Below, one piece after another: positions 1-64,000 of a stretch of 64,000 nt of DNA; the stretch's first letter is position 1, and each line of letters starts with the position of its first letter. Below the pieces are notes generated by a model. It was not told where the DNA came from. It saw nothing but the letters and a program-made list of their open reading frames with translations, and ran no database searches. Made by a program: the position numbers and the translations under genes. Source of the stretch: Candidatus Lucifugimonas marina (GTDB lineage: Bacteria; Chloroflexota; Dehalococcoidia; Lucifugimonadales; Lucifugimonadaceae); NCBI GenBank assembly GCA_029593915.1, contig CP046147.1, forward strand, positions 1,488,001-1,552,000, given 5' to 3'.

Positions 1-1173
1 ACGGACGGAAAGAGCCGAGGTAAATCGAGCTGTTCCCGCAGTTGGCATAACGTGTGATGGACCAGCGACGTAATCGGCCATAACTTCCGCCGACCATTCT
101 CCGACAAACAAGCCACCGGCACTCGTTACGCTGTCGACCAAATCATCGGCATCAGCGGTCAAAATACACAAGTGCTCAGGGGCGGCAGCATTTGCAACAT
201 CAACTGCTTCTGAAGTTGAATCCACAATCACAGCAACACCGCGGTTAGAGAACGCAGCCTCAGCTGTACTTCCCCTCGGCAGCTCTGCCAACTGTTTGTC
301 TATCTCGATCTGGGTTTTGTCGACAATTTCTTCCGACAATGCGACAAGAATCGGCATCGCCACTGTGTCGTGCTCAGCCTGGGCAATTAGATCGGAGGCT
401 GTGAAACGCGGATCGGCAGATTCATCAGCGATAACCAGCGTCTCTGTAGGACCGTAAAGTCCATCGATTCCGACATCACCAAATACCAGTTTTTTAGCTG
501 CAGTTACCCATGCGCTGCCGGGACCACAAACAAGATCTACGGCTGGAATCGATTCGGTACCGTATGCGAGAGCGGCTACAGCTTGTGCTCCACCGATTTT
601 GAATACCCGAGATGCCCCAGCGATCTTCGCAGCTGCAAGCACTGCGGGGTGTGGCATCGAATCTCCAGGAGCTGGTGTGGCGACGATGATCTCTTTTACG
701 CCAGCAACTTGCGCTGGAACGACAGTCATGATCACTGTCGATGCCAATGGAGCAGTTCCACCGGGAACGTACGCAGCAATCGAGTTGAGCGGAGTTACTT
801 TCTCACCGAACTTGCCCGTCCCATCACTCCAGCTTTTTGGCAGACCCCGAGATTGAAATTTGCGTACCCGCTCGGCGGCAAGTTCGAATGCGGCAATAGA
901 GGCTGGATCGAGATTCGCTAGCGCTGAATCGATTTCAGATTGTGGCACCTCGAATACATCCGGTGAAGACCCATCGAGAGCTGTGTTGATCCGAGCGAGC
1001 CCGGCATCGCCTTCGTTGCGCACGATGTCGATAACTCTGGCAGCGAACTCGTTTGGTGATACCTTGTCAGGGAACAGACCTCGCCCGTCGGACATTACTG
1101 CTTCGACAGGTAGGTTCCGTTCTCGCTTGAAGTACTCGATTCCGGCTGCAGCACCTATTACGCGTTTCACCAC
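1..1173 (-). CDS. hisD: Histidinol dehydrogenase, C-terminus beyond left edge
   Basis: Catalyses the last two steps of histidine synthesis, oxidising L-histidinol to L-histidine with NAD and zinc in the cytoplasm. The minus-strand frame is open from a GTG at 1173 to base 1, giving 391 codons of the usual 420-440, so about 40 C-terminal residues are missing. Conserved HisD stretches are clear: YVPGGTAPLAS, GGAQAVAALAYGT, VCGPGSAWVTAAKK, LIAQAEHDT (Gln and His of the zinc/active site) and AAPEHLCILT. The GTG overlaps the hisG stop by one base (TAGTG), so the two genes are translationally coupled. A second in-frame GTG follows at once and either could initiate. No disruption is seen in the visible part. 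Confidence 0.96.
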   Translation of the reverse strand, partial: MVKRVIGAAAGIEYFKRERNLPVEAVMSDGRGLFPDKVSPNEFAARVIDIVRNEGDAGLARINTALDGSSPDVFEVPQSEIDSALANLDPASIAAFELAAERVRKFQSRGLPKSWSDGTGKFGEKVTPLNSIAAYVPGGTAPLASTVIMTVVPAQVAGVKEIIVATPAPGDSMPHPAVLAAAKIAGASRVFKIGGAQAVAALAYGTESIPAVDLVCGPGSAWVTAAKKLVFGDVGIDGLYGPTETLVIADESADPRFTASDLIAQAEHDTVAMPILVALSEEIVDKTQIEIDKQLAELPRGSTAEAAFSNRGVAVIVDSTSEAVDVANAAAPEHLCILTADADDLVDSVTSAGGLFVGEWSAEVMADYVAGPSHVMPTAGTARFTSALSVR

Positions 1174-2192
1174 TACCCGTCCGAATCCATGAAAGGTTTC
1201 AAATTCTCAACGAGTCGGTCGTATGACTCGCAGCGTTCTCGATAAACGTACTGCACATCATTCGCAGCAATTCCAATACCGCCGAGACCGCGGAAGTGGC
1301 TTACTACGTCGGGCAAGTCCGTCTTTCGAACTAGAACTTGTACTGTGTACCAATTGCTCTGTTTGCCGGTGTGAACTGCCGAGATTGTCGGCCCATCCAA
1401 ACCCCCGAGCTCACGACGTCGCATCACCTGACGACCGACTTCGTCTTCAGATTCACCCTGGATATCGCCAGTAACTCGTTGATATTTACGGGCTCGAAGA
1501 CTTGCCTCAATCTTTTCCAATATCTGACGAGCGTGCGCCAACTTTTCAGGATCGTTCGCAAGTGCTCGACCGTTACCGACGATAACCGACTGTGACTCAA
1601 TAACTGCGCCATCTACAAGAATTCGCAGACCGTTTTCACGAAGAGTCGTGCCAGTCGCAGTAATATCCGCAATGATGTCGGCGTAACCCATAACTGGAGC
1701 CGCTTCGAGTCCACCCGATACATGAACGATCGAAACGTAATTGACGCCGTTTTCGTTCAAAAATCGCTTGGTCAGACGTTCGTATTTCGAAGCGATCCGG
1801 AGATCGCGACCTTTCGCACGGAATTCCAATGTGACGTCTGCCAGATCAGCCATCGTCGTCACATCGAGCCACGAATCTGGCACCGCAATAACGAGCTTGG
1901 AGCCGCCAAATCCGAGTCCCTCGTGGAGAAGAACTGTATCTCCGCGCTCTAATCTCGACTCATAGTATCTGTCGAGCCCCACAACGCCGATGTCAGCGCT
2001 TCCACCGTCAATCTCGATTGTGATGTCAGATTGACGCTGGAAAAGAACATCTACACCTGGAAGTGAAGGAATGTCAGCCGTATAGCGACGTGAATTGGCG
2101 CGCCGTACGGATAATCCGCAATCGGAAAGTAATTTTGAAGTGCCATCGAATAACGCACCGGTTGACGGGAGGGCGAAACGAAGATTACTCAT
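1173..2192 (-). CDS. hisG: ATP phosphoribosyltransferase catalytic subunit
   Basis: First committed enzyme of histidine synthesis; it condenses ATP and PRPP to phosphoribosyl-ATP. The protein has 339 residues. It starts MSNLRFALPSTGALFDGT, a typical HisG opening, and carries the periplasmic-binding-like core (ADIGVVGLDRY, LEFRAKGRDLRIASKY, the ADIIADITATGTTL phosphate-binding loop). A C-terminal regulatory-type extension follows (about residues 250-339, including DVVSHFRGLGGIGIAANDV). A long form beside hisZ is unusual, because HisZ normally partners the short form. Feedback control could therefore be by either route. The ATG at 2192 overlaps the hisZ stop (TAATG). Confidence 0.95.
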   Translation of the reverse strand: MSNLRFALPSTGALFDGTSKLLSDCGLSVRRANSRRYTADIPSLPGVDVLFQRQSDITIEIDGGSADIGVVGLDRYYESRLERGDTVLLHEGLGFGGSKLVIAVPDSWLDVTTMADLADVTLEFRAKGRDLRIASKYERLTKRFLNENGVNYVSIVHVSGGLEAAPVMGYADIIADITATGTTLRENGLRILVDGAVIESQSVIVGNGRALANDPEKLAHARQILEKIEASLRARKYQRVTGDIQGESEDEVGRQVMRRRELGGLDGPTISAVHTGKQSNWYTVQVLVRKTDLPDVVSHFRGLGGIGIAANDVQYVYRERCESYDRLVENLKPFMDSDG

Positions 2193-3553
2193 TACGACTT
2201 CTCCCCTGACTGGCTACTTTCAGATTGTTGAAAATCTATCGCTGCCCTTTTGCCTTCACTACGAAGCTTTCGTGCTTTCTTTATCGCCGAAACAATTGAG
2301 CCTTCAGACTCTGGAGAAACTGCGACAATATCATCGCCCTCGCCTGTCGAAATGCTACTTGCAGCAACAACCGCATCGAGATTGTAGGCAAAGCCCAATG
2401 CGGGAACATCTTTGTCATAACCCAGTGCACGAGTTAAGCCGTCGTATCGACCTCCCCCACCGAGGGTTTCGCCGGTATTTCCACCTGCGTAAAGGTCGAA
2501 TAGCATTCCTGTGTAGTAGGCAATACCGCGGGCCATTCCGAAGTCGACGCTGATTCGGTCAGCAGATACGCCCTCGAGTTCAGCCGAAGTAAGCACATCG
2601 CTGAGATTTGAGATCAAATCGCCCGAAATACCGGCATTTGCAAGCACGGCGGTGCCATCAGCTATCGCCCTATTCGCCGGGCCATTCACCTTTGAAAGAG
2701 CCGAGAGCATGTCGAGGGCACGCTTGAAATTGGCAGGGTTGTCGGCCTGAGACATTTTTCTAGATAGCCGAGAAATGATGTCTTCTGGAGACCTTGCACC
2801 TGTGTTCTTGCCGAGGGTGACTCCGATCCCTTCGGTCATGACCTGCTCGATAGTCGTTGCGATTCGTTCACGGTCGGCCGCCGCTTGGGCGTCGTCGACC
2901 ACAGCATCTGAAACAAAGCCTAAGGTCGATGCCTTTTCAGTCACCACATCGATTTCGCCGTTTTTCAACTGGGCAATACTGTTGATCAAGAACAGTTTGG
3001 CTCGCTCAGAAAGATCAAACTCCGTGAGTGCAGCCAACACAATACCGACGTGACCGATCACCACTCGTGCCTGATCGAATCCAAGCGATTCCAGCCCCTC
3101 TAGAGCCATCGCTATCACTTCGCCGTCAGCAGAAGGTGCAGGCGCTCCGATCAGTTCAGCACCGAGTTGCGTGAACTGTCGAGTTTTTTCTCCGTCTTCA
3201 TCTTCCGGTGCTGCATATCGAAACACTGGGCCGTCGTACATGATTCGAACGGGACTTGAACTAGCGCCGTTGTCAGCAGCAAGTCGAAGGATCGCCGAAG
3301 TGAATTCTGGTCGCAAACTCACTTCAGAGCCACCCGGTTCGGAGAAACCGTACAGGCGAGACGATAGAGCCCCACCTGATTTTCGGATGTACAACTCGGT
3401 CTGCTCAAGAATTGGCGTTTCAGCCCGATCATAGCCACGCAAACCGAATGATCCGCGTAATGTCGAAATCGCAGCATCACGCTCTGCAAGTTCGTTTGGA
3501 CCTACGTCCTGCATATTTGGGAGCCGACGTACGGGCTCAAATTGGGAGTTCAT
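2192..3553 (-). CDS. hisZ: ATP phosphoribosyltransferase regulatory subunit (HisRS-like)
   Basis: HisZ is a catalytically inactive histidyl-tRNA synthetase relative that allosterically controls HisG. The 453-residue protein shows the class II synthetase core: a motif-2-like region (SLRPEFTSAILRLAAD), FRYAAPEDEDGEKTRQFTQ, and the motif-3-like GGGGRYDGLTRALGYDK. A partial C-terminal domain follows from about residue 400. It is somewhat longer than a typical HisZ of about 390. Its place directly upstream of hisG, with stop and start overlapping, supports HisZ over a true HisS. It is the first gene of the visible operon. No histidine-rich leader peptide is apparent in the 168 bases upstream that separate it from the divergent degV-like gene. 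Confidence 0.85.
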   Translation of the reverse strand: MNSQFEPVRRLPNMQDVGPNELAERDAAISTLRGSFGLRGYDRAETPILEQTELYIRKSGGALSSRLYGFSEPGGSEVSLRPEFTSAILRLAADNGASSSPVRIMYDGPVFRYAAPEDEDGEKTRQFTQLGAELIGAPAPSADGEVIAMALEGLESLGFDQARVVIGHVGIVLAALTEFDLSERAKLFLINSIAQLKNGEIDVVTEKASTLGFVSDAVVDDAQAAADRERIATTIEQVMTEGIGVTLGKNTGARSPEDIISRLSRKMSQADNPANFKRALDMLSALSKVNGPANRAIADGTAVLANAGISGDLISNLSDVLTSAELEGVSADRISVDFGMARGIAYYTGMLFDLYAGGNTGETLGGGGRYDGLTRALGYDKDVPALGFAYNLDAVVAASSISTGEGDDIVAVSPESEGSIVSAIKKARKLRSEGKRAAIDFQQSESSQSGEKS

Positions 3554-3721
3554 CTTGTTAAATAATTATGACCGACAATGCCCGGTAATTTTCGAGTGCG
3601 AGCAATCAATTCTAATCGAGTTTGCCTAAACTGCACTCATACTGAAACCATGAACCGTGTAATTTGAGGATGTATTGCCACTTGAGTGTCTGTGTGCATG
3701 CCATTCTCAAGGTCCAGTCAC

Positions 3722-4588
3722 ATGCGTGATAAAAAATCTAACGTAGCAATCGTTACCGATTCAGCTGTTGCGTTTTCAGCCGAACAGATAGATGAGCTCG
3801 GAATTTTCGTTGCGCGGATGGAGATAACCATCGACGGCGTAACACTGATCGACGGTGCCAAAATGGAACTGTCTGGGTTCTACTCGAATTTGGCAGCATC
3901 CGAAAGCGTTCCTACCACTTCAGCGCCGAAGCCTGCTGAATATCTCGCCCAGATTCAGCAGGCATCTGAAGTTTCTAACAATGTTCTCTGTGTCACGGTT
4001 TCAGCCAAACTAAGCGCCGCTCACGATGCCGCAACTGTGGGAGCCGAAATGGCAGTTGATCAGAACCCTGATCTAAACATCAGAGTATTCGACTCTGGCA
4101 CAGCGGCAAGTTCGCAAGCGTTGATCGTCTCAGCAGCTGCGCGTGCCGCAAACGCCGGTAAATCGCTCGAAGAAGTAGAAGCCAAAGCCAGCAAAGTTGC
4201 CAAGAATGTCCGGCTTATCGCCATGCTCGACACGTTGCGATTCATTCATCGCAGTGGTCGTGTTCCCAAAATTGCCTTTTGGGCGACTTCCGTTCTCAAT
4301 ATCAAGCCGGTTATGGAGTTTTCAGTTGGAAAGATCGGGGGCATTGCCCGCCCGCGATCAACTAAAAAAGCCTTGTCCCGAGTTAGAAAGGAGATGGCGC
4401 GAGATTTGTCGGGAAAGAAAGCTCACATCAACGTGATTCACGCCGATGCGTACGAAAATGCCGAGAGTATCCGAGATTGGGCGAATCAAAATTTTGATTG
4501 CGCCGAACTATTCGTCACTCAGTTCCACCCATTCATGGGTGCTCACACCGGACCCGGCCTAGTCGGGGCATCATGGTGGGCTGAATAA
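3722..4588 (+). CDS. DegV family protein (fatty-acid-binding)
   Basis: DegV proteins bind a fatty acid or similar lipid in a two-domain fold; some (FakB) present fatty acids to a kinase. The protein has 288 residues from the ATG at 3722, chosen because MRDKKSNVAIVTDSAVAFS matches the family start (V-x-I-V-T-D-S). An upstream ATG at 3686 would add 12 unconserved residues. Other family marks are PTTSAPKPAEYL, the serine loop SAKLSAAHDAA, VFDSGTAASSQA, DTLRFIHRSGRVP, LNIKPVMEFSVGKI and the terminal HTGPGLVGASWWAE. No fakA-type kinase lies nearby. It is transcribed away from hisZ. Confidence 0.9.
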   Translation: MRDKKSNVAIVTDSAVAFSAEQIDELGIFVARMEITIDGVTLIDGAKMELSGFYSNLAASESVPTTSAPKPAEYLAQIQQASEVSNNVLCVTVSAKLSAAHDAATVGAEMAVDQNPDLNIRVFDSGTAASSQALIVSAAARAANAGKSLEEVEAKASKVAKNVRLIAMLDTLRFIHRSGRVPKIAFWATSVLNIKPVMEFSVGKIGGIARPRSTKKALSRVRKEMARDLSGKKAHINVIHADAYENAESIRDWANQNFDCAELFVTQFHPFMGAHTGPGLVGASWWAE

Positions 4589-4616
4589 GCTTTAGTTTGC
4601 TTGTTCTAAACCTCGA

Positions 4617-5396
4617 CTAGAAGCCCCAGACGCGGGCTGCGGTCTTGCCAAGCACCCAGTCGATATCGTCGCCGTTAGCGAATGCCGGGTGATTCCTCAC
4701 ACCTTCGAGCGTGTTGCCGTAACCCTCACGACCCGCACTTGGCGGATAGTCGCTTCCCCACATCATCCGATCAGCACCAAAAGCTTCGTATGCCATTTCG
4801 AACAGGGGCGGAACATTGTCGAACCGGAATTCTGGGAGCAACCGAGGTGGTCGAGGAGTTATTTCGCCTAATCCCGGAACCTTGATTGTGGTGTTTGGTC
4901 GTGATGCACATTTGAGAGCCGACTCGTAGTCGGTGTACGGCAAGTCGGTGATTCCAACTCCCGCAAGATGTTCGATCACGATCTGTGTGTCTGGACAATC
5001 GTCGATGATCTTCTTAAAGCTCTCACTTGAGAATCGTTTGTCATCGCCTATTGAACTAACAACTAGACCGAGTTCTCCTGCTTTACGCCAAATCTCGGTG
5101 GAGTCCGACAGCGCTGAATACGTTTCGTCAGGTGCGATTCTCACCCCAGCAGCGCCCTGCTCTGCCAACTTTTCCAATGTGCCCAACGGGTCAGGGTCTT
5201 CGGGGTCGACCAGCACAACCACCTTGAATCTATCGCCACGTTTGGCGGCTTCCTCGAAGAGGTAGTGGTTGTTGTAAGTTCCACCGTGCTGAATGAGCAC
5301 CGCACCATCGACACCCGCCTGGTTCATCTCAAATTCGAGTGACTCGATTGGTAGGAACCAGTTATTTCCTGCGTGGCAGTGGGTGTCGATAATCAT
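4617..5396 (-). CDS. Amidohydrolase-2 family metal-dependent hydrolase
   Basis: A TIM-barrel hydrolase of the amidohydrolase-2 group (lactonase, decarboxylase or dicarboxylate hydrolase relatives), 259 residues. The metal-site marks are intact: HxH at the N-terminus (MIIDTHCHAG, His6 and His8), a central His (VIEHLAG) and the C-terminal Asp (MMWGSDYPP). The substrate cannot be named. It ends convergently with the degV-like gene and is followed upstream by an aldo/keto reductase in the same direction, which suggests a catabolic role with sugar acids or lactones. Compare the paralogue at 12784-13587, which lacks several of these residues. Confidence 0.88.
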   Translation of the reverse strand: MIIDTHCHAGNNWFLPIESLEFEMNQAGVDGAVLIQHGGTYNNHYLFEEAAKRGDRFKVVVLVDPEDPDPLGTLEKLAEQGAAGVRIAPDETYSALSDSTEIWRKAGELGLVVSSIGDDKRFSSESFKKIIDDCPDTQIVIEHLAGVGITDLPYTDYESALKCASRPNTTIKVPGLGEITPRPPRLLPEFRFDNVPPLFEMAYEAFGADRMMWGSDYPPSAGREGYGNTLEGVRNHPAFANGDDIDWVLGKTAARVWGF

Positions 5397-5450
5397 GCGG
5401 TGTTACTCAGTATTTCTCTTGTGTTTTGACGTTTGAACGGAAATTTCGCT

Positions 5451-6452
5451 TTATGTAGCGATTTCCATGCCGGACTCTCCGACGCCCGATCCTTCTGAAA
5501 GAACCAGATCATCGATCTCTTTCCTGAGATCAGCTGGCATCTCCCAGTCACCACCAAGATTTTCAGTAGCTTCAGCTGGAGTCACTGATCCTGCCAGCGC
5601 AACACTGATGGTTTCGTTAGCCAGAACCCATGCGATAGCAAGTTGAGGAATCGTCTTGCCGTGATCGGCAGCGATAACTTTCAACTTCTCAACAACCGCA
5701 ACGTTTGCTGCAAGGTTGTCTGGTCCCCAAGAACTGATACCAAAATTGGCACCGTTCTTGCGCCAGTCGTCGTCACCAAACGTTTTGTCTGCGGTCCAGG
5801 TACCGGTCAAAAGGCCGTGAGCCAGCGATCCGTAAGCCATGATTCCCATGCCGTTGTTTTTCACGAAAGGCATCACTTCGGCTTCTGGTCGTCGGTCGAA
5901 GATGTGGTAACCAATCTGGTTCGTGATGATCGGACTGGTCTCTCGACTTTCGGTCATCATGTCGACGTTGAAGTTGGAAACCCCGGTATGGCGAATCTTT
6001 CCGGCCTTCTTAGCCTGTTCGAGAGCTTCCATCGGCTCTGAGAACGCACGTCCGTGATCAGGCCAGTGAATAAGGAATAGATCGATGTAGTCGGTCTGCA
6101 GACGCTGCAAACTTTCGTCAATCGACGCAAGCAAACGCTTAGGATCAGAGTCAGATACTGTTGCAGCGCGGCGGTCTGGGTTATCGCGAACCCATTCACG
6201 AGCACCCTTTGTGACCAGAACCACATCCTCACGAATGCCCTTAAGCGCCTTGCCCATGAGAGTCTCACCGTAACCCCAGCCGTATACAGCTGCGGTGTCA
6301 AAGAGGGTCACGCCGTTCTCGTATGACGTTCGAGCAGCTGCAATTGCCTGATCATCGTCGAAATCGCCGTACATACCTCGACCCATCGGCCACCCACCGT
6401 AACCAATTACGGAAGTTTCAAGACCTGAATCGCCAAACATTCGTTTTCGCAT
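5451..6452 (-). CDS. Aldo/keto reductase
   Basis: NAD(P)H-dependent oxidoreductase of the AKR superfamily, 333 residues, cytosolic. The catalytic tetrad is visible: Asp and Tyr in LFDTAAVYGWGYGE, Lys in LVTKGARE and His in LFLIHWPDHG. The cofactor-binding end includes GVSNFNVDMM, NQIGYHIFDR and IAWVLANETISVALAGS. It resembles the group acting on sugars and short aldehydes, but the substrate is not readable. It sits in the minus-strand run between an amidohydrolase and a DUF4432 protein, consistent with carbohydrate breakdown. The 104-base gap upstream shows nothing I can assign. Confidence 0.92.
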   Translation of the reverse strand: MRKRMFGDSGLETSVIGYGGWPMGRGMYGDFDDDQAIAAARTSYENGVTLFDTAAVYGWGYGETLMGKALKGIREDVVLVTKGAREWVRDNPDRRAATVSDSDPKRLLASIDESLQRLQTDYIDLFLIHWPDHGRAFSEPMEALEQAKKAGKIRHTGVSNFNVDMMTESRETSPIITNQIGYHIFDRRPEAEVMPFVKNNGMGIMAYGSLAHGLLTGTWTADKTFGDDDWRKNGANFGISSWGPDNLAANVAVVEKLKVIAADHGKTIPQLAIAWVLANETISVALAGSVTPAEATENLGGDWEMPADLRKEIDDLVLSEGSGVGESGMEIAT

Positions 6453-6556
6453 AGTTCAATTTTCCTTAGTAGCTCGTTAGTTAGCTTGTGTTTTAGTTGA
6501 AATATTGTTCAGGTGAGCAGCAAAGAGTTCACTGGCTCATCTATTTGCCTGCTTGC

Positions 6557-7639
6557 CTATGCAAACGACACGTTTCCATCGGGATCGACGCGGTTCACCG
6601 TGCCCATTCCGATGAACGGACCTGCGGTTATCGTCACTGAAACTGTATCGCCTGCGGCTATGTTCAAGGCTGTCCCATTTTCTTGAGCTTGCTTTATACC
6701 GCCATTTCCAAAGCTTGTGCAGGGCTCAAGACCGGCGTTATAGCACCTTCCGTACCACGGGTAGCCATACCCGCCGCCAAAGTTACGCCAGTACCAGAGG
6801 TATTTGAAGGTCTCGATTGGATAACTCACTGCCCATCCAATGTTCGTCTCTTCATTCAGGAGTGCATACCAGCCTTCCGACATCTCCGTCATGTACGCCA
6901 TGTCCAAAGAACGATCTTCTTTCGGTGGAATGTATGTGAAGTCCAATACCGATCCATCTTTGGCGTTCATGTTAGGCCAGTCGCCAGTGAAATCAGGTTC
7001 AAGCTTGGAATTTGGATCAATGCTTTCTGGGTGACTCATAAGCTTTGATCCAGGCACAAAGAGGCGTGATTTTTCCGACAAAACAGGCGGCCCAATGGCG
7101 ATATGTTCGAGCCACACAATATCGAGATCTTCCTCGCCCTCGTTCGTTACGGATTCCTCAACTTTAAGAGTCGTCGAACCCGAAACAAGTGAAAGTGTTT
7201 TGGAAACGGCCATTGGCATTCGGACACTTTTGGCACTGAACCTCACACGTACCCTTTCAGGAGTGTCTTCCACGATTTGAGCATCCCATGGAATGAGACT
7301 CACGTCTCCGTGAATTCCGTAGTCGGCACCGTAAACCTGATCTGAGTAGCCGCCATGCGGAACTACGGTCTGCCAGCCGCCTTCGTAGAAGTCGAGCCAT
7401 ATTGAACTAGGATCACCTGTTGGCGGAACCGTCAGTTTGGGATCTCGTACTCCCCACGGTGTCTTCCACATGAAGTCAGTATCAGTTGGCTTGTGAACGA
7501 AGCTGGATATATCAGCCCCCTTGTCTGCCAGAACCGTGATTCGTACTAATTCGTTTTCAAGCACGACGGTCTTGAGCCCTCGATACGTCCACGAATCGGA
7601 TATCCGACACCCAGTTGTTCGTTCGTCCTGATAGTGCAT
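6557..7639 (-). CDS. DUF4432 family protein (aldose-1-epimerase-like), copy A
   Basis: A 360-residue protein of the galactose-mutarotase-like fold assigned to DUF4432; biochemical role unknown. It begins MHYQDERTTGCRISDSWTYR and carries LVRITVLADKGADI, GGWQTVVPHGG and NFGGGYGYPWYGRCYNAGLEP, a strongly conserved aromatic and glycine block near residue 290. A close paralogue lies at 10209-11282 with a nearly identical first 30 residues, so the pair probably arose by local duplication. The gene is 14 bases downstream of a zinc alcohol dehydrogenase and very likely co-transcribed with it. An anomer or epimer-handling step on a sugar is a fair inference only. Confidence 0.85.
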   Translation of the reverse strand: MHYQDERTTGCRISDSWTYRGLKTVVLENELVRITVLADKGADISSFVHKPTDTDFMWKTPWGVRDPKLTVPPTGDPSSIWLDFYEGGWQTVVPHGGYSDQVYGADYGIHGDVSLIPWDAQIVEDTPERVRVRFSAKSVRMPMAVSKTLSLVSGSTTLKVEESVTNEGEEDLDIVWLEHIAIGPPVLSEKSRLFVPGSKLMSHPESIDPNSKLEPDFTGDWPNMNAKDGSVLDFTYIPPKEDRSLDMAYMTEMSEGWYALLNEETNIGWAVSYPIETFKYLWYWRNFGGGYGYPWYGRCYNAGLEPCTSFGNGGIKQAQENGTALNIAAGDTVSVTITAGPFIGMGTVNRVDPDGNVSFA

Positions 7640-7652
7640 AGAAGTACTTCCT

Positions 7653-8714
7653 CTAGGATCCCGGCTTGATCACAATTCGATAAATATCTTTGTTCGGGTC
7701 GAGCATCCGTTCGAATCCGTCTTCCATCGCTCTGCTCAACGGCACGACCTCAGAAATGAGCGGCTTTACGTTGATCTTGCCTGATCCAACCAACTCCACG
7801 GCTGCTTCTAGATCCCCAGGAGAAGTTGCAACCGAACCGATCACCGTGAGTTCTGGCCCCACTACGTTGTTGAAATTGATTTCAGGGGTCGTCGAGTAAA
7901 TCCCCAACAGCAGTGTCGTGCCGCCTCGGCGCGTCCATTCCATCGCCATTCGTGGTGTTTCTTTGGCGCCGGCTGTCTCCACAACGATGTCAGGACCAAT
8001 TCCGCCGGTGAGTTCGAGCAGTTTGGCACCGGCGTCATCTTCGTCACGCGAACTCACAACCTCGTCCGCACCAAGTTCTTTCGCTAGCGTGAGGCTCTGC
8101 TCTCGTACGTCGAGTGCAATCACCCTTGCGCCGGCTGCCTTGAACGCTTGGACAGTGAGAAGACCAACAGTCCCGCAGCCTACTATCGCAACATTGTCTC
8201 CCGGTCGAACTCCCGATCGTCGAACCCCGTGAACCGCAACGGTGGCAGGTTCGAGTAATGGTCCTTCAGAATCAGAGATGCTATCGGGCATAGGCACGAG
8301 TTTCTCGGCTGGCCACACCATGAACTCTGCTAAACCGCCATCCGCCATGAATCCCGCTACTGCCATATTTGGGCATACGGCCTGTTGACCGCGCATGCAC
8401 CAAAAGCAAGTGCCACAAGTAAGCACAGTGTTGATTGCCACCCGATCTCCAACAGCTACGTTGTCGACACCCTCGCCTAGTTCGTAAACGGTTCCTGCGG
8501 TTTCATGGCCTAGGACCAACGGAGTCTGCTTACCCGTCATAGCGTTGGGAGTACCGTGCTGTACCCAGAGCGGACCGTACTGCCATTCTTCGATGTCGGT
8601 AGCGCAGATCGAAGTTCCGGTAATTCGTAGCTTCACTTCATCTGGGCCCGCTACTGGCTCGGGAATATCTTCTAGACGTAGATCTTTGTTGTCGTGATAG
8701 ACGATCGCTTGCAT
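7653..8714 (-). CDS. Zinc-dependent alcohol/polyol dehydrogenase (MDR family)
   Basis: A medium-chain dehydrogenase of 353 residues, similar to threonine, sorbitol and other polyol dehydrogenases. Catalytic zinc residues are Cys in SICATDIEEW and His-Glu in LGHETAGTV. The structural zinc lobe is CGTCFWCMRGQQAVC. The NAD-binding Rossmann loop is GCGTVGLLTVQ, followed by an acidic residue (ALDVRE) that favours NAD over NADP. It is divergently transcribed from the enolase-superfamily gene across 234 bases and runs into DUF4432 copy A. The likely substrate is a sugar, polyol or sugar acid, inferred from neighbours. Confidence 0.93.
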   Translation of the reverse strand: MQAIVYHDNKDLRLEDIPEPVAGPDEVKLRITGTSICATDIEEWQYGPLWVQHGTPNAMTGKQTPLVLGHETAGTVYELGEGVDNVAVGDRVAINTVLTCGTCFWCMRGQQAVCPNMAVAGFMADGGLAEFMVWPAEKLVPMPDSISDSEGPLLEPATVAVHGVRRSGVRPGDNVAIVGCGTVGLLTVQAFKAAGARVIALDVREQSLTLAKELGADEVVSSRDEDDAGAKLLELTGGIGPDIVVETAGAKETPRMAMEWTRRGGTTLLLGIYSTTPEINFNNVVGPELTVIGSVATSPGDLEAAVELVGSGKINVKPLISEVVPLSRAMEDGFERMLDPNKDIYRIVIKPGS

Positions 8715-8948
8715 CTGGATTCACAGTCGTTTTCTATATGCCGGGATTTTCGACGGAATTCTACACGTGCGCATTGGGTCACAATCGCCTTATTCACGAT
8801 GATTTGCGGTCGCGATAAGTGCTAACATCCCGCCGCTAAATCATTTCAAGTCAGGCATATTTGCTGATCTAGCAGATTGATCTGACCGCTTACCGATCAG
8901 TTACAAGTTCGAGCACCAAGCAATCACAGGCAATTTCAGGAGATCAAA

Positions 8949-10121
8949 ATGAAAGCCAGTCCGAAGATCACTAAAGTTTCGGTCACAACTTTCGAGCATG
9001 AACTCGAAAACGTTGGCAAGGACTACAACACCTTCAACATGGTCTACGAAGCCGGTTCGAAGCTGAAACAGAAAGGAACTGTTCTTCAGATTCACACTGA
9101 TCAAGGGATTGTTGGTGAGTATCCAGAAATAGGCCGTGCTCTTGGCGATGTAGAGACCGTCGCTCAATACCTGATCGGCAAGGACGCTCTCAGCCGAGAG
9201 AAAATTTATAACGATACGAAGCGTGGTCTACGCCACGGTGCGATGCTCGGAGTCGGTGTGATCGACATCTGTCTATGGGACATTGCAGGCAAGCTATACG
9301 ACGAACCTCTTTATCGATTGCTTGGTGGTGAGAAAAAACCACTTCCTGCGTACGCATCCACTCTGCACGGCGACGAAAACGGAGGACTGCAAACGAAAGA
9401 AGATTTCGCCGATTTCGCGGAACAGTGCTACGAGATGGGATACCGGTCGTTCAAAGTCCACGGGTGGGGGCTTGCGGGTAGCAATATCAAGCGTGAAGTC
9501 GACAACGTATTGAATCTTGGAAAACAGTTCGAGAATCGCATGGATCTGCTGATCGACCCTGCATGTGAAATCAAAAACTTTGGTGATGCACTCAGGCTTG
9601 GGTTGGCGTGCGATGAAGCGGGATTCTTCTGGTGGGAGGACCCATACCAAGATGGTGGAGTATCACAATTCGCTCACCGCAAGTTGCGTCAGATGGTCAA
9701 AACTCCGCTTTTGCAAACAGAGCACATACGACTACTGGAACAGCACGTCGATTTCATCGTTGCCGACGGCACCGATTACGTCCGTGCCGGTGCGCACGAA
9801 GATGGCGGTGTTACGGGTGCGATGAAAATCGCCCACGCCTCTGAAGGTTTCGGATTGGATATGGAACTGCACGGTCCTGGACCAGTTCATCGTCACATCA
9901 TGTCCTCGATCAGGAACACGAACTTCTTCGAACTAGGATTGGTTCACCCGAAGGTAAAGACCACTAAGGCTCCGGTGTACCTCGGCTACAACGATGATCT
10001 CGATGGCATCGACAGTGAAGGCAACGTCTATGCTCCAGACGGGCCTGGTATCGGCGTACCACTGGATTGGGACTGGATCCGTGCTCACCAAACCGACGAA
10101 GGCGTCCTTGCCGAAGCGTAA
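8949..10121 (+). CDS. Mandelate racemase/muconate lactonizing (enolase superfamily) enzyme
   Basis: A 390-residue enolase-superfamily member, expected to abstract a proton next to a carboxylate, usually as a sugar-acid dehydratase. Metal ligands fit the family: Asp203 (LLIDPAC), Glu230 (FFWWEDPY) and Glu258 (LLQTEHIR). The second-strand base motif is Lys169-Val-His171 rather than the common Lys-x-Lys, and a His (MELHGPG, about 308) stands where the C-terminal base is expected. There is a short insertion around VADGTDYVRAGAHEDGG. It starts at an ATG after AGGAG-like bases (caggagatcaaaATG). A strong terminator follows. The substrate is not readable. Confidence 0.9.
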   Translation: MKASPKITKVSVTTFEHELENVGKDYNTFNMVYEAGSKLKQKGTVLQIHTDQGIVGEYPEIGRALGDVETVAQYLIGKDALSREKIYNDTKRGLRHGAMLGVGVIDICLWDIAGKLYDEPLYRLLGGEKKPLPAYASTLHGDENGGLQTKEDFADFAEQCYEMGYRSFKVHGWGLAGSNIKREVDNVLNLGKQFENRMDLLIDPACEIKNFGDALRLGLACDEAGFFWWEDPYQDGGVSQFAHRKLRQMVKTPLLQTEHIRLLEQHVDFIVADGTDYVRAGAHEDGGVTGAMKIAHASEGFGLDMELHGPGPVHRHIMSSIRNTNFFELGLVHPKVKTTKAPVYLGYNDDLDGIDSEGNVYAPDGPGIGVPLDWDWIRAHQTDEGVLAEA

Positions 10122-10144
10122 CCGCTATAAAATCGGAAATAAAT

Positions 10145-10199
10145 AAGGGGTTGGGATTTTCGCTGCTGAATGAGAATATCCCGACCCCTTTTTGTTTTT
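10145..10199 (+). terminator. Rho-independent terminator after the enolase-superfamily gene
   Basis: Inverted repeat AAGGGGTTGGGAT (10145-10157) and ATCCCGACCCCTT (10178-10190), 13 pairs with one G-T wobble, extended inward by three more pairs, then a T-rich tail (tttgttttt). It lies 24 bases after the stop codon and just before the convergent DUF4432 copy B, so it may stop transcription from both sides. Confidence 0.92.
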
Positions 10200-10208
10200 C
10201 AGGAGCAG

Positions 10209-11282
10209 TTAGCTCGTTGTCACTTCACCATCTGGAGAGATGCGTGACACACCGGTATTGCTCTCGTACACAACAGCTTTCACAGTTGCAGTGCGAGTTT
10301 CACCCGGCTTGAACACTATCGCTGTTCGCTCGCTAGAGTCAGGTTCAGGTACGCCCGCACTTAAGCTTGTAAATGGCTCGAGCCCAACGTTGTAGGTTCG
10401 TCCGTACCACGGATATCCCGAAGCGCCACCGAACACCTGCCAGTACCAGAGGTATTTGAACGTTTCGACCGGATACGCAAGCCCGAAGCCCACACCCCTA
10501 TCAGGGTTTGTCACGGCATACCAGCCTTCTTTTTGGTTCTTGAACACTGAATAATCCTGAAGACGATCAGATTTTGGCGGGAATTTGCTCAGATCTACTG
10601 GGCTGCCGTCCTGGGCAACTGCATTCGGCCATTTGCCGACGTGTCCGTCTTGAAGGCGATCACCACCTCTTTCTGGAACGAAATGATCAGCCGGCGCCAT
10701 GTCGAGTCGGCAGTTCGGAGTCAAGAACGGGTCACCCAGCGCAACGTGTTGCCCCCACTCAGCTTCGGCATCTTCCTCTGCCTGGTTCGTAAGGGTGTCG
10801 GTAACAGTCACAACTGGGCTATTTGCCTCAATGGTCACGACTTTTTCGATCCAGAACGGAGTTCTGACAGTTCGAACTGTGAACTTCGCGCTGACTCGCT
10901 CTGGGGTATCTTCGAGTATCACCGCGTCCCACGGCATAAGGGTAGCCTCGGTATGCTGACCTAAATCTGCGTTGGCGTACTTCTGAGGCGGCCCACCAGT
11001 AGGAGCAATGGTCTGCCACCCTCCGATGTAGGCATCGTGCCAAATGTTGTCACCGTTTCCGGTTGGCGGGGTCGAAAGAGACTGATTTCTCACCGACCAT
11101 GGCGTTCTCCACATGAACTCAGTATCTGACTTTTTGTGAATAAGCTCGAATACGTCGGCAGCCTTGTCGGCAAGAATCGAAACTTTTACGATTTCGTTTT
11201 CCAGTACGACAGTCTTCAGACCACGATAGGTCCAGGAATCTGAAATCCTGCAACCTGTTGTTCGTTCATTTTGGTAGTGCAT
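10209..11282 (-). CDS. DUF4432 family protein (aldose-1-epimerase-like), copy B
   Basis: A 357-residue paralogue of the gene at 6557-7639. It opens MHYQNERTTGCRISDSWTYR and shares LKTVVLENE, the ADKAAD segment, FMWRTPWSVR, GGWQTIAPTGG and SGYPWYGRTYNVGLEP. The middle is more diverged (SPVVTVTDTLTNQAEEDAEAEW), which suggests a different substrate rather than a recent duplicate. The gene is alone on its strand between the enolase-superfamily gene (convergent) and the response regulator (divergent). The catalytic role of DUF4432 is not established; a sugar-binding or epimerase function is inferred from the fold. Confidence 0.85.
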   Translation of the reverse strand: MHYQNERTTGCRISDSWTYRGLKTVVLENEIVKVSILADKAADVFELIHKKSDTEFMWRTPWSVRNQSLSTPPTGNGDNIWHDAYIGGWQTIAPTGGPPQKYANADLGQHTEATLMPWDAVILEDTPERVSAKFTVRTVRTPFWIEKVVTIEANSPVVTVTDTLTNQAEEDAEAEWGQHVALGDPFLTPNCRLDMAPADHFVPERGGDRLQDGHVGKWPNAVAQDGSPVDLSKFPPKSDRLQDYSVFKNQKEGWYAVTNPDRGVGFGLAYPVETFKYLWYWQVFGGASGYPWYGRTYNVGLEPFTSLSAGVPEPDSSERTAIVFKPGETRTATVKAVVYESNTGVSRISPDGEVTTS

Positions 11283-11497
11283 ATTGCTCCTGTTTGCATT
11301 CTTGGGAAACGAATCCTGTAGTACGTTTGAACGACAGGGTGTCTTTCTGATTCAGGGTTTATTTTGCATCTTAGCGTTCCAATCGGGTGCAATCACGGCT
11401 GATATGTGGAAGAATCAGATGCATAACGATGAACAAGTCGCTATTGAGCGTCGGCAACGCGTTCACGCGTACGTATTTTGTAGGGGTAAGTAAGTAA

Positions 11498-11884
11498 TTG
11501 GCTCGAATACTTCTAGTTGATGACAGCCCCGACGTGCGCTTGGCACTTGCCACTATTCTCGAAGACGCTGGGCACGATGTGGTGGAAGCGGAAGATGGCG
11601 ATCAGGTCTTCGACCTAGCCGTTGCCGAATCACCAAATCTCGTTCTTCTAGACGTAATGATGCCTCGAGTTAACGGCTTCGACGCGCTAGCCACCTTGAA
11701 AGCAGATACTCGAACAAGCCCGATACCTGTAATCATGGTTACCGCTAAAGGTCGGCCTGAAGATATGGCGATGGCACGTTCACTAGGTGCCGTTGAATAC
11801 ATCACAAAGCCGTGGGCCGATGGCGACGTTGAACTACGAGTCGACTGGGCACTTGCAGCTGACCACGAGCAGAAAAGCCGCTAA
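11498..11884 (+). CDS. Single-domain response regulator (CheY-like), copy 1
   Basis: A 128-residue receiver domain with no output domain. The phosphorylation site is intact: acidic pair Asp8-Asp9, phospho-acceptor Asp52 (LLDVMMP), Thr82 (MVTAKG) and Lys104 (ITKPW). It initiates at a TTG at 11498 preceded by AGGGG; the first residues MARILLVDD match the family start. No histidine kinase is within the window. It closely resembles the receiver at 34881-35294, with the same residue numbers and the same TKPW...WAL ending. The 215 bases upstream presumably hold the promoter, and I see no clear element there. Confidence 0.93.
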   Translation: MARILLVDDSPDVRLALATILEDAGHDVVEAEDGDQVFDLAVAESPNLVLLDVMMPRVNGFDALATLKADTRTSPIPVIMVTAKGRPEDMAMARSLGAVEYITKPWADGDVELRVDWALAADHEQKSR

Positions 11885-11908
11885 AACCCTGTCCAATTCG
11901 ATTAGCTC

Positions 11909-12787
11909 ATGACCGGCTCAGCAATCGCGCTTGTCCTAATCGCTGCTCTCTGCCACGCCTCTTGGAATTTACTGGTTCGTCGAGCACCTATTCCAGAACT
12001 TGCAAACTGGTTCATGGCATTCCTCGGCGGAGTGTTCGCGCTTCCATTCGCCATCTACTACTTGGTGACCGACCCACCCTCGGCAATCGGGTGGGTATTC
12101 GTGTTTGGAACCATTGTTCTTCACATTGGTTACTTCTTCACTCTCGGCCGCGCCTACAAGCACGGCGATATGTCGGTTGTATACCCGGTGGCTCGTGGTT
12201 TGGGACTCGTCTTAATCCCAGTGTTCGGCGTTCTGATACTGAATGAATCGGTGTCGGCATACGCAGCGTTAGGAATTGCTGCGATTTTTGCCGGTGTGAT
12301 CATTGTCGGTGCATCTTCCCCCGCGGGTCTGAAGATATGGCTACACCCGAGATCGCTTTTAGCCAACCGTGGAGTGGCTTTCGCCATAGCCACCGGGTTG
12401 CTCATAGCCAGCTACTCGAATTGGGACAAGCGTGGAGTCGAGTATGTAGCGCCGCTTCTCTATATGTTCACCGTCCAACTCGGAGGTTCGCTTGGAATCC
12501 TGCCGGTATTACGTCGGTCGTATGGCGTCAACGATTTCAAAGTCGAGTTCAAACGCAGATGGAAAATATCGATAGCCGGTGGAGCACTTCAGTTCACTTC
12601 CTACGGGCTAGTTCTTACCGCGTTCACCCTCGCTCCAGTCAGCTACGTGGGACCATTCAGAGAATTGGCGATTGTGTTCGGGGTGCTGCTAGCAGCATTC
12701 GTGCTGAAAGAGTCTGTCGGTAAAACTCGAATAGTCGGCGCGACCGCAATTGGACTGGGCGCCGTGGCGGTGGCGCTCGCTCCTTAG
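11909..12787 (+). CDS. EamA/DMT family transporter
   Basis: A 292-residue integral membrane protein of the drug/metabolite transporter superfamily, with about ten hydrophobic helices in two EamA repeats. The repeats are recognisable by GRAYKHGDMSVVYPVARGLGLVLIP in the first half and FTLAPVSYVGPFRELAIVFGVL in the second. Members export or import small metabolites; the solute is unknown. It starts 24 bases after the response regulator stop and may share its transcript. It ends convergently with, and overlaps by four bases, the amidohydrolase at 12784. Confidence 0.9.
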   Translation: MTGSAIALVLIAALCHASWNLLVRRAPIPELANWFMAFLGGVFALPFAIYYLVTDPPSAIGWVFVFGTIVLHIGYFFTLGRAYKHGDMSVVYPVARGLGLVLIPVFGVLILNESVSAYAALGIAAIFAGVIIVGASSPAGLKIWLHPRSLLANRGVAFAIATGLLIASYSNWDKRGVEYVAPLLYMFTVQLGGSLGILPVLRRSYGVNDFKVEFKRRWKISIAGGALQFTSYGLVLTAFTLAPVSYVGPFRELAIVFGVLLAAFVLKESVGKTRIVGATAIGLGAVAVALAP

Positions 12788-13587
12788 AACCCCAGCAACC
12801 GTCTGAGGTTCCCGCCTTTGACCTTTGCTCTGTCTTCTGTTGACCAGTGAGCCATGTGTGCGTCTACTATCCCCGGTGTTCCGCTTCCCCACACCATTCG
12901 ATCTGGCCCGAACGAGTCTGCTACCCATCGACTAAACGGGATGACACTTTCGAACAATGGCTCGTCTGTGGCGTAGTGGTTCAGCCCCGACAATTTCATG
13001 TAAACGTTGTCTAGTTCGCTCATTCGAATCGTGTCGGAAAATTCAGGACCTGATCCATACTTGGCTTCAGCCATGTGGTCGACTAGAACTGTGAACTCAG
13101 GAAATTCTCGTGCCAGCTCAGCCGCTTGTGCTGAGTAATCAGGGCCGATGTGCAGTTCGATTATTAGACCTAACTCACCTGCAGTTCTCCAAAGTTCCCT
13201 CACGTTGGCATCTCGGAATGAATCTAGATACTCACGTTTGCCTTCATGAGCGTGAAATCGGAACGCGACAAGCGAGTCGCCATGATCTGCGACCAATGCC
13301 CGGAGCTTTGCTGGTGCGTCGTCGTCTTTTGGGTAGAACAACGCAGTTGTCTTGAACAGGTCCGGACGAGCCGCGACGCAATCGAGCGCGAGCCTGTGAT
13401 CATCACCATAAGGCTCGGGGTGCACCAGCACCGCCCTGTCGATACCTTCCTCTTCCATTCTTGCCAGATAATCAGCAAGCGGGTCGCTGAAACGCATATC
13501 CTGTTGAGGGTGGTATGCCGCTTTCTCGTGGAATGGATACTTTTCGGTATCAGAACTGAACATGTGTGCGTTCCATTCAATAATCAT
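12784..13587 (-). CDS. Amidohydrolase-2 family protein lacking usual metal residues
   Basis: A 267-residue TIM-barrel protein related to amidohydrolase-2. The start at 13587 is set by MIIEWNAHMFSSD and an AGGTGG ribosome site six bases upstream; the frame extends further but without support. Unlike the paralogue at 4617, the N-terminal HxH reads His-Met-Phe, and the C-terminal Asp of WGSD is replaced (MVWGSGTPG). The central His (VLVDHMAEAK) and another His (LIIELHIGPDYS) remain. It may bind metal differently, work without metal, or be non-catalytic. The neighbouring transporter hints at catabolism, but no substrate can be named. Confidence 0.82.
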   Translation of the reverse strand: MIIEWNAHMFSSDTEKYPFHEKAAYHPQQDMRFSDPLADYLARMEEEGIDRAVLVHPEPYGDDHRLALDCVAARPDLFKTTALFYPKDDDAPAKLRALVADHGDSLVAFRFHAHEGKREYLDSFRDANVRELWRTAGELGLIIELHIGPDYSAQAAELAREFPEFTVLVDHMAEAKYGSGPEFSDTIRMSELDNVYMKLSGLNHYATDEPLFESVIPFSRWVADSFGPDRMVWGSGTPGIVDAHMAHWSTEDRAKVKGGNLRRLLGF

Positions 13588-13810
13588 TAATATCCACCTG
13601 ATTTTGGTCGAGCTTGATTTCGTTCCGATATGCTGAAGGCATTCTGCACGTATCGGACTCTGTTTGGGGCACATTGAGCTGCGACTGCCTCCCTGAATCG
13701 GGTCTGCAAACCGCGAGGGCGCTCTGCGAAAGTAAACCTACTTCCACTCACAATCGAGAATTGATCGAACGGTGTCTCGTTCCAGAGACGCGTTCGTCAT
13801 GGTGTAGGTC

Positions 13811-15493
13811 ATGCTGCAGATATCTGGGATCACAAAATCATTCGGTCCCACAACGATCCTTGAAAACGTTTCGTTCCACGTAAACACTGGCGAGAAAATA
13901 GCGCTTGTAGGACCAAACGGTTCAGGGAAATCCACGATATTGAACTTGCTTTCAGGCGAAATGCTTCCTGATTCAGGTTCTATATCCAACAGTCGAAATT
14001 CAAAAATATGCTATTTGCGACAAGGCATTACCGACAATTCGATGTCGGTAGAATTCGCCGCGAGCTCTGTTATTTCCGGTGGTGCAGTGGCGCTCCGCAA
14101 AGTCCGCAGGCTAGAAGCTCTTCTAAGCGACCCTGATACTGGCGACGACCTATTCGATCAATACGCTTCTGCGCTGGAAGAACTCGATCGCATGGGAGTT
14201 CAACAAATCCTGGATCGTCTCGATGAATCGCTTCGGACGCTTAAGCTCACCGACGTTTCGTTCTCCCTGCCTGTATCGACGCTAAGCGGTGGTCAAAAAT
14301 CCCGTATTGCGCTCGCTGGAATACTTGCAGCCGATCCTGACGTGTTGCTGCTCGATGAACCTACAAACCATCTCGACCTACCTGCGCTTGAATGGCTGGA
14401 AACCTTTGTGAACGCCTACAAAGGAACATGCCTGATCGTTTCACATGATCGCCTATTCCTCGATCACACCGTGACTCGAATCTTAGAAATTCAACCCGAT
14501 GGTTCGGTTCAAAATTTTGCAGGAAACTATTCTGACTTTGTCGAGTTGAAGGACGCCCAGCGCGCCAGCCAGCTAGAGAAGTGGAAATCTCAAGAAGCTG
14601 AAGCGAGGCGAATCCGAGCTGACATTGCAAAGCAAAAAGAAGCAGCCAACAACATGGCTGCTAAACGTAAGCCGACAGACAACTCGTACAAATACTGGGC
14701 ACCAGAGAATACGTCCAAGGTGATCGCTCGAAGAGCAAAAACTCGTGAATCTAAGTTGTCTCGATTCGAATCATCTGAAACACGCGTTGAGAAGCCAAGC
14801 CAAGCATGGAAAATGAAGCTTGATCTCGACTCTGCCAACCGCAGCGGCGATCTGCTGATAAAGATCGAACAAGCAGTCGTAGGCTACAGCACGGAGCCAA
14901 TCTACTCAGCGCTCGATCTCGAACTGAGATTTGGGGAACGCATCGCACTCATGGGGGGGAACGGTGCTGGCAAAAGCACTCTATTCAAGTTGTTCACAGA
15001 AGAACTCAAACCCAATTCAGGGTCTATCCGTATCGGTACAGGTGTCACAGTTGGCTACATGCCGCAAGAAACTCAGAATTTCGGGGATTCGCAAACTCCG
15101 CTTGAATTCATCAGGGCTGTGACAGATATCACTGATACTGAGGCACGAAATTTCCTTCACTTCTTCCTTTTTCAAGGAGATGGAGTGTTCACACCAATCA
15201 CAAACCTGAGCTACGGAGAAAGATCTCGACTCACTCTCGCCGGGATCGTAGTCAAAGAACCTAACCTGCTGCTTCTCGATGAGCCATTGAATCATCTGGA
15301 CATTCCTTCACGCGAACGTTTCGAAGAAGCGCTTGGGCAATACCCAGGAACAGTTGTTACGGCTACTCACGATAGAACTTTTGTCGACAACTATGCGACG
15401 TCGATTTGGTGGCTGGATAAAGATGGCTCCAGCAGCACACTAAAAAAGTTCATCGACAGACGTGATCTGGAAACTAGTGGTGTGCTTGCATGA
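13811..15493 (+). CDS. ABC-F family ATPase
   Basis: A soluble twin-ATPase protein of 560 residues without membrane segments, of the ABC-F type that acts on ribosomes (translation factor or antibiotic protection). Domain 1 has Walker A GPNGSGKST (34-42), signature LSGGQ (158-162) and Walker B LLLDEPTNHLD. A charged linker follows (about 250-340, many Lys, Arg and Glu). Domain 2 has GGNGAGKST, LSYGERSR in place of LSGGQ, and LLLDEPLNHLD. The standard ABC-F order is thus complete. Which subfamily it belongs to cannot be settled here. It stands alone, transcribed away from the amidohydrolase. Confidence 0.92.
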   Translation: MLQISGITKSFGPTTILENVSFHVNTGEKIALVGPNGSGKSTILNLLSGEMLPDSGSISNSRNSKICYLRQGITDNSMSVEFAASSVISGGAVALRKVRRLEALLSDPDTGDDLFDQYASALEELDRMGVQQILDRLDESLRTLKLTDVSFSLPVSTLSGGQKSRIALAGILAADPDVLLLDEPTNHLDLPALEWLETFVNAYKGTCLIVSHDRLFLDHTVTRILEIQPDGSVQNFAGNYSDFVELKDAQRASQLEKWKSQEAEARRIRADIAKQKEAANNMAAKRKPTDNSYKYWAPENTSKVIARRAKTRESKLSRFESSETRVEKPSQAWKMKLDLDSANRSGDLLIKIEQAVVGYSTEPIYSALDLELRFGERIALMGGNGAGKSTLFKLFTEELKPNSGSIRIGTGVTVGYMPQETQNFGDSQTPLEFIRAVTDITDTEARNFLHFFLFQGDGVFTPITNLSYGERSRLTLAGIVVKEPNLLLLDEPLNHLDIPSRERFEEALGQYPGTVVTATHDRTFVDNYATSIWWLDKDGSSSTLKKFIDRRDLETSGVLA

Positions 15494-15628
15494 AAGATTG
15501 CACATGACGTTTCGTCCGCGACAAATATCGATTACTGAGATTGACCATCACCTACAAATTGACGCTGCGGAATCTCACCCATACTATTAACAATTAGTTC
15601 TACTCCCTGAACGGATTTAGATTCCATT

Positions 15629-15736
15629 ATGAGAATCCTTCAGGTTGTCGGTGAATCAACGAGCTTCGGATCAGGAGCTGCTGTTGTCACTCCCGGCCGG
15701 ACTGCCGGAAGTGATGTATGCAACTCCTTCCGTTGA
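15629..15736 (+). CDS. Possible 35-residue leader peptide upstream of thrC
   Basis: A short frame starts at ATG 15629 and ends at TGA 15734-15736, overlapping the GAGAGG that should serve as the thrC ribosome site. The peptide (MRILQVVGEST..., ending NSFR) has no run of Thr or Ile codons, so classical attenuation is not suggested. Its end next to the thrC start would allow translational coupling. A hairpin (15688-15713) lies inside it. It could equally be chance; no strong ribosome site precedes it. Confidence 0.25.
   Translation: MRILQVVGESTSFGSGAAVVTPGRTAGSDVCNSFR
15688..15713 (+). promoter_or_regulatory. Hairpin in the thrC leader
   Basis: CACTCCCGGC (15688-15697) pairs with GCCGGAAGTG (15704-15713), nine pairs around one C-A mismatch and a six-base loop, 40 bases before the thrC start. 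There is no T-tract, so it is not a terminator by itself. A leader control element is possible. The rest of the 260-base gap from 15494 shows nothing recognisable, and it does not match a riboswitch I know. Confidence 0.35.
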
Positions 15737-15753
15737 GAGGTCCAGTTTAGAAA

Positions 15754-16983
15754 TTGCCAAACGTCCAGTCCCTCCGCTGTAAAGAATGCGGTCGCGACTA
15801 CCCACAAGAGCCGATTTATGTTTGCGACTTTTGTTTTGGCCCGCTAGAAGTCAATTACGACTACGACGCGATTGCCAAAAACATCAGCCGAGAATCGATC
15901 CAAGACGGTCCTTTGACCATCTGGCGATATGACGAGCTTCTGCCAGCCAGCAGAGACAACGCCGTCAGCATCGGTGCTGGCATGACACCGCTCCTTAAAG
16001 CCGAAAACCTCGGTAAGGAGCTAGGTCTCAACAACCTGTGGATCAAAAACGATGCCGCAAACCCAACGCATTCGTTCAAGGATCGTGTGGTTTCAGTCGC
16101 ATCAACAAAAGCAGTTGAATTCGATTTCGACACCATCGCATGTGCATCAACAGGTAACCTCGCTGGTGCAACTGCAGCTCACGGCGCAAAAGCCGGAATG
16201 AACACAATGGTGTTTATTCCATCTGATCTCGAACGAGGAAAGATACTTGGTGCTGCCGTGTTCGGATCTGTCGTTCTCGTCAACGGTAACTACGACGACG
16301 TGAACCGACTATGTTCAGAACTAGGCGACGACCGCCGTTGGGCTTTCGTGAACATCAACATGCGCCCCTACTACTCAGAGGGCAGCAAGTCGATTGGATA
16401 CGAACTCGCTGAGCAGCTTGGTTGGCGAGCACCGGAACACGTAATCGTTCCGGTTGCATCAGGATCGCTGTTCACCAAGGTTTACAAAGGGCTTCAAGAA
16501 TTTGCCCAGCTCGGAATCATCGACAGCGCTGACACAAAAATGCACATCGCCCAGCCGTTTGGCTGCTCGCCTGTTGCAAAGGCGTTCGTCGAAGGTCAGG
16601 CACACCCAAAACCAGTTGTCCCTGACACGATTGCGAAGTCGTTAGCTATTGGGTCGCCAGCTGACGGCATGTACAGCGTAGGCATTGCCAACAAAACGGG
16701 TGGTTCCGGAACGATCGTTCCAGAGTCTGAAATCTCAGAAGGCATGAAGCTTCTCGCTGAAACCGAAGGTATTTTCACTGAGACTGCCGGCGGTGTTGTG
16801 ATCTCGACACTCCGACGACTCGCTCGTGAAGGCGTGATCGGTCCGGACGAAGAAACCGTCGCACTTATCACGGGTACCGGACTCAAAACCCTTGAAGCAA
16901 TCGCTGATTCAGTCGAAACTGTAACGATCGATCCGACAATACGGTCGTTCGACGAAGTCGTGACAGGAGCAGCAGTTAGCTAA
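15754..16983 (+). CDS. thrC: Threonine synthase
   Basis: A PLP enzyme converting O-phosphohomoserine to threonine; 409 residues. The N-terminus carries a zinc-ribbon-like element (CKECGRDYP ... CDFCFGPLEV) typical of one threonine synthase class. The PLP lysine is in NPTHSFKDRV, the phosphate and PLP contacts include ASTGNLAGATAAHGAK, and a late GTGLKT loop is present. It initiates at TTG 15754 after GAGAGG. The stop overlaps the ATG of the NIL-domain gene (TAATG). The pairing of thrC with NIL and MoaD-like genes is discussed under findings. Confidence 0.94.
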   Translation: MPNVQSLRCKECGRDYPQEPIYVCDFCFGPLEVNYDYDAIAKNISRESIQDGPLTIWRYDELLPASRDNAVSIGAGMTPLLKAENLGKELGLNNLWIKNDAANPTHSFKDRVVSVASTKAVEFDFDTIACASTGNLAGATAAHGAKAGMNTMVFIPSDLERGKILGAAVFGSVVLVNGNYDDVNRLCSELGDDRRWAFVNINMRPYYSEGSKSIGYELAEQLGWRAPEHVIVPVASGSLFTKVYKGLQEFAQLGIIDSADTKMHIAQPFGCSPVAKAFVEGQAHPKPVVPDTIAKSLAIGSPADGMYSVGIANKTGGSGTIVPESEISEGMKLLAETEGIFTETAGGVVISTLRRLAREGVIGPDEETVALITGTGLKTLEAIADSVETVTIDPTIRSFDEVVTGAAVS

Positions 16984-17225
16984 TGCCATTCCGAAGAGTG
17001 AAATTCGTTTTCAAGACTGAAAGAATTAAGAGTCCTGTTATTTACGAACTCGGACATAAGTTTGAGATTGTGACAAATATCAGGCGAGCCGATATCGATT
17101 CGGAGAATGGCTGGGTCATACTCGAACTCGAAGGTGCAGTCGACGAAATTGAACGCGGGCTGGAATGGGTGCGAGAACAAGGATCAGAAGTTCAGAATCT
17201 AGACGGCGACATTCTCGCAGGCTGA
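16983..17225 (+). CDS. NIL-domain small protein
   Basis: An 80-residue stand-alone NIL domain, a ferredoxin-like fold otherwise found at the C-terminus of methionine ABC-transporter ATPases and in proteins of sulfur and homocysteine metabolism. The pattern VKFVFKTERIKSPVIYELGH, then NIRRADID, then GWVILELEG and a helix ending in Gly-rich residues is typical. Its ATG overlaps the thrC stop, implying coupled translation. It may sense or bind a sulfur amino acid; that is inference from the family. No frame damage is seen. Confidence 0.85.
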   Translation: MPFRRVKFVFKTERIKSPVIYELGHKFEIVTNIRRADIDSENGWVILELEGAVDEIERGLEWVREQGSEVQNLDGDILAG

Positions 17226-17360
17226 GTTCTTAGTTCGATCTGATAAACAACAACAACGCTTATTTGCAACGATTTCGAGTAAATAGCGTCTAACATACTT
17301 GTAGACAAATAATGAGATAGGAATTCTGTTTCTGAATCTCACGAGAAAACAGGAAAACTG

Positions 17361-17642
17361 ATGGCCGTTACAGTAAAAATCCCAACACCTCTCAGGAAAC
17401 TGACAAATGGTGAGACCAGCGTCGACGCCGACGGAGCAACCATTGGCGCTATCGTCGAAGCGCTCGAATCTTCATACCCAGGTATGAAGGAACGTTTGAT
17501 CGACGACGAAGGTGGTCTTCGTCACTTCGTCAACATCTACTTGAACGGTGAAGACGTTAGATATCTCGACGGCCTGAACAGCGCTGTAGGCGACAGAGAC
17601 GAGCTGAGCATCGTTCCTGCGGTTGCCGGTGGATTAAGCTAG
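17361..17642 (+). CDS. MoaD/ThiS-like ubiquitin-fold sulfur carrier candidate
   Basis: A 93-residue beta-grasp protein similar to MoaD, ThiS and SAMP-type carriers: MAVTVKIPTPLRKLTNGE, then IVEALESSYPGMKERL, NIYLNGEDVRYLDGL and DELSIVPAVAGG. The usual C-terminal Gly-Gly, which is adenylated and thiocarboxylated, is followed here by Leu-Ser. The carrier would need trimming of two residues, as known for a homocysteine-forming ThiS-like carrier in some bacteria. No MoeB/ThiF-type activating enzyme or JAMM protease is in the window. The start follows an AGGAAAACTG context. The gene is 135 bases after the NIL gene and is followed by a terminator. Confidence 0.85.
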   Translation: MAVTVKIPTPLRKLTNGETSVDADGATIGAIVEALESSYPGMKERLIDDEGGLRHFVNIYLNGEDVRYLDGLNSAVGDRDELSIVPAVAGGLS

Positions 17643-17683
17643 TTCGTTCCGCATCTAGCTGAATTACAAGAAGTAGTTACGTA

Positions 17684-17721
17684 GCGCCCCGTTCGGTATA
17701 TCCGACGGGGCGTTATGTTTT
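17684..17721 (+). terminator. Terminator after the thrC-NIL-MoaD cassette
   Basis: GC-rich inverted repeat: GCGCCCCGTTCGG (17684-17696) against CCGACGGGGCG (17702-17712) with a one-base bulge, then ttatgtttt. It is placed 42 bases after the MoaD-like stop. It separates that cassette from the broken nitrilase gene. Confidence 0.85.
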
Positions 17722-17729
17722 AAGGTCTG

Positions 17730-18479
17730 ATGAAAGTATTACTCGCCTCTATAAATTGCCAGAAGACCGGAATCGAAAAAAATCTCTAAACTCACAAAAA
17801 GACGATTCGAGAGGCGGCTGACGCCGATTGCGATTTGGCAGTATTCCCTAAGATGTCACTAACAGGCTATTTGGACCCTGCTATCCACGCTGACGACTGC
17901 CTTCCACTTGACTCGTCACACATTGAAGAACTCGTCAAATATGGCGATTCCCTCTCAGTGGATCTACTTTTCGGTGTCGCCGAACGAAGCTCTGCTGAAA
18001 TATTTTTCGTCACGCAGATTCATGCTTCTACATGAAAGATTTCAGGTGTGTACCGAAAGCGCCATCTCGCCGATAACGAGAAAGCCTTCACAGCAGGCTC
18101 AGACTCCTATCTAGGGAAAGTAGGCGGAACCACGTTCGGAACGGCTGTCTGCGCCGATTACGAGGTCTCAGACGAGTTTGTAGCGGCATCCGAGTCAGGT
18201 GCATCTATCGTCTTCCACTCATCAGCACCCGGTCTGTACGGCGAACGACGAACGGACAACGCCTCCTGGCTAGCGGGATTCGACTGGTGGCGATCATCGA
18301 CCATTGAGAAACACTCTCAACGAGCGAAAAATCTTGGAATCTATATCGCTATGAGCACTGGGGCAGGTGCGACGGCTGATGAGGATTTTCCTGGCTGGTC
18401 AGCATTGTTCAATCCCGACGGCGAGATTGTTGCTGAACTGCCCGACTGGCAAGCTGGAAATCTGATCGTAGAGATCTAG
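17730..18479 (+). pseudogene. Nitrilase-superfamily carbon-nitrogen hydrolase, two in-frame stops
   Basis: One continuous frame from ATG 17730 encodes a CN-hydrolase: MKVLLASINCQKTG, then FPKMSLTGYLDP, VYRKRHL, TAVCADYE and GWSALFNPDGEIVAELPDW. It is broken by TAA at 17787-17789 (codon 20) and TGA at 18033-18035, without any frame change. The catalytic triad of the family is Glu-Lys-Cys. Lys (YRKRHL) and Cys (VCADYE) remain, but the Glu of PELSLTGY-type motifs reads Lys (FPKMSLTGY). Three independent hits argue for a dead gene. It would have been about 249 residues. It ends convergently with aroB, overlapping four bases. Confidence 0.85.
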
Positions 18480-19582
18480 TCGAGAATCGCTAGAACTGCT
18501 TCTCTAACTACTTCCTCAGGGACGTCACGGCGGGTGGTCGCTTTGCCGGGACCTTCCAGCAATACCCAGCGAATCGTTCCACCACGCGATTTTTTGTCCG
18601 ATTTCGTGGCTTCGATCAGTGCGTCTACATCTAGACCAGAAGCTCGAACGGGCAAGTCGTAGTTCTCAAGAACACGGCGTTGGCGATCAACCAGTTCTTC
18701 ATCGATCATTCCGAGCCGTTCTGCGATACCCGCTGCTGCCATCATGCCAATAGCGACAGCCTCGCCGTGTAGATACGTGCCGTAACCCGAAACCTTTTCG
18801 ATAGCGTGCCCAATCGTATGCCCGTAGTTCAGCAACACTCGATGGTCACCAGTCTCAAATTCGTCGGCAGATACGATCTCGCCCTTGATAGCGACACTTC
18901 GTCGAATGGCAGCAACAGGCTCTTCGCCTGCGAGAGCTTTCATCTGGGGTGCCAATCTCTCGAATGTATCGAGAAGTTGCGCATCCAAAATGAAGCCGTG
19001 CTTTACGGCTTCTGCCCATCCAGCCGACATCTCACGAGCAGGCAGAGATTTGAGATGCCCAACATCTTGAAGCACAAGCTTCGGCTGATGAAAAGCTCCG
19101 AGTAGGTTCTTGCCTTTTGGAATATTTACGCCAGTCTTGCCGCCAATCGATGAATCGACCATCGCTGCGAGGCTAGTCGGCACGTGCACAACGGCAACAC
19201 CGCGGAGCCACGTTGCAGCAGCAAATCCAACAAGATCACCCGTTACACCTCCGCCCATGGCAACGACTATGTCGGAACGGTCTGCGAGCAGGTCTGCTAG
19301 CCAGTCGTAAACGATCTGCACTGTTTCGAGATTTTTGTTCGCTTCGCCGATTTCTAATGCTAGAACATGTGTCTCGTATCCACCACGTTCTAGCGCTTCT
19401 TGGGCACGTCGACTGGGATTCGGGAACATAACCTCATCGACAACGAGAAACGCCCTACCCTTCAGTCCCGTCTTCTGAAGTTCCGTCCCAAGATCGTCAA
19501 TCACATCGCGTCCTACGATAACGCGGTAACTGCCTTGAGTCGTGTTTACTGTCGCTGCCAGATTTTGATCTTGATTAGACAT
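18476..19582 (-). CDS. aroB: 3-dehydroquinate synthase
   Basis: Second step of the shikimate pathway: DAHP to 3-dehydroquinate, with NAD and a divalent metal. The protein has 368 residues from ATG 19582. Marks are VVAMGGGVTGDLVGFAAATWLRG, VPTSLAAMVDSSIGGKTGVN, the metal-site Glu in AGWAEAVKHG, and the two His segments LNYGHTIGHAIE and LHGEAVAIGM. The start is chosen because ATGTCTAA overlaps the aroK stop by eight bases, a coupling arrangement; a start six codons upstream is also open. It is the last gene of the minus-strand operon. Confidence 0.96.
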   Translation of the reverse strand: MSNQDQNLAATVNTTQGSYRVIVGRDVIDDLGTELQKTGLKGRAFLVVDEVMFPNPSRRAQEALERGGYETHVLALEIGEANKNLETVQIVYDWLADLLADRSDIVVAMGGGVTGDLVGFAAATWLRGVAVVHVPTSLAAMVDSSIGGKTGVNIPKGKNLLGAFHQPKLVLQDVGHLKSLPAREMSAGWAEAVKHGFILDAQLLDTFERLAPQMKALAGEEPVAAIRRSVAIKGEIVSADEFETGDHRVLLNYGHTIGHAIEKVSGYGTYLHGEAVAIGMMAAAGIAERLGMIDEELVDRQRRVLENYDLPVRASGLDVDALIEATKSDKKSRGGTIRWVLLEGPGKATTRRDVPEEVVREAVLAILD

Positions 19583-20141
19583 TTGATTCTGCAAATCCAC
19601 TGGCTAGCCACGCTCCCGAGATCGCCTCTGCGACCTCGTCGTGAGACTTGTGTTCCGTGTCGACTGTAACGCTGGCAACTGAATATGCATCCTCGCGTTC
19701 AGCGAGCATTATCCGCAGTTTCTCGATTGGGGCGTCATCGCCCAGTAACGGGCGTAGGGTGCGTCCGCGCTGTGGTGCCGAGCTAACCAGTCGCTGATGA
19801 ATGACCTCAGGACTCGCTGCTAAACGAACGATTAGTCCAGAAGCCTCCATTATCGAACGATTATTTTCTCGAATTGGAACACCGCCACCCGTAGAAACAA
19901 TTCTGCCTCCACGTTCCGCGGCTTCTTCCAAAATCTGAGATTCGAGATCACGAAAATAATCTTCGCCGTTTTCTTCAAATATTCGCGGAATAGGTTTTCC
20001 TGCGCGGTCCTCGATTACACCGTCCATTTCAACGAACGGCCATCCGAGAAGCTCTGCAACGCGGCGACCCGAACGAGTCTTTCCTGTTCCAGAAAGACCG
20101 ATCAGGTAGATATTTGGTTTCGAAGCAGTTGATTCGGTCAA
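19575..20141 (-). CDS. aroK: Shikimate kinase
   Basis: Phosphorylates shikimate at the 3-hydroxyl using ATP. The 188-residue P-loop kinase has Walker A GLSGTGKT (about 15-22), the shikimate-binding Asp in FVEMDGVIED, the FRDLESQIL arginine region, STGGGVPIRE (Walker B-like and substrate glycine loop) and the lid RGRTLRPLL. The sequence is complete and of usual length. It lies 30 bases downstream of aroC and overlaps aroB, so the three are one transcript. Confidence 0.95.
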   Translation of the reverse strand: MTESTASKPNIYLIGLSGTGKTRSGRRVAELLGWPFVEMDGVIEDRAGKPIPRIFEENGEDYFRDLESQILEEAAERGGRIVSTGGGVPIRENNRSIMEASGLIVRLAASPEVIHQRLVSSAPQRGRTLRPLLGDDAPIEKLRIMLAEREDAYSVASVTVDTEHKSHDEVAEAISGAWLASGFAESNV

Positions 20142-20171
20142 AGCTAAATACTCTCGGCAGAAGAAGAGAAA

Positions 20172-21356
20172 CTACTCGGGATTTCCGAACGCCTGATGCG
20201 ACTCAACGTATCCGGCATGATTACGCTTAATCTCGTCTAGAGAATCGCCACCGAACTTCTCTAGCATCGCTTCAACCAGAACTAGCGCCATCATTGCCTC
20301 GCCAACCGGGCAAGCCCGCGCAACCTGGCAGATATCACTGCGGTTGTAAGCCGCATCGACCAATTCGCCAGTGTTGATATCGACTGAGGGCAAAGGATTT
20401 GTCATCGTCGCGATTGGCTTGATCGCCACATTTACGACAATCGGGTTTCCGTTGGACATGCCGCCTTCAATACCGCCGGCGTGATTTGTGATCTGCCTGA
20501 ATTTACGAGAATCCGAAGGGTCAGGCTCGATCACATCTTGAATATCTCGGCCTGGTTTTCGGGTATTGGCGAAACCTGTTCCGATCTCAACACCCTTCAC
20601 AGCGTTGATGCTCATCATCGCGTAAGCCAGACGGGCATCGAGTTTCCGATCCCAGTGAACGTGACTACCCAGACCTACTGGCGCACCAAACGCAACAACC
20701 TCGAACACTCCGCCGATTGTGGTCCGTTCCTTTTTAGATTTATCGATTGCTGCCTTGAACCGGGCATCTGCATCATCGTCGGAGGCTCTAACTTCCGAAG
20801 CTTCCACAACGTTCCAGTCGACATCCTCTGCAGCGACTGCACTTCCATCCTGATCTCCCGTGGCCACAGCACGTGAATGAATGGTTATCCCAATCTCTTC
20901 CAGCAAGCGCCGTGCAATCGATCCAGCAGCAACACGGGCAGCAGTTTCACGAGCAGAGGCTCGTTCGAGAACATTGCGAAGGTCGTGCTGAACATATTTC
21001 AGCGCTCCAGGGAAATCTGCGTGACCCGGAACGATTTTCGTGTAGACCTTTTTATCGACATCCTCCGCAACCTCTGAAATCGACATGGCGTCGGTCCAGT
21101 TGGCGAAATCACGATTTTCGATCCACATCGCTATTGGCGAACCTAACGAGGTAGCGTGTCGAACGCCGGCGCGTATTTCCGCACGGTCTTTTTCGATCTT
21201 CATTCGGCCGCCTGAGCCATAGCCCTTCTGTCGGCGAGCCATCTGATTCTCGATGTAATCCTCGGTAATTTCCAGCCCTGCCGGAATACCTTCGACAATT
21301 ACTGTGAGTCCAGGGCCGTGCGATTCACCGGCCGTGAGGTATCGAAATGTCGTCAT
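20172..21356 (-). CDS. aroC: Chorismate synthase
   Basis: Last common step to aromatic amino acids: converts EPSP to chorismate with reduced FMN. The 394-residue protein has the family signature GESHGPGLTVIVEGIP near the start, MARRQKGYGSGGRM, ERASARETAARVAAG, then MSINAVKGVEIGTGF and GGIEGGMSNGNPIVVNVAIKPI, and the C-terminal RSDICQVARACPVGEAMMALV. It is complete. A 136-base gap separates it from aroE upstream and contains small inverted repeats (AGGTCG-ccaa-CGACCT at about 21418-21433), too weak to call a terminator. Confidence 0.97.
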   Translation of the reverse strand: MTTFRYLTAGESHGPGLTVIVEGIPAGLEITEDYIENQMARRQKGYGSGGRMKIEKDRAEIRAGVRHATSLGSPIAMWIENRDFANWTDAMSISEVAEDVDKKVYTKIVPGHADFPGALKYVQHDLRNVLERASARETAARVAAGSIARRLLEEIGITIHSRAVATGDQDGSAVAAEDVDWNVVEASEVRASDDDADARFKAAIDKSKKERTTIGGVFEVVAFGAPVGLGSHVHWDRKLDARLAYAMMSINAVKGVEIGTGFANTRKPGRDIQDVIEPDPSDSRKFRQITNHAGGIEGGMSNGNPIVVNVAIKPIATMTNPLPSVDINTGELVDAAYNRSDICQVARACPVGEAMMALVLVEAMLEKFGGDSLDEIKRNHAGYVESHQAFGNPE

Positions 21357-21492
21357 TCGTATTGGTTCTCGTTATCTATTGTCAAAAAACTGCGGTCTGC
21401 AGTCTCTCGCTAAATTAGGTCGCCAACGACCTGCACTTGGAAAACTGGAAATAATGCCTACGATTATAGGCAGTTGCCAGCAAGTAAACCGA

Positions 21493-22344
21493 CTATCCCT
21501 CTTTGAGAGCTTTCTCGATTGCAGCGAACATTGTGTCGACCGGCGCTTTTTGTCCGGTGGCCATCTCGAAGCCTTCAATGCCCTGGAACACCAGCATCGT
21601 AATTCCGCCGGCAGGTTCGCCCCCAGCTTCCTCGACTTCACGTAGGAACTTGGTCATCGGTGGTGCGTATACGGCATCGTATCCAACTGCATCGGCTGAA
21701 ATCATTTCGGCAGTAACGGGAGTTGCTAGCTCGGCTGGACCTCCAGCCATACCCAACGAAGTGGTATTTACCAACAACGTCGCATACGGCACGTGGTTAG
21801 ACAGAGAGTCGCGGCTCATGTCGATAGCGTTTGGCTTGAAACGACCCTCAGAAAAATCTGAGGCGAGTGCTTGTGCTTTTTCGACTGTCCTGTTCGCAAT
21901 GGTCAGCCGATTCACACCGGCGCCTTTTAGGGCGTAAACGATTGCACGGGCGGCTCCGCCAGCACCAAACACGACTGCGTCGGCACCTTTGGGATCGAAT
22001 CCTGCTTTTTCTTTCAACGCCCGAAGGAATCCCGAGCCGTCGGTGTTGTGACCAACCAATTTGCCGTCACGATTGAATATCCAGTTCACCGCTCCGACAG
22101 CTTCTGCGGCTTCAGTTAGTTCATCCACCATTGGAATGACTGCCTGTTTGTGAGGCAAAGTCACGCAACCCGCAAGAAAACCGCTGGCCCTGAATGTCGC
22201 AACCTTCTCTTCAAGATCTTCAGGAGCTACATCCCATGCCTCGAATGTCTCTTCGATCCCGAGTTCATCCAAACCAGCCTGCTGAAATACTGGAGATTTC
22301 GTGTGACCGATGGGATGCCCCATGACGCCGATATTGCTGCTCAT
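21493..22344 (-). CDS. aroE: Shikimate dehydrogenase
   Basis: NADPH-dependent reduction of 3-dehydroshikimate. The 283-residue protein shows the substrate site MGHPIGHTKSP, catalytic Lys in VTLPHKQAVIP, Asp in GHNTDGSGFLRAL, the NADP loop VFGAGGAARAIV with IANRTVEKA, and the C-terminal GITMLVFQGIEGFEMATG. It lies 27 bases after ruvX in the same direction. aroD/Q, aroA and a DAHP synthase are not in the window, so the pathway is completed elsewhere. Confidence 0.95.
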   Translation of the reverse strand: MSSNIGVMGHPIGHTKSPVFQQAGLDELGIEETFEAWDVAPEDLEEKVATFRASGFLAGCVTLPHKQAVIPMVDELTEAAEAVGAVNWIFNRDGKLVGHNTDGSGFLRALKEKAGFDPKGADAVVFGAGGAARAIVYALKGAGVNRLTIANRTVEKAQALASDFSEGRFKPNAIDMSRDSLSNHVPYATLLVNTTSLGMAGGPAELATPVTAEMISADAVGYDAVYAPPMTKFLREVEEAGGEPAGGITMLVFQGIEGFEMATGQKAPVDTMFAAIEKALKEG

Positions 22345-22371
22345 AATTTTCTGTATGCCTTGATGTCTGAA

Positions 22372-22800
22372 CTAGTTCGACTGCATATACGAGTCGAGAA
22401 TGATTGCGGCTGAGGCTGAGTCTATCTTGCCTCGTGCTGCTCCACGTGCCTTTGAGGGCGATTTTCCTGCTTCTCTGAGCAATGAATGAGCTTCGACCGT
22501 CGTCATCCGCTCATCCCAGGTAATCACTGAAAGATCGGTCGCTTTTCGTAACCGGTCGCAAAAGGCGTTCACCTTTCGGGCTGCGGGACCTTGCGAACCA
22601 TCGAGAGAAAGCGGAAGTCCAACAACGATTCCACGAGCCTCTTGTTCCACTGCCACTCGAGCGATGTTCGCTGCATCTGCGGCACCGGCGGCTTTTATGG
22701 CTTCAATCGGGGTTGCAATCAGGCCCGTCGGATCGCTAATAGCGAGCCCAATTCGAGCTTCACCATAGTCGACCCCTAGTAGACGTCCGTGATCAGCGAT
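22372..22800 (-). CDS. ruvX: RuvX/YqgF-type Holliday junction resolvase-like protein, no standard start
   Basis: RNase H-fold protein involved in Holliday junction resolution or 16S rRNA 5'-end processing. The conserved N-terminal strand LLGVDYGEARIGLAISD (catalytic Asp) is present only if translation begins upstream of 22656. In that frame the codons between the preceding TAG and this Asp include no ATG, GTG, TTG or CTG. The best candidate is ATC at 22800-22798, with AGGT about eight bases before it, giving 142 residues, the normal length. The second motif (GIVVGLPLSLDGS) and the last Asp (SASAAIILDSY) are intact. The GTG at 22656 would lose the first Asp. It directly follows alaS. Confidence 0.8.
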   Translation of the reverse strand: MADHGRLLGVDYGEARIGLAISDPTGLIATPIEAIKAAGAADAANIARVAVEQEARGIVVGLPLSLDGSQGPAARKVNAFCDRLRKATDLSVITWDERMTTVEAHSLLREAGKSPSKARGAARGKIDSASAAIILDSYMQSN

Positions 22801-22802
22801 AT

Positions 22803-25646
22803 CTAACTACCTGCCCCGCCATTGAGAGATTCTCGAATGATCTCTTCTGTAGCACCGAGAGCGTCTTGCAATTGATCGGCATTCTTACCGCCAGCCTGAG
22901 CTACCGCAGGGCTTCCGCCACCGCCACCACCCATTCGACTTGCGATTGCCCTGGCGACGTTTCCTGAATGTACTCCGGCTTTGACGGTGTCGTCTGTTGC
23001 CATCACAACCACCATCGGGCGGCCGTCAATCACACTGCCAAGAACAACTACGCCCTTGCCGATTTGGTTCTTCAGGTGGTCACCTGTTTTTCGCAATGCG
23101 CCGACATTCGAGGCAGGAACCTCACTTACCTCAACATGAATGGAAGTGCCGTCGACTTCGATATCAAAGCTGTTTGAGGAACCGTTCGCTCCGCCACCAC
23201 CGACGCTGGCCTGCAGAAGCTGTTCTTCAAGCTGTTCAACCTGTTTACGAGCCTGTGCCAGGTCATTTGCTAACGCATCGACGCGATCACTGGCGTCAGA
23301 AACCGGCACTCGGAACTTCGACGCAATATCGTCGAGCGCTCCGAATCGTTCAAAAATAGCTTCCTCAGATGCAACACCGGTAATCGCTTCAAGTCGTCGC
23401 ATCCCCGAACCAATGCCGGTTTCCGAAGTGATAACGAACGTGCCAATTCCACCTGTGTGATCCATGTGAGTTCCACCGCAAAGCTCGTAACTCCACGGGG
23501 CATCGATCTTGATCGTGCGCACCTCGTTGTCGTAAGTGTCGCCGAAGAATGCCAACGCACCTTCTTCGACTGCCTCACCGTAAGTCGACCAGTGCACTTC
23601 GACGTCGCGGTTTAGTCGAATCTTCTCGTTGACGCGATCCTGAACAGCTTTTATCTGGTCACGAGTGAGCGCCTGCATGTTCGTAAAGTCGAATCTGAGC
23701 CTGTCGGGATCAACTACAGAACCGGCCTGACGTACATGGCTCCCCACGATTTCACGAAGAGCAGCATGAATCAGGTGCGTAGCTGTGTGATTGCGACGAA
23801 TCCGCTCGCGGCGATCTCCGTCGACCGTGGCGGTTACTTGCGCACCTTTTGTCAGAGAACCCGAAGTCACGGTTCCGTAGTGGACGTTTACGTGCCCATA
23901 TGGAGCCAGTGTGTCGGTTATCGATATTTCCACGCCTTCACCAACAACACTTCCCGTGTCGCCTACCTGACCACCACGAGCGGCGTAGAACGGTGTCTCA
24001 CCGAGAATCAGTTCTACTTCATCGCCTTCACTAGCTGAGTCGACTGGTTGGCCGTCTTTGACGATGGCTACGATACTGGTTTCGGAAACTAGAGTTTCGT
24101 ATCCAACAAATGGAGTGTCCTCAACTCCAAGCTCTTCGTAGACACGAGTTGAATCTGCATTGCCGCCGAACCCTCCCGCAGCGCGTCCACGCTCTCGTTG
24201 TGTCTCCATCGCAAATTCGAAACCTGTGCGGTCGACAGAGAGTTCAGCCTCGCCAGCAACTTCTTCAGTGACTTCAACAGGGTAGCCGTAGGTGTCATAT
24301 AGAACGAAAGCTTCAGTACCCGAGACGATGTTTCGCCACTCGTCAATGTCGTCCGAATTCCCTGCCTCAACGAGCCGTTCGAGTTCAGCAATGGCAAGTC
24401 GGGTACCAACTGATTTTCCATCGTCACCAGCGGGAGTTTTTAAAGATTTGCCATCTTTGATCCGTTCGGCGGCGTCAGGATTCTCACTTCGGTAGTGGAT
24501 CATCCCAGCAAGCACCAGAGCTCCGAACTCCAGCGTTCGCGAGAAGCTATTCTCTTCCTGCTCGAGAACGTCCTTAATAAATTCGTAGTTACCGACGAGT
24601 TCAGGGTATGCGTGGCCCATGTGGTCGGAAACGGTCTTGGCTACGACTGAAAGCATCGTAGTGTCCACGCCGAGTTCACGGCCAAACAACATACCGCGGC
24701 GAATCAACCGGCGAAGCACGTAACCTCGTCCAGAGTTGCCGGGTATTACGCCGTCACCAATCAAGAACGAGGCTGAGCGTGAGTGTTCTGCTACAACTCG
24801 TATTGCCCGATCAGTTTCCGTGTCCTGTCCCCACTCTTTTCCAGACAACTGCTCAACATGAGCAATAATCGGACGGAAGGCATCTGTTTCGTATACGTTG
24901 GGGGCGCCTTGTAGAACAGCGAGCATTCGCTCGAAGCCCATTCCTGTATCGATGTTCTTTGCAGGCAATACTGTGTCGTTGCCATCGAGATCGCGATAGA
25001 ACTGGGTGAACACAAGGTTGTAAAGCTCAACGAAATCGTCGTGATAGTTGGGTCCCCACTCACCGTTACGAATCGGATCGTCAACTGCGGGAACATCGTC
25101 GAGCGAGCCGCGGTAGTAGTTGATTTCTGAACTTGGTCCGCAAACACCTTCGTCCCCGGCAGGTCCCCACCAGTTGTCCTCATGACCAAATCGGTAGATG
25201 CGGTCTGCGGGAATTCCAAGTTCTTTCCAGATGTTTTCGGCTTCGTCGTCGGTCGTGTAAACGGTGTAGTACAAGCGTTCAGGATCGAGACCAAACTTAT
25301 TCGTCAGAAGATCGAGTGCCCACGCACAAGCCTCTTTTTTGAAATAGTTGCCGAAGCTGAAATTGCCCAGCATTTCGAACATCGTGAGATGGGTGTCGTC
25401 ACCAACCTCTTCGATATCAGTAGTTCGGAAACACTTTTGAGAAGTCGTAACTCTTGGGTGTGGAGGTTCTTTCTCACCAGAGAAGTACGGCTTGAATTGC
25501 GCCATGCCAGAGTTGATGAGCAAGAGCGTTGGGTCTGCGGCAGGAATCAGCGATGCGGAAGGCATTCGAAGGTGATCGTGGCCTTCAAAATACGATAGGA
25601 ACGCCTCTCGTAGTTCATCTGCTGTTTTTGGGGGGTTGGAGGTCAT
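22803..25646 (-). CDS. alaS: Alanyl-tRNA synthetase
   Basis: Charges tRNA-Ala and edits mis-charged serine and glycine. The protein has 947 residues from ATG 25646, which is preceded by GGAG at good spacing; an upstream ATG at 25667 lacks one. Class II core: FLSYFEGHDHLRMPSASLIP, motif 2 TSQKCFRTTDIEEVGDD, EMLGNFSFGNYFK, GMGFERMLAVLQG. Editing domain zinc marks: RNHTATHLIHAAL and CGGTHMDHTGGIG. C-terminal C-Ala domain with a Gly-rich stretch (RMGGGGGGSPAVAQAGGKN). It is slightly longer than average. It is likely the first gene of the alaS-ruvX-aro run. Confidence 0.97.
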   Translation of the reverse strand: MTSNPPKTADELREAFLSYFEGHDHLRMPSASLIPAADPTLLLINSGMAQFKPYFSGEKEPPHPRVTTSQKCFRTTDIEEVGDDTHLTMFEMLGNFSFGNYFKKEACAWALDLLTNKFGLDPERLYYTVYTTDDEAENIWKELGIPADRIYRFGHEDNWWGPAGDEGVCGPSSEINYYRGSLDDVPAVDDPIRNGEWGPNYHDDFVELYNLVFTQFYRDLDGNDTVLPAKNIDTGMGFERMLAVLQGAPNVYETDAFRPIIAHVEQLSGKEWGQDTETDRAIRVVAEHSRSASFLIGDGVIPGNSGRGYVLRRLIRRGMLFGRELGVDTTMLSVVAKTVSDHMGHAYPELVGNYEFIKDVLEQEENSFSRTLEFGALVLAGMIHYRSENPDAAERIKDGKSLKTPAGDDGKSVGTRLAIAELERLVEAGNSDDIDEWRNIVSGTEAFVLYDTYGYPVEVTEEVAGEAELSVDRTGFEFAMETQRERGRAAGGFGGNADSTRVYEELGVEDTPFVGYETLVSETSIVAIVKDGQPVDSASEGDEVELILGETPFYAARGGQVGDTGSVVGEGVEISITDTLAPYGHVNVHYGTVTSGSLTKGAQVTATVDGDRRERIRRNHTATHLIHAALREIVGSHVRQAGSVVDPDRLRFDFTNMQALTRDQIKAVQDRVNEKIRLNRDVEVHWSTYGEAVEEGALAFFGDTYDNEVRTIKIDAPWSYELCGGTHMDHTGGIGTFVITSETGIGSGMRRLEAITGVASEEAIFERFGALDDIASKFRVPVSDASDRVDALANDLAQARKQVEQLEEQLLQASVGGGGANGSSNSFDIEVDGTSIHVEVSEVPASNVGALRKTGDHLKNQIGKGVVVLGSVIDGRPMVVVMATDDTVKAGVHSGNVARAIASRMGGGGGGSPAVAQAGGKNADQLQDALGATEEIIRESLNGGAGS

Positions 25647-25856
25647 TGTTCTCCGAACTGCACGCAAATAGGTGATTTGAATTAAACCGAAGAACTGATT
25701 TTAGTTAGCGGTCAATTTGTGTGTCAAAGTTGATTTGCGTCATTTGAACTTTGACGGGAGGCAGTTCGAGTGTTTGAATTTGTCTCAGAATCGTTACGAC
25801 CACCGTGACAAGTTACGAATATTGAACGTGACTGGCATCACGGCAGGGCAAAATCC

Positions 25857-27410
25857 ATGGCTCATGCGAGCGGTGATAAATCTCAAACCGACAAAGGCTC
25901 GGCACCAATGTTTGGTGACATCGCGCGGCAATTTGAAGATTCCCGCAAATTGATTATTGCTGCCAACCGCGGTCCCCTATCGTTCACTGAGGCTCACGCT
26001 GGAGAACTCATTCCACGACCGGACTGGACTCGTGGATATGAGCAATTTGAACCTCTATCGAATATCGATATTTCTTGGGTGACAGGAGCGATTAGCGCCG
26101 CAGATCGTGCAGCGGCAGATTCGCTCTCCGATTCCGATGGTCTGGTGCAAAACGATGTTCTCCCTGATGCATGGACGACGCGATTTGTATCGATGCCTCG
26201 TAGAGTTCATCACAGGTTCTACAACGTAATCTGCAATCCCTTGTTGTGGTTCATGCTGCACCGATCATGGAGCCCGACGTTCACTCCAAACATCGCAAAA
26301 GACGAACACGACGCCTGGGAGCGGGGATACAAAACAGTTAACGAATCGTTTGCGATGGCGGTGGTAGACCTTGCCGGTGACGATGAAATCACGCTTCTCT
26401 GCCGGGATTACCAACTGATGCTCGTTCCGGGAATAGTTCGGAGTAAGCGCCCGTCGGCTGCTATCCACCAATCGTTCGAAACACCCTGGCCATGGCCATC
26501 AGATTTCGAAGTTCTCCCAACTGGGTGGCGGCAAGAGTTGCTAATGAGCCTGCTCGCCTCGGATGTCATTTCCTTCCCTTCTAGCCGCGATATAGACGCA
26601 TTTGTAGCGTGTGCTGTATCGGCTTTAGGTGACCGGGTTCATGTAGATGTTGAGGTCCCAAATCTATTGTCGTTTGGCAACCATCCGGTGCAACTGGCTG
26701 TTTCAGCACCTGCGGTGAGATCGTCAAAATTCAAGAAGATCACCAATTTGGAAACAACCCAGCGAGCGATTAGCAGGTTGGACGAATGGGACGGCAAGCA
26801 CACCTTCATTACAGTCGACCGGGCTGAACCCCACAAAAACATCGTTCGGTCGATCAACGCTTTCGGCGAATTATTGAGACGGAACTCGGAACTGAACGAA
26901 CAAGTACGTTTCTTGTTGTTTATCACTCCTGGACCTTCCCACATATCGGCTTACAAACGACTAATGGATGAAATCAGACGATCAATCCGTAGGATCAACG
27001 ACAAATCGAATGGGACCAATCCCGTACAAATCCGGGAAGACGGTAATTTCTCGCGTGCGGTAGCAGCGCTCGCAACATACGACACACTGGTCTCGGTCCC
27101 ACTTGTCGATGGAATCGGTCGCTCAGTCCTCGACGGGGCTTTGATCAACTCCAAACAAGGAAACATGATTCTCAGCGAATCTAGCGCTGTCGCTGATTTC
27201 TTGGCCAACAATGCTTCGCTGGTCGGTTTCTCCGATACGGAAGCGATGACCGTCGCCATGTCGGATGCTGTTTCGGAGACTTCCGCAATCCGTTCTGCGA
27301 AATCGAGCAGCATCCGAGACGCAGTCGAAAAGGCTCTGACCGCGTCCGATAACGGACTGCCTGTGTTGGAAATTCTCGAACGATTGGCGACAATCGCCAG
27401 TAATCGTTAG
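25857..27410 (+). CDS. GT20-family glycosyltransferase (OtsA-like, divergent)
   Basis: A 517-residue protein recognisable as a trehalose-6-phosphate synthase relative. Aligned by eye with OtsA, most catalytic positions are kept: Arg38 (ANRGP), Trp74, Tyr122 and Trp131 (FYNVICNPLLW), Asp184 (LCRDYQL), His204 (AIHQSFETPWPWP), Arg322 and Lys327 (VDRAEPHKN), Asp418 (PLVDGIG). The IHDYHL His is lost, and the RDGMNLVAKE loop that holds the donor phosphate reads VDGIGRSVLDG. It may make an osmolyte other than trehalose. No phosphatase partner is adjacent. A start at Met18 is also possible. Confidence 0.8.
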   Translation: MAHASGDKSQTDKGSAPMFGDIARQFEDSRKLIIAANRGPLSFTEAHAGELIPRPDWTRGYEQFEPLSNIDISWVTGAISAADRAAADSLSDSDGLVQNDVLPDAWTTRFVSMPRRVHHRFYNVICNPLLWFMLHRSWSPTFTPNIAKDEHDAWERGYKTVNESFAMAVVDLAGDDEITLLCRDYQLMLVPGIVRSKRPSAAIHQSFETPWPWPSDFEVLPTGWRQELLMSLLASDVISFPSSRDIDAFVACAVSALGDRVHVDVEVPNLLSFGNHPVQLAVSAPAVRSSKFKKITNLETTQRAISRLDEWDGKHTFITVDRAEPHKNIVRSINAFGELLRRNSELNEQVRFLLFITPGPSHISAYKRLMDEIRRSIRRINDKSNGTNPVQIREDGNFSRAVAALATYDTLVSVPLVDGIGRSVLDGALINSKQGNMILSESSAVADFLANNASLVGFSDTEAMTVAMSDAVSETSAIRSAKSSSIRDAVEKALTASDNGLPVLEILERLATIASNR

Positions 27411-27415
27411 CGAAC

Positions 27416-28873
27416 CTATTCGCTGTCCGCGGTATCGACGAGCAACGTGCGAGCCTGAATATCCATGCTAGTAGCGTCGGCAACTCTCGAAGCGGCCGCC
27501 ATAGCTATCGCAGCGAGCAACTCTTCCCGTCGTTCCGGCGTCATTTCCAGATCATCCTGACTACCAACGGTAGGCTTCACTTCGACCGGAGTTGGCTCTG
27601 CGGTCGGCGTAGTTTCAGGTTTGGCGGCTGGAGCCATTGTCGGCGGGACATGGGTGTCTCGTACCGCATCAGCAACAACCTCAGGTCGGAACGGTGGCTG
27701 TGCATCTCCCCAGTAAACAGTCTGGTGCGGGAACGGAATCTCGATTCCTTCGGCGTCCAATCGGGTCTTGATGCGTTTACGCATCTCGCCCATGATCTCC
27801 CACTGCTTCATCGGCTTACAGTCGCCCAACATCTTGAACGTGACCGCGGAATCATCAAGGGAATTCAGGCGTAAAACCTGGGGCGGAGTTATCAGCATCA
27901 GGCCGTAATAAGGATCGGCTGCAATCTCTTCACCGATTTCGTTCAGCACCTCGATCACTCGATCGACGTCCTCTTTGTAGGCTACGCCTATGTCGAGATT
28001 CACTCTCGACCAGTACTTAGTTTTATTCGAAGCAACAGTAATTTCGCCGTTTGGAATTACGTGAACTTGACCGTCGAGATCGCGTAGAACCGTTCGCCTC
28101 AGGTTGATCGACTCGACAAGCCCTGAGATTCCGGCAATCGTAACGACGTCGCCTGTGCGGTACTGGTTTTCAGCGAGGATGAATATTCCCGCGATCAAGT
28201 CGCGAACCAGATACTGAGCGCCAAAACCGACGGCGATTCCCGCAATTCCAAATCCACCAAGCACCGGACCAATCGGCACTGAAAGTTCGGTGAGCACCAT
28301 GAACAGAGCTGAAACGTAGATTAGAGCGACAGCTGCTCCGACAAATACGCTGGATAGCGTCTCTGATCGCTTGAGCACCTCGTCGTGATCAGCCGTCGAA
28401 GCCTGACCCAGCATAATCGACGACATAACCCTCGGAATCACCCTGCGAGCTACCCGAGTCACAACCCAGCTCATGAACAGAATGAGGACGATCCGTAGCC
28501 CGTCGGTGGCCAGCCAGTTTCCGGTGGCTGAACCTGCGTCTTTCAAATAGTCGATGGCAGGATCAATGTTGTTCCCGAGAACGTGAAGAATCCCGAGTAC
28601 CGCCGCGATCCCGAACACAGCGGCGACTAAAAAGTTTGATATCCACGAATCAGCAGCTTGAACTGCCATCCCGACGTCGGCTGTTGCTTCGTGCTGGTCG
28701 AGCCCCTGAACGGCCTGACGTAATCCTCTACGAAGAATTATTCGAACTACCCACCAGCCGACAACGGCAGCAACAGCGATCAGCGCCGCCCAAAGCCCGC
28801 CGTCAGCAAGCCATGCCATGAAAGTGCCGTCAGCGGGGTGTCCGAGGAATGTATCGAGGAAAGAATCGCCCAT
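27416..28873 (-). CDS. MscS-family mechanosensitive ion channel
   Basis: An integral membrane channel releasing solutes on hypo-osmotic shock; 485 residues. Several N-terminal membrane helices (about 15-185) lead to the pore helix and the MscS core: VGPVLGGFGIAGIAVGFGAQYLVRDLIAGIFILAE, in short fragments, then GDVVTIAGISGLVESINLR (beta domain) and the C-terminal cage. A long Pro/Thr/Glu-rich tail (about 400-485: TMAPAAKPETTPTAEPTPVE) is not part of the classic family. It ends convergently six bases from the GT20 gene; an osmotic link between the two is tempting but they are on opposite strands. Confidence 0.93.
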   Translation of the reverse strand: MGDSFLDTFLGHPADGTFMAWLADGGLWAALIAVAAVVGWWVVRIILRRGLRQAVQGLDQHEATADVGMAVQAADSWISNFLVAAVFGIAAVLGILHVLGNNIDPAIDYLKDAGSATGNWLATDGLRIVLILFMSWVVTRVARRVIPRVMSSIMLGQASTADHDEVLKRSETLSSVFVGAAVALIYVSALFMVLTELSVPIGPVLGGFGIAGIAVGFGAQYLVRDLIAGIFILAENQYRTGDVVTIAGISGLVESINLRRTVLRDLDGQVHVIPNGEITVASNKTKYWSRVNLDIGVAYKEDVDRVIEVLNEIGEEIAADPYYGLMLITPPQVLRLNSLDDSAVTFKMLGDCKPMKQWEIMGEMRKRIKTRLDAEGIEIPFPHQTVYWGDAQPPFRPEVVADAVRDTHVPPTMAPAAKPETTPTAEPTPVEVKPTVGSQDDLEMTPERREELLAAIAMAAASRVADATSMDIQARTLLVDTADSE

Positions 28874-28985
28874 AAGGGGTTTATCGGATCAGATTCTGCG
28901 GCAAGTTGAATATCAAGCCGCTGTTAGTGGTCAGTCGGTGACCACAGACGATACAGGTTGAGACTGATCCTAAACTGAGCGAGGG

Positions 28986-29558
28986 TTACTTCCCGCTACT
29001 TTCCCAGAGTGTGACGTACGGACCGCTCTTGCCTGAAATCAAGCCTGCAAGATCCTGTTTCGTAGTTTCCTGGATTGATTCGCGTTCTTTAGTCATCAGA
29101 TCGAATAGCTGGTCGTTGAGCTGTTCAATCGATTGCGGAGGAAGTTTGTTTCCGAACAGTTCACGCGTCGCTTCTTGGAGTTGAGGCTTCTCGAAATTTA
29201 GCAATGTGCCGGTAAAGAATAGAACTCCAACCGATCCACCCGGTTCATTCGTGCCTTCGGGAACATTGATTCCCAATTCAGCGATGATGCGTTTCAGCGA
29301 ATTGGCTCGCACCACAGCTTCAACTTGTTGAGGTATTCCCATTAACTCCATGAAACCAATGTCGTGTCTACGAAGAAGCTTTGAGAAATCTTTCTCGACA
29401 TTCGAATAAAACTCTTCGCCTAAAACGTTGGCTATCGAGAGACTGAGAACAGCAGGTCCGCCGGCTCTATCTTTTCGAGCGTCGATAGCTAGGAACTCAC
29501 GAAGGTGAGGAAAAATGCACAGAGTTATGTCGGCGTTTCCGCGATCAGAATCAAACAT
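28986..29558 (-). CDS. Hypothetical protein, not recognised
   Basis: A 190-residue protein with no family I can name. It is acidic and mostly soluble, with an N-terminal part (DITLCIFPHLREFLAIDARK), a mid segment with a short hydrophobic patch (GGSVGVLFFTGTLLNFEK) and a helical, charged C-terminus (QSIEQLNDQLFDLMTKERES). There is no signal peptide, zinc motif or repeat. It lies 15 bases downstream of the zinc-ribbon gene in the same direction and is likely co-transcribed with it. Conserved hydrophobic spacing and normal codon use make it a probable real gene. Confidence 0.65.
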   Translation of the reverse strand: MFDSDRGNADITLCIFPHLREFLAIDARKDRAGGPAVLSLSIANVLGEEFYSNVEKDFSKLLRRHDIGFMELMGIPQQVEAVVRANSLKRIIAELGINVPEGTNEPGGSVGVLFFTGTLLNFEKPQLQEATRELFGNKLPPQSIEQLNDQLFDLMTKERESIQETTKQDLAGLISGKSGPYVTLWESSGK

Positions 29559-29573
29559 CTATCGATTCTAGCC

Positions 29574-30020
29574 TTAGTTAATTCCGAAAATCTGCTTCAC
29601 ACGCTGGAAAATACCGACCTTCTCGCCGCGGCGAGCCTGGTGCCAGCTTTTCTCAGCTGATGCAGACCTACCAAGATTCGACCCGCGCTTTTTCATCACG
29701 TCTCGAATCTCTCGATCTTCACTCTTGTCTAGCCAGAATCCAGCGTCTTGCGGGCATGCTTCGATTTCAAGGTTGTAGCCGCGGTAGCGGAATCGCACCA
29801 GTTGCTCTCCGCAGTGGGGGCAAAGATGGTCTACCTCGTGCTTGCCGTACTGCCGCTGCCCTTTGACCATGTCATCACTGGCGGCGTTGTCTTCAAGCGA
29901 TTCAAGTGCTTCTGTCGTAAGCCACACGCCATCGCACTGTTCGCACTTAGACGACTCTTCACCCGATGTTTTTGAATCGACTAACTGAGTTTGATCTACC
30001 GGACATGTTAGTTGTGGCAA
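29574..30020 (-). CDS. Zinc-ribbon (zf-TFIIB type) protein
   Basis: A 148-residue protein with two Cys pairs forming ribbons: CPVDQTQL ... CEQCDGVWL near the N-terminus and CPHCGEQLVRF with a later Cys (EIEACPQDAGFWLDKSE) in the middle. The second copies the first in layout, the pattern of COG3809-like zf-TFIIB proteins of unknown role. A basic C-terminal tail (KKRGSNLGRSASAEKSWHQA) may contact nucleic acid. The downstream hypothetical gene is adjacent. The likely start is the ATG at 30020. Confidence 0.8.
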   Translation of the reverse strand: MPQLTCPVDQTQLVDSKTSGEESSKCEQCDGVWLTTEALESLEDNAASDDMVKGQRQYGKHEVDHLCPHCGEQLVRFRYRGYNLEIEACPQDAGFWLDKSEDREIRDVMKKRGSNLGRSASAEKSWHQARRGEKVGIFQRVKQIFGIN

Positions 30021-30114
30021 GTTGGACGACCCTTCACTATTTGAATCAATAATTAACTGTACGAACTACCACAGTGATTCGTTTCGTGCGTGGTTAGATC
30101 GCACACTCAGCTTT

Positions 30115-30606
30115 TTACTCGGTCGTTGAAACTTCTTCGTCGAGCGTGTATCTGAAATCGCAGTGGGACGCACCTTGCATTATCGTTTGGGGCCGTACGA
30201 GTTTCACCTCTTTGTTGAACCCTGAACAGAACTCAAAGTCCAGAGTGCAGGAAAAAATATCTCCGAGATCACCGAACCCTAGTTCGTTGTACATTTCTGC
30301 GTATTTACAGCGAGTGACATCGAACGAATATCGATTTGGTGTGCTTTCGATAATTTCGAATTCCAGCGCTCCGTTCCTACGCCACGCATCTTTGTTAGAC
30401 GCATAGTCTTCGAGTCCACTTGACCCAATTCCATCGGCAAACTGCGCACCTTGCTCACGGGCCAGTTTGGTGATTGCCGCACGAGCGATCCTGTTCGTTT
30501 GCTCAACACCAATTTCCTCTTGAAATTCACGAAGCATCGGCCCAAGAATCATCGCCTCAACACGCCGCCGGTCAATCACGTCCATTTGAGCTGGATCAAA
30601 TGCCAT
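30115..30606 (-). CDS. L-2-amino-thiazoline-4-carboxylic acid hydrolase family protein
   Basis: A 163-residue protein of the ATC-hydrolase family (PF14196), named for conversion of L-2-aminothiazoline-4-carboxylate to S-carbamoyl-cysteine in cysteine formation; most members are untested. Marks are the C-terminal block MYNELGFGDLGDIFSCTLDF and TIMQGASHCDFRYTLDEE, with conserved Cys and His residues. It lies 33 bases downstream of a thiolase, in the same direction, so a role in catabolism of a larger molecule is as likely as cysteine synthesis. Confidence 0.82.
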   Translation of the reverse strand: MAFDPAQMDVIDRRRVEAMILGPMLREFQEEIGVEQTNRIARAAITKLAREQGAQFADGIGSSGLEDYASNKDAWRRNGALEFEIIESTPNRYSFDVTRCKYAEMYNELGFGDLGDIFSCTLDFEFCSGFNKEVKLVRPQTIMQGASHCDFRYTLDEEVSTTE

Positions 30607-30639
30607 TTCGATTTCCTAATCTTGAAACTAGTTCACGGT

Positions 30640-31836
30640 TTACTGAAGAGACAGGCTCATTGCCACTGCGCCACCACCCGCATGGCATATGACAGCCAGC
30701 CCTTCTTTGCGTTTGTTCGCCTGTAATCCGTACATCAAAGTCACGAGAATCCGTGATCCGCTGGCACCAATAGGATGTCCGAGTGCGATCGCTCCGCCAC
30801 GCAGATTCACGCGATCCCAATCCCAATTCAAAGCTTGCCCGTTCGCTAATACCTGTGCTGCGAAGGCTTCGTTGACCTCGATTTGGTCGAAGTCGTTGAT
30901 TGTCTGCCCTGTTTTAGCGAGCAGTTTGGTAACAGCGATGCGAGGCGCATCGAACAACATTCCAGGTTCGTTTGCCGCGTGTGCATAACCGGTAATTCGA
31001 GCTACTGGACCGGTCGATGAATTACTAGCAGTCCGCTCGTTAGTTACAACTACAGCCGCAGCACCATCACTGATCGACGATGCATTGCCGGGGGTGACCG
31101 TAGTGCCGGGAGGAAATACCGTCGGCAATGCCGCCAAACCGTCCAGCGTGGTGTCAGATCGAGGCCCTTCATCGGTATCAAATATAGTCACACTACCTCG
31201 ACGACCTTTTACTTCCACAGGTGCAATTTCTTCTACAAATGCACCTTCGTTTGAAGCGGCAGCGGCGAAACGGTGACTACGTTCAGAAAATTCATCTTGC
31301 TGTTCACGAGTTACGCCATATTTCTCGCTGATAGCCTCGGCCGACCCACCCATATGTCGATTTTCAAAAGGACACCAAAGACCATCGTGAATCATCGAAT
31401 CGACAAGATTGGTGTCGCCCAACCGCTGGCCAGTTCTGCTGTTGATCAACAGGTGAGGTGCAGCGCTCATGTTCTCCATACCGCCGGCCACGACTGCAGA
31501 AGCCTCGCCGAGTTGAATCGACTGCGAAGCCAAAATAACCGCCTGCATTCCCGACGCACACGCTTTGTTGATCGTCAGCGCTGAGGCTGAATTGGGAATT
31601 TCTGCGCCAATCGCTGCCTGTCTTGCGGGTGTTTGACCGAGTCCAGCCGAGAGCATGTTGCCCATAACTGTGTACTCGACATCTTCGGAAGCCAGCCCCG
31701 CGCGATCAACAGCAGCTTTGATCGCCGTGGAGCCTAGTTCTGTTGCCGGTGTTTTAGAAATCCCTCCCTGAAATTTCCCAAGAGGAGTTCGAGCGGCACC
31801 AGTTATGAACACATCGCTTCTTAGAGCGTTGACCAT
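30640..31836 (-). CDS. Acetyl-CoA C-acyltransferase (thiolase)
   Basis: A 398-residue thiolase: condensation of two acyl-CoA or cleavage of 3-ketoacyl-CoA. The nucleophilic Cys is in NKACASGMQAV. The other active-site residues are in NEAFAAQ, GGAIALGHPIGASGSR and VICHAGGGAVA, where the last Cys is the proton-transfer cysteine. The length is standard. A biosynthetic (AtoB/PhaA) or degradative role cannot be separated by sequence alone. It is followed by the ATC-hydrolase-family gene and preceded by RNase D in the same orientation. Confidence 0.93.
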   Translation of the reverse strand: MVNALRSDVFITGAARTPLGKFQGGISKTPATELGSTAIKAAVDRAGLASEDVEYTVMGNMLSAGLGQTPARQAAIGAEIPNSASALTINKACASGMQAVILASQSIQLGEASAVVAGGMENMSAAPHLLINSRTGQRLGDTNLVDSMIHDGLWCPFENRHMGGSAEAISEKYGVTREQQDEFSERSHRFAAAASNEGAFVEEIAPVEVKGRRGSVTIFDTDEGPRSDTTLDGLAALPTVFPPGTTVTPGNASSISDGAAAVVVTNERTASNSSTGPVARITGYAHAANEPGMLFDAPRIAVTKLLAKTGQTINDFDQIEVNEAFAAQVLANGQALNWDWDRVNLRGGAIALGHPIGASGSRILVTLMYGLQANKRKEGLAVICHAGGGAVAMSLSLQ

Positions 31837-31908
31837 AGAGAAACTTTCTGACGACTAGCCTGTGAAATGATGAGCCGAGTATAAATCGACTTTCGGCATC
31901 ATGCTTCG

Positions 31909-33069
31909 CTAGGCGGTTACTACTCGAACGCTCAAACCATCGGCGGTCAGAGCGATCTCGCCTCGCTTGAGAGCGATCGCGTCATTGCCGTAAATTTCAC
32001 GGCGCCATCCGGATAGCGTGCGCACGTCTGGTTCTTCTTCAGTGGCGATCCGATCAAGCTCTTTTCGATTCGCAATCAGCTGAGCTGCAACGCCATTCTC
32101 GTCACTTCGCAGTTTGAGTAATGCCTGCAATAGTGCAACAAGTGTTTCGTGTCCCCTGAGAGGCGGTCGCCCCTTCTCTGGATCAGGGCACTCGTCGTCG
32201 GGCACATCCAAGCCAACTTGGACGGCTTCGAGAAGTGCCTTACCATCGCGTCCATGGGCGAATCGCTCGTTTACGCCCCGCACGCGCTCTAGAGCCGCTG
32301 GTGTCTCTGGCGTGTTGAGGGCGATCTCAGCAAGTGCTTCATCCCGACATACCCAGCCTTTGGGAATATTTCGCCGCTGTGCGCTTAGTTCACGCCATGC
32401 GGTAATTTCTCGAAGAACAGCGAGAGCTCGGCGAGTCGGTCGGCGAAGACGTACTTTTCGCCACAATTCACGTGGGTTAGATTCGTAAAGTCCTTGATCA
32501 CGAAGGTGTCGCATCTCTTCATGCGCCCAACTCTCCCGATCAGCTTCCTCGAGCTCTTCACTCAGCTTGTCATAAACGTCGATCAGGTAAGTAACGTCAC
32601 CAATTGCGTAATCGACTTGTCGATCAGTAAGAGGGCGACGTGACCAATCGGTCATCTGAGACCGTTTGTCTATTGTTTCGCCGACGATCCGTTGCACTAA
32701 TGTTGCGTACGCTGGCTGGTCGCCGTAGCCACTGACCATTGCAGCGATCTGGGTGTCGAATACCGGTTCGACCATCGCTCCGCTTGCCGTGAACATGATC
32801 TGCATGTCCTGACTCGCAGAGTGGAGCACCTTCAAAACATCGGTGTTCTTCATCAAGTCGTAAACGGGACCAAGATCAATTCCATCGGCCAGCGGGTCGA
32901 TAGCAACAGCTTCATCACGGGTGGCGATTTGGATCAGGCAGAGAATTGGCCAGTAGGTCTTTTCTCGAACGAATTCTGTATCGACAGTTACGAATTTTGA
33001 TTGGGCGGCACGTGCGCAGAAATCGGCGACATCGGCGGAGTTAGTTATAAGCACCCAAAGGGTATACAC
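31909..33069 (-). CDS. rnd: Ribonuclease D
   Basis: A 3'-5' exoribonuclease that trims tRNA and other stable RNAs. The 386-residue protein has the DEDD exonuclease core: VTVDTEFVREKTYWP (first Asp and Glu), KVLHSASQDMQIM (Asp) and DYAIGDVTYLIDVYDKL (Tyr and Asp). An HRDC-like helical region follows (about 200-290, including REITAWRELSAQRRNIPKGW). It begins at GTG 33069, or at a second in-frame GTG at 33054 giving the more typical MLITNSADV start. Confidence 0.92.
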   Translation of the reverse strand: MYTLWVLITNSADVADFCARAAQSKFVTVDTEFVREKTYWPILCLIQIATRDEAVAIDPLADGIDLGPVYDLMKNTDVLKVLHSASQDMQIMFTASGAMVEPVFDTQIAAMVSGYGDQPAYATLVQRIVGETIDKRSQMTDWSRRPLTDRQVDYAIGDVTYLIDVYDKLSEELEEADRESWAHEEMRHLRDQGLYESNPRELWRKVRLRRPTRRALAVLREITAWRELSAQRRNIPKGWVCRDEALAEIALNTPETPAALERVRGVNERFAHGRDGKALLEAVQVGLDVPDDECPDPEKGRPPLRGHETLVALLQALLKLRSDENGVAAQLIANRKELDRIATEEEPDVRTLSGWRREIYGNDAIALKRGEIALTADGLSVRVVTA

Positions 33070-33103
33070 CAGCCAGCGTTATCCCGCCATTGAAAACGAC
33101 GAC

Positions 33104-34627
33104 TCAAGCCGTCAGTCTAGGTCTGTACTGAAGCGCTTCAGCGACGTGCGGAGTAAGAATGTCTGGTGAATCCGCAAGATCGGCAATAGTTCTCGCCACC
33201 TTCGATACTCGATGAAGTCCACGTGCCGAGAGACTCAACTGCTTCATAGCCATCTGCATCAACGAACGAGCAGAATCCTCGATCTTGCAGTGGTCCCAAA
33301 CTTCGACCGGCCCCATATCGGAATTCGACGCAAGACCAGATTCACCGAATCGACGACGCTGAATGGCAATCGCTCTCGAAATCCTCTCTTTTACCACGTC
33401 GGAATTCTCAGACGATGGTGGAGTGATCAGTTTCTCGTATTCGACACGAGGGACATCGACAAAAATATCGAATCGATCGAGTAGGGGACCCGATATTCGC
33501 CGTTGGTAACGACCAACTGAACTTGGCGAACATGTGCACTGCTGCTCAGTGTCACCGCTGTAACCACAAGGTCATGGGTTCATCGCACCGACCAACATGA
33601 AATTTGCTGGATATGTGGTTGTCCCCTGCGCCCTACTAATCGTTACGACCTTGTCTTCGATTGGCTGCCGGAGAACTTCGAGGGATGCATGTCCGAATTC
33701 AGGGAGTTCATCGAGGAACAACACTCCTCGGTGACCCAGAGTTATTTCGCCCGGTCGTGGGTTAGCCCCACCGCCAACCAATCCTGCGCTAGAAATTGTG
33801 TAGTGCGGCGCCCTGAACGGACGTTCGCTAATCATTGGCTTATCTGAAGGCAGAAGACCTGCGACAGAATAAATAGTCGTAACGTCCAAAGCTTCGTCAG
33901 AAGTCATCGATGGCAGGATCAAAGGCAGACTGCGTGCCAACAGCGTTTTTCCTGATCCTGGAGGTCCTGCCATCAACAGATTGTGTCCGCCAGCAGCAGC
34001 TACTTCGACGGCGCGCTTGGCGTGTTCCTGCCCACGCACGTCAGATATGTCGGGCCCTTCTCTGCAAGTCATTCTGTACTCGTTCAGATCAACAGGTTCG
34101 GCAACGGGTGAGATCTTTTTCTCCGACCGCAAGAACGCAATCATTTCTGCAAGGTTTTCAACCGGTATAACTTCTATGCCATGAACCAATGCAGCCTCAG
34201 CGGCGTTGATCGTCGGAACGAAAGCTCGAGTGAATCCCTGTTGCATTCCCACCGCGACCATCGGAAGAATTCCCTGCGTAGTACGAAGGGAGCCGTCGAG
34301 CGCAAGTTCGCCAAGTAACAGGGATTTTGTATCTATTTCTGGAACTTGTCCGGTGCTGGTTAAGATTCCAATTGCAATCGGCAGATCATAGGCAGGTCCT
34401 GATTTACGGACATCTGCCGGCGCCAAACTCACAGCGATTCGGCGCATCGGGAATTCAACCCCAGAATTTCGAATTGCCGCCCTAACGCGTTCTTTTGATT
34501 CTTGAACGGCAGTATCGGCAAGCCCCACGATGTGAAACGCCGGCAAGCCAGGAGCTATATCTACTTCTGTTTCGACTACAACACCATCGAGCCCAACCAA
34601 TGCGCAAGTACGAGTTTTCGCAAGCAT
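33104..34627 (-). pseudogene. comM: YifB/ComM Mg-chelatase-like ATPase interrupted by an in-frame TGA
   Basis: ComM is a AAA+ helicase aiding branch migration in natural transformation. The frame 34627-33104 would give 507 residues, the normal length: N-terminal Lon-like domain ([19 protein letters not shown]), Walker [15 protein letters not shown], the [17 protein letters not shown] motif, Walker [12 protein letters not shown], and a C-terminal domain (SARGLHRVSKVARTIADL). A single TGA at 33574-33572 replaces the first Cys of the conserved NPCPCG zinc motif (NP-stop-PCGY...CTC). No frame change occurs and everything downstream is conserved. It could be a nonsense mutation, a consensus error or, much less likely, selenocysteine. 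Translated as it stands, the product stops at residue 351. Confidence 0.85.
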
Positions 34628-34880
34628 CGTAAGAATTCCTCAAACACTCTCATGAACACGAGCAGGTTCTCATGTTCAACAGGCATGTTATGAGGCTTGA
34701 TCCTCACCACGAAATCGAAATGTCACCCGTATTGCGCAAACCCTATTCACACCAGGGCTAAACCGTATATCGCGCCTAACCCCGCCATATTGTCGGAGTA
34801 TTAGTTTGAAGATATGTCCGCTAGAGCGACCTTGTCCCGACCACAAGTTAGTTCGGACTACGAAAGTACAGGAATAAACC

Positions 34881-35294
34881 ATGCCGACAATTCTTGTCGT
34901 TGATGATCACGAAGAAATCCGAGAAGCGCTCGCAGAGATTCTCGAAGAAGAAGGACACAAAATCCTTCAGGCTGCTGATGGTTTACAAGCCCTCGAAGTA
35001 GTTGCTTCGTCTCGTCCTGATGTCATCCTGCTCGACATTGCCATGCCTGGAATGGATGGACTCGAGACATTGCGACGACTCAAGGATCAGCCTGAAAGTT
35101 CAAATCTTCCAGTGATCATGGTTACAGCTCAGGGCGACCGCCAGAACATGGTAAAAGCCGTTCAGCTCGGTGTTCGTGATTACGTCACTAAGCCGTGGGA
35201 ACCCGGTGAAGTCGAGATGTGTGTCAACTGGGCGTTAAAGGCAGCCAGTGTAGTTCCTAATCAGGATCCACCGCTCCTCGCTCAGTCAGCCTAG
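34881..35294 (+). CDS. Single-domain response regulator (CheY-like), copy 2
   Basis: A 137-residue receiver-only protein. Asp8-Asp9, phospho-Asp52 (LLDIAMPGMDG), Thr82 (MVTAQGD) and Lys104 (VTKPWEPGEVE) are all present. It is very similar to the regulator at 11498-11884, including the final WALKA-type helix. A short C-terminal tail (VPNQDPPLLAQSA) has no clear function. No kinase gene is adjacent. The ATG is preceded by AGGAATAAACC, a plausible ribosome site. It stands between the interrupted comM (divergent) and a region without clear genes. Confidence 0.93.
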   Translation: MPTILVVDDHEEIREALAEILEEEGHKILQAADGLQALEVVASSRPDVILLDIAMPGMDGLETLRRLKDQPESSNLPVIMVTAQGDRQNMVKAVQLGVRDYVTKPWEPGEVEMCVNWALKAASVVPNQDPPLLAQSA

Positions 35295-35316
35295 TCTCGT
35301 CAAGGCCGACAATTTC

Positions 35317-35519
35317 AATCCTCCGTGAACAATACGATCCAAGCGGAGGATTTAGCGCGCCTGGTTCAAGTTGCAACCCAATCCGTTCGATTGCATCTAA
35401 ACTGTAGATCGAACCAGTTAGGTGTCTTAGAGCGATTTCAGAAAGCGATGAGCAGTGGACGAACAGGCATACAGGGGAAAGAATCATCCGCCCTATTGCA
35501 CGTGCGCGAATTGCACTGC
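35317..35519. other. Gene-poor stretch with several paired repeats
   Basis: The gap 35295-35622 has no convincing gene. It contains AATCCTCCG (35317-35325) opposite CGGAGGATT (35344-35352), nine perfect pairs. CTGGTTC (35361-35367) faces GAACCAG (35411-35417), and GCAGTG (35452-35457) faces CACTGC (35514-35519). CAACC and GGTTG pair further on. A 94-codon plus-strand frame (35325-35609) crosses it but looks unlike a protein. The first hairpin could end the response-regulator transcript, though no T-run follows. A structured RNA is possible. Confidence 0.35.
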
Positions 35520-35622
35520 CAACCGTCTCAAAAGAAATTCAGAAGCGGGACCAAAGGGCTTGGTTGCCAAAGTATTGCGGGTGTTACGCCTGAAGCGTTA
35601 GACCGATAATGTTGCTCTCTGG

Positions 35623-35841
35623 CTAGTTGAGGCTGTCGGTTCCGAAGAACTTGCCCCACGCCCAGCCGATACCCAGACCAATCAGCATCGAAAACGGTAT
35701 TCCGAACAGTAGGCTAACCAAAGCGACGTCTTTGGCATTCGTTTCCGTGTCATCGAACTGCAGCAGGGAGATAGCCATGAAGGCGATACCCATAGCGAAG
35801 CCAAGACCAGCCCCCATTAGTGCCGGTTTACTAAATCTCAA
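35623..35841 (-). CDS. Small two-helix membrane protein
   Basis: A 72-residue protein with two hydrophobic segments (about 9-27, rich in Gly and Met: GAGLGFAMGIAFMAISLL; and about 40-63: ALVSLLFGIPFSMLIGLGIG) joined by an acidic loop (DDTETNAKD). The C-terminus ends in a short polar tail. I do not recognise the family. The amphipathic spacing and charge pattern favour a real gene. It lies 34 bases downstream of the C45 peptidase gene in the same direction and may be its partner. Confidence 0.55.
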   Translation of the reverse strand: MRFSKPALMGAGLGFAMGIAFMAISLLQFDDTETNAKDVALVSLLFGIPFSMLIGLGIGWAWGKFFGTDSLN

Positions 35842-35875
35842 CTGAGTTGATCTCCCAATAAGCGCTTAGGCAGCA

Positions 35876-36961
35876 TTAGCCCGCGTTATAAATTTCGTAG
35901 GTGTTCTCGCACGGATTACCGTTTGAAACGTGCATTCGATTTTCGCCTGGTTCAAGGATGATCGAAATTACGCTGCGCTGCCACCCAGTATTTACGTCAT
36001 CGTTGGGGTGTCTACAGATCGATGTTGGGAAACCATCGTGATCGGAAAGTAACGCTTTTGCGTGGTCGATTGAAACTTTGCCGTTGGATAGTTGCGCAGA
36101 CAGCAGCCCTCGCCCGCGGTCACGACGCTCAAACGATTGACCATAGATTCGTTCAGAGTACTGTTCGTTGTTCGCAGTCATCTCCGGATGGACGCAGTGA
36201 TTGGTATGCACTAGCACTCCGTCCGAGTCAGCCTCAATCGATTCCACTGAGCCTGGAGCAATCTCCAGATTCAACGGACCTTCGGTCGTGATCATCGCTG
36301 CGTTCGCCGTTAATGCTCTTGGAGCAGATTTCACGGCGGCAACAGCATCGTCGGTCGTTTGCGCTTCAAGAATTGCTCTTACAAAGAAATACCACGGTAA
36401 TCCTGATGAATTTGAAGGTCCGTTCAAAGCATTCATACAAATCCCAATGCCCGACGAACTAAACCCCATGTAAGCGACCAACCCCGGCTGAAGCCATGAG
36501 GTAAACGACGCTTTGCCAAGACCTTTGCGGGTGATCACAGCTGAGAGTGGCGCCATTGCAGGATCGTTGTCCCAGTTCTGCCCCGCAAACCCTTTTCCGG
36601 ATTCTGCCGCCTCGTCCGAAACCATGATCGACGTACAGCCCTCTGACGTATCAGCAAGCATATTCCGTGCGTTCAGCACCATGAGTCGTTCTACAGGCAC
36701 TCCAGATGCCTCAGCAGTGCCACGTAATTCATCGAGAGGGTCGGGAAAGTACTCATCGACCCTGCCGAAGCTGCGTCGAGCTACATTTTCAGCCTGATTC
36801 CACGAAATCTTGGTTTGCGAGCCTTTGTTGAATCGCTCGAGTACTAGTTCTGATAGTTCAACTATCTGACCGCGGAAATGTTCGCCTATTTGATGTCCCA
36901 TATCGATAGGAGAACCTGAAACTGTTAGTTCAGGAAATCGTGCACTGTTCGCTGATGTCAT
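35876..36961 (-). CDS. C45 family peptidase / acyl-CoA:6-APA acyltransferase-like
   Basis: An Ntn-hydrolase of 361 residues from ATG 36961; the frame extends upstream but would overlap the divergent dehydratase gene. The nucleophile is the Cys in DTSEGCTSIMV, normally freed by self-cleavage after Gly. Other family marks are GQIGEHFRGQ-like MGHQIGEHFRGQ, GFAGQNWDNDP, AYMGFSSSGIGICMNALNG and HTNHCVHP. Family members hydrolyse amide bonds of acylated amines or peptides (isopenicillin N acyltransferase, carcinine hydrolase). The substrate here is unknown. Confidence 0.85.
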   Translation of the reverse strand: MTSANSARFPELTVSGSPIDMGHQIGEHFRGQIVELSELVLERFNKGSQTKISWNQAENVARRSFGRVDEYFPDPLDELRGTAEASGVPVERLMVLNARNMLADTSEGCTSIMVSDEAAESGKGFAGQNWDNDPAMAPLSAVITRKGLGKASFTSWLQPGLVAYMGFSSSGIGICMNALNGPSNSSGLPWYFFVRAILEAQTTDDAVAAVKSAPRALTANAAMITTEGPLNLEIAPGSVESIEADSDGVLVHTNHCVHPEMTANNEQYSERIYGQSFERRDRGRGLLSAQLSNGKVSIDHAKALLSDHDGFPTSICRHPNDDVNTGWQRSVISIILEPGENRMHVSNGNPCENTYEIYNAG

Positions 36962-37093
36962 GTTGTCTAGATTGCCCTTCGTAAATCCTGAATTCCTAGC
37001 GACGGAGACTGATGACAACAAAATAACACCGGGTTGTTTGCTAGACTCGCCGCCTCTTGAGAAATCTTTAGCCAATTGTGAGGGTACGAATCG

Positions 37094-38860
37094 ATGGGAA
37101 CAGACCAGGCCAACGGCAAAATACTTCGGTCGGCGGAGTGGTTTGGAACGAAAGATCTTGAAGGATTCCTTCACCGCGCAGGTCTTAAGAATCAGGGATG
37201 GTCAGAGGAATCGTTCGCTGGACGACCGGTAATCGGAATAGCCAATTCGTGGTCGGAAGCTACTCACTGCAACGCTCACCTTCGTGGATTGGCTGAGCAC
37301 GTGAAGCGAGGCATCCTTGCTGCGGGTGGATTTCCAATCGAATTCCCAACGATTTCTCTTGGTGAATTTTTCCTTTCGCCAACTTCGATGTTTTGTCGAA
37401 ACCTGATGTCTATGGACACCGAGGAAATGATCCGCGGCCTCCCGATTGACGGCGTAGTTCTACTCTCTGGCTGTGACAAAACAACTCCAGCAATGCTTAT
37501 GGGAGCTGCCTCGGCCGATCTTCCAGCGATCGTTCTCACCGGTGGTCCTCAGTTGAAAGGTAACTGGAAGGGTGAGGAACTCGGTTCATGCACAGACTGC
37601 CGACGTTACTGGTCGGAGCTACGCGCCGGGACGATTACGCAGGCCGATTACGATTCGATGGAAGCTGCCATCTACCGATCACCCGGCCACTGCATGGTGA
37701 TGGGGACAGCATCGACGATGGGAGCAATCGTCGAGACCCTCGGAATGTCTCTACCGGGTGGAGCCGCTGTTCCTGGAGCTGACTCACGCCGTAAGATTCT
37801 CGCTGAGAACTCAGGACGAGCAGCCGTAGATCTTGTTCGAAAAGGTATCCGTCCTTCCGACATTCTCACTCAAGACGCCTTCGACAATGCGATTCGTATG
37901 CTGCTAGCTGCGGGTGGGTCTACGAACGCGATCATTCACTTAACTGCAATTGCCGGGCGTGCAGGAATAAAACTGCCATTGGAGCGATTCAATGAACTTT
38001 CTGAATCTACTCCAGTGATCGTCAATCTGAAGCCTGGCGGCAAATACTTGATGGAGGATCTCTTCTACGCAGGTGGTGTTGAAGCTGTTCTCAAGAAGAT
38101 GTCGGGTCTGTTGAAGCTCGACTGCCTGACCGTGACCGGCGAAACGCTCGGCGATAACATCGCCGATGCAGAGTGCCACAACGATGATGTTGTTCTTTCA
38201 CCCGAAGCCCCGCTCGCCAAAGAGGGCGGACTAACCGTTCTCAAAGGCTCGCTCGCACCTGATGGCGCAGTGATCAAGCACATCGCGGCATCTCCTGAGC
38301 TAATGAAGCACACAGGGAGAGCGGTTGTCTTTGAAAATCCGCTTGATCTAAAAAATCGAATCGATGATCCCGATCTTGACGTGACTAAGGAAGACATCCT
38401 TGTGATGAAGGGAGCGGGTCCAGTTGGTGGCCCCGGAATGCCCGAAGCTGGATTCCTCCCGTTGCCTAAGAAGCTGTTGGCTCAAGGCGTACGAGATATG
38501 GTTCGCATTTCTGACGCCCGCATGAGCGGAACTGCCTTCGGAACCATCGTTCTTCACGTGTCACCTGAATCGCATGTTGGTGGGCCGTTGGCACTTGTTC
38601 AGTCTGGAGACATGATCACGTTGGATGTCGAAGGCAAATCACTTGATTTGAACGTAGATGAAGCTGAACTCGCACGACGTCGCGCAGAATTACCTGAACC
38701 TGTAGCCGATGGTGGCTTCGCACGTGGCTACGGCAAGATGTATTCGCAACACATCACACAGGCTCAAGACGGATGTGACTTCGACTTCCTAATCGGGAAG
38801 ACGCCGGTCGAAACTCACGTTGAAGTTGCCGGACACAATGCCGGTTTCCACACCGGCTGA
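37094..38860 (+). CDS. IlvD/Edd family dehydratase, pentonate type
   Basis: An iron-sulfur dehydratase of 588 residues. It matches the sugar-acid branch more than valine-pathway IlvD: RSAEWFGT, FAGRPVIGIANSWSEATHCNAH, GGFPIEFPTISLGE. Cluster cysteines are in ATHCNAH, LLSGCDKTTPAML and PGHCMVMGTASTMG. The substrate-binding GGSTNAIIHLTAIAGR and the RISDARMSGTAFGT segment are intact. It likely dehydrates L-arabonate, D-xylonate or a similar acid. It is divergent from the C45 gene and ends exactly one base before the convergent aldo/keto reductase. Confidence 0.9.
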   Translation: MGTDQANGKILRSAEWFGTKDLEGFLHRAGLKNQGWSEESFAGRPVIGIANSWSEATHCNAHLRGLAEHVKRGILAAGGFPIEFPTISLGEFFLSPTSMFCRNLMSMDTEEMIRGLPIDGVVLLSGCDKTTPAMLMGAASADLPAIVLTGGPQLKGNWKGEELGSCTDCRRYWSELRAGTITQADYDSMEAAIYRSPGHCMVMGTASTMGAIVETLGMSLPGGAAVPGADSRRKILAENSGRAAVDLVRKGIRPSDILTQDAFDNAIRMLLAAGGSTNAIIHLTAIAGRAGIKLPLERFNELSESTPVIVNLKPGGKYLMEDLFYAGGVEAVLKKMSGLLKLDCLTVTGETLGDNIADAECHNDDVVLSPEAPLAKEGGLTVLKGSLAPDGAVIKHIAASPELMKHTGRAVVFENPLDLKNRIDDPDLDVTKEDILVMKGAGPVGGPGMPEAGFLPLPKKLLAQGVRDMVRISDARMSGTAFGTIVLHVSPESHVGGPLALVQSGDMITLDVEGKSLDLNVDEAELARRRAELPEPVADGGFARGYGKMYSQHITQAQDGCDFDFLIGKTPVETHVEVAGHNAGFHTG

Positions 38861-39886
38861 TCAATCAGGTGTCGGAGCGTTGTCGGGAATGAGCCCGGCA
38901 GCGCGCATGTCGTTCCAAACAGCCGCAGGAATTTCTTGCTGAACCATCGCTATGTTCTGCTCAAGTTCAGCGATTGATTGCGCCCCCGGCACTGCTGTAG
39001 CGACAGCTGGGTGTGCAAGCACGAACTGCAAAGCCGCCGCTTTGAGATCGACTCCGTACGCATTACAGATCTGTGTGAGTTTCCGTGCTTGATCTACAAG
39101 ATCGTCGGATGCCTGCTCGTAGTTGAACGTCACAGGCTTCGACAAATCTCTGGCGAGAATGCCTGAGTTGTAAGGTCCGCCAATTGTGATCTTCACATCG
39201 CGTTCCACACACTCGGGAAGGAATTCCGCCAAGCCAGAATGGTCGAGCAGAGTGTATCGACCAGCGAGCAGAATAAGATCCAGATCGAAGCGCCGAATGA
39301 ATTTTAGAGGCATCTGCCATTCGTTCATTCCGCAGCCGATTGCCTTGATAACACCTTGTTCTCGTAGTTCGATCAATGCGGGAAAGGCCTCGTTAAGAGC
39401 CTGTTCTTCACCGTATGCTTCAACATCTGGATCGTGAACGTAAATGATCTCGACGCTATCAAGATTCAACCGTTTCAGACTCTCTTCAATCGAACGATGA
39501 ACATCATCACGAGTCCAACTATTCACAGCAGTCAACTGGCCAATACCGTCGGGGTCATCATCGGGAGTGACACCACCAGGCACGGGGTTCAGCACCCGAC
39601 CAATCTTCGTAGAAATTACAAACGAATCGCGATCTGCCGAGGCATACGAAGAATGACCTACTCGGGCTTCCGCCCGACCTTCGCCATAAAGCGGTGCTGT
39701 GTCAACGTAGGAGATTCCAAGCTCTTGAGCACGATTCATTACCGTTACGGCGACATCATGCGCTGTGCCGCCGTAAAGTCCGTCACCCATGACAGACCCG
39801 CTCAAAGGCGCAGTCCCAAGACCAAGTCTCGGAACTGAAATGCCAGTGTTACCTAATTGAACTTTTTTGAACGGATCCATTGTCAT
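38861..39886 (-). CDS. Aldo/keto reductase, aldose 1-dehydrogenase-like
   Basis: A 341-residue AKR similar to L-fucose / D-threo-aldose 1-dehydrogenases and pyridoxal dehydrogenase. The tetrad is present: Asp and Tyr in YVDTAPLYGEGRAE, Lys in ISTKIGRVLNP and His in IIYVHDPDVEA. The NAD(P)-binding end reads GGPYNSGILA and LAHPAVATAVPGAQS. Oxidising an aldose to its lactone would feed the sugar-acid dehydratase next door. The start may be ATG 39886 or the second Met (MDPF). Confidence 0.9.
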   Translation of the reverse strand: MTMDPFKKVQLGNTGISVPRLGLGTAPLSGSVMGDGLYGGTAHDVAVTVMNRAQELGISYVDTAPLYGEGRAEARVGHSSYASADRDSFVISTKIGRVLNPVPGGVTPDDDPDGIGQLTAVNSWTRDDVHRSIEESLKRLNLDSVEIIYVHDPDVEAYGEEQALNEAFPALIELREQGVIKAIGCGMNEWQMPLKFIRRFDLDLILLAGRYTLLDHSGLAEFLPECVERDVKITIGGPYNSGILARDLSKPVTFNYEQASDDLVDQARKLTQICNAYGVDLKAAALQFVLAHPAVATAVPGAQSIAELEQNIAMVQQEIPAAVWNDMRAAGLIPDNAPTPD

Positions 39887-39924
39887 GACCTGCCGTACGG
39901 ATTACTAAAAGCTGTTTCGATGAG

Positions 39925-40989
39925 TTACTTCGAAACCAGTGCCGCTATCGCGTCGCCAACACCTTCTGTAGTCGACGATCCACCCAGATCTGGCGTAAGA
40001 ATCTCTCCCTGTTCCAACAACTGCAGAACAGCAGCATCGACATCCGCGGCAGCTTCGTTTTCGCCGAGGTGCCGCAACATCATCGCACCGGTAAGAATCT
40101 GGGCCATCGGGTTTGCAATGCCCTGCCCTGCGATGTCAGGAGCGGAACCGTGAGTAGGCTCGAACATAGAAGGAACTGATGTGTCGGGGTTAATGTTTGC
40201 GCTCGAAGCCAGCCCCATGCTTCCCGTGATAATTGCTCCGATGTCGGTAACGATGTCACCAAACAGGTTCGGTGCAACGATTACGTCAAACATCTCGGGT
40301 CGGCGTACGAGGTCCATGCAAGCGGCATCGATCAACAGTGAATCGGAATCGATGTCTGGATATTCCTCAGAAATCTCTTCGAAAGTACGGTCCCAAATGG
40401 TCATGTAGCCAAGGGCGTTCGACTTCGTAATCGAAGTAACGTGGTTCTTCTTGCCGCGTTCTCGAGCCAGATCGAATGCGTACCGAATTGCGCGGTCACA
40501 ACCCTTCTTTGTGTAGATAGCCGTCTGAACTGCAACTTCATCAGGGGTCTGGTGATAAGCGAACCCGCCGATGTTCAGGTATTCACCTTCAGTGTTCTCT
40601 CGAATAACTGTCAGGTCGATGTCGTATGGCTTCTTGCCTGAGAGAGGCGATTCGACACCCGGGTACAAAACTGATGGTCGGAGACAGATGTACTGGTCAA
40701 ACTTACGACGGATTGGCAGGAGTAGACCGTCGAGAGTGATGTTGTCTTGAATGTCGGGATGCCCAACCGCTCCAAGGAACACAGCATTGAAATCTTCTAG
40801 TGTCTCCAAAGAATCTTCCGGCATCATCCTGCCGTTTTTGAAGTAGTAGTCGGAACTCCAAGGGAACTCGGTGTAGTCCCACGTGATTCCGTATTTGGGA
40901 GCGAGAGCGTCGAGCACCTTCATCCCTTCGTTTACTACATCGACTCCGATGCCATCGCCCTTGACGATCGCTATTTTGTGAGTTGCCAT
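39925..40989 (-). CDS. Tartrate/D-malate-type dehydrogenase (isopropylmalate DH family)
   Basis: A decarboxylating beta-hydroxyacid dehydrogenase of 354 residues, using NAD and a divalent metal. Substrate and metal residues are visible: LRPSVLYPGV, TVIRENTEGEYLNIGG, the Lys of SITKSNALGYM, and the Asp pair in APNLFGDIVTDIGA; NAD binding at FEPTHGSAPDIAGQG. The missing leucine-pathway loop and the RENTEGEY context favour the TtuC/DmlA group (tartrate, D-malate) over LeuB. It follows a dehydrogenase of the hydroxyisobutyrate family. Confidence 0.9.
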   Translation of the reverse strand: MATHKIAIVKGDGIGVDVVNEGMKVLDALAPKYGITWDYTEFPWSSDYYFKNGRMMPEDSLETLEDFNAVFLGAVGHPDIQDNITLDGLLLPIRRKFDQYICLRPSVLYPGVESPLSGKKPYDIDLTVIRENTEGEYLNIGGFAYHQTPDEVAVQTAIYTKKGCDRAIRYAFDLARERGKKNHVTSITKSNALGYMTIWDRTFEEISEEYPDIDSDSLLIDAACMDLVRRPEMFDVIVAPNLFGDIVTDIGAIITGSMGLASSANINPDTSVPSMFEPTHGSAPDIAGQGIANPMAQILTGAMMLRHLGENEAAADVDAAVLQLLEQGEILTPDLGGSSTTEGVGDAIAALVSK

Positions 40990-41041
40990 TCTTTGGATTT
41001 CCTATCATTTGTTACTAAATTCAGATATGAAGTTCGGTTGA

Positions 41042-41914
41042 TTACTTGGATCGTTCTTCTATGAGTTCGAGAACACCAGAAATGTCGTGTTCGTTTTTGC
41101 CCTGATCCATCATGGTTTGGTACATCTCAAGCGCTTTAGAAGCCATTTCGAGTGACAACCCATCACCTTCAGCAAGTTGCCCGATGATCCCAAGGTCCTT
41201 GTAAATAAGTCGAAGCGGCGCTGCAGAGTCTGGGAAGTCTCGAGCCGCGGTGATAGGAGCGTTTCGCTCGACCATTGTGCTGCCGCCCCAGCTAACACCT
41301 AGAAGGTCAGCTGCAACCTGAACATCAACATTGGCTGAATTCGCCAGAGCGAACGCCTCAGCCGCTGCAACGGTGTGAACGCCTACCAGTAGCTGGTTGA
41401 TCAGCTTCATCGCCGTTCCGGCGCCCGTAGGCCCCATCAGCTTGATAGTTGCGCCCATCTTGGCGAAGTACTCTTGAGCAAGCTCAAAAGCTTCTTCTGA
41501 GCCGCCGACCATGATCGATAGCGTGCCGGCTGCTGCTCCACCTGGTCCTCCAGATATTGGAGCATCAAGAAAGTGAGCGCCTTTGGCTTCTGCTGCTTTC
41601 GCACAATCGCGGGAAGTCGCAATGTCGACAGTACCGTGATCAACAATCACCTGACCGGCTTTTGCGTTGGCTATTACACCGTCATCGCCAAGCAGCAGGT
41701 CTCGCGATGTTTTCACGTCGGGAAGGCAAACCAACACCGTGTCGACCTTCTGCGTAAGGTCAGCGACTGAGGTTGCGCCCTTGGCACCGCGATCGATCAT
41801 CGCTTCTATCTTTGACTGAGTGCGAGTGAATACGGTCAGGTCGGCGCCTTTCTCCAAAAGGTTGTCGACCATCCCCTGCCCCATGTAACCAAGACCAACA
41901 AACCCGACTGACAT
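41042..41914 (-). CDS. 3-hydroxyisobutyrate dehydrogenase family protein
   Basis: A 290-residue beta-hydroxyacid dehydrogenase from ATG 41914, where MSVGFVGLGYMGQGM gives the NAD loop; the frame upstream is not conserved. Substrate motif DAPISGGPGGAAAGTLSIMVGG and catalytic Lys in GAGTAMKLINQLL are standard. It could act on 3-hydroxyisobutyrate, tartronate semialdehyde or a related acid. The neighbouring tartrate-type dehydrogenase makes a glycerate/tartronate route plausible, as inference only. It lies 52 bases upstream of that gene, probably co-transcribed. Confidence 0.9.
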   Translation of the reverse strand: MSVGFVGLGYMGQGMVDNLLEKGADLTVFTRTQSKIEAMIDRGAKGATSVADLTQKVDTVLVCLPDVKTSRDLLLGDDGVIANAKAGQVIVDHGTVDIATSRDCAKAAEAKGAHFLDAPISGGPGGAAAGTLSIMVGGSEEAFELAQEYFAKMGATIKLMGPTGAGTAMKLINQLLVGVHTVAAAEAFALANSANVDVQVAADLLGVSWGGSTMVERNAPITAARDFPDSAAPLRLIYKDLGIIGQLAEGDGLSLEMASKALEMYQTMMDQGKNEHDISGVLELIEERSK

Positions 41915-42073
41915 TATTTGCGAACTCCCGCTAAGCGACCGTTGATTGTGAACGGCACTGGAAAAAATAGACATACGAGAGAACTGTCCTCTCGATCAGC
42001 GCAGCGATTATATCCGCAACTCAACCCCTACTAACCGAAGTTGGCGGAAATAATCATCTATTCCTAAACGCTT

Positions 42074-42116
42074 AAATCAAAAAGAGCGTCGGATTACCCG
42101 ACGCCCTTTTTGATTT
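42074..42116. terminator. Bidirectional terminator
   Basis: A long inverted repeat: AAATCAAAAAG, one mismatch, GCGTCGG (42074-42092), a five-base loop, then CCGACGC, one mismatch, CTTTTTGATTT (42098-42116). With A-rich and T-rich flanks on both sides it can work on either strand. It lies 16 bases after the DppC-like stop (minus strand) and ends that operon before the hydroxyisobutyrate-type gene. Confidence 0.92.
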
Positions 42117-42131
42117 TTCGTAGATTCGAAA

Positions 42132-43175
42132 CTAGTCGAGCTGACGCAACCGTGGGTCGAGTCGGTCTCGCAGCCAGTCACCGAAGAAGTTTAGGGCCAT
42201 CACAACCAAGAAGATTGCGAATCCAGGCCAGAACGAAATCCACCAAGCTTCTTCAACGAACTGACGTCCGTCAGCAACACTCTTACCCCAAGCTGGAATC
42301 GGGTCAGGGATTCCGGCACCGAGGAAAGACAGAGTTGATTCAGTAAGAATCAGCTGTCCTACACGAAGTGAAGCAACAACAAGAATCGTGCTGAACGTAC
42401 CAGGCAGAATGTGCTTGAGCACGATTCGTAGTGGTGACGCACCAGCGATCTTTGCTGCCTGTACGTACTCCTGACCACGAATGGTCAAAACGTCCGCACG
42501 TACCTGTCGCACGAATGGCGTCCATGCCACCAGTGCGATCAGCAAGATCACGACCCCTTCGGCCGCACCTCCTGACGTTAGGAATAGCTGGGCTATCACC
42601 AATGCGATAAGAATGAACGGCAACGCCAAGAAGATGTCGACGAATCGCATTAGGAATTCGTCAGTCCAACCTCCGAAGTATCCTGCCGCAATACCCATCA
42701 GAGAACCAATGATGATTCCTGAGGTCAGAGCATACGCAGTCACCTTGAGTGAGATCCTAGCACCGTGGACAACACGGGAAAGCACGTCACGTCCCAAGTT
42801 ATCAGCACCAAGAATGTACTTCGAACGTGGAAACGAGTTCTTCTTCGCCCGGTTGTACGCCGAACGCTCTTTAGTGATCGTCAAATCGTAATCAGCCGAA
42901 TCAGGCGTTACGTTGAACTCTGGTCGAGCTGCCCCCCAAGTTGGCGGGTAGTTGCGGAAGCTAAGTGACTGTTCGATCGGGTCTGCTGGCGAAACGATCG
43001 GAGCGAAAACTCCTGCGATAAGCAACACCGTCATGATGAACAACGGTAGTAGCGGCCACCTTCGGAACAGATAGAACGCCTGTGAACCGAATGAACGCTT
43101 CACGACTGTTCGAAGTTCCGCACCGATTGCGGGAGTCGCTGTATTTGTTGATTGTGTATCAGCTTGCTGAGACAT
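42132..43175 (-). CDS. Dipeptide/oligopeptide ABC permease (DppC-like)
   Basis: A 347-residue inner-membrane permease with an N-terminal cytoplasmic stretch and first helix (PLFIMTVLLIAGVFAPIVSP), a periplasmic region, then five helices. The class marks are ILGADNLGRDVLSRVVHGARISL and the EAA loop QEYVQAAKIAGASPLRIVLKHILP. Its partner DppB-like gene lies 45 bases upstream. No ATPase gene (DppD/F) follows, because a terminator closes the operon, so these must come from elsewhere. Substrates of this class range from peptides to sugars and opines. Confidence 0.94.
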   Translation of the reverse strand: MSQQADTQSTNTATPAIGAELRTVVKRSFGSQAFYLFRRWPLLPLFIMTVLLIAGVFAPIVSPADPIEQSLSFRNYPPTWGAARPEFNVTPDSADYDLTITKERSAYNRAKKNSFPRSKYILGADNLGRDVLSRVVHGARISLKVTAYALTSGIIIGSLMGIAAGYFGGWTDEFLMRFVDIFLALPFILIALVIAQLFLTSGGAAEGVVILLIALVAWTPFVRQVRADVLTIRGQEYVQAAKIAGASPLRIVLKHILPGTFSTILVVASLRVGQLILTESTLSFLGAGIPDPIPAWGKSVADGRQFVEEAWWISFWPGFAIFLVVMALNFFGDWLRDRLDPRLRQLD

Positions 43176-43220
43176 TTTCCTGCGCTAACTATTTACTGGT
43201 CTGGAGAAATTCGAGTTTGA

Positions 43221-44156
43221 TTAGTCGTATCGAATTCGTGGGTCAATGTAGGCATACAGCAAGTCGGTAATGAAGGTCATTCCCACGAACAGAATCGTGA
43301 AGAAGAACACCACACCCTGAAGAACAGGGAAGTCATTTGCGTTCACTGCATCAATCGCCATCTGCCCCATTCCAGGCCAGGCGAAAATCGTTTCGACAAG
43401 AACCGAACCTGTCAGGAAGAAGGTCAGTCCAAGAGTCATACCCGTAAGTGGCTGGATTAGAGCGTTCTTGAACGCGTGCTTCCAGATAACCATGTTGTTT
43501 CCAACACCCTTCGCACGGGCGAGACGAACATACTCAGAATCGAGCACCTCCAGCATGGCAGTTCGAGTAATTCGCATATAGAAAGCGAACCCTCCAGACG
43601 CCAGGGTGATCGTAGGCAGGACCAGGTGTTTAACATCCCAAATACTGTCGCCTTTTAGCCCCGCAGGGAACACCTGCCATTTCACTGCAAACAGCATGAT
43701 CAGAACAAGACCAAGCCAGAACTGTGGCACCGCCTGACCTAGCAAGGCGAAGAATCTACCTACGTAGTCCCAAATGGAACCTCGTTTCACTGCCGAGAGT
43801 ATTCCAAGTGGAATTCCGACTACGAAAGAGAGGATGAACGCGGTCGCACCGAGGTGCAAAGTCGACGGTAGTCGTTGAGTGACCACACGAGATACCGGCT
43901 TACGGTCTCGGATAGTTTCACCCATGTCACCCTTCAGGGTGCGTCCGAGCCAAAGAGCGTACTGCACAGGAACTGCGCGGTCTAACGCCAGTCGTTTCCG
44001 TAATGCCGCTTCGCTTTCAGGAGTCAGACCATAGCCTGACGTTGCGTATAGCAAGAGAGGGTCGCCAGCAGCTCGGGAGAGCAAGAAGACAGCCAGTGTG
44101 GCAACCACAATACTGACTAACGAGAAGATGAATCTACGAATAATAAAGCGCCGCAT
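43221..44156 (-). CDS. Dipeptide/oligopeptide ABC permease (DppB-like)
   Basis: A 311-residue membrane permease of the DppB/OppB type: N-terminal helix (RRFIFSLVSIVVATLAVFLL), RAAGDPLLLY, LDRAVPVQYALWLGRTLKGDMGE, and the EAA loop SEYVRLARAKGVGNNMVIWKH. It ends in a helix and YIDPRIRYD, as usual. It sits between the substrate-binding protein and the second permease on the minus strand. A 225-base gap to the binding-protein gene holds a strong hairpin at 44302-44332. Confidence 0.95.
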   Translation of the reverse strand: MRRFIIRRFIFSLVSIVVATLAVFLLSRAAGDPLLLYATSGYGLTPESEAALRKRLALDRAVPVQYALWLGRTLKGDMGETIRDRKPVSRVVTQRLPSTLHLGATAFILSFVVGIPLGILSAVKRGSIWDYVGRFFALLGQAVPQFWLGLVLIMLFAVKWQVFPAGLKGDSIWDVKHLVLPTITLASGGFAFYMRITRTAMLEVLDSEYVRLARAKGVGNNMVIWKHAFKNALIQPLTGMTLGLTFFLTGSVLVETIFAWPGMGQMAIDAVNANDFPVLQGVVFFFTILFVGMTFITDLLYAYIDPRIRYD

Positions 44157-44301
44157 TGATTCCCTTGAATCTTAATAATTAATTGCTAGTGACTAAAGCC
44201 CAGCGAGGTTACCACAGATGGAGCATCTTACGACTTGTTTCGTTCTCGAAAGAAGGGCGTAAATGCGCCATTTAATTGGCATGCTGTTCTGACTTAAATG
44301 C

Positions 44302-44332
44302 GAAGGGGCTCATCATAACGATGAGCCCCTTC
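44302..44332 (-). promoter_or_regulatory. Intercistronic hairpin between binding protein and permeases
   Basis: GAAGGGGCTCATC (44302-44314), loop ATAAC, GATGAGCCCCTTC (44320-44332): thirteen perfect pairs. It lies 50 bases after the binding-protein stop and 146 before the DppB-like start on the transcribed strand, with no T-run after it. This is the usual site for a 3'-stabilising or partly terminating element that keeps the binding protein more abundant than the permeases. Confidence 0.85.
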
Positions 44333-44381
44333 ACCAATTGCACGTCAACTGCTTTCACAGATGACTCAATCAGGAGTCGAA

Positions 44382-46298
44382 CTACTTGAGTTCGAGGTTC
44401 CAGGTTGAGTTCAGTGATGCAGCGGCAGCTCGGTCCATGTCGAAGCTAGCTACTTTGTTGTTGTTGAAGTAGAAAGCGTCTGGAACGGCTACAACACCTG
44501 GCTGCAGGTTCTGGCTGTAAACGTACTCGAGGTATTCGTTTGCGGCCTGAGTTGCAGCTGCGGAGTCTGGAGCTTCAGCCATGCGTGTGTAGAGGTCCAG
44601 AATTACTGGAGACTCGAAACCACATGAGAAACCACCACGTGTGAGAGTTGTCTGGACAAGTCCCTTAGGGAAGTGCCATGGGTTCGACTCTCGACCCTTG
44701 TCACAAGATGTGATCCATGGGTGAGTGTTTGAACGACCGACAACAGTTGGTCGGAAGGTCTGGTAGGAGAACTTCAGTGAGAAGGTGGTGAGTCCGATGT
44801 CGGCCCAGAAGCCAGCAACAGCGTCAGCAACTTCACCAGTGACAGATGCACCACCACCGAGTTCAGGACCTGCGTAGATCGAGATCTCAAAGGCGTGTTC
44901 GCCAAGAGGTCCGTCCTTAGGAGCTGAACCGTGCTGGTAGTCGTTGTCCTGCGCCGTGATCAAGGCAACAGCCTCGTCAGGGTCGTAAGGGTACTCGTAC
45001 TTGGAGTCCCAGTTCGGGTGGCTAGCTGAGAAGTACTCAACGTGAACCGGTGAACCGAGTCCTGCAAGGAGAGTGTCGTTTACAAGGTCACGGTCGATAG
45101 CAACAGCGAGAGCTCGGCGAATTGCCACAGCCTGCTCGAGGTCGTCTGCACCGTGTGATCCATCTGGCTTACCAATCCAAGGCAGGTCGTGAACGAATGT
45201 TGCCTTAGTTGGGAGAGGCTCACCAGTCTTGGCGTAAGTGTCTTCCCAGAGGTTACCGGAGAAGAACACACCAAGCTGAACAGCCGCACCAGCAGATGCC
45301 TGTGTGAACTCTGTCAAGTCGAACTTGGCAGCGTCTTTTGGCTCGAGGTGAGCAATGTCAACCTGACCAGTTCGGAGAAGCGAAGATCGAGTAGTTGCTT
45401 CAGTTACCTGAACCAGCTGGATTCGGTCTGTCTTAGGCTCGAGTTCTGGGAGCCAGTGTGTACCTTCGCGGTTAACTATGGTGTACGACTCGTCTCGAAG
45501 CCACTCTTCAACTTGGAATGGTCCAGTTGCAACGATGTGGTCTCGGACCCAGTCCTTGCCCATGTCGTCGAAAGCTTTCTTAGAAAGAACCGAGAAAGCC
45601 TGACCTGACTGGTTGACGAAGTCGTCTTTCCAAGTCGAGTCGTAAGCGGCGAAGTCAAACTCAATGGTTTCGTCGTCAACAGCAACCCACTCGCCCCAGA
45701 GACCGGCGAAGTCACCAGCCTGTCCGTGAATGGACTCAGGAGTTGTAGCGCTGTTTGCGTTGTTCATTGAGAAAGCAACGTCGTGTGCGGTCAAGTTACC
45801 GAAGTCGTTGCCGTCAACAACCTGGAACGGAACACCCTGCTGAATCTTCACAGTAGCGCTGGACAAGTCCGACGAAATTGTGAAATCAGTAGCGAGCCAG
45901 TTCAAAGTGCTGTCGTCAGCGGCTCGGCGGAACAGAGTCTCAGCAATACCGACGTTCTTGAGACCGTCAGGTGACTGAGCTTCGTTCAGACCGTTCTCTG
46001 CACCCATAGAGTTACCGTTTACGGCAATCACTGCGGTATCTGCAGGTGTTGATGTGTCTGGTGCAGTGATCAGGTCTTCAGGCTCGTCGGCAGGCGCCGC
46101 TGGCACTGGAGTGGCAGTAGCAACAACGATAACGTCGTCACCCTTTTCCGTTACAACAACGGTTTCAACAACCGTGTCGCCCTTAACAACTACAGTCTCA
46201 ACGACAGTGACGGTTTCCCCACCACAGGCGATGACGGCTGTCATTGCTGCACCAATCAGAAGCCCCATTACGAGCTTCATCTTGTCTAGCTTAAACAA
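44382..46298 (-). CDS. ABC substrate-binding lipoprotein (SBP family 5)
   Basis: The extracytoplasmic receptor of the importer, 638 residues. TTG 46298 is taken as start because AGGAGG ends six bases before it; the later ATG at 46280 has no site. The signal is MFKLDKMKLVMGLLIG with lipobox VIA-Cys25. A low-complexity Thr/Val/Glu linker follows (about 28-70), then the two-lobe family-5 domain: ALAVAIDRDLVNDTLLAG, HDVAFSMNNA, GTHWLPELEPKTDRIQ. Family members bind peptides, opines or sugars. It is the first gene of the operon. Confidence 0.93.
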   Translation of the reverse strand: MFKLDKMKLVMGLLIGAAMTAVIACGGETVTVVETVVVKGDTVVETVVVTEKGDDVIVVATATPVPAAPADEPEDLITAPDTSTPADTAVIAVNGNSMGAENGLNEAQSPDGLKNVGIAETLFRRAADDSTLNWLATDFTISSDLSSATVKIQQGVPFQVVDGNDFGNLTAHDVAFSMNNANSATTPESIHGQAGDFAGLWGEWVAVDDETIEFDFAAYDSTWKDDFVNQSGQAFSVLSKKAFDDMGKDWVRDHIVATGPFQVEEWLRDESYTIVNREGTHWLPELEPKTDRIQLVQVTEATTRSSLLRTGQVDIAHLEPKDAAKFDLTEFTQASAGAAVQLGVFFSGNLWEDTYAKTGEPLPTKATFVHDLPWIGKPDGSHGADDLEQAVAIRRALAVAIDRDLVNDTLLAGLGSPVHVEYFSASHPNWDSKYEYPYDPDEAVALITAQDNDYQHGSAPKDGPLGEHAFEISIYAGPELGGGASVTGEVADAVAGFWADIGLTTFSLKFSYQTFRPTVVGRSNTHPWITSCDKGRESNPWHFPKGLVQTTLTRGGFSCGFESPVILDLYTRMAEAPDSAAATQAANEYLEYVYSQNLQPGVVAVPDAFYFNNNKVASFDMDRAAAASLNSTWNLELK

Positions 46299-46453
46299 AA
46301 ATTTCCTCCTCAGACGTGCAATGACCCACGATCGGGTCTTTGTCAGGTATCCAGATTGAAATCCAGACACCACGTCATGTCGCAGTCTTGGGGCAATCGT
46401 TGACATCAGCCCGCTAGCTCGCATGCACGCAAACCGCGCACTAAAAACAACAA

Positions 46454-46468
46454 GTGTTCGCTGAACAC
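46454..46468. promoter_or_regulatory. Palindrome upstream of the importer operon
   Basis: GTGTTC-gct-GAACAC, a perfect 15-base interrupted palindrome 155 bases upstream of the binding-protein start and 97 bases from the end of the hydroxyacid dehydrogenase gene. It fits a dimeric repressor or activator site. No regulator gene is adjacent to test this. It may be chance. Confidence 0.4.
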
Positions 46469-46565
46469 CCCAAAACTAAGCTGTGGAATTATATGGATAT
46501 CGTTTTCGAAGTGTCAACGTGCAGGCAAGCCACATGGCTCATTAAAAACGTTCTGATCTGCCCGT

Positions 46566-47561
46566 TTAGCTAACCCTGTGGCGCACACGGTCCTGGAGAA
46601 AATCCACAACGTTGTCGACAACCATATTCAGCGAGACGGTCAACGCTTCGGCTGTATTCGACGCTATATGGGGAGTAAGGATCACATTTGGCAAATGAGC
46701 CAAAGTTGAACTCCTGTCGAGCGGTTCGCTACTGAAAACGTCGAGAGCTGCGCCTGCTATGGTCTCGTTTGCAAGGGCCTCTGCAAGTGCACGATTGTTG
46801 ACGAGCTGTCCACGAGCAGTATTGATGAACAATGCAGTGGGCTTCATTCGAGAAAATTCAGCGGGTCCGAACATCGCTCGAGTCTGTGGTGTCAATCTGG
46901 CATGGATCGAAATCGCATCGGAATTTGCCAGCAAATCGGGGAAACTAACTTCCGTCCGATTTGAAGAATCGTCGTTCTCAGCAGTGTCAGTTACTTCTGT
47001 TAACGAACTGGTTAGAACTCGCATACCAATACCTTCGGCAATTCGGGCCAAACGAATACCCACAGCTCCAGTTCCTACGATTCCCAGTGTTTTCCCCGCT
47101 AGCTGGGTAAGTTGCCCACCCGGCCACTCGCCCTCTCTCACTCTGAGATCAAGCTGAGGAATCTTTCGTGCAAGAGACATTAGTAACGCGAGAGCGTGCT
47201 CTGCCACGGCGACAGTAGCCGCATTAGGAGTGTTGGTCACCACAACACCTAATCGACGTGCGGATTCGAGTGCCACGTGATCTGCAGCTGTGCCCCAAAT
47301 CGCTATGTGCTTCAAATCCGGCGTTACCGATTCAAGAATAGCGTTCGTTAGTCTCGTGGTCGTCCTGGCTACTATTAACGTGTGGCAACCCGAGATTCGT
47401 TCAATTAGTTCGTTTGGACCGCTCGGACGTTCAGTAAACGAGTGAACTTCCAAATTTGGCATCCGGTTGAGTCGCGCCATAGCCGCCGAGTCTGCGAATA
47501 CCGGTGGGTCATCGTCTGGGACAACGATCTTTATTTTGTTTTCGGATGCGGTCGATTCCAA
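46566..47561 (-). CDS. D-2-hydroxyacid dehydrogenase family protein
   Basis: A 331-residue NAD-dependent oxidoreductase of the D-isomer-specific family. NAD loop GIVGTGAVGIRLARI, the catalytic Arg in SIHARLTPQTR, the Glu region FINTARGQLVNNRALAEAL and the His in LTPHIASNTAEA are all present. Substrates may be glycerate, phosphoglycerate-like or other 2-hydroxyacids; serine-pathway SerA cannot be claimed because no ACT domain is present. It is transcribed away from the corrinoid cluster, across 172 bases without a clear element. Confidence 0.9.
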   Translation of the reverse strand: MESTASENKIKIVVPDDDPPVFADSAAMARLNRMPNLEVHSFTERPSGPNELIERISGCHTLIVARTTTRLTNAILESVTPDLKHIAIWGTAADHVALESARRLGVVVTNTPNAATVAVAEHALALLMSLARKIPQLDLRVREGEWPGGQLTQLAGKTLGIVGTGAVGIRLARIAEGIGMRVLTSSLTEVTDTAENDDSSNRTEVSFPDLLANSDAISIHARLTPQTRAMFGPAEFSRMKPTALFINTARGQLVNNRALAEALANETIAGAALDVFSSEPLDRSSTLAHLPNVILTPHIASNTAEALTVSLNMVVDNVVDFLQDRVRHRVS

Positions 47562-47733
47562 ATCGCTGTCTTTACTCTCGAACTAGTCATCGCTTCTTCA
47601 CCAAATACTCCGAGCATATAGGCGAAGTAAAGATTCTGCTCTACTAATACATTCACCAACGCACCTCGATGCTACGATTATTCACCGGTTTGATTGTGTG
47701 AATCTGGTACCGAATCACAATGGATGGGTGAAT

Positions 47734-48072
47734 ATGTCGCGTGTGCGTGTCATGTATTGGAAAGAAATCCCTGTACAAGTACAAGCTGAGGATGATGAAG
47801 GTAGAGTGTCGAGGCAACTCGAAGACCGCTTCCAAAAGGCTGCCGATGCGGTAGCAATGAAAGATGGAAGTGAAGGTACCGATGAATATCTCGATGCATG
47901 GGAGTTCGGTCCCTACGTCGAATTACCTTCTTCAGCTGCCGATGCTGCAGAGGAACTGGCACTCAAATTACAAAGAATGCCCACCAACTTCGTTCAGCGC
48001 ATCATTAAGATGAACGAAGATGGCACAAGAAACCCGGCCCCGGGGGCTATCGATCACTGGGTTGAGTCTTGA
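47734..48072 (+). CDS. PF13769-like ('virulence factor') small protein
   Basis: A 112-residue protein from ATG 47734 (upstream frame start at 47698 has no support). The opening MSRVRVMYWKEIPVQVQAED and the LEDRFQKAADAVAM region match the PF13769 'virulence factor' family, whose name misleads: members are often found beside corrinoid or one-carbon methyltransferase genes. The C-terminus ends in NPAPGAIDHWVES. No metal motif is visible. Its position as first gene of a corrinoid methyltransfer block fits that pattern. Function unknown. Confidence 0.75.
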   Translation: MSRVRVMYWKEIPVQVQAEDDEGRVSRQLEDRFQKAADAVAMKDGSEGTDEYLDAWEFGPYVELPSSAADAAEELALKLQRMPTNFVQRIIKMNEDGTRNPAPGAIDHWVES

Positions 48073-48138
48073 ATCAGTCGAACTGAATCTAAATCAACGA
48101 ACGAAACTTACGTTTTCTGAAATAACTGGAGAAATCAT

Positions 48139-49035
48139 TTGGTAGCTGCTGACGGCAAACCCGGAATCCTTGATCGGCTCGCGGCAGGCGAGACTCTGAT
48201 CTTTGACGGAGCGACTGGGACCTATCTTCAGAACAACGGGTTGGAACCGGGAGCAAGCCCGGAACTGATGAACGCAACTCATCCCGAAGTGGTTCAGGGA
48301 ATGTCGAAACAATACTTCGACGCCGGTTCAGACATAGTTTTGACCAACTCTTTCGGCGGAAACAAGTTCATGCTGGAACGCTACGGCGCCGGCGAACGGC
48401 TTACTGAGCTCAACAAACTCGCCGCCGAACATGCCAGATCAGTTGCTCCTGAAGGCAAGTTCGTCGCCGGTTCGATTGGCCCGACAGGTGAATTCATCGA
48501 ACCGCTCGGCAACGTCACCGAAGACGAGCTTTACGACAACTTCTCTGCGATGGCTAAGGCATTCGAAGCCGGTGGCGCTGATGCAGTGATGATCGAAACT
48601 CAGCTGGCTATCGATGAAGCAGCAATCGCCGTACGAGCTGCTAAAGAAACAACCAACTTGGTAGTTATGTCGACCATGGTGTTCGATCAAGGTCCTCGCG
48701 GTTATTTCACGATGATGGGTGTAACACCCGAACAGGCTGTGGAAGGCTTACAAGAGGCCGGTGCCGATATCGTAGGATCGAACTGCGGACTGGGCATTGA
48801 AAAAATGGTGGAAATCGCTACTCGAATGAGAGCAGTTACCGACAAATATCTCGTCATCCAGTCGAACGCCGGCATGCCGGTAATTCAAAAAGGCGAGACC
48901 TGTTATCTCGACACGCCTGAGTACATGGCAGAACATTACGGAAAACTAGCTGATCTGCCAATTAATGTGCTCGGCGGATGCTGCGGAACCACTGCCGATC
49001 ACATCCGAGCACTCATACAATCTGTACGAATCTAA
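48139..49035 (+). CDS. Homocysteine S-methyltransferase family protein
   Basis: A 298-residue TIM barrel related to betaine-homocysteine methyltransferase and to the N-terminal domain of MetH, which binds homocysteine by zinc thiolate. Zinc ligands are Cys216 (IVGSNCGLG) and Cys281-Cys282 (VLGGCCGTT). Other marks are FDGATGTYLQ, TNSFGGNKFMLERYG, AGSIGPTGEF and MIETQLAIDEA. It starts at TTG 48139 after GGAG. It stands alone, lacking the pterin, B12 and activation domains of full MetH; these tasks could be served by the neighbouring proteins. Confidence 0.9.
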   Translation: MVAADGKPGILDRLAAGETLIFDGATGTYLQNNGLEPGASPELMNATHPEVVQGMSKQYFDAGSDIVLTNSFGGNKFMLERYGAGERLTELNKLAAEHARSVAPEGKFVAGSIGPTGEFIEPLGNVTEDELYDNFSAMAKAFEAGGADAVMIETQLAIDEAAIAVRAAKETTNLVVMSTMVFDQGPRGYFTMMGVTPEQAVEGLQEAGADIVGSNCGLGIEKMVEIATRMRAVTDKYLVIQSNAGMPVIQKGETCYLDTPEYMAEHYGKLADLPINVLGGCCGTTADHIRALIQSVRI

Positions 49036-49073
49036 ATCGAAATCAGTCAAAACGTTTATTGGAGAGTAATTCG

Positions 49074-49745
49074 ATGCCATCGCTGGCACAGCCACCACGA
49101 GTCGCCGAGAAGATAAAAAGGCTTGGTAACTGTATTGAGCTTGTATCTATCGACCCGCATTTTCACGATGTGAGCGTAGGACTATTCATCAAAGATGGCG
49201 TAATGACCATCTCGACCTACAGCACAATCGATGGTGTGGAAGCAAGAATCGAACAGATTCGTGACCGCTGCGTGAAGTTAGGCGATGTCGAAGCTGTCGA
49301 GGGAGCAACCGATCAGCTTCGACTGGTTTCTGACTTATACCTTGATCGCGCTCTTCGATTTATGTTCATTGCTGCAGTCGAGAAAGACCCGGCGCAGGAA
49401 CTTCCTTCCGGGCGAATCACTGCTCCGGACACCAAAACGAAGCTAACGCTGGTTGTCGAAGGCGCCGAAGAAGACGGTCAATACGTCTACACCGTTTCTA
49501 CAGAAGGCGAAGCTGAACGGGCTGTAATGCGTGTGAGGGCCACTGTAGGCGGATTTATTCGTTACTCGGGTTGTGTCCGAGTAGATAAGAACAAATTCTC
49601 GTTCCCCGACGGCAAACAGTACGACAATTTCGCCCGTCTCATTCTTCCTCTGGCCCGAAACGTCAGCGCTGTTGAAGCACAGCTTGAAGCCGACGAAATG
49701 GCTGGTCAGATGAACACTCAAACCCTCGGATTCGCTCAGAGCTAG
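49074..49745 (+). CDS. Unrecognised protein inside the corrinoid cluster
   Basis: A 223-residue protein from ATG 49074, preceded by GGAG (the open frame begins earlier but inside the previous gene). I know no family for it. It has no signal peptide, membrane helix or Cys cluster. Visible are IDPHFHDVSVGLFIKDG near residue 27, a helical central part (RIEQIRDRCVKLGDVEAVE), and a beta-rich second half with RATVGGFIRYSGCVRV and FPDGKQYDNFARLILPLARN. Its place between the homocysteine methyltransferase and the UroD-type gene, with gaps of 38 and 33 bases, says it belongs to the same operon. Confidence 0.75.
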   Translation: MPSLAQPPRVAEKIKRLGNCIELVSIDPHFHDVSVGLFIKDGVMTISTYSTIDGVEARIEQIRDRCVKLGDVEAVEGATDQLRLVSDLYLDRALRFMFIAAVEKDPAQELPSGRITAPDTKTKLTLVVEGAEEDGQYVYTVSTEGEAERAVMRVRATVGGFIRYSGCVRVDKNKFSFPDGKQYDNFARLILPLARNVSAVEAQLEADEMAGQMNTQTLGFAQS

Positions 49746-49778
49746 TCGATTTTCAGAAAAGGTCCTCAGGACAATCAA

Positions 49779-50822
49779 ATGGCACCCGTAATCGAAAAAA
49801 TGACATCCCGTGAACGGACAATGGCTGCGTTGGCTGGTGAACCAGTGGACCGACCGCCCGTTTGCACACCGACCAACGTCGCTACCGTTGAACTGATGGA
49901 TCTGGTCGATGCACCGTTTCCCGAGGCGAACCGCGATGCTGAAATGAACGCCCGCCTGGCGGCAACGGCGTACACGGAACTCGGTTTCGACACTATTGCA
50001 CCGTATTTCTCAATCATTCAGGAATCATCCGCGCTTGGTTGCGACATGCAGTGGGAGCAGAAAGACAACTGGCCAACCGTCCGGATGTCGAATCCAATCT
50101 GGAAAAGTTCTTCCGATGTGAAGATCCCATCTGATTTCCTTGAGCACAAAGACACAAGGGCAATCACCGATTCGATCCGAATCCTGAAACAAGAATTTGG
50201 CGATGAAGTTGCGATTGTCGGCAAGACAATGGGACCGTGGACGCTCGCCTACCACGTGTTTGGCGTCGAGCCTTTCTTGCTGGGAACTGTCGACGACCCT
50301 GCCGAAACTATGAAGTCGCTAGAGGCTCTCAAAGCGATCACAATTCTGTACGGACAGGCACAGATCGATGCTGGAGCCGATGTACTGACTATTCCTGATC
50401 ACGCCACTGGTGACCTCGTTAGTGGTGAGTACTACCGACGTTTCCTTATGGAAATGCATCAGGAAATCGAAGAAGAACTAGATGTTCCACTGATGCTCCA
50501 CATATGTGGAGCAACAGTCGACAGAATGCCGTACATCGCTCAAACCGGTATGGCTGCATTTCACTTCGACTCCAAGAACGATCCGGTCGAAGCTATGGCA
50601 GCTGTCGATGGCAAGATTCGTCTTGTGGGAAATATCAACAACCCGACAACGCTCTACGCTAGAGGCCCCGAAGAAGTCAGAAGCGAAGTAAACGCAGCCC
50701 TCGATGCTGGTGTTCAGCTAATTGCGCCTGAATGTGCGATCCCTCTCAAAACCAAGTTGGAAAACTTGCTGGAAATCCCGACTGCTATCGAAGATTGGGT
50801 TGCTGAGCGTGGTCAAAACTAA
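49779..50822 (+). CDS. UroD/MtaA-type corrinoid methyltransferase
   Basis: A 347-residue protein of the uroporphyrinogen decarboxylase superfamily, of the zinc methyltransferase branch (MtaA, MtbA, CmuA) and not a heme enzyme. The zinc site is His241-x-Cys243 (LMLHICGAT) plus Cys319 (IAPECAIPL). The N-terminal RERTMAALAGEPVDRPPV is typical. Such proteins move a methyl group between a corrinoid and a thiol such as coenzyme M, or load it from a small methylated donor. The start may be Met1 or Met8. It follows the unknown gene by 33 bases. Confidence 0.9.
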   Translation: MAPVIEKMTSRERTMAALAGEPVDRPPVCTPTNVATVELMDLVDAPFPEANRDAEMNARLAATAYTELGFDTIAPYFSIIQESSALGCDMQWEQKDNWPTVRMSNPIWKSSSDVKIPSDFLEHKDTRAITDSIRILKQEFGDEVAIVGKTMGPWTLAYHVFGVEPFLLGTVDDPAETMKSLEALKAITILYGQAQIDAGADVLTIPDHATGDLVSGEYYRRFLMEMHQEIEEELDVPLMLHICGATVDRMPYIAQTGMAAFHFDSKNDPVEAMAAVDGKIRLVGNINNPTTLYARGPEEVRSEVNAALDAGVQLIAPECAIPLKTKLENLLEIPTAIEDWVAERGQN

Positions 50823-50969
50823 CCAGAACTGACCCGAATATCACCCGTATAGAAATTTGTAATTCATTTTCTTTCGATCCGATGACACAATGAATGATTG
50901 GAGCCGGTTTCACAACAACGTTGGTAAACCACTCCATAGACCCCGAATCCACACATTCCGAGACTTTTA

Positions 50970-51719
50970 ATGCCGATTACGCACGAAGGGCTAGCCCGAG
51001 AATTCGAGTTCGTCACCAACCCTGGTGAACAGAAGCACATATCTGAAGCAATCGATGGCACCGCCCCGATCATGCAGGAGATGGCTTACGAGTTGATCGT
51101 CGGCAATAACGCTGACGTTGATCGCCTTACTCAAGAAGCTTTGACAGAAGGTTTTACTGCCAACCAGGTTCTGGATGATGGCCTTTTGAACGGCATGGCA
51201 ATCGTGGGAGTGAAGTTCCGCGACAACCTAATCTTTGTTCCTGAGGTTCTCGTAGCCGCTCGAGCGATGAAAGCCGGAATGACTCACATTGAACCCATCC
51301 TTTCTGCATCGGGCGCAGAACCTGCTGGAACAGTTGTGATGGGCACCGTAAAGGGTGACCTTCACGACATCGGTAAGAACCTCTGCATCATGATGCTTCG
51401 TGGCGCAGGATTCGTCGTTCATGACATCGGTGTTGACTCTTCACCTGAAGATTTCATCGACGCTGCTGAAGAACACGAAGCAGAAGTTGTCGGTATGTCA
51501 GCGCTACTCACCACGACGATGCCAAACATGGGGCGAACTATCGCAACATTCGAAGACATGGGAATGCGTGACGAAGTCAGGATCATGGTCGGTGGAGCAC
51601 CTGTCACTCAGGACTTCGCCGATGAAATGGGTGCTGATGCCTACGGTGACAATGCCGTCGATGCGGTCGACAAGGCGAAAGATCTCGTCAAACTTCTAGC
51701 TGAACTAAAATCCAGCTAG
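50970..51719 (+). CDS. Corrinoid (B12)-binding methyl carrier protein
   Basis: A 249-residue protein with a helical cap (about 30-115: DVDRLTQEALTEGFTANQVL) and a Rossmann-like B12 domain. The cobalt-ligand motif Asp130-x-His132-x-x-Gly135 is in GTVKGDLHDIGKNL, followed by DIGVDSSPEDF and SALLTTTMPNM. It is the MtaC/MtbC/MetH-like type that carries a methyl between two catalytic partners. No cobalamin riboswitch is seen upstream in the 147-base gap. Confidence 0.95.
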   Translation: MPITHEGLAREFEFVTNPGEQKHISEAIDGTAPIMQEMAYELIVGNNADVDRLTQEALTEGFTANQVLDDGLLNGMAIVGVKFRDNLIFVPEVLVAARAMKAGMTHIEPILSASGAEPAGTVVMGTVKGDLHDIGKNLCIMMLRGAGFVVHDIGVDSSPEDFIDAAEEHEAEVVGMSALLTTTMPNMGRTIATFEDMGMRDEVRIMVGGAPVTQDFADEMGADAYGDNAVDAVDKAKDLVKLLAELKSS

Positions 51720-51758
51720 CGCCCAAGCGGTAACCAATCTGCGACTGGGGGATGTTCA

Positions 51759-52025
51759 ATGGCTGAGGAACAGGCCCGTAACGAAAATCGCGAAGTAGAT
51801 TCGGAAAAAGCACGCGTCAGCATGGATCGTCTTTTTGATATCTACCGTGATATCGCTGAGACCGCTGACGAAGTTATGCAGACTCGATGTCCGTATAAAG
51901 ACGCTTCAAGCCGATGCACAGCAAAGTTTGGCTGTCGCAACCAGTTCTTTACTAGCGATCCCACTGCCCTACCCGCCTGCGCGGGCAGCGACCAGATCGA
52001 CTACAGAGACGCTTGGGACACCTAA
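51759..52025 (+). CDS. Small Cys-motif protein of the corrinoid cluster
   Basis: An 88-residue protein I do not recognise. Four Cys occur in the C-terminal half: CPYKDASSRCTAKFGCRNQ and a last Cys in PACAGSD. The spacing C-x8-C-x5-C-x16-C suits a small zinc or iron-sulfur site. The N-terminus is highly charged (EEQARNENREVDSEKARVS). It sits 39 bases after the corrinoid protein and 89 before the activator, so an electron-transfer or assembly role for the corrinoid is a guess. The start is ATG 51759 after a GGGG-rich site (gactggggg). Confidence 0.7.
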   Translation: MAEEQARNENREVDSEKARVSMDRLFDIYRDIAETADEVMQTRCPYKDASSRCTAKFGCRNQFFTSDPTALPACAGSDQIDYRDAWDT

Positions 52026-52114
52026 CCTGGGCAAGATATTCCAGTCACGACAGTTGCCCTAGTCATTAACGACGTTCTTTTCTGGGGAAGTCCAGATTTA
52101 AAGTTCGTATCTAG

Positions 52115-53776
52115 TTGCAGTGTGTTGCCCGAGACCTTCAGATTTTGAGTCCAGTTTATCTAAATTCCAAAAAACTTGAAGCAAATCAAAACGATTCGTT
52201 ATTTGATTTCGCCGACTCTCTCTCGATTCGTGTGCCAACTTCCTGTGGACGAACTGGCGAGTGCCACGAATGTATCGTGGAAGTCCGAAAAGGTTCCGAG
52301 GCGCTCACCGCACCCACCGATGAGGAAAAATTCCTCCGTGGTGACTATCGACTCGCTTGTCAGGCGTGCGTTGCCGATCCTGAAGCCGATATCGATTTCG
52401 CGGTTCTGCGTCGCCAACCTCGAATTCTCACGACCGGAACGAAACGGCAAACAGAACTCAACCCTGCATACGTTCGAGTCGACGATGAAGTGGTCTATAA
52501 CGGCCCCGAAGGTCCTACCGTTGTAGACACATATCGCGGTGCTATCTACGGAATCGCAGCCGATTTGGGAACGACGACGGTTGTTCTTAATCTTGTGAAC
52601 CTTGAATCTGGCGACATTGAATACACGGCATCGTTCGAGAATCCACAACGTTTCGGTGGCAGCGACATCATGAATCGAATCAGCTACGACGGTGGCAGTG
52701 ATTCGGGTGAGCTGCGAGCTGTGATGGTTTCATCGATCAATTTCGAAATTGGTGAAATGGTTCGAGCGCTAAAAATCCGTCGTCGTCAGATCTTCGAAAT
52801 CGTCGCCGTAGGCAATACCACGATGCGCGATCTATTCTTCGGAATCGACGTTCAAAGCATCGGAACACGACCGTATAAATCTCTTATAGAAGATGAGTTC
52901 CGAGAGTCAGAACGGGCTACTACAGCACTAACAAAAAACGCCGCAGAACTTGAACTTCGAATTCACCCTAAGGCGACCGTATACGGCGGACCGCTAATTG
53001 CGTCCCACCTCGGTGCTGACACTGCCGCTGATCTACTCGCACTCGGAATAGAAGATCAAAAAGAACCGATCATTCTCGTCGATGTTGGCACGAACACCGA
53101 AGTCGTCATCGGAAACAGTGAACGATTGCTCGCTGCATCCTGCCCTGCGGGTCCAGCTTTCGAAGGTGGCGAGGTCACCTACGGAATGCCTGGATACGAC
53201 GGCGCTGTCGAAAAAGTGACAATCGATTCCGACGGCACCGCCAACTCGAAAGTTATCGGTGAAGCCGACCCAATTGGAATCTGTGGGTCAGGTCTTATCG
53301 ATCTTCTAGCCGAGTTACGTCGAACAGACTTGATGGACGAACTTGGCAAATTTGCCGACGGCTCAAGCGAATATGAATTTGCCGCCACCAACGAACTGAC
53401 CTTATCGCGAGCCGATATTTCCGCTCTCGCACAAGCCAAGGCAGCCAACTACTGCGGTCAGGCGATTGTGCTCAGAGAGTACGGGCTACCTCTCGAACAA
53501 TTCGAGAAGCTGTATCTTGCTGGTGGTTTCGCCAACTACGTTGATGAGACAAACGCTATCGATATTGGCTTCATCGCAAATATGCCAATAGAAAAGGTTG
53601 AGAAAGTCGGGAATGCGTCGCTCGAAGGCGCCGTGATCATGCTGCTTTCGACGATCAAACGCGACGAAATCGAAAAGTTGACCTCGACTATCGAGCACGT
53701 TGAACTCGAAACAGCCCCCGACTTCTTCGACTTTTTTGTTGAAGGCTGTTTGTTCAAGCCGATGGCAGCCGAGTAA
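52115..53776 (+). CDS. RACE: reductive activator of corrinoid enzymes
   Basis: A 553-residue protein with an N-terminal plant-type [2Fe-2S] ferredoxin-like domain (Cys44-x5-Cys50-x2-Cys53 in TSCGRTGECHEC, then Cys82 in RLACQACV) and a C-terminal ASKHA ATPase: GIAADLGTTTVVLNLVNL, IAVGNTTMRDLFFGI-like IVAVGNTTMRDL, PIILVDVGTNTEVVIG, PAGPAFEGGEVTYG and KLYLAGGFANYVD. RACE proteins use ATP to reduce inactive Co(II) corrinoid to Co(I). Its presence shows the neighbouring corrinoid is not repaired by an AdoMet domain. Starts at TTG 52115 or a later TTG. Confidence 0.92.
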   Translation: MQCVARDLQILSPVYLNSKKLEANQNDSLFDFADSLSIRVPTSCGRTGECHECIVEVRKGSEALTAPTDEEKFLRGDYRLACQACVADPEADIDFAVLRRQPRILTTGTKRQTELNPAYVRVDDEVVYNGPEGPTVVDTYRGAIYGIAADLGTTTVVLNLVNLESGDIEYTASFENPQRFGGSDIMNRISYDGGSDSGELRAVMVSSINFEIGEMVRALKIRRRQIFEIVAVGNTTMRDLFFGIDVQSIGTRPYKSLIEDEFRESERATTALTKNAAELELRIHPKATVYGGPLIASHLGADTAADLLALGIEDQKEPIILVDVGTNTEVVIGNSERLLAASCPAGPAFEGGEVTYGMPGYDGAVEKVTIDSDGTANSKVIGEADPIGICGSGLIDLLAELRRTDLMDELGKFADGSSEYEFAATNELTLSRADISALAQAKAANYCGQAIVLREYGLPLEQFEKLYLAGGFANYVDETNAIDIGFIANMPIEKVEKVGNASLEGAVIMLLSTIKRDEIEKLTSTIEHVELETAPDFFDFFVEGCLFKPMAAE

Positions 53777-53945
53777 CAACGCTGAACTGCTTGTTGCTCA
53801 CTAATACATGTTTGAGTGACCGGTTTCCCAGTATTTCCCTGTGCTACGTTTCAACCGCATGTGCCCAACATCACGGTCTTACTCCTACAAATACTGGCGA
53901 TTTGGGAACGTCTGATTACTAATTTGCGCGGTATCATTCGCCGCC

Positions 53946-54932
53946 ATGACTACCAAAGTATTAATTACCGACTACGTATGGCCTTCGACCGATCCTGAAC
54001 GTGAAGTTCTTGAAGCTGCGGGCATCGAGCTAGTAATAGCTCCTGACACCTCTGAAGCGACTCTCGCCGATCTTGCAAAAGATGTCGACGCGATCATGTT
54101 CTGTTTCGCGCAAGTCACGGGAAAAGTTCTCGAAGCCGCGACCAATTGCAAAATCGCAGCTCGCTACGGAATCGGCGTCGACAATGTCGATATCGCCAAG
54201 GCAACCGAACTCGGAATAGTCGTTACTAACGTTCCTGATTACTGCATGGACGAAGTTACCGACCACGCGTTGGGAATGATTCTTGCCTTGAATCGTCGAT
54301 TGGTCCCGCACACCAACACGGTAGTCAAAGGTGGCTGGAACGACGTGGCTCTCGATCAGCCTATGCACCGAACTCGGGGAGCAACTCTTGGTATCGTGGG
54401 CTACGGACGAATTGGTCGGTCACTCGCAGCCAAAGCTGTTGGATTCGGCATGAATATTCTTGCTTACGATCCAATGATTGAAGAAGGCTCCGAAGTCGAT
54501 GGTGCAAAAGCCGTTTCTCTCGATGACGTACTCGCCAACTCAGATTTCGTATCTCTCCACGTGCCGTTAATTCCCGCTACGCAAAACATGATCAGTGCGC
54601 CAGAATTGGCCAAGATGAAACCCGGCTCGATAATCGTGAACTGTGCACGCGGTGGTCTCATCGATGAGGATGCGCTCGCTGACTCTCTAGCTTCAGGGCA
54701 CACGGCAGGTGCAGGACTCGACGTAGTTGAACCGACTCCACCAGACCCTTCAAGCCCTTTGCTACAGCAAGAGAACGTGATCATCACGCCTCACACGGCA
54801 TTCTTCTCACAAGCATCGACTCTCGAACTTGAACGTCGAACTGCTCAGGAAGTTGTACGTGTACTGAACGGCGAGAAACCAGAGAATTTGATCAACCCAG
54901 ACGTGCTTGGTAGCGCACGATCAGGAATCTAA
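53946..54932 (+). CDS. C-terminal-binding-like D-2-hydroxyacid dehydrogenase
   Basis: A 328-residue NAD-dependent hydroxyacid dehydrogenase similar to phosphoglycerate dehydrogenase and CtBP-like enzymes. Marks are RYGIGVDNVDIAKATELGI, the loop GIVGYGRIGRSLAAKA, the catalytic Arg, Glu and His in IVNCARGGLIDEDAL and ITPHTAFFSQ. There is no ACT domain. It lies 169 bases after the RACE gene without an obvious element in between, so it may or may not belong to that operon. The stop falls just before the convergent tgpA remnant. Confidence 0.88.
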   Translation: MTTKVLITDYVWPSTDPEREVLEAAGIELVIAPDTSEATLADLAKDVDAIMFCFAQVTGKVLEAATNCKIAARYGIGVDNVDIAKATELGIVVTNVPDYCMDEVTDHALGMILALNRRLVPHTNTVVKGGWNDVALDQPMHRTRGATLGIVGYGRIGRSLAAKAVGFGMNILAYDPMIEEGSEVDGAKAVSLDDVLANSDFVSLHVPLIPATQNMISAPELAKMKPGSIIVNCARGGLIDEDALADSLASGHTAGAGLDVVEPTPPDPSSPLLQQENVIITPHTAFFSQASTLELERRTAQEVVRVLNGEKPENLINPDVLGSARSGI

Positions 54933-54938
54933 CCAGCT

Positions 54939-57192
54939 TTAGCTAATCTTCGAACGAAGATCTTTTGCATGGTCCAGCGCTGAAATCGTCTGGTCGGCAC
55001 TTATCGATGCCGATGAGAACGCCGCACGAGAAGCCGTGTCTGCAAGCCAATTCAAAGCTTCTGCGTCGTCTCCAGCAAAAAGTTGGGCTGCGAACGCGTA
55101 CTCGCGATACGATTCGTTTTCCATCCGGCGCCTGAACCCGTTCTTCGCTAGATGCTTTTCAGCAGATACGAATGCCGCAATGACTGCTTTTCGATCATTC
55201 CCATCGACCGTCAAGTAATCGAACTTTACATGTCTAGCCGACTCGCTTTTGCGGTAGAAGAATAAGTACCAAACTACGACTGCAGTGAATCCGAATGCAA
55301 CAAGAGCGAACAGCCCCCAGTTGAGTCCGTTTTTCACTGCGAACTCGAAGCCCTTCATCACTGCTCCCGGTGTTTTGCCGGCAGCTGCTGCCAGACCATC
55401 ACCAAGTCGTCGATCAAGCAGTGAACTCAGGCCTGACGGCGGAGCTTCTTCCAATTCAGCCGGGGTTGGCAGATCAGGGCGTGTAGATGCATCGAAAGGA
55501 ATCCAGCCTGCACCACGGAAGTAGATTTCCGACCATGCATGTGCGTCTTCTGGCGTGATCTTGATCGCACCTGAGTACGAGTTGTACTCACCCGGCAAAT
55601 ATCCAGTTGCGACCCGCGACTGCAAACCAGCCGAACGTGCCATCAGGGGCAATGCTGAGGCAAAGTCGATTGCCGATCCCGGCAGCTCTCCTATTACAAA
55701 TCGGTGCAGATCAGTTGACGGCTGCAAAGGTGATTCAGCGCGGTCGTCGTAATCGAGATTCTGAAGATACGAAGTTATCGCCGAAGCTTTGTCGAAATCG
55801 TTCTCGGCATCTTTCGTTAGGGCGTTGGCCAGTGTCCGTAGTTCGGGGAATCCTTGAGGAATCGTGCCGTATTCACGACCAATCCATTCACCACGATCTC
55901 GACGCAAAATGTCCGGGTCGGTCTCGGGCTGCTTGGAAACTACCTGATAGGTAGAACCTGGAGTCAGATTCATTCGCCCCCCTATTGTCACTGGGAACTG
56001 AAATCGCCAACGGTTCATACCCAGTCAACAGATTGTTTCCTAAATCCTGCTGAAGGAAATATGTCTGCAAATATCGGTCATGCTCTGCTGCGTCGGCCGA
56101 CTGTCCGTAAAGCGATTGGAACTGACGGTCGTCTTTAGTGGTTGAATACCACATACCAAGTTCATCATTCGCTTCAGGATCGAACGTGTCGTACGTCCTG
56201 CCTCGCCAGTAACTGGCCACAGCGCTGCGCACATATGCGATTCGGTCTCCGCCACCGATATCGCCAATCAGGGGCATTCCGTAAATCTCGCCAGTAGCTT
56301 CAGTCGCATCACCGATGAAGTCGTTCTGAACGGCAGGGCCATCGAGCGAACCACCCTGGGAGAAAAAGTCAGGATCTATCTGGGGTTGACTGAACAGATC
56401 GCCGTTCTGTTCTTCGAGCATAGATTGAGCCGTCTCAGGATCGACATTCGGCAATGGCGAGTCTTGCCCATTTACCGGAAGAAATGCTGCTCGTGCGGCT
56501 TGAGGTGTTTGAGATGTGTCCCACGGCAGAATCATGAACGAAGCGAACGACGCGATCACAACCGCTATTGCAGCTCCTGCCCAGTAAACAACCGAACCGA
56601 ATCGATTGCTGATGCCTTTTACCGATGCTCCAGCAGTTAAGTCGACGTACTGTGCGGTTGCATGAAGCATGACAACAATTGCCATATAGCCGCCGAGGAG
56701 TCCGACAAATTCGTTACCGAACGCCTTTTCTGCGGCGAAGAACATTACGAGTCCACTGAACACGAGCTGCGTGTAAAGCCCTGCCCTGGTTCGAGCGTCA
56801 AAAACAGAAGCTGCGCCTGCAATTAGCAAGAAATTAGCAACGGCAATACGGTTTCCCTGAAGCGCTTCCACTAGCTCGAAACGCATAGTCACGCCGGCCG
56901 TAATGATCGTCCCTGCGATCATCATCGAAATCCACGGCATGCGCCTCTTGATAGCTTTGACTGCGACCCAATGCCCTACCAGGGTTACGGGGATAGCGAG
57001 CAACGGGATCATCGTCGATACGCCGATGACGTACAGCGTCAAAGCCGCCCACACCGTTGCCGCCGCAGTGAGTACGCGTACCCGAACCGATAGTTCTGGA
57101 CGATCGTTAAATACTTTTCTGTACGCCTTACCAAGTGTTGATTCGTAGCGCTGCAGAGCAACTGAATCTGTAGTTCGCTGAGTTGTGGTCAT
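54939..57192 (-). pseudogene. TgpA-like transglutaminase membrane protein, frameshifted
   Basis: One gene in two frames. 57192-55888 has N-terminal helices of the DUF3488/TgpA type (about 25-230); 56018-54939 has the transglutaminase core (SRVATGYLPGEY, DAHAWSEIYFRGAGW) and a last membrane helix near residue 245. They meet at a run of six G on the minus strand (55982-55977); five G would join them smoothly (SVPSDNRG then RMNLTPGST). Separately, the catalytic Cys of the family (G-x-C-x-x-F-A) is Ala here (LPGSAIDFASA; codon GCA at 55673-55671). So the protein may be inactive even without the shift. The start overlaps the DUF58 gene by four bases. Confidence 0.8.
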
Positions 57193-58445
57193 GCCGCCAA
57201 CTCCTCTGAACCATCGAGCGTGTCGAATTCTGGAACCGGTGCTGTCGACGTGTACCCGCCGCTACCAACACCGTGCTCGAGTTCTCGGGCAGCCTTTGAG
57301 AACTCGCCTTTTCGGCAAGTAACGGCGTTAACACCGACAGAGTTCAACGAATTGACAGCAGAACCTGCGTCGTCACCTGGCATGAATCCTTCAAACACTA
57401 CGGCTGCTATTTCAGATCCAGCGCGAGCCATTGCCGTAAGGGACGCCAGCATTTCAGTATTAGAGGAATGTACAAACGCCAAAACTCGCTCGCCGACACT
57501 GACTTCCTCCGCCCAACGAGCGGATGTTCCTGCCGGCTGATCAGTGATTTTTGCAAGATCGACCATCACGTCTTGCCATGAAGTGCGGATCTCTCCGCCC
57601 TCGGTTGTTGCGATTCGGACGGTTCCCCCCGTATCGATCAATGGTGCTGCAGCTGTAGCTGCCATGCGCATGGCGTAATCGGACGGTCGATCACCGGTTT
57701 CCTGAACGGGCAAGTCGTCTGCATCAACCAAAATAGCTACCGAGCGTTCTGACCACGATTCGAACTCTTTCACTGCAAGTCGACCAGTCCGAGCTGAGTT
57801 ACGCCAGTGAATGTTTCGATATGGATCACCAGCCACATATCGACGAGTCCCGGCGACTTCGATACCAGAGCGTGATTTCGAAGCTCCTTCAGACACTCCC
57901 ATAGAAGATTCAAGAATTCCCACTTGAGAAATATCTTCCCAAGATGGAAACACCAAGACGGAATCGGTAGTCGTAAATTTACGCTCGCGTCGGAACAACC
58001 CAAACAACCCAAGCGACTCGACCGTTACCTCAGATAGATCGTGCATTCCCCGGGTCGACACAGAAGGCGTAGTCGTGCCCGAAGTGCGTGATCGCGGACC
58101 AACACCGACTAACACCATCTTTTGATCTGCAGCGCCTCGTTGTGACTCAACGGAGTATTGGACGTTAAGCAGAAATCTGGGAATCCACCATCGATTGGTT
58201 AGTTCGAGATCAACATCGAATGTTTGACCTTCAACAGGTCCTGCGAGATTGGCGCGTTACGCATACCGTTTCTCTCGACTAACTCGTATGCCGTAGACAG
58301 ACATCCAGGGAGTTACGGCAGAAAGAATCACAACTCCCCACAGCACAGCGTCGGCAAGGTGAACCCAACCAACTCGAGTTGCGCTCGCAATAAAGAACGC
58401 AGCGACGGCAGTTAGGACAAATCCAATACCTCTTCGTGTGATCAC
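57189..58445 (-). pseudogene. DUF58-domain protein with an in-frame TAA
   Basis: The minus-strand frame from GTG 58445 to 57189 would give 418 residues: two N-terminal helices (RRGIGFVLTAVAAFFIAS, DAVLWGVVILSAVTPWM), a beta domain (FDVDLELTNRWWIPRFLL) and the DUF58 core (VAGDPYRNIHWRNSARTGRLAVKEFE). A TAA at 58259-58257 interrupts it after residue 62 (SREKRYA-stop-RANLAG) without a frame change. DUF58 proteins act beside MoxR ATPases and TgpA, as here. CAA to TAA would explain it. A shorter product from ATG 58118 could be translated but would lack the membrane part. Confidence 0.82.
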
Positions 58446-58500
58446 GAGGAATATGACCTTTCTGCGTTTTCCTTAATAGGGGTGTAGATCACCTGCATGC

Positions 58501-59502
58501 CTACGAAGGCACCTGCGTCTCATCGATAGCGGTTCTTACGACGTCTTGCGCCGTCATGCTTGCCGAGGGTTGCATCATCAATCTGTGAGCAATTACAAAT
58601 ACTGCGATTTCAGAAACATCTTGAGGTTCAACGTATGAACGCCCGTCCATGGCAGCCCAAGCTTGCGCAGCCCGTTGTAGTGCGGCTCCACCACGTGGGC
58701 TTAGTCCGTGTCGAACCGCTGAATTAGATCGAGTTTGACCAGCCAGTTTCACGATGTACTGCCTAATCTTGTCGTCAACCTCGATCCGCTTGACCATCTC
58801 GCGCATCTCTACGATTCGTTCAGACGATATAACAGGGCTCGCCTCGGGCATGCCGTGCTGAGAACGGGAAAGAATCTCAACTTCCTGCTCAGGAGATGGC
58901 AATCCCATCCCCATAGACACCATGAACCGATCTTTCTGGCTGTCGGGCAACGGGAACGTGCCGTGACTTTCAGAAAGGTTTTGGGTTGCAATCACCATGA
59001 ATGGAGAAGGCAACTTCATCACATCGCCTTCGATTGACACCTGGTGTTCAGCCATCGCTTCAAGAAGGGCCGCCTGCGTGCGTGGTCCTGTTCGGTTGAT
59101 TTCATCGGCAAGAACAATGTTCGAGAAGATTGGACCCGGCACGAAATTGAAGGTCGAACTCTTCATGTCGAACACAGTAGTGCCAGTGATATCGGTTGGC
59201 AGTAGATCGGGAGTGAACTGAATTCGTTTGAAGTCAGAATCGATCGAATTCGAAAGGGTTTTACCGAGCAGAGTTTTACCAACACCGGGAACGTCTTCGA
59301 GCAGAATGTGCCCCTCAGCCAGCAAACCCAGTATCGATAGCTGGATAGTCTGCGGCGAAGTAACAACTACTCGCTGAACTTCTGTTCCAATGGTCGCTGC
59401 GTCATCGGCAAGCGCTCTGGTCATCGTGTCGTCGGGCATTCCAACTGTGAAGTCGAGTACTGCGTTGCCGCTTGAGATTTCGCTGGGAGCGATTGTATCC
59501 AA
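58501..59502 (-). CDS. MoxR family AAA+ ATPase
   Basis: A 333-residue chaperone-like AAA+ protein; MoxR ATPases activate or assemble partner proteins, often with DUF58 and vWA proteins. Walker A VPGVGKTLLGKTL, Walker B IVLADEINRTGP, sensor-1 VIATQNLSESHGTFPLPDSQ and arginine finger region RFMVSMG are intact. The C-terminal lid includes LSPRGGAALQRAAQAWA. It heads the MoxR-DUF58-TgpA operon, 55 bases upstream of the DUF58 gene, and is the only member of the three without damage. Confidence 0.94.
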   Translation of the reverse strand: MDTIAPSEISSGNAVLDFTVGMPDDTMTRALADDAATIGTEVQRVVVTSPQTIQLSILGLLAEGHILLEDVPGVGKTLLGKTLSNSIDSDFKRIQFTPDLLPTDITGTTVFDMKSSTFNFVPGPIFSNIVLADEINRTGPRTQAALLEAMAEHQVSIEGDVMKLPSPFMVIATQNLSESHGTFPLPDSQKDRFMVSMGMGLPSPEQEVEILSRSQHGMPEASPVISSERIVEMREMVKRIEVDDKIRQYIVKLAGQTRSNSAVRHGLSPRGGAALQRAAQAWAAMDGRSYVEPQDVSEIAVFVIAHRLMMQPSASMTAQDVVRTAIDETQVPS

Positions 59503-59631
59503 CGTTCGTGACCTTCCAACTGACTAACCTGAACTTGGTAGGTCTGCATGACATCGGCAATTTGACCGCTTCAATCTGAGAGTCGTGTACGACTAAAGGC
59601 GAACCGGTGCGCCTGCGCGCGAGCCCTACCG

Positions 59632-59744
59632 GGATAAATAACCCCGGCGGTGGAATTTCGAACGGTAACCCAAACGCAACTCCCGGCCAGAGCGCAAAGG
59701 GCACCGAACGAACATCCACCGCCAGGGCAGTATTACTAATATCC
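59632..59744. other. Extended-hairpin segment in a 466-base intergenic gap
   Basis: Between moxR and the sugar isomerase gene I see no convincing gene. The centre can fold into a long hairpin: GGATA (59632-59636) with TATCC (59740-59744); CCC (59642-59644) with GGG (59725-59727); GGCGGTGGA (59646-59654) with TCCACCGCC (59715-59723), nine perfect pairs; CGGT with ACCG (59663-59666, 59703-59706); CCC with GGG (59669-59671, 59699-59701); CGC with GCG. A minus-strand frame of 141 codons (59827-59402) also crosses here and overlaps moxR, but it matches no family I know. A structured RNA is the better guess. Confidence 0.4.
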
Positions 59745-59968
59745 GCAGCCCCTAATAATCTGTCGCTCGGTATACACACCAGATCATTGAGGGATAAGAC
59801 CCCAGCTTGAATGCGTAATTTGCGCAACGCCTACAACGCGTTGCTATTGTGTGCCAGCCCTCATATTCCGTTTGATTTAGGCGTGTTGAACGTTCTATTG
59901 AGGGTCACCGTTGCTAGAATCGCTGGCGTTTTCCGGCAACATCTAAAACCTAACGAGGAACTATTTCC

Positions 59969-60805
59969 GTGGCATTTACTCTTGGATATTCGACTTACGC
60001 ACTACGCATGGTCGACCCGTTCGACGCTGTCAAACTGATCAAAGATACCGGATACGATGCTTTGGAAATATGCGCTGCAGATGGCTGGCCTTCGTCACCC
60101 CTCGATTTTTCTTCGAGCAAGCAGACGGAATTGGCAAAGCTTTCACAAGATCTAGGATTCGAGTCGCCGATCATGTTCGCCTTGATCGATGTGTGTGCTC
60201 CGCATTCTGATCGAATGGCAATGCTTGAGCTAACCAAGAAGAAATTCGAGATGGCTCAACGACTCCACTACGACGATTCGCCGATTTTGATTACGACTAC
60301 GCCGGGGCACTCGGCACCACCGTGGTCATCTGGAAGAGAGCAAATTCGAGATGCATTCCTGTCGCTAGCGGACATGGCTGCCGAAAACGACATCATCGTC
60401 GCCATCGAAGCTCACGCGGGGACTGATTTCGAAACACCTGAGAAAGCCGTTTGGATGATGGAGCAAACACAACATCCTAGTTTGAAGCTTGATCTCGATA
60501 TATCGCATTTCGTCGTTGAAGGCAGCGAGATGGTTCACAGCGTGAACATAACTGCAGAGCATTCGGCAATGGTTCACATAAAAGACGGCGAGAAGATCGA
60601 TGGTGATGTGCAGTTCTGTTTGCCAGGCGATGGCGGCATCGATATCCCCGCGTTCATGACTGCGCTGCGCTCGAACGGACTTGAACATTTGCCGGTGTTT
60701 GCTGAGGTGAGTGTCCAGCAGTCACGAGAGAGTGATTACAGCCCTCGTGGTGCAGCAGAGTTCTGTTATAACGCTCTAGATTCTGCACGCAAAGCTATCT
60801 CTTAA
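59969..60805 (+). CDS. Sugar phosphate isomerase/epimerase-like TIM-barrel protein
   Basis: A 278-residue protein of the xylose-isomerase-like (AP endonuclease 2) fold. Typical marks are YDALEICAADGWPSS, the metal-ligand Glu in IIVAIEAHAGTDFETPEK, LKLDLDISHFVVEG, MVHIKDGEKIDGDVQ and FAEVSVQQSRESDY. Members include inosose and other sugar isomerases, epimerases and dehydratases; the substrate is unknown. Start GTG 59969, after GAGGA. It is followed 41 bases later by a VOC protein, perhaps in one transcript. Confidence 0.85.
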   Translation: MAFTLGYSTYALRMVDPFDAVKLIKDTGYDALEICAADGWPSSPLDFSSSKQTELAKLSQDLGFESPIMFALIDVCAPHSDRMAMLELTKKKFEMAQRLHYDDSPILITTTPGHSAPPWSSGREQIRDAFLSLADMAAENDIIVAIEAHAGTDFETPEKAVWMMEQTQHPSLKLDLDISHFVVEGSEMVHSVNITAEHSAMVHIKDGEKIDGDVQFCLPGDGGIDIPAFMTALRSNGLEHLPVFAEVSVQQSRESDYSPRGAAEFCYNALDSARKAIS

Positions 60806-60846
60806 CCATTGTTCCTATACTCAATCTAGGCATAAATACACACCAA

Positions 60847-61272
60847 ATGGCAAAAATCAAAATTAATACAATTCATCACCAGTCGATGCCGATGCGTGAT
60901 CGTGGCCGTGCTCTTGGTTTCTGGCGAGACCTGTTGGGTCTGGAGATCATTCCGTCGCAAGAGACAGGCGATGGGCTGATCTGGATGCAGGCCGCCGACG
61001 GGACGATGGTTCACCTTGTTCAACGTCCCGCCGACGACACCCCGAATATTCACACAGCATTCGAAGTAGACGATTTCGACGAAGCGCTTGAAGCGATGAC
61101 CGCGGCAGGATACGAGATCATCAAGGGTCCCGTCGAACGAGCGGACGGTCAACGAGCGTTCTACGTATACGACCCCGAGGGAAATCGGCTCGAGTTCGCT
61201 ACAAAATCGGGCTTAAAGCCATCAAATAGAGTCGTCGACGAAATGGGCTACAGCCGCGATGGTGAGGATTAG
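60847..61272 (+). CDS. VOC-family (glyoxalase/dioxygenase-like) protein
   Basis: A 141-residue vicinal-oxygen-chelate protein: two beta-alpha-beta-beta-beta modules. Metal-ligand residues are His in INTIHHQSMPM, His in GTMVHLVQRP and Glu in EGNRLEFATKSG. Also DRGRALGFWRDLLGLEIIP and RAFYVYDPEGNRLE. The family spans glyoxalase I, fosfomycin resistance and extradiol dioxygenase proteins, and the exact role is not readable. It may be co-transcribed with the sugar isomerase gene. Confidence 0.88.
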   Translation: MAKIKINTIHHQSMPMRDRGRALGFWRDLLGLEIIPSQETGDGLIWMQAADGTMVHLVQRPADDTPNIHTAFEVDDFDEALEAMTAAGYEIIKGPVERADGQRAFYVYDPEGNRLEFATKSGLKPSNRVVDEMGYSRDGED

Positions 61273-61424
61273 AGATTCAACGAACCACAAGAACCGAGCA
61301 AAGGGTTCACACAACACGAGCCTAATTACTGATCTGAATCACGTTGCTCATCTTACGGTCGCGTCGTAATCTTTAAACGTGCTTTGGAACTGGGCGCACG
61401 AACCAGTGACCCGGTACAGAACGC

Positions 61425-61499
61425 GCCAACGTAGCTCAGTGGTAGAGCAGCTCATTCGTAATGAGCAGGTCGTGAGTTCAATCCTCACCGTTGGCTCCA
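61425..61499 (+). tRNA. tRNA-Thr (anticodon CGT)
   Basis: The tRNA body is 72 bases plus encoded CCA (61497-61499). Acceptor stem GCCAACG pairs with CGTTGGC, discriminator T. D-arm region TAGCTCAGTGGTAGAGCA, anticodon stem GCTCA/TGAGC with loop TTCGTAA (anticodon CGT, reading ACG), T-arm GTGAGTTCAATCCTCAC. All arms pair. It is the only tRNA I find in the window, and a terminator follows 10 bases later. Confidence 0.97.
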
Positions 61500-61509
61500 T
61501 ATGAATACA

Positions 61510-61543
61510 AAAGCCTTCAGCCGTTCCGCTGGAGGCTTTTTTT
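61510..61543 (+). terminator. Terminator after tRNA-Thr
   Basis: AAAGCCTTCAGC (61510-61521) and GCTGGAGGCTTT (61528-61539) form twelve pairs with one wobble and a six-base loop, followed by a T-run to 61543. It is typical of a tRNA transcript end and lies ahead of the dipeptidase gene. Confidence 0.93.
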
Positions 61544-61644
61544 ATTCTGAAAGACGCCCTTTCATGCCTAAATCTTCGGCTAATATCACGGCACAGTTGG
61601 CAATCTGCCAAACATGAGAATCGGAATATCAGCGGAGTCAATCT

Positions 61645-62721
61645 TTGGAACCAGAACCACATGTGTCAGAAGCGGCGAAGAAGCTTCATGAAAATGCGTT
61701 TGTATTCGACGCACATATCGACACTGCCACTCATCTGCTCTGGCGAAACCCTGAATTCAATACCCGTCTAGAAGCCGGACATGTGGACATCCCACGATTA
61801 CGTGAAGGTGGAGTCGACGCTGCATTCTTCGCTGTCTGGATCAACGATGAAGGTAGCGATCTAGACGCTTTGCGGCTGACTATTCGTGAAATAGACGCTA
61901 TCCACCGAACAATCGATGCGAATCCTGATGATCTGATTCTTGCTCTGAACGCTGAAGACGTCGTTCAAGCAAAGTCCGAAGGCAAAATCGCTGTTCTGAT
62001 CTCGATAGAGGGCGGGCGTTGTATCGATGAAGACCTAGGCGTGCTGCGGACGTTCTATCGTCTCGGGGTTCGATCAATCACTCTCGCCTGGGGAGCAGCA
62101 ACGGGCTGGATCGACAGTCACAACGATGAACGTCATAACGGTCTTACAGACTTCGGGCGCGGCGTTGTATCTGAAATGCAGCAACTTGGAATGATCGTCG
62201 ATATCTCGCACGTGTCGGATAAATCGTTTTGGGATGTTCTCGAAACCGCAGAGCGTCCCATTTTCGCTTCTCATTCGTGCTGTCGATCATTGCAAGACCA
62301 CCCGCGGAACATGACCGACGACATGATTACGTCGCTAGGACAGGCCGATGGTCTGATCAACATCAATTTTGTAGCGGGGTTTGTCGGTGGTGATCCAGCA
62401 ACCGGATATCGGCACTCCGAGAAACCGGACGCAGCAGAGATGAAAGACCCGTTCGATTTCCTAACGAAGAAAGGCGTCGGTGAAGGACCACCGATCAGCC
62501 GACTTATGGATCATTTCGATCATGCGATTAGTCTAGCGGGGTCAAGTCATGTGGGAATCGGCTCAGACTACGACGGAGCGTCACACTTCCCAATCGGCCT
62601 CGACGATATCTCGAAAATGCCGCTGGTAACGGAATCACTGCTGCAACGCGGTCATTCGCCAGAAGTTGTGGAAGGCATACTCGGGGCAAACGATCTTCGC
62701 CTGTTCAGGCAGACTCTCTAG
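61645..62721 (+). CDS. Membrane dipeptidase family (peptidase M19)
   Basis: A 358-residue zinc dipeptidase of the renal dipeptidase fold. Metal-site residues are His-x-Asp in FDAHIDTATHLL, Glu in ISIEGGRCIDE and His in VDISHVSD and FASHSCCRSL; Asp in IGSDYDGASHF. It begins at TTG 61645 after GGAG. No signal peptide is seen, so it is probably cytosolic. M19 proteins cleave dipeptides, including those with D-residues or dehydropeptides; the ABC importer nearby would be a fitting but unproven supply. Confidence 0.93.
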   Translation: MEPEPHVSEAAKKLHENAFVFDAHIDTATHLLWRNPEFNTRLEAGHVDIPRLREGGVDAAFFAVWINDEGSDLDALRLTIREIDAIHRTIDANPDDLILALNAEDVVQAKSEGKIAVLISIEGGRCIDEDLGVLRTFYRLGVRSITLAWGAATGWIDSHNDERHNGLTDFGRGVVSEMQQLGMIVDISHVSDKSFWDVLETAERPIFASHSCCRSLQDHPRNMTDDMITSLGQADGLININFVAGFVGGDPATGYRHSEKPDAAEMKDPFDFLTKKGVGEGPPISRLMDHFDHAISLAGSSHVGIGSDYDGASHFPIGLDDISKMPLVTESLLQRGHSPEVVEGILGANDLRLFRQTL

Positions 62722-62794
62722 CGATTCTGCCCGTTCGCTACATCCCGTTAAACAAAAGCGGCCCCGCCAGCGTTGGATCGCCAGCGAAGCCTAT

Positions 62795-62822
62795 GTCACC
62801 CAGTGAGTCCCCATTGGGTGAC
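62795..62822 (+). promoter_or_regulatory. Hairpin after the dipeptidase gene
   Basis: GTCACCCAGTG (62795-62805) and CATTGGGTGAC (62812-62822) pair over eleven bases with one wobble and a six-base loop, 73 bases after the dipeptidase stop. There is no T-run, so a weak terminator or RNA-stabilising element is possible. The rest of the 301-base gap (62722-63022) shows nothing I can assign; the plus-strand frame running through it (62773-63126) looks like chance. Confidence 0.5.
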
Positions 62823-63022
62823 AGTACTAACGGTACAACCTGCGAATCGAATTTGGGTGAGAGATGGCAGTGATGATCGAACGAAAATCGGTGCCTGTTT
62901 CGTAGTACGTATGAAACAATTTCATCAGCTAGTACTCGTTAATACGAACATGTCTCCAATGGCACGGTTCGACTCGAAAGTTATTCACTCCGCCAAGCCA
63001 GTGACTGAAGCAAGGACGCCCG

Positions 63023-63628
63023 TTGAAGCTCGTATCGAATCCACGAAGAAAATCCATTCGACTGCTGACTCTACTCGTTGCAGCTTCATTTGCCCTTTTT
63101 CTATTGGCAGCATGTGGTGGAAGTGATGATGTGCCTGAGTTCGATCCCGAATCGTCGTTGATCGCTTCTATCGAAATATCTTCAGTGGCATTCGAAGATG
63201 GATCTGCTATTCCGGTTGAGTTCACATGTGATGGTGAAAACACTTCACCACCCCTCAGATGGTCCGATGTCCCAGCCGGGACGCGATCAATCGCAATCGT
63301 TGTCGACGACCCCGACGCATCTTCAGGAATATTCAGGCACTGGTCGGTGTTCAACATTCCATCTGGAACACGTTCCATTGCTGCAAATCAGCCAGCTACT
63401 CAGAGTCTTAAAGATTCAAGACGGCAAGCAAAGAATGATTTCGGAAACGTCGGTTATGGAGGTCCCTGCCCACCTACAGGACAAGAACACGAATACGTCT
63501 TCTTTATCTACGCCCTCTCTGAGCAACTAGAACTCGAAGGCGGGGTCTCGCCGAACGACGTTTCCGCTGCACTGCGAGGCAAGGTTGTCGGAACGGGATC
63601 GTTCTCAGGTATGTACGCTCGCCGGTAG
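63023..63628 (+). CDS. YbhB/YbcL family (PEBP/Raf kinase inhibitor-like) lipoprotein
   Basis: A 201-residue protein beginning at TTG 63023. It has a lipoprotein signal (basic start, hydrophobic run RLLTLLVAASFALFLLA, lipobox LAA-Cys), so it is anchored outside the inner membrane. The PEBP domain shows FTCDGENTSPPLRWSDVPAG, IVVDDPDASSGIFRHWSVFN, the GYGGPCPPTGQEHEYVFFIYAL block and GTGSFSGMYAR. Substrate or ligand unknown; the family binds phospholipid heads or nucleotides in some members. AAGGAC precedes the start. Confidence 0.9.
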   Translation: MKLVSNPRRKSIRLLTLLVAASFALFLLAACGGSDDVPEFDPESSLIASIEISSVAFEDGSAIPVEFTCDGENTSPPLRWSDVPAGTRSIAIVVDDPDASSGIFRHWSVFNIPSGTRSIAANQPATQSLKDSRRQAKNDFGNVGYGGPCPPTGQEHEYVFFIYALSEQLELEGGVSPNDVSAALRGKVVGTGSFSGMYARR

Positions 63629-63724
63629 TCCTTTTGAGGGTTTACCCCACCTTCAGCACACCTTCGGCACACCTAAACTTTCTGTAGTTAATTACCGGTC
63701 TTGTATTTAATTACGGAGTTGATG

Positions 63725-64000
63725 ATGTTGCGTCGTTTCTTTATCACTGTGATCGCTCTTTCTGCATTCTCGATCATGTCGGTCGCCTGTGCTGGCGGTG
63801 GTGGCGACATAGAACCAGCCGATTCTTATGAGTCACTTTCAGCCGCGCTTGAAGCTGCAGGCATGAAAGTTGGCGAACAGGTTGAGAACAATTTCCTATT
63901 TGCAGGTCTGTTCACCGTTCCCGGCATAGAAATGACCGCAAGTGGTCAAGACATCCTTGCGTTTGAATTTGCAACGGAAGAAGAAGCCGCCGGGCAAGCC
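63725..64000 (+). CDS. Secreted lipoprotein, cut by right edge
   Basis: A partial gene whose frame is open to the window end (92 codons). The N-terminus is a lipoprotein signal: MLRRFFITVIALSAFSIM, lipobox SVA-Cys, followed by Gly-rich residues and an acidic region (GGGGDIEPADSYE). The start at ATG 63725 has GGAG at good spacing; an ATG three bases earlier is in frame. The visible domain (ALEAAGMKVGEQVENNFLF, ILAFEFATEEEAAGQ) suggests a small extracytoplasmic fold of unknown family. Function not readable. Confidence 0.75.
   Translation, partial: MLRRFFITVIALSAFSIMSVACAGGGGDIEPADSYESLSAALEAAGMKVGEQVENNFLFAGLFTVPGIEMTASGQDILAFEFATEEEAAGQA

What the first reader, a model, noticed from the sequence alone, without database searches (positions are those of the whole stretch)
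47734..53776. Corrinoid methyl-transfer operon with two unnamed proteins
Seven plus-strand genes in a row combine a homocysteine S-methyltransferase-like protein, a UroD/MtaA-type zinc methyltransferase, a B12 carrier and a RACE activator, with a PF13769-like protein and two unrecognised proteins (223 and 88 residues). The set has the parts of a split methionine synthase, with the pterin domain replaced by a UroD-type protein and the AdoMet repair domain replaced by RACE. Alternatively it is a demethylation system for an unknown methylated substrate, with methyl passed to homocysteine. No methylamine or methanol MT1 of the common type is present.
Basis: partly seen in the sequence, partly recalled or inferred. 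Interest (0 to 1): 0.75.

Follow-up and report, generated by a model that had tools for sequence, protein, structure and literature searches.

The report
SAR202 split B12 methionine-synthase operon
A marine SAR202-type bacterium appears to make methionine with a vitamin-B12 enzyme split into separate proteins, joined by a second methyl-transfer enzyme and two undescribed proteins that travel with it in nearly all sampled relatives that have the system.

Summary
The seven genes are real and in order. The genome is SAR202-like Chloroflexota, inferred from named relatives. It has no MetH AdoMet domain and no MetE, so RACE-for-AdoMet-domain is supported. "UroD replaces the pterin domain" is not: a methyl-THF:corrinoid-type methyltransferase and an MTHFR lie elsewhere in the genome, and in 26 of 84 related loci that gene adjoins the operon genes (20 after UroD, 6 before PF13769).

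In 197 genomes of the order, UroD (99), 88-aa (98), 223-aa (97) and RACE (98) proteins occur in almost the same genomes. MetH domain or strong MetE: 22 of 99 operon+ genomes, 85 of 98 others.

Best reading: a split, RACE-activated cobalamin methionine synthase of the P. inhibens/Ruegeria kind, with an MtaA-type zinc methyltransferase as a second entry or exit for methyl groups, and two new obligate partner families. The UroD substrate is unknown. The 223-aa protein has a confident model without a good Foldseek match in the PDB; the 88-aa protein has four invariant cysteines. New variant of a known kind.

The parts
47734..48072 (+). PF13769 ('virulence factor') protein, 112 aa; predicted accessory of the corrinoid/RACE system
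   Evidence: Pfam 42.9 bits; beside corrinoid, DUF1638, MTHFR, MeTr and RACE genes in Azoarcus and Sinorhizobium; fused to RACE in Terrarubrum
48139..49035 (+). homocysteine S-methyltransferase module (MtgE-like), 298 aa
   Evidence: PF02574 212.6 bits; C216, C281, C282 invariant in 96 sequences; MetH fragment 1q7m E 1.4e-49
49074..49745 (+). U223, undescribed protein family of 223 aa
   Evidence: no convincing Pfam match in 33 members; in 97 of 197 genomes of the order; AlphaFold2 pLDDT 87.9; best Foldseek PDB match E 0.21
49779..50822 (+). MtaA/CmuA-type (UroD superfamily) zinc methyltransferase, 347 aa
   Evidence: TIGR01463 and PRK06252 above cut-off; 30.7% identical to MtaA 4ay7; H241, C243, C319 invariant in 95 sequences
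50970..51719 (+). corrinoid (B12) carrier protein, 249 aa
   Evidence: PF02607 + PF02310; H132 of the DLHDIG motif invariant in 88 sequences
51759..52025 (+). U88, undescribed four-cysteine protein family of 88 aa
   Evidence: C44, C53, C59, C74 invariant in 47 sequences; in 98 of 197 genomes of the order; model pLDDT 69
52115..53776 (+). RACE corrinoid reductive activase with N-terminal 2Fe-2S domain (start uncertain)
   Evidence: Fer2, Raco_middle, RACo_C_ter; C44, C50, C53, C82 invariant in 73 sequences
53946..54932 (+). D-2-hydroxyacid dehydrogenase, frequent downstream neighbour, link unproven
   Evidence: PF02826/PF00389; match in 46 of 84 U223 loci

Best explanation
The operon encodes a split, RACE-activated, cobalamin-dependent methionine synthase with an extra methyl-transfer arm. 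Inferred working: MTHFR and the methyl-THF:corrinoid methyltransferase (encoded elsewhere in this genome, next to the operon genes in many relatives) load methyl onto the corrinoid protein; the PF02574 protein passes it to zinc-bound homocysteine, giving methionine; RACE re-reduces oxidised cobalamin with ATP in place of the AdoMet domain, probably helped by the PF13769 protein. The MtaA-type zinc protein is a second corrinoid methyltransferase, most likely for an S- (or Se-)methyl compound, so that methyl groups can be salvaged into methionine or moved to another thiol. U223 and U88 are obligate partners: U88 perhaps a metal or Fe-S protein near RACE or the carrier, U223 perhaps a factor that docks by its conserved C-terminal tail. 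Shown: gene content, conservation, co-occurrence, complementarity with MetH/MetE, conserved metal-ligand residues. Inferred: every catalytic step, the UroD substrate, and the roles of U223, U88 and PF13769.
For: No PF02965 or PF01717 in the genome; MeTr and MTHFR present. Co-occurrence in 197 genomes: UroD/U88 98 both, 1 UroD only, 0 U88 only; UroD/U223 96 both, 3 and 1; UroD/RACE 97 both, 2 and 1 (lists). MetH domain or strong MetE in 22 of 99 operon+ and 85 of 98 operon- genomes; by family sets 6 of 22 against 21 of 23 (half-or-more rule, p 1.3e-5) or 8 of 22 against 21 of 23 (any-member rule, p 1.5e-4). Gene order conserved in 84 loci, MeTr adjoining in 26. One locus (L203) has MetF and an ArsR/SAM-methyltransferase protein between RACE and the dehydrogenase. 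The corrinoid, MTHFR, MeTr and RACE parts plus PF13769 lie together in proteobacterial loci. The split synthase is supported by mutant data in P. inhibens and Ruegeria (PMC5764234, PMC12478193). Zinc ligands conserved, also in tandem UroD copies.
Against: 20 of 99 operon+ genomes also carry the MetH domain, 17 of them in open frames of 1,170 aa or more, so methionine synthesis alone does not explain retention. PF02965 does not detect a MetH without that domain. If every PF01717 match counts as a MetE, the contrast shrinks to 54 of 99 against 89 of 98. The genome has a second homocysteine methyltransferase, fused to MTHFR. MeTr was not surveyed across the order. No substrate, metal or activity was measured. 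DUF1638, needed in P. inhibens, is not among the seven genes and is not detectably related to U223. Sampled genomes are related by descent, and MAG incompleteness can mimic absence.
Confidence: 0.65

Rival explanations
1. Dedicated demethylation system: the MtaA-type protein is MT1 for a methylated thioether (or similar), and methyl is passed to homocysteine or THF; methionine supply is a by-product.
For: MtaA/CmuA family membership with an intact zinc site; tandem UroD copies in 9 loci (6 distinct contigs), all with the tested residues; UroD kept beside the MetH domain in 20 of 99 genomes; UroD relatives proposed for methyl-S/Se metabolism (PMC10418091).
Against: Complementarity with MetH/MetE; the window UroD residue is shared at 76% of positions on average across 95 sequences, more like a housekeeping step than a changing catabolic one; the inserts seen between operon genes vary and give no shared catabolic gene.
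Confidence: 0.2
2. One reading: a methionine synthase in which the UroD-type protein takes the place of the pterin domain, i.e. folate-independent or with UroD loading methyl from folate.
For: The window operon has UroD and no PF00809 gene.
Against: MeTr with MTHFR elsewhere in the genome; MeTr and UroD together in 26 of 84 loci and in locus L024 from another class of the phylum.
Confidence: 0.06
3. UroD is a maintenance or alternative homocysteine/thiol methyltransferase of the synthase (for instance clearing or priming the carrier), with no outside substrate.
For: UroD is found without RACE in only 2 of 99 genomes and without U88 in 1 of 99, and with the carrier it is the most conserved protein of the six compared.
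Against: I know of no precedent (recalled); tandem UroD copies suggest substrate choice.
Confidence: 0.2

Closest known systems
Split cobalamin methionine synthase of Phaeobacter inhibens / MtgCDE(+MtgB) of Ruegeria pomeroyi (PMC5764234, PMC12478193)
   Same: separate homocysteine, corrinoid and pterin proteins; RamA/RACE activation; no PF02965; PF13769 lies beside the corrinoid, MTHFR, MeTr and RACE genes in proteobacterial loci
   Different: adds an MtaA-type protein, U223 and U88; no DUF1638 gene and no MtgB in the operon
Type 1 mlp gene clusters (Kountz and Balskus, PMC10418091)
   Same: MtaA-like protein with His-Cys-Cys site, corrinoid protein and RACE together; over 25% identity to MtaA
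   Different: one UroD gene here, not Mlp2 plus Mlp3; PF02574, PF13769, U223, U88 present; UroD only 23-26% identical to the three UroD-type proteins of an Acetoanaerobium cluster
Methanogen MtaA / MtbA
   Same: family and zinc ligands
   Different: the aligned MtaA residues SVEEK read HFDSK here; below the MtaA and MtbA equivalog cut-offs; context is methionine
Core methionine synthases MesA-D (PMC7857596)
   Same: methyl-corrinoid to homocysteine logic
   Different: no PF01717 protein in this genome; homocysteine module is PF02574

Membership tests
Split RACE-activated cobalamin methionine synthase | separate PF02574 homocysteine module | tested here: met
   C216, C281, C282 invariant
Split RACE-activated cobalamin methionine synthase | separate corrinoid protein (PF02607 + PF02310) | tested here: met
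Split RACE-activated cobalamin methionine synthase | separate pterin-binding methyltransferase in the genome | tested here: met
   (elsewhere in the genome; adjoining the operon genes in 26 of 84 loci)
Split RACE-activated cobalamin methionine synthase | RACE instead of the AdoMet reactivation domain | tested here: met
Split RACE-activated cobalamin methionine synthase | DUF1638 protein (required in P. inhibens) | tested here: inconclusive
   none of the seven operon proteins matches it; genome not searched for PF07796; U223 not alike
Split RACE-activated cobalamin methionine synthase | methionine auxotrophy on loss | not testable with these tools
   needs genetics
MtaA/CmuA methyltransferase family | TIGR01463 above curated cut-off | tested here: met
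   256 vs 235.4 bits
MtaA/CmuA methyltransferase family | His-Cys-Cys zinc ligands | tested here: met
   H241, C243, C319
Methylcobamide:CoM methyltransferase (MtaA equivalog) | NF040654 cut-off | tested here: not met
   237.9 vs 400 bits
Type 1 mlp gene cluster | at least Mlp2 and Mlp3 in one cluster with corrinoid protein and RACE | tested here: not met
   one UroD gene in the operon
Classical MetH | PF02965 reactivation domain | tested here: not met
MetE / core MetE | PF01717 | tested here: not met
Betaine-homocysteine methyltransferase (PRK07534) | curated cut-off | tested here: not met
   244.3 vs 338 bits
MtgBCD betaine demethylase | MtgB (PF06253) | not tested
   none in the operon; genome-wide search not run

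The most novel reading that the evidence does not exclude
In SAR202-type bacteria, methionine synthesis and methyl-sulfur (or methyl-selenium) salvage share one corrinoid hub: an MtaA-type enzyme is a built-in arm of the methionine synthase, and two unknown families, U223 (no good Foldseek match in the PDB, docking by its tail) and U88 (four-cysteine metal protein), are needed for the carrier to work with RACE.
Probability: 0.35. Interest if true: 0.8.

Novelty: new variant of a known kind. Interest (0 to 1): 0.6.

Why it matters
SAR202 bacteria are abundant in the deep ocean (recalled), yet 77 of 99 operon genomes sampled show neither the MetH reactivation domain nor a strong MetE match. This operon would fill that gap, gives two undescribed protein families a firm functional setting, indicates that PF13769 'virulence factor' proteins belong to B12 methyl-transfer systems, and makes a methyl-sulfur link to methionine directly testable.

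Tried and rejected
U223 as a DUF1638 relative: no similarity by HMM or hhalign. U88 as the MTHFR C-terminal cysteine domain: none. Pfam for U223 and U88: only weak, scattered hits. PDB sequence search for both: nothing convincing. Foldseek: U223 best E 0.21, U88 best E 8.6. UroD as HemE: rejected, 69.5 vs 302.95 bits. Inserts between operon genes as substrate clues: genes that differ between genomes, apart from the ArsR/MetF pair. Riboswitches in the window: only a tRNA reached an Rfam gathering score. A UroD/U223 pairwise comparison was uninformative. First family-level test left out operon- members of two families (f1, f117); it is replaced. My first extraction of U88 proteins misread the strand for some loci; the U88 results used come.

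Full report
What is there. Seven + strand genes at 47734-53776 are as described: PF13769; PF02574 homocysteine methyltransferase; an unmatched 223-aa protein (U223); an MtaA/CmuA-type UroD protein; a two-domain B12 carrier; an unmatched 88-aa protein (U88); and RACE with a 2Fe-2S domain. A 2-hydroxyacid dehydrogenase follows, and another lies on the minus strand upstream. The window lies in a single-contig 3.09 Mb genome (93.34% complete). Its nearest named relatives by U223 are MAGs titled Chloroflexi, Dehalococcoidia or SAR202, hence my label SAR202-like.

Is there another methionine synthase? None of the classical kinds: PF02965 absent (7 of 14 control genomes rang) and PF01717 absent (10 of 14 rang). 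The pterin module is not missing. PF00809 has two matches: one that I take for dihydropteroate synthase (a FolK-like frame follows, read by eye), and one at C1:312309-313346 that resembles methyl-THF:corrinoid methyltransferases (below their cut-off, 185 vs 259 bits) and lies next to an MTHFR with the cysteine-rich C-terminal domain. A second MTHFR is fused to a homocysteine methyltransferase. So the homocysteine, corrinoid and pterin modules and RACE are all in the genome, and UroD is extra.

Co-occurrence. In 197 genomes of the order, U223 is found in 97, U88 in 98, UroD in 99 (E <= 1e-60), RACE in 98 (E <= 1e-10); by genus 42, 42, 42 and 43 of 92. Overlaps (lists typed from those calls): UroD with U88 98, UroD alone 1, U88 alone 0; UroD with U223 96, UroD alone 3, U223 alone 1 (a weak match, E 3e-4); UroD with RACE 97, UroD alone 2, RACE alone 1 (a 35% identical paralogue). 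Across 400 genomes of the phylum, U223 is in 6 and U88 in 6, five the same; the sixth U223 match is weak. The sixth U88 genome (G129, another class) has UroD, PF02574, carrier, U88, RACE, MTHFR and MeTr in one run; it had no U223 match genome-wide, and no PF13769 match in the 8.1 kb stretch, which ends at the contig end.

Complementarity. PF02965 is in 76 of 197 genomes and PF01717 in 117. PF01717 includes many weak paralogues, so I kept only the 33 genomes with E <= 1e-60 as likely MetE or core MetE; the other 84 were dropped from the main count. MetH domain: 20 of 99 operon+ (one weak, E 4e-9) against 56 of 98 operon-. Strong MetE: 2 of 99 against 31 of 98. Either: 22 of 99 against 85 of 98 (Fisher p 7e-21). 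With every PF01717 match counted: 54 of 99 against 89 of 98 (p 9e-9). By family sets (190 of 197 genomes labelled, the 7 others operon-): 6 of 22 against 21 of 23 when half or more of a set have one (p 1.3e-5), 8 of 22 against 21 of 23 when any member does (p 1.5e-4; families with both kinds are counted on both sides). Here operon+ means UroD+. This agrees with the operon replacing MetH and MetE. The 20 operon+ genomes with the MetH domain, 17 in frames of 1,170 aa or more, speak for a further role or redundancy. PF02965 would miss a MetH that lacks this domain.

Gene order. I took stretches around 84 of the 97 U223 genomes, leaving out the window and 12 others. Of 84 loci, contig ends counting as misses, UroD is in 82, PF02574 81, carrier 74, PF13769 73, U88 73, RACE 60, downstream-type dehydrogenase 46, MeTr 26, MTHFR 8 (tblastn cut-off 1e-6). 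MeTr follows UroD in 20 loci and precedes PF13769 in 6. In two of the 84, parts are inverted (L080, L131). In some genomes RACE lies far from the rest, for instance G404. In L203 an ArsR/SAM-methyltransferase protein and a MetF (TIGR00676 above cut-off) lie between RACE and the dehydrogenase; the regulator was found there in seven loci on four distinct contigs. These point to methionine metabolism.

PF13769. In Azoarcus and Sinorhizobium it lies with corrinoid, DUF1638, MTHFR, MeTr and RACE genes, with betaine transport genes near by in Azoarcus; in Terrarubrum it is fused to RACE, beside corrinoid and DUF1638 genes. The plasmid search found 8 records with PF13769-like matches, of which I read three. 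Its 'virulence factor' name is misleading; it most likely serves the corrinoid cycle (inference).

UroD. 30.7% identical to MtaA over 332 aligned residues. H241, C243, C319 are invariant in 95 sequences; 129 of 347 positions show the window residue in at least 97% (truncated, stop- or X-containing and duplicate rows were dropped first). That these are MtaA's zinc ligands is recalled; PMC10418091 describes the His-Cys-Cys site (passage). MtaA's SVEEK reads HFDSK here. Nine loci (six distinct contigs) have two copies, both with all tested residues. It fits the 'MtaA-like protein' definition of PMC10418091 (over 25% identity to a characterised enzyme) but is only 23-26% identical to the three UroD-type proteins of an Acetoanaerobium cluster that also has a carrier and RACE.

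U223. Model pLDDT 87.9, pTM 0.78, alpha/beta; best Foldseek PDB hit E 0.21. Its most conserved ten residues are the C-terminal GQMNTQTLGF: mean 0.92 in 82 rows that were not chosen by this motif. The value of 0.93 is partly circular, since the genome-contig scan behind it searched for this very tail, and that scan would miss relatives without it. Model confidence falls to 59 there: a sign of docking to a partner (inference). C20, E22 and D27 are invariant in 52 sequences. U88: helix 15-40, then C44, C53, C59, C74, all invariant in 47 sequences; the model is weak; metal binding is inferred.

Spread. Full operons occur in two Entotheonella-labelled chromosomes and two SAR324-labelled contigs; the Entotheonella UroD, carrier and U223 are 73-85% identical to Chloroflexi copies: transfer or mislabelled bins.

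Literature. PMC5764234: passages. PMC12478193: outline with abstract, Results part 1 of 2, section 7 and Discussion. PMC10418091: abstract, passages, Results part 1 of 2. PMC7857596: passages. I saw no report of this SAR202 operon in searches; these list only part of the hits (12 of 101, none of the 12 mentioning SAR202) and cover only open-licence papers.

Conclusion. A new variant of the split, RACE-activated cobalamin methionine synthase, with an MtaA-type arm and two new obligate families. The synthase role is well supported by comparison but untested; the role of UroD is open between an S-methyl entry and an exit or maintenance step.

Noticed in passing
L213:7986-10268: Terrarubrum plasmid protein labelled 'virulence factor' is PF13769 fused to a RACE activase, so PF13769 is likely a B12-cycle protein.
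   Followed up: yes
L186, L192, L175, L182: The whole operon appears in contigs labelled Entotheonella (two chromosomes) and SAR324 cluster: gene transfer or mislabelling.
   Followed up: partly
L203:14788-16643: ArsR-type regulator fused to a SAM methyltransferase, followed by MetF, between RACE and the 2-hydroxyacid dehydrogenase; the regulator occurs there in seven loci on four distinct contigs, MetF was checked in L203 only.
   Followed up: partly
L006:7873-9786: Homocysteine methyltransferase-MTHFR fusion in the window's own genome, a possible second methionine enzyme.
   Followed up: partly
window 46566-47561 and 53946-54932: Two 2-hydroxyacid dehydrogenases flank the operon; a match to the downstream one is in 46 of 84 loci, reason unknown.
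   Followed up: partly
gap between U223 and UroD in relatives (e.g. L083, L086, L114): This gap is the one most often interrupted: 32 of 85 gaps of 450-6000 bp (some contigs fetched twice), holding different genes in different genomes.
   Followed up: partly
genomes of genus g289 (e.g. G534, G518): The MetH reactivation domain lies in open frames of only about 310-345 aa in 11 genomes of that list, which looks like another way of splitting MetH.
   Followed up: no
window 42132-46424, minus strand: Peptide-type ABC transporter genes (SBP_bac_5 binding protein, BPD_transp_1 permease) upstream of the operon; the binding protein is also near the operon in some relatives.
   Followed up: no
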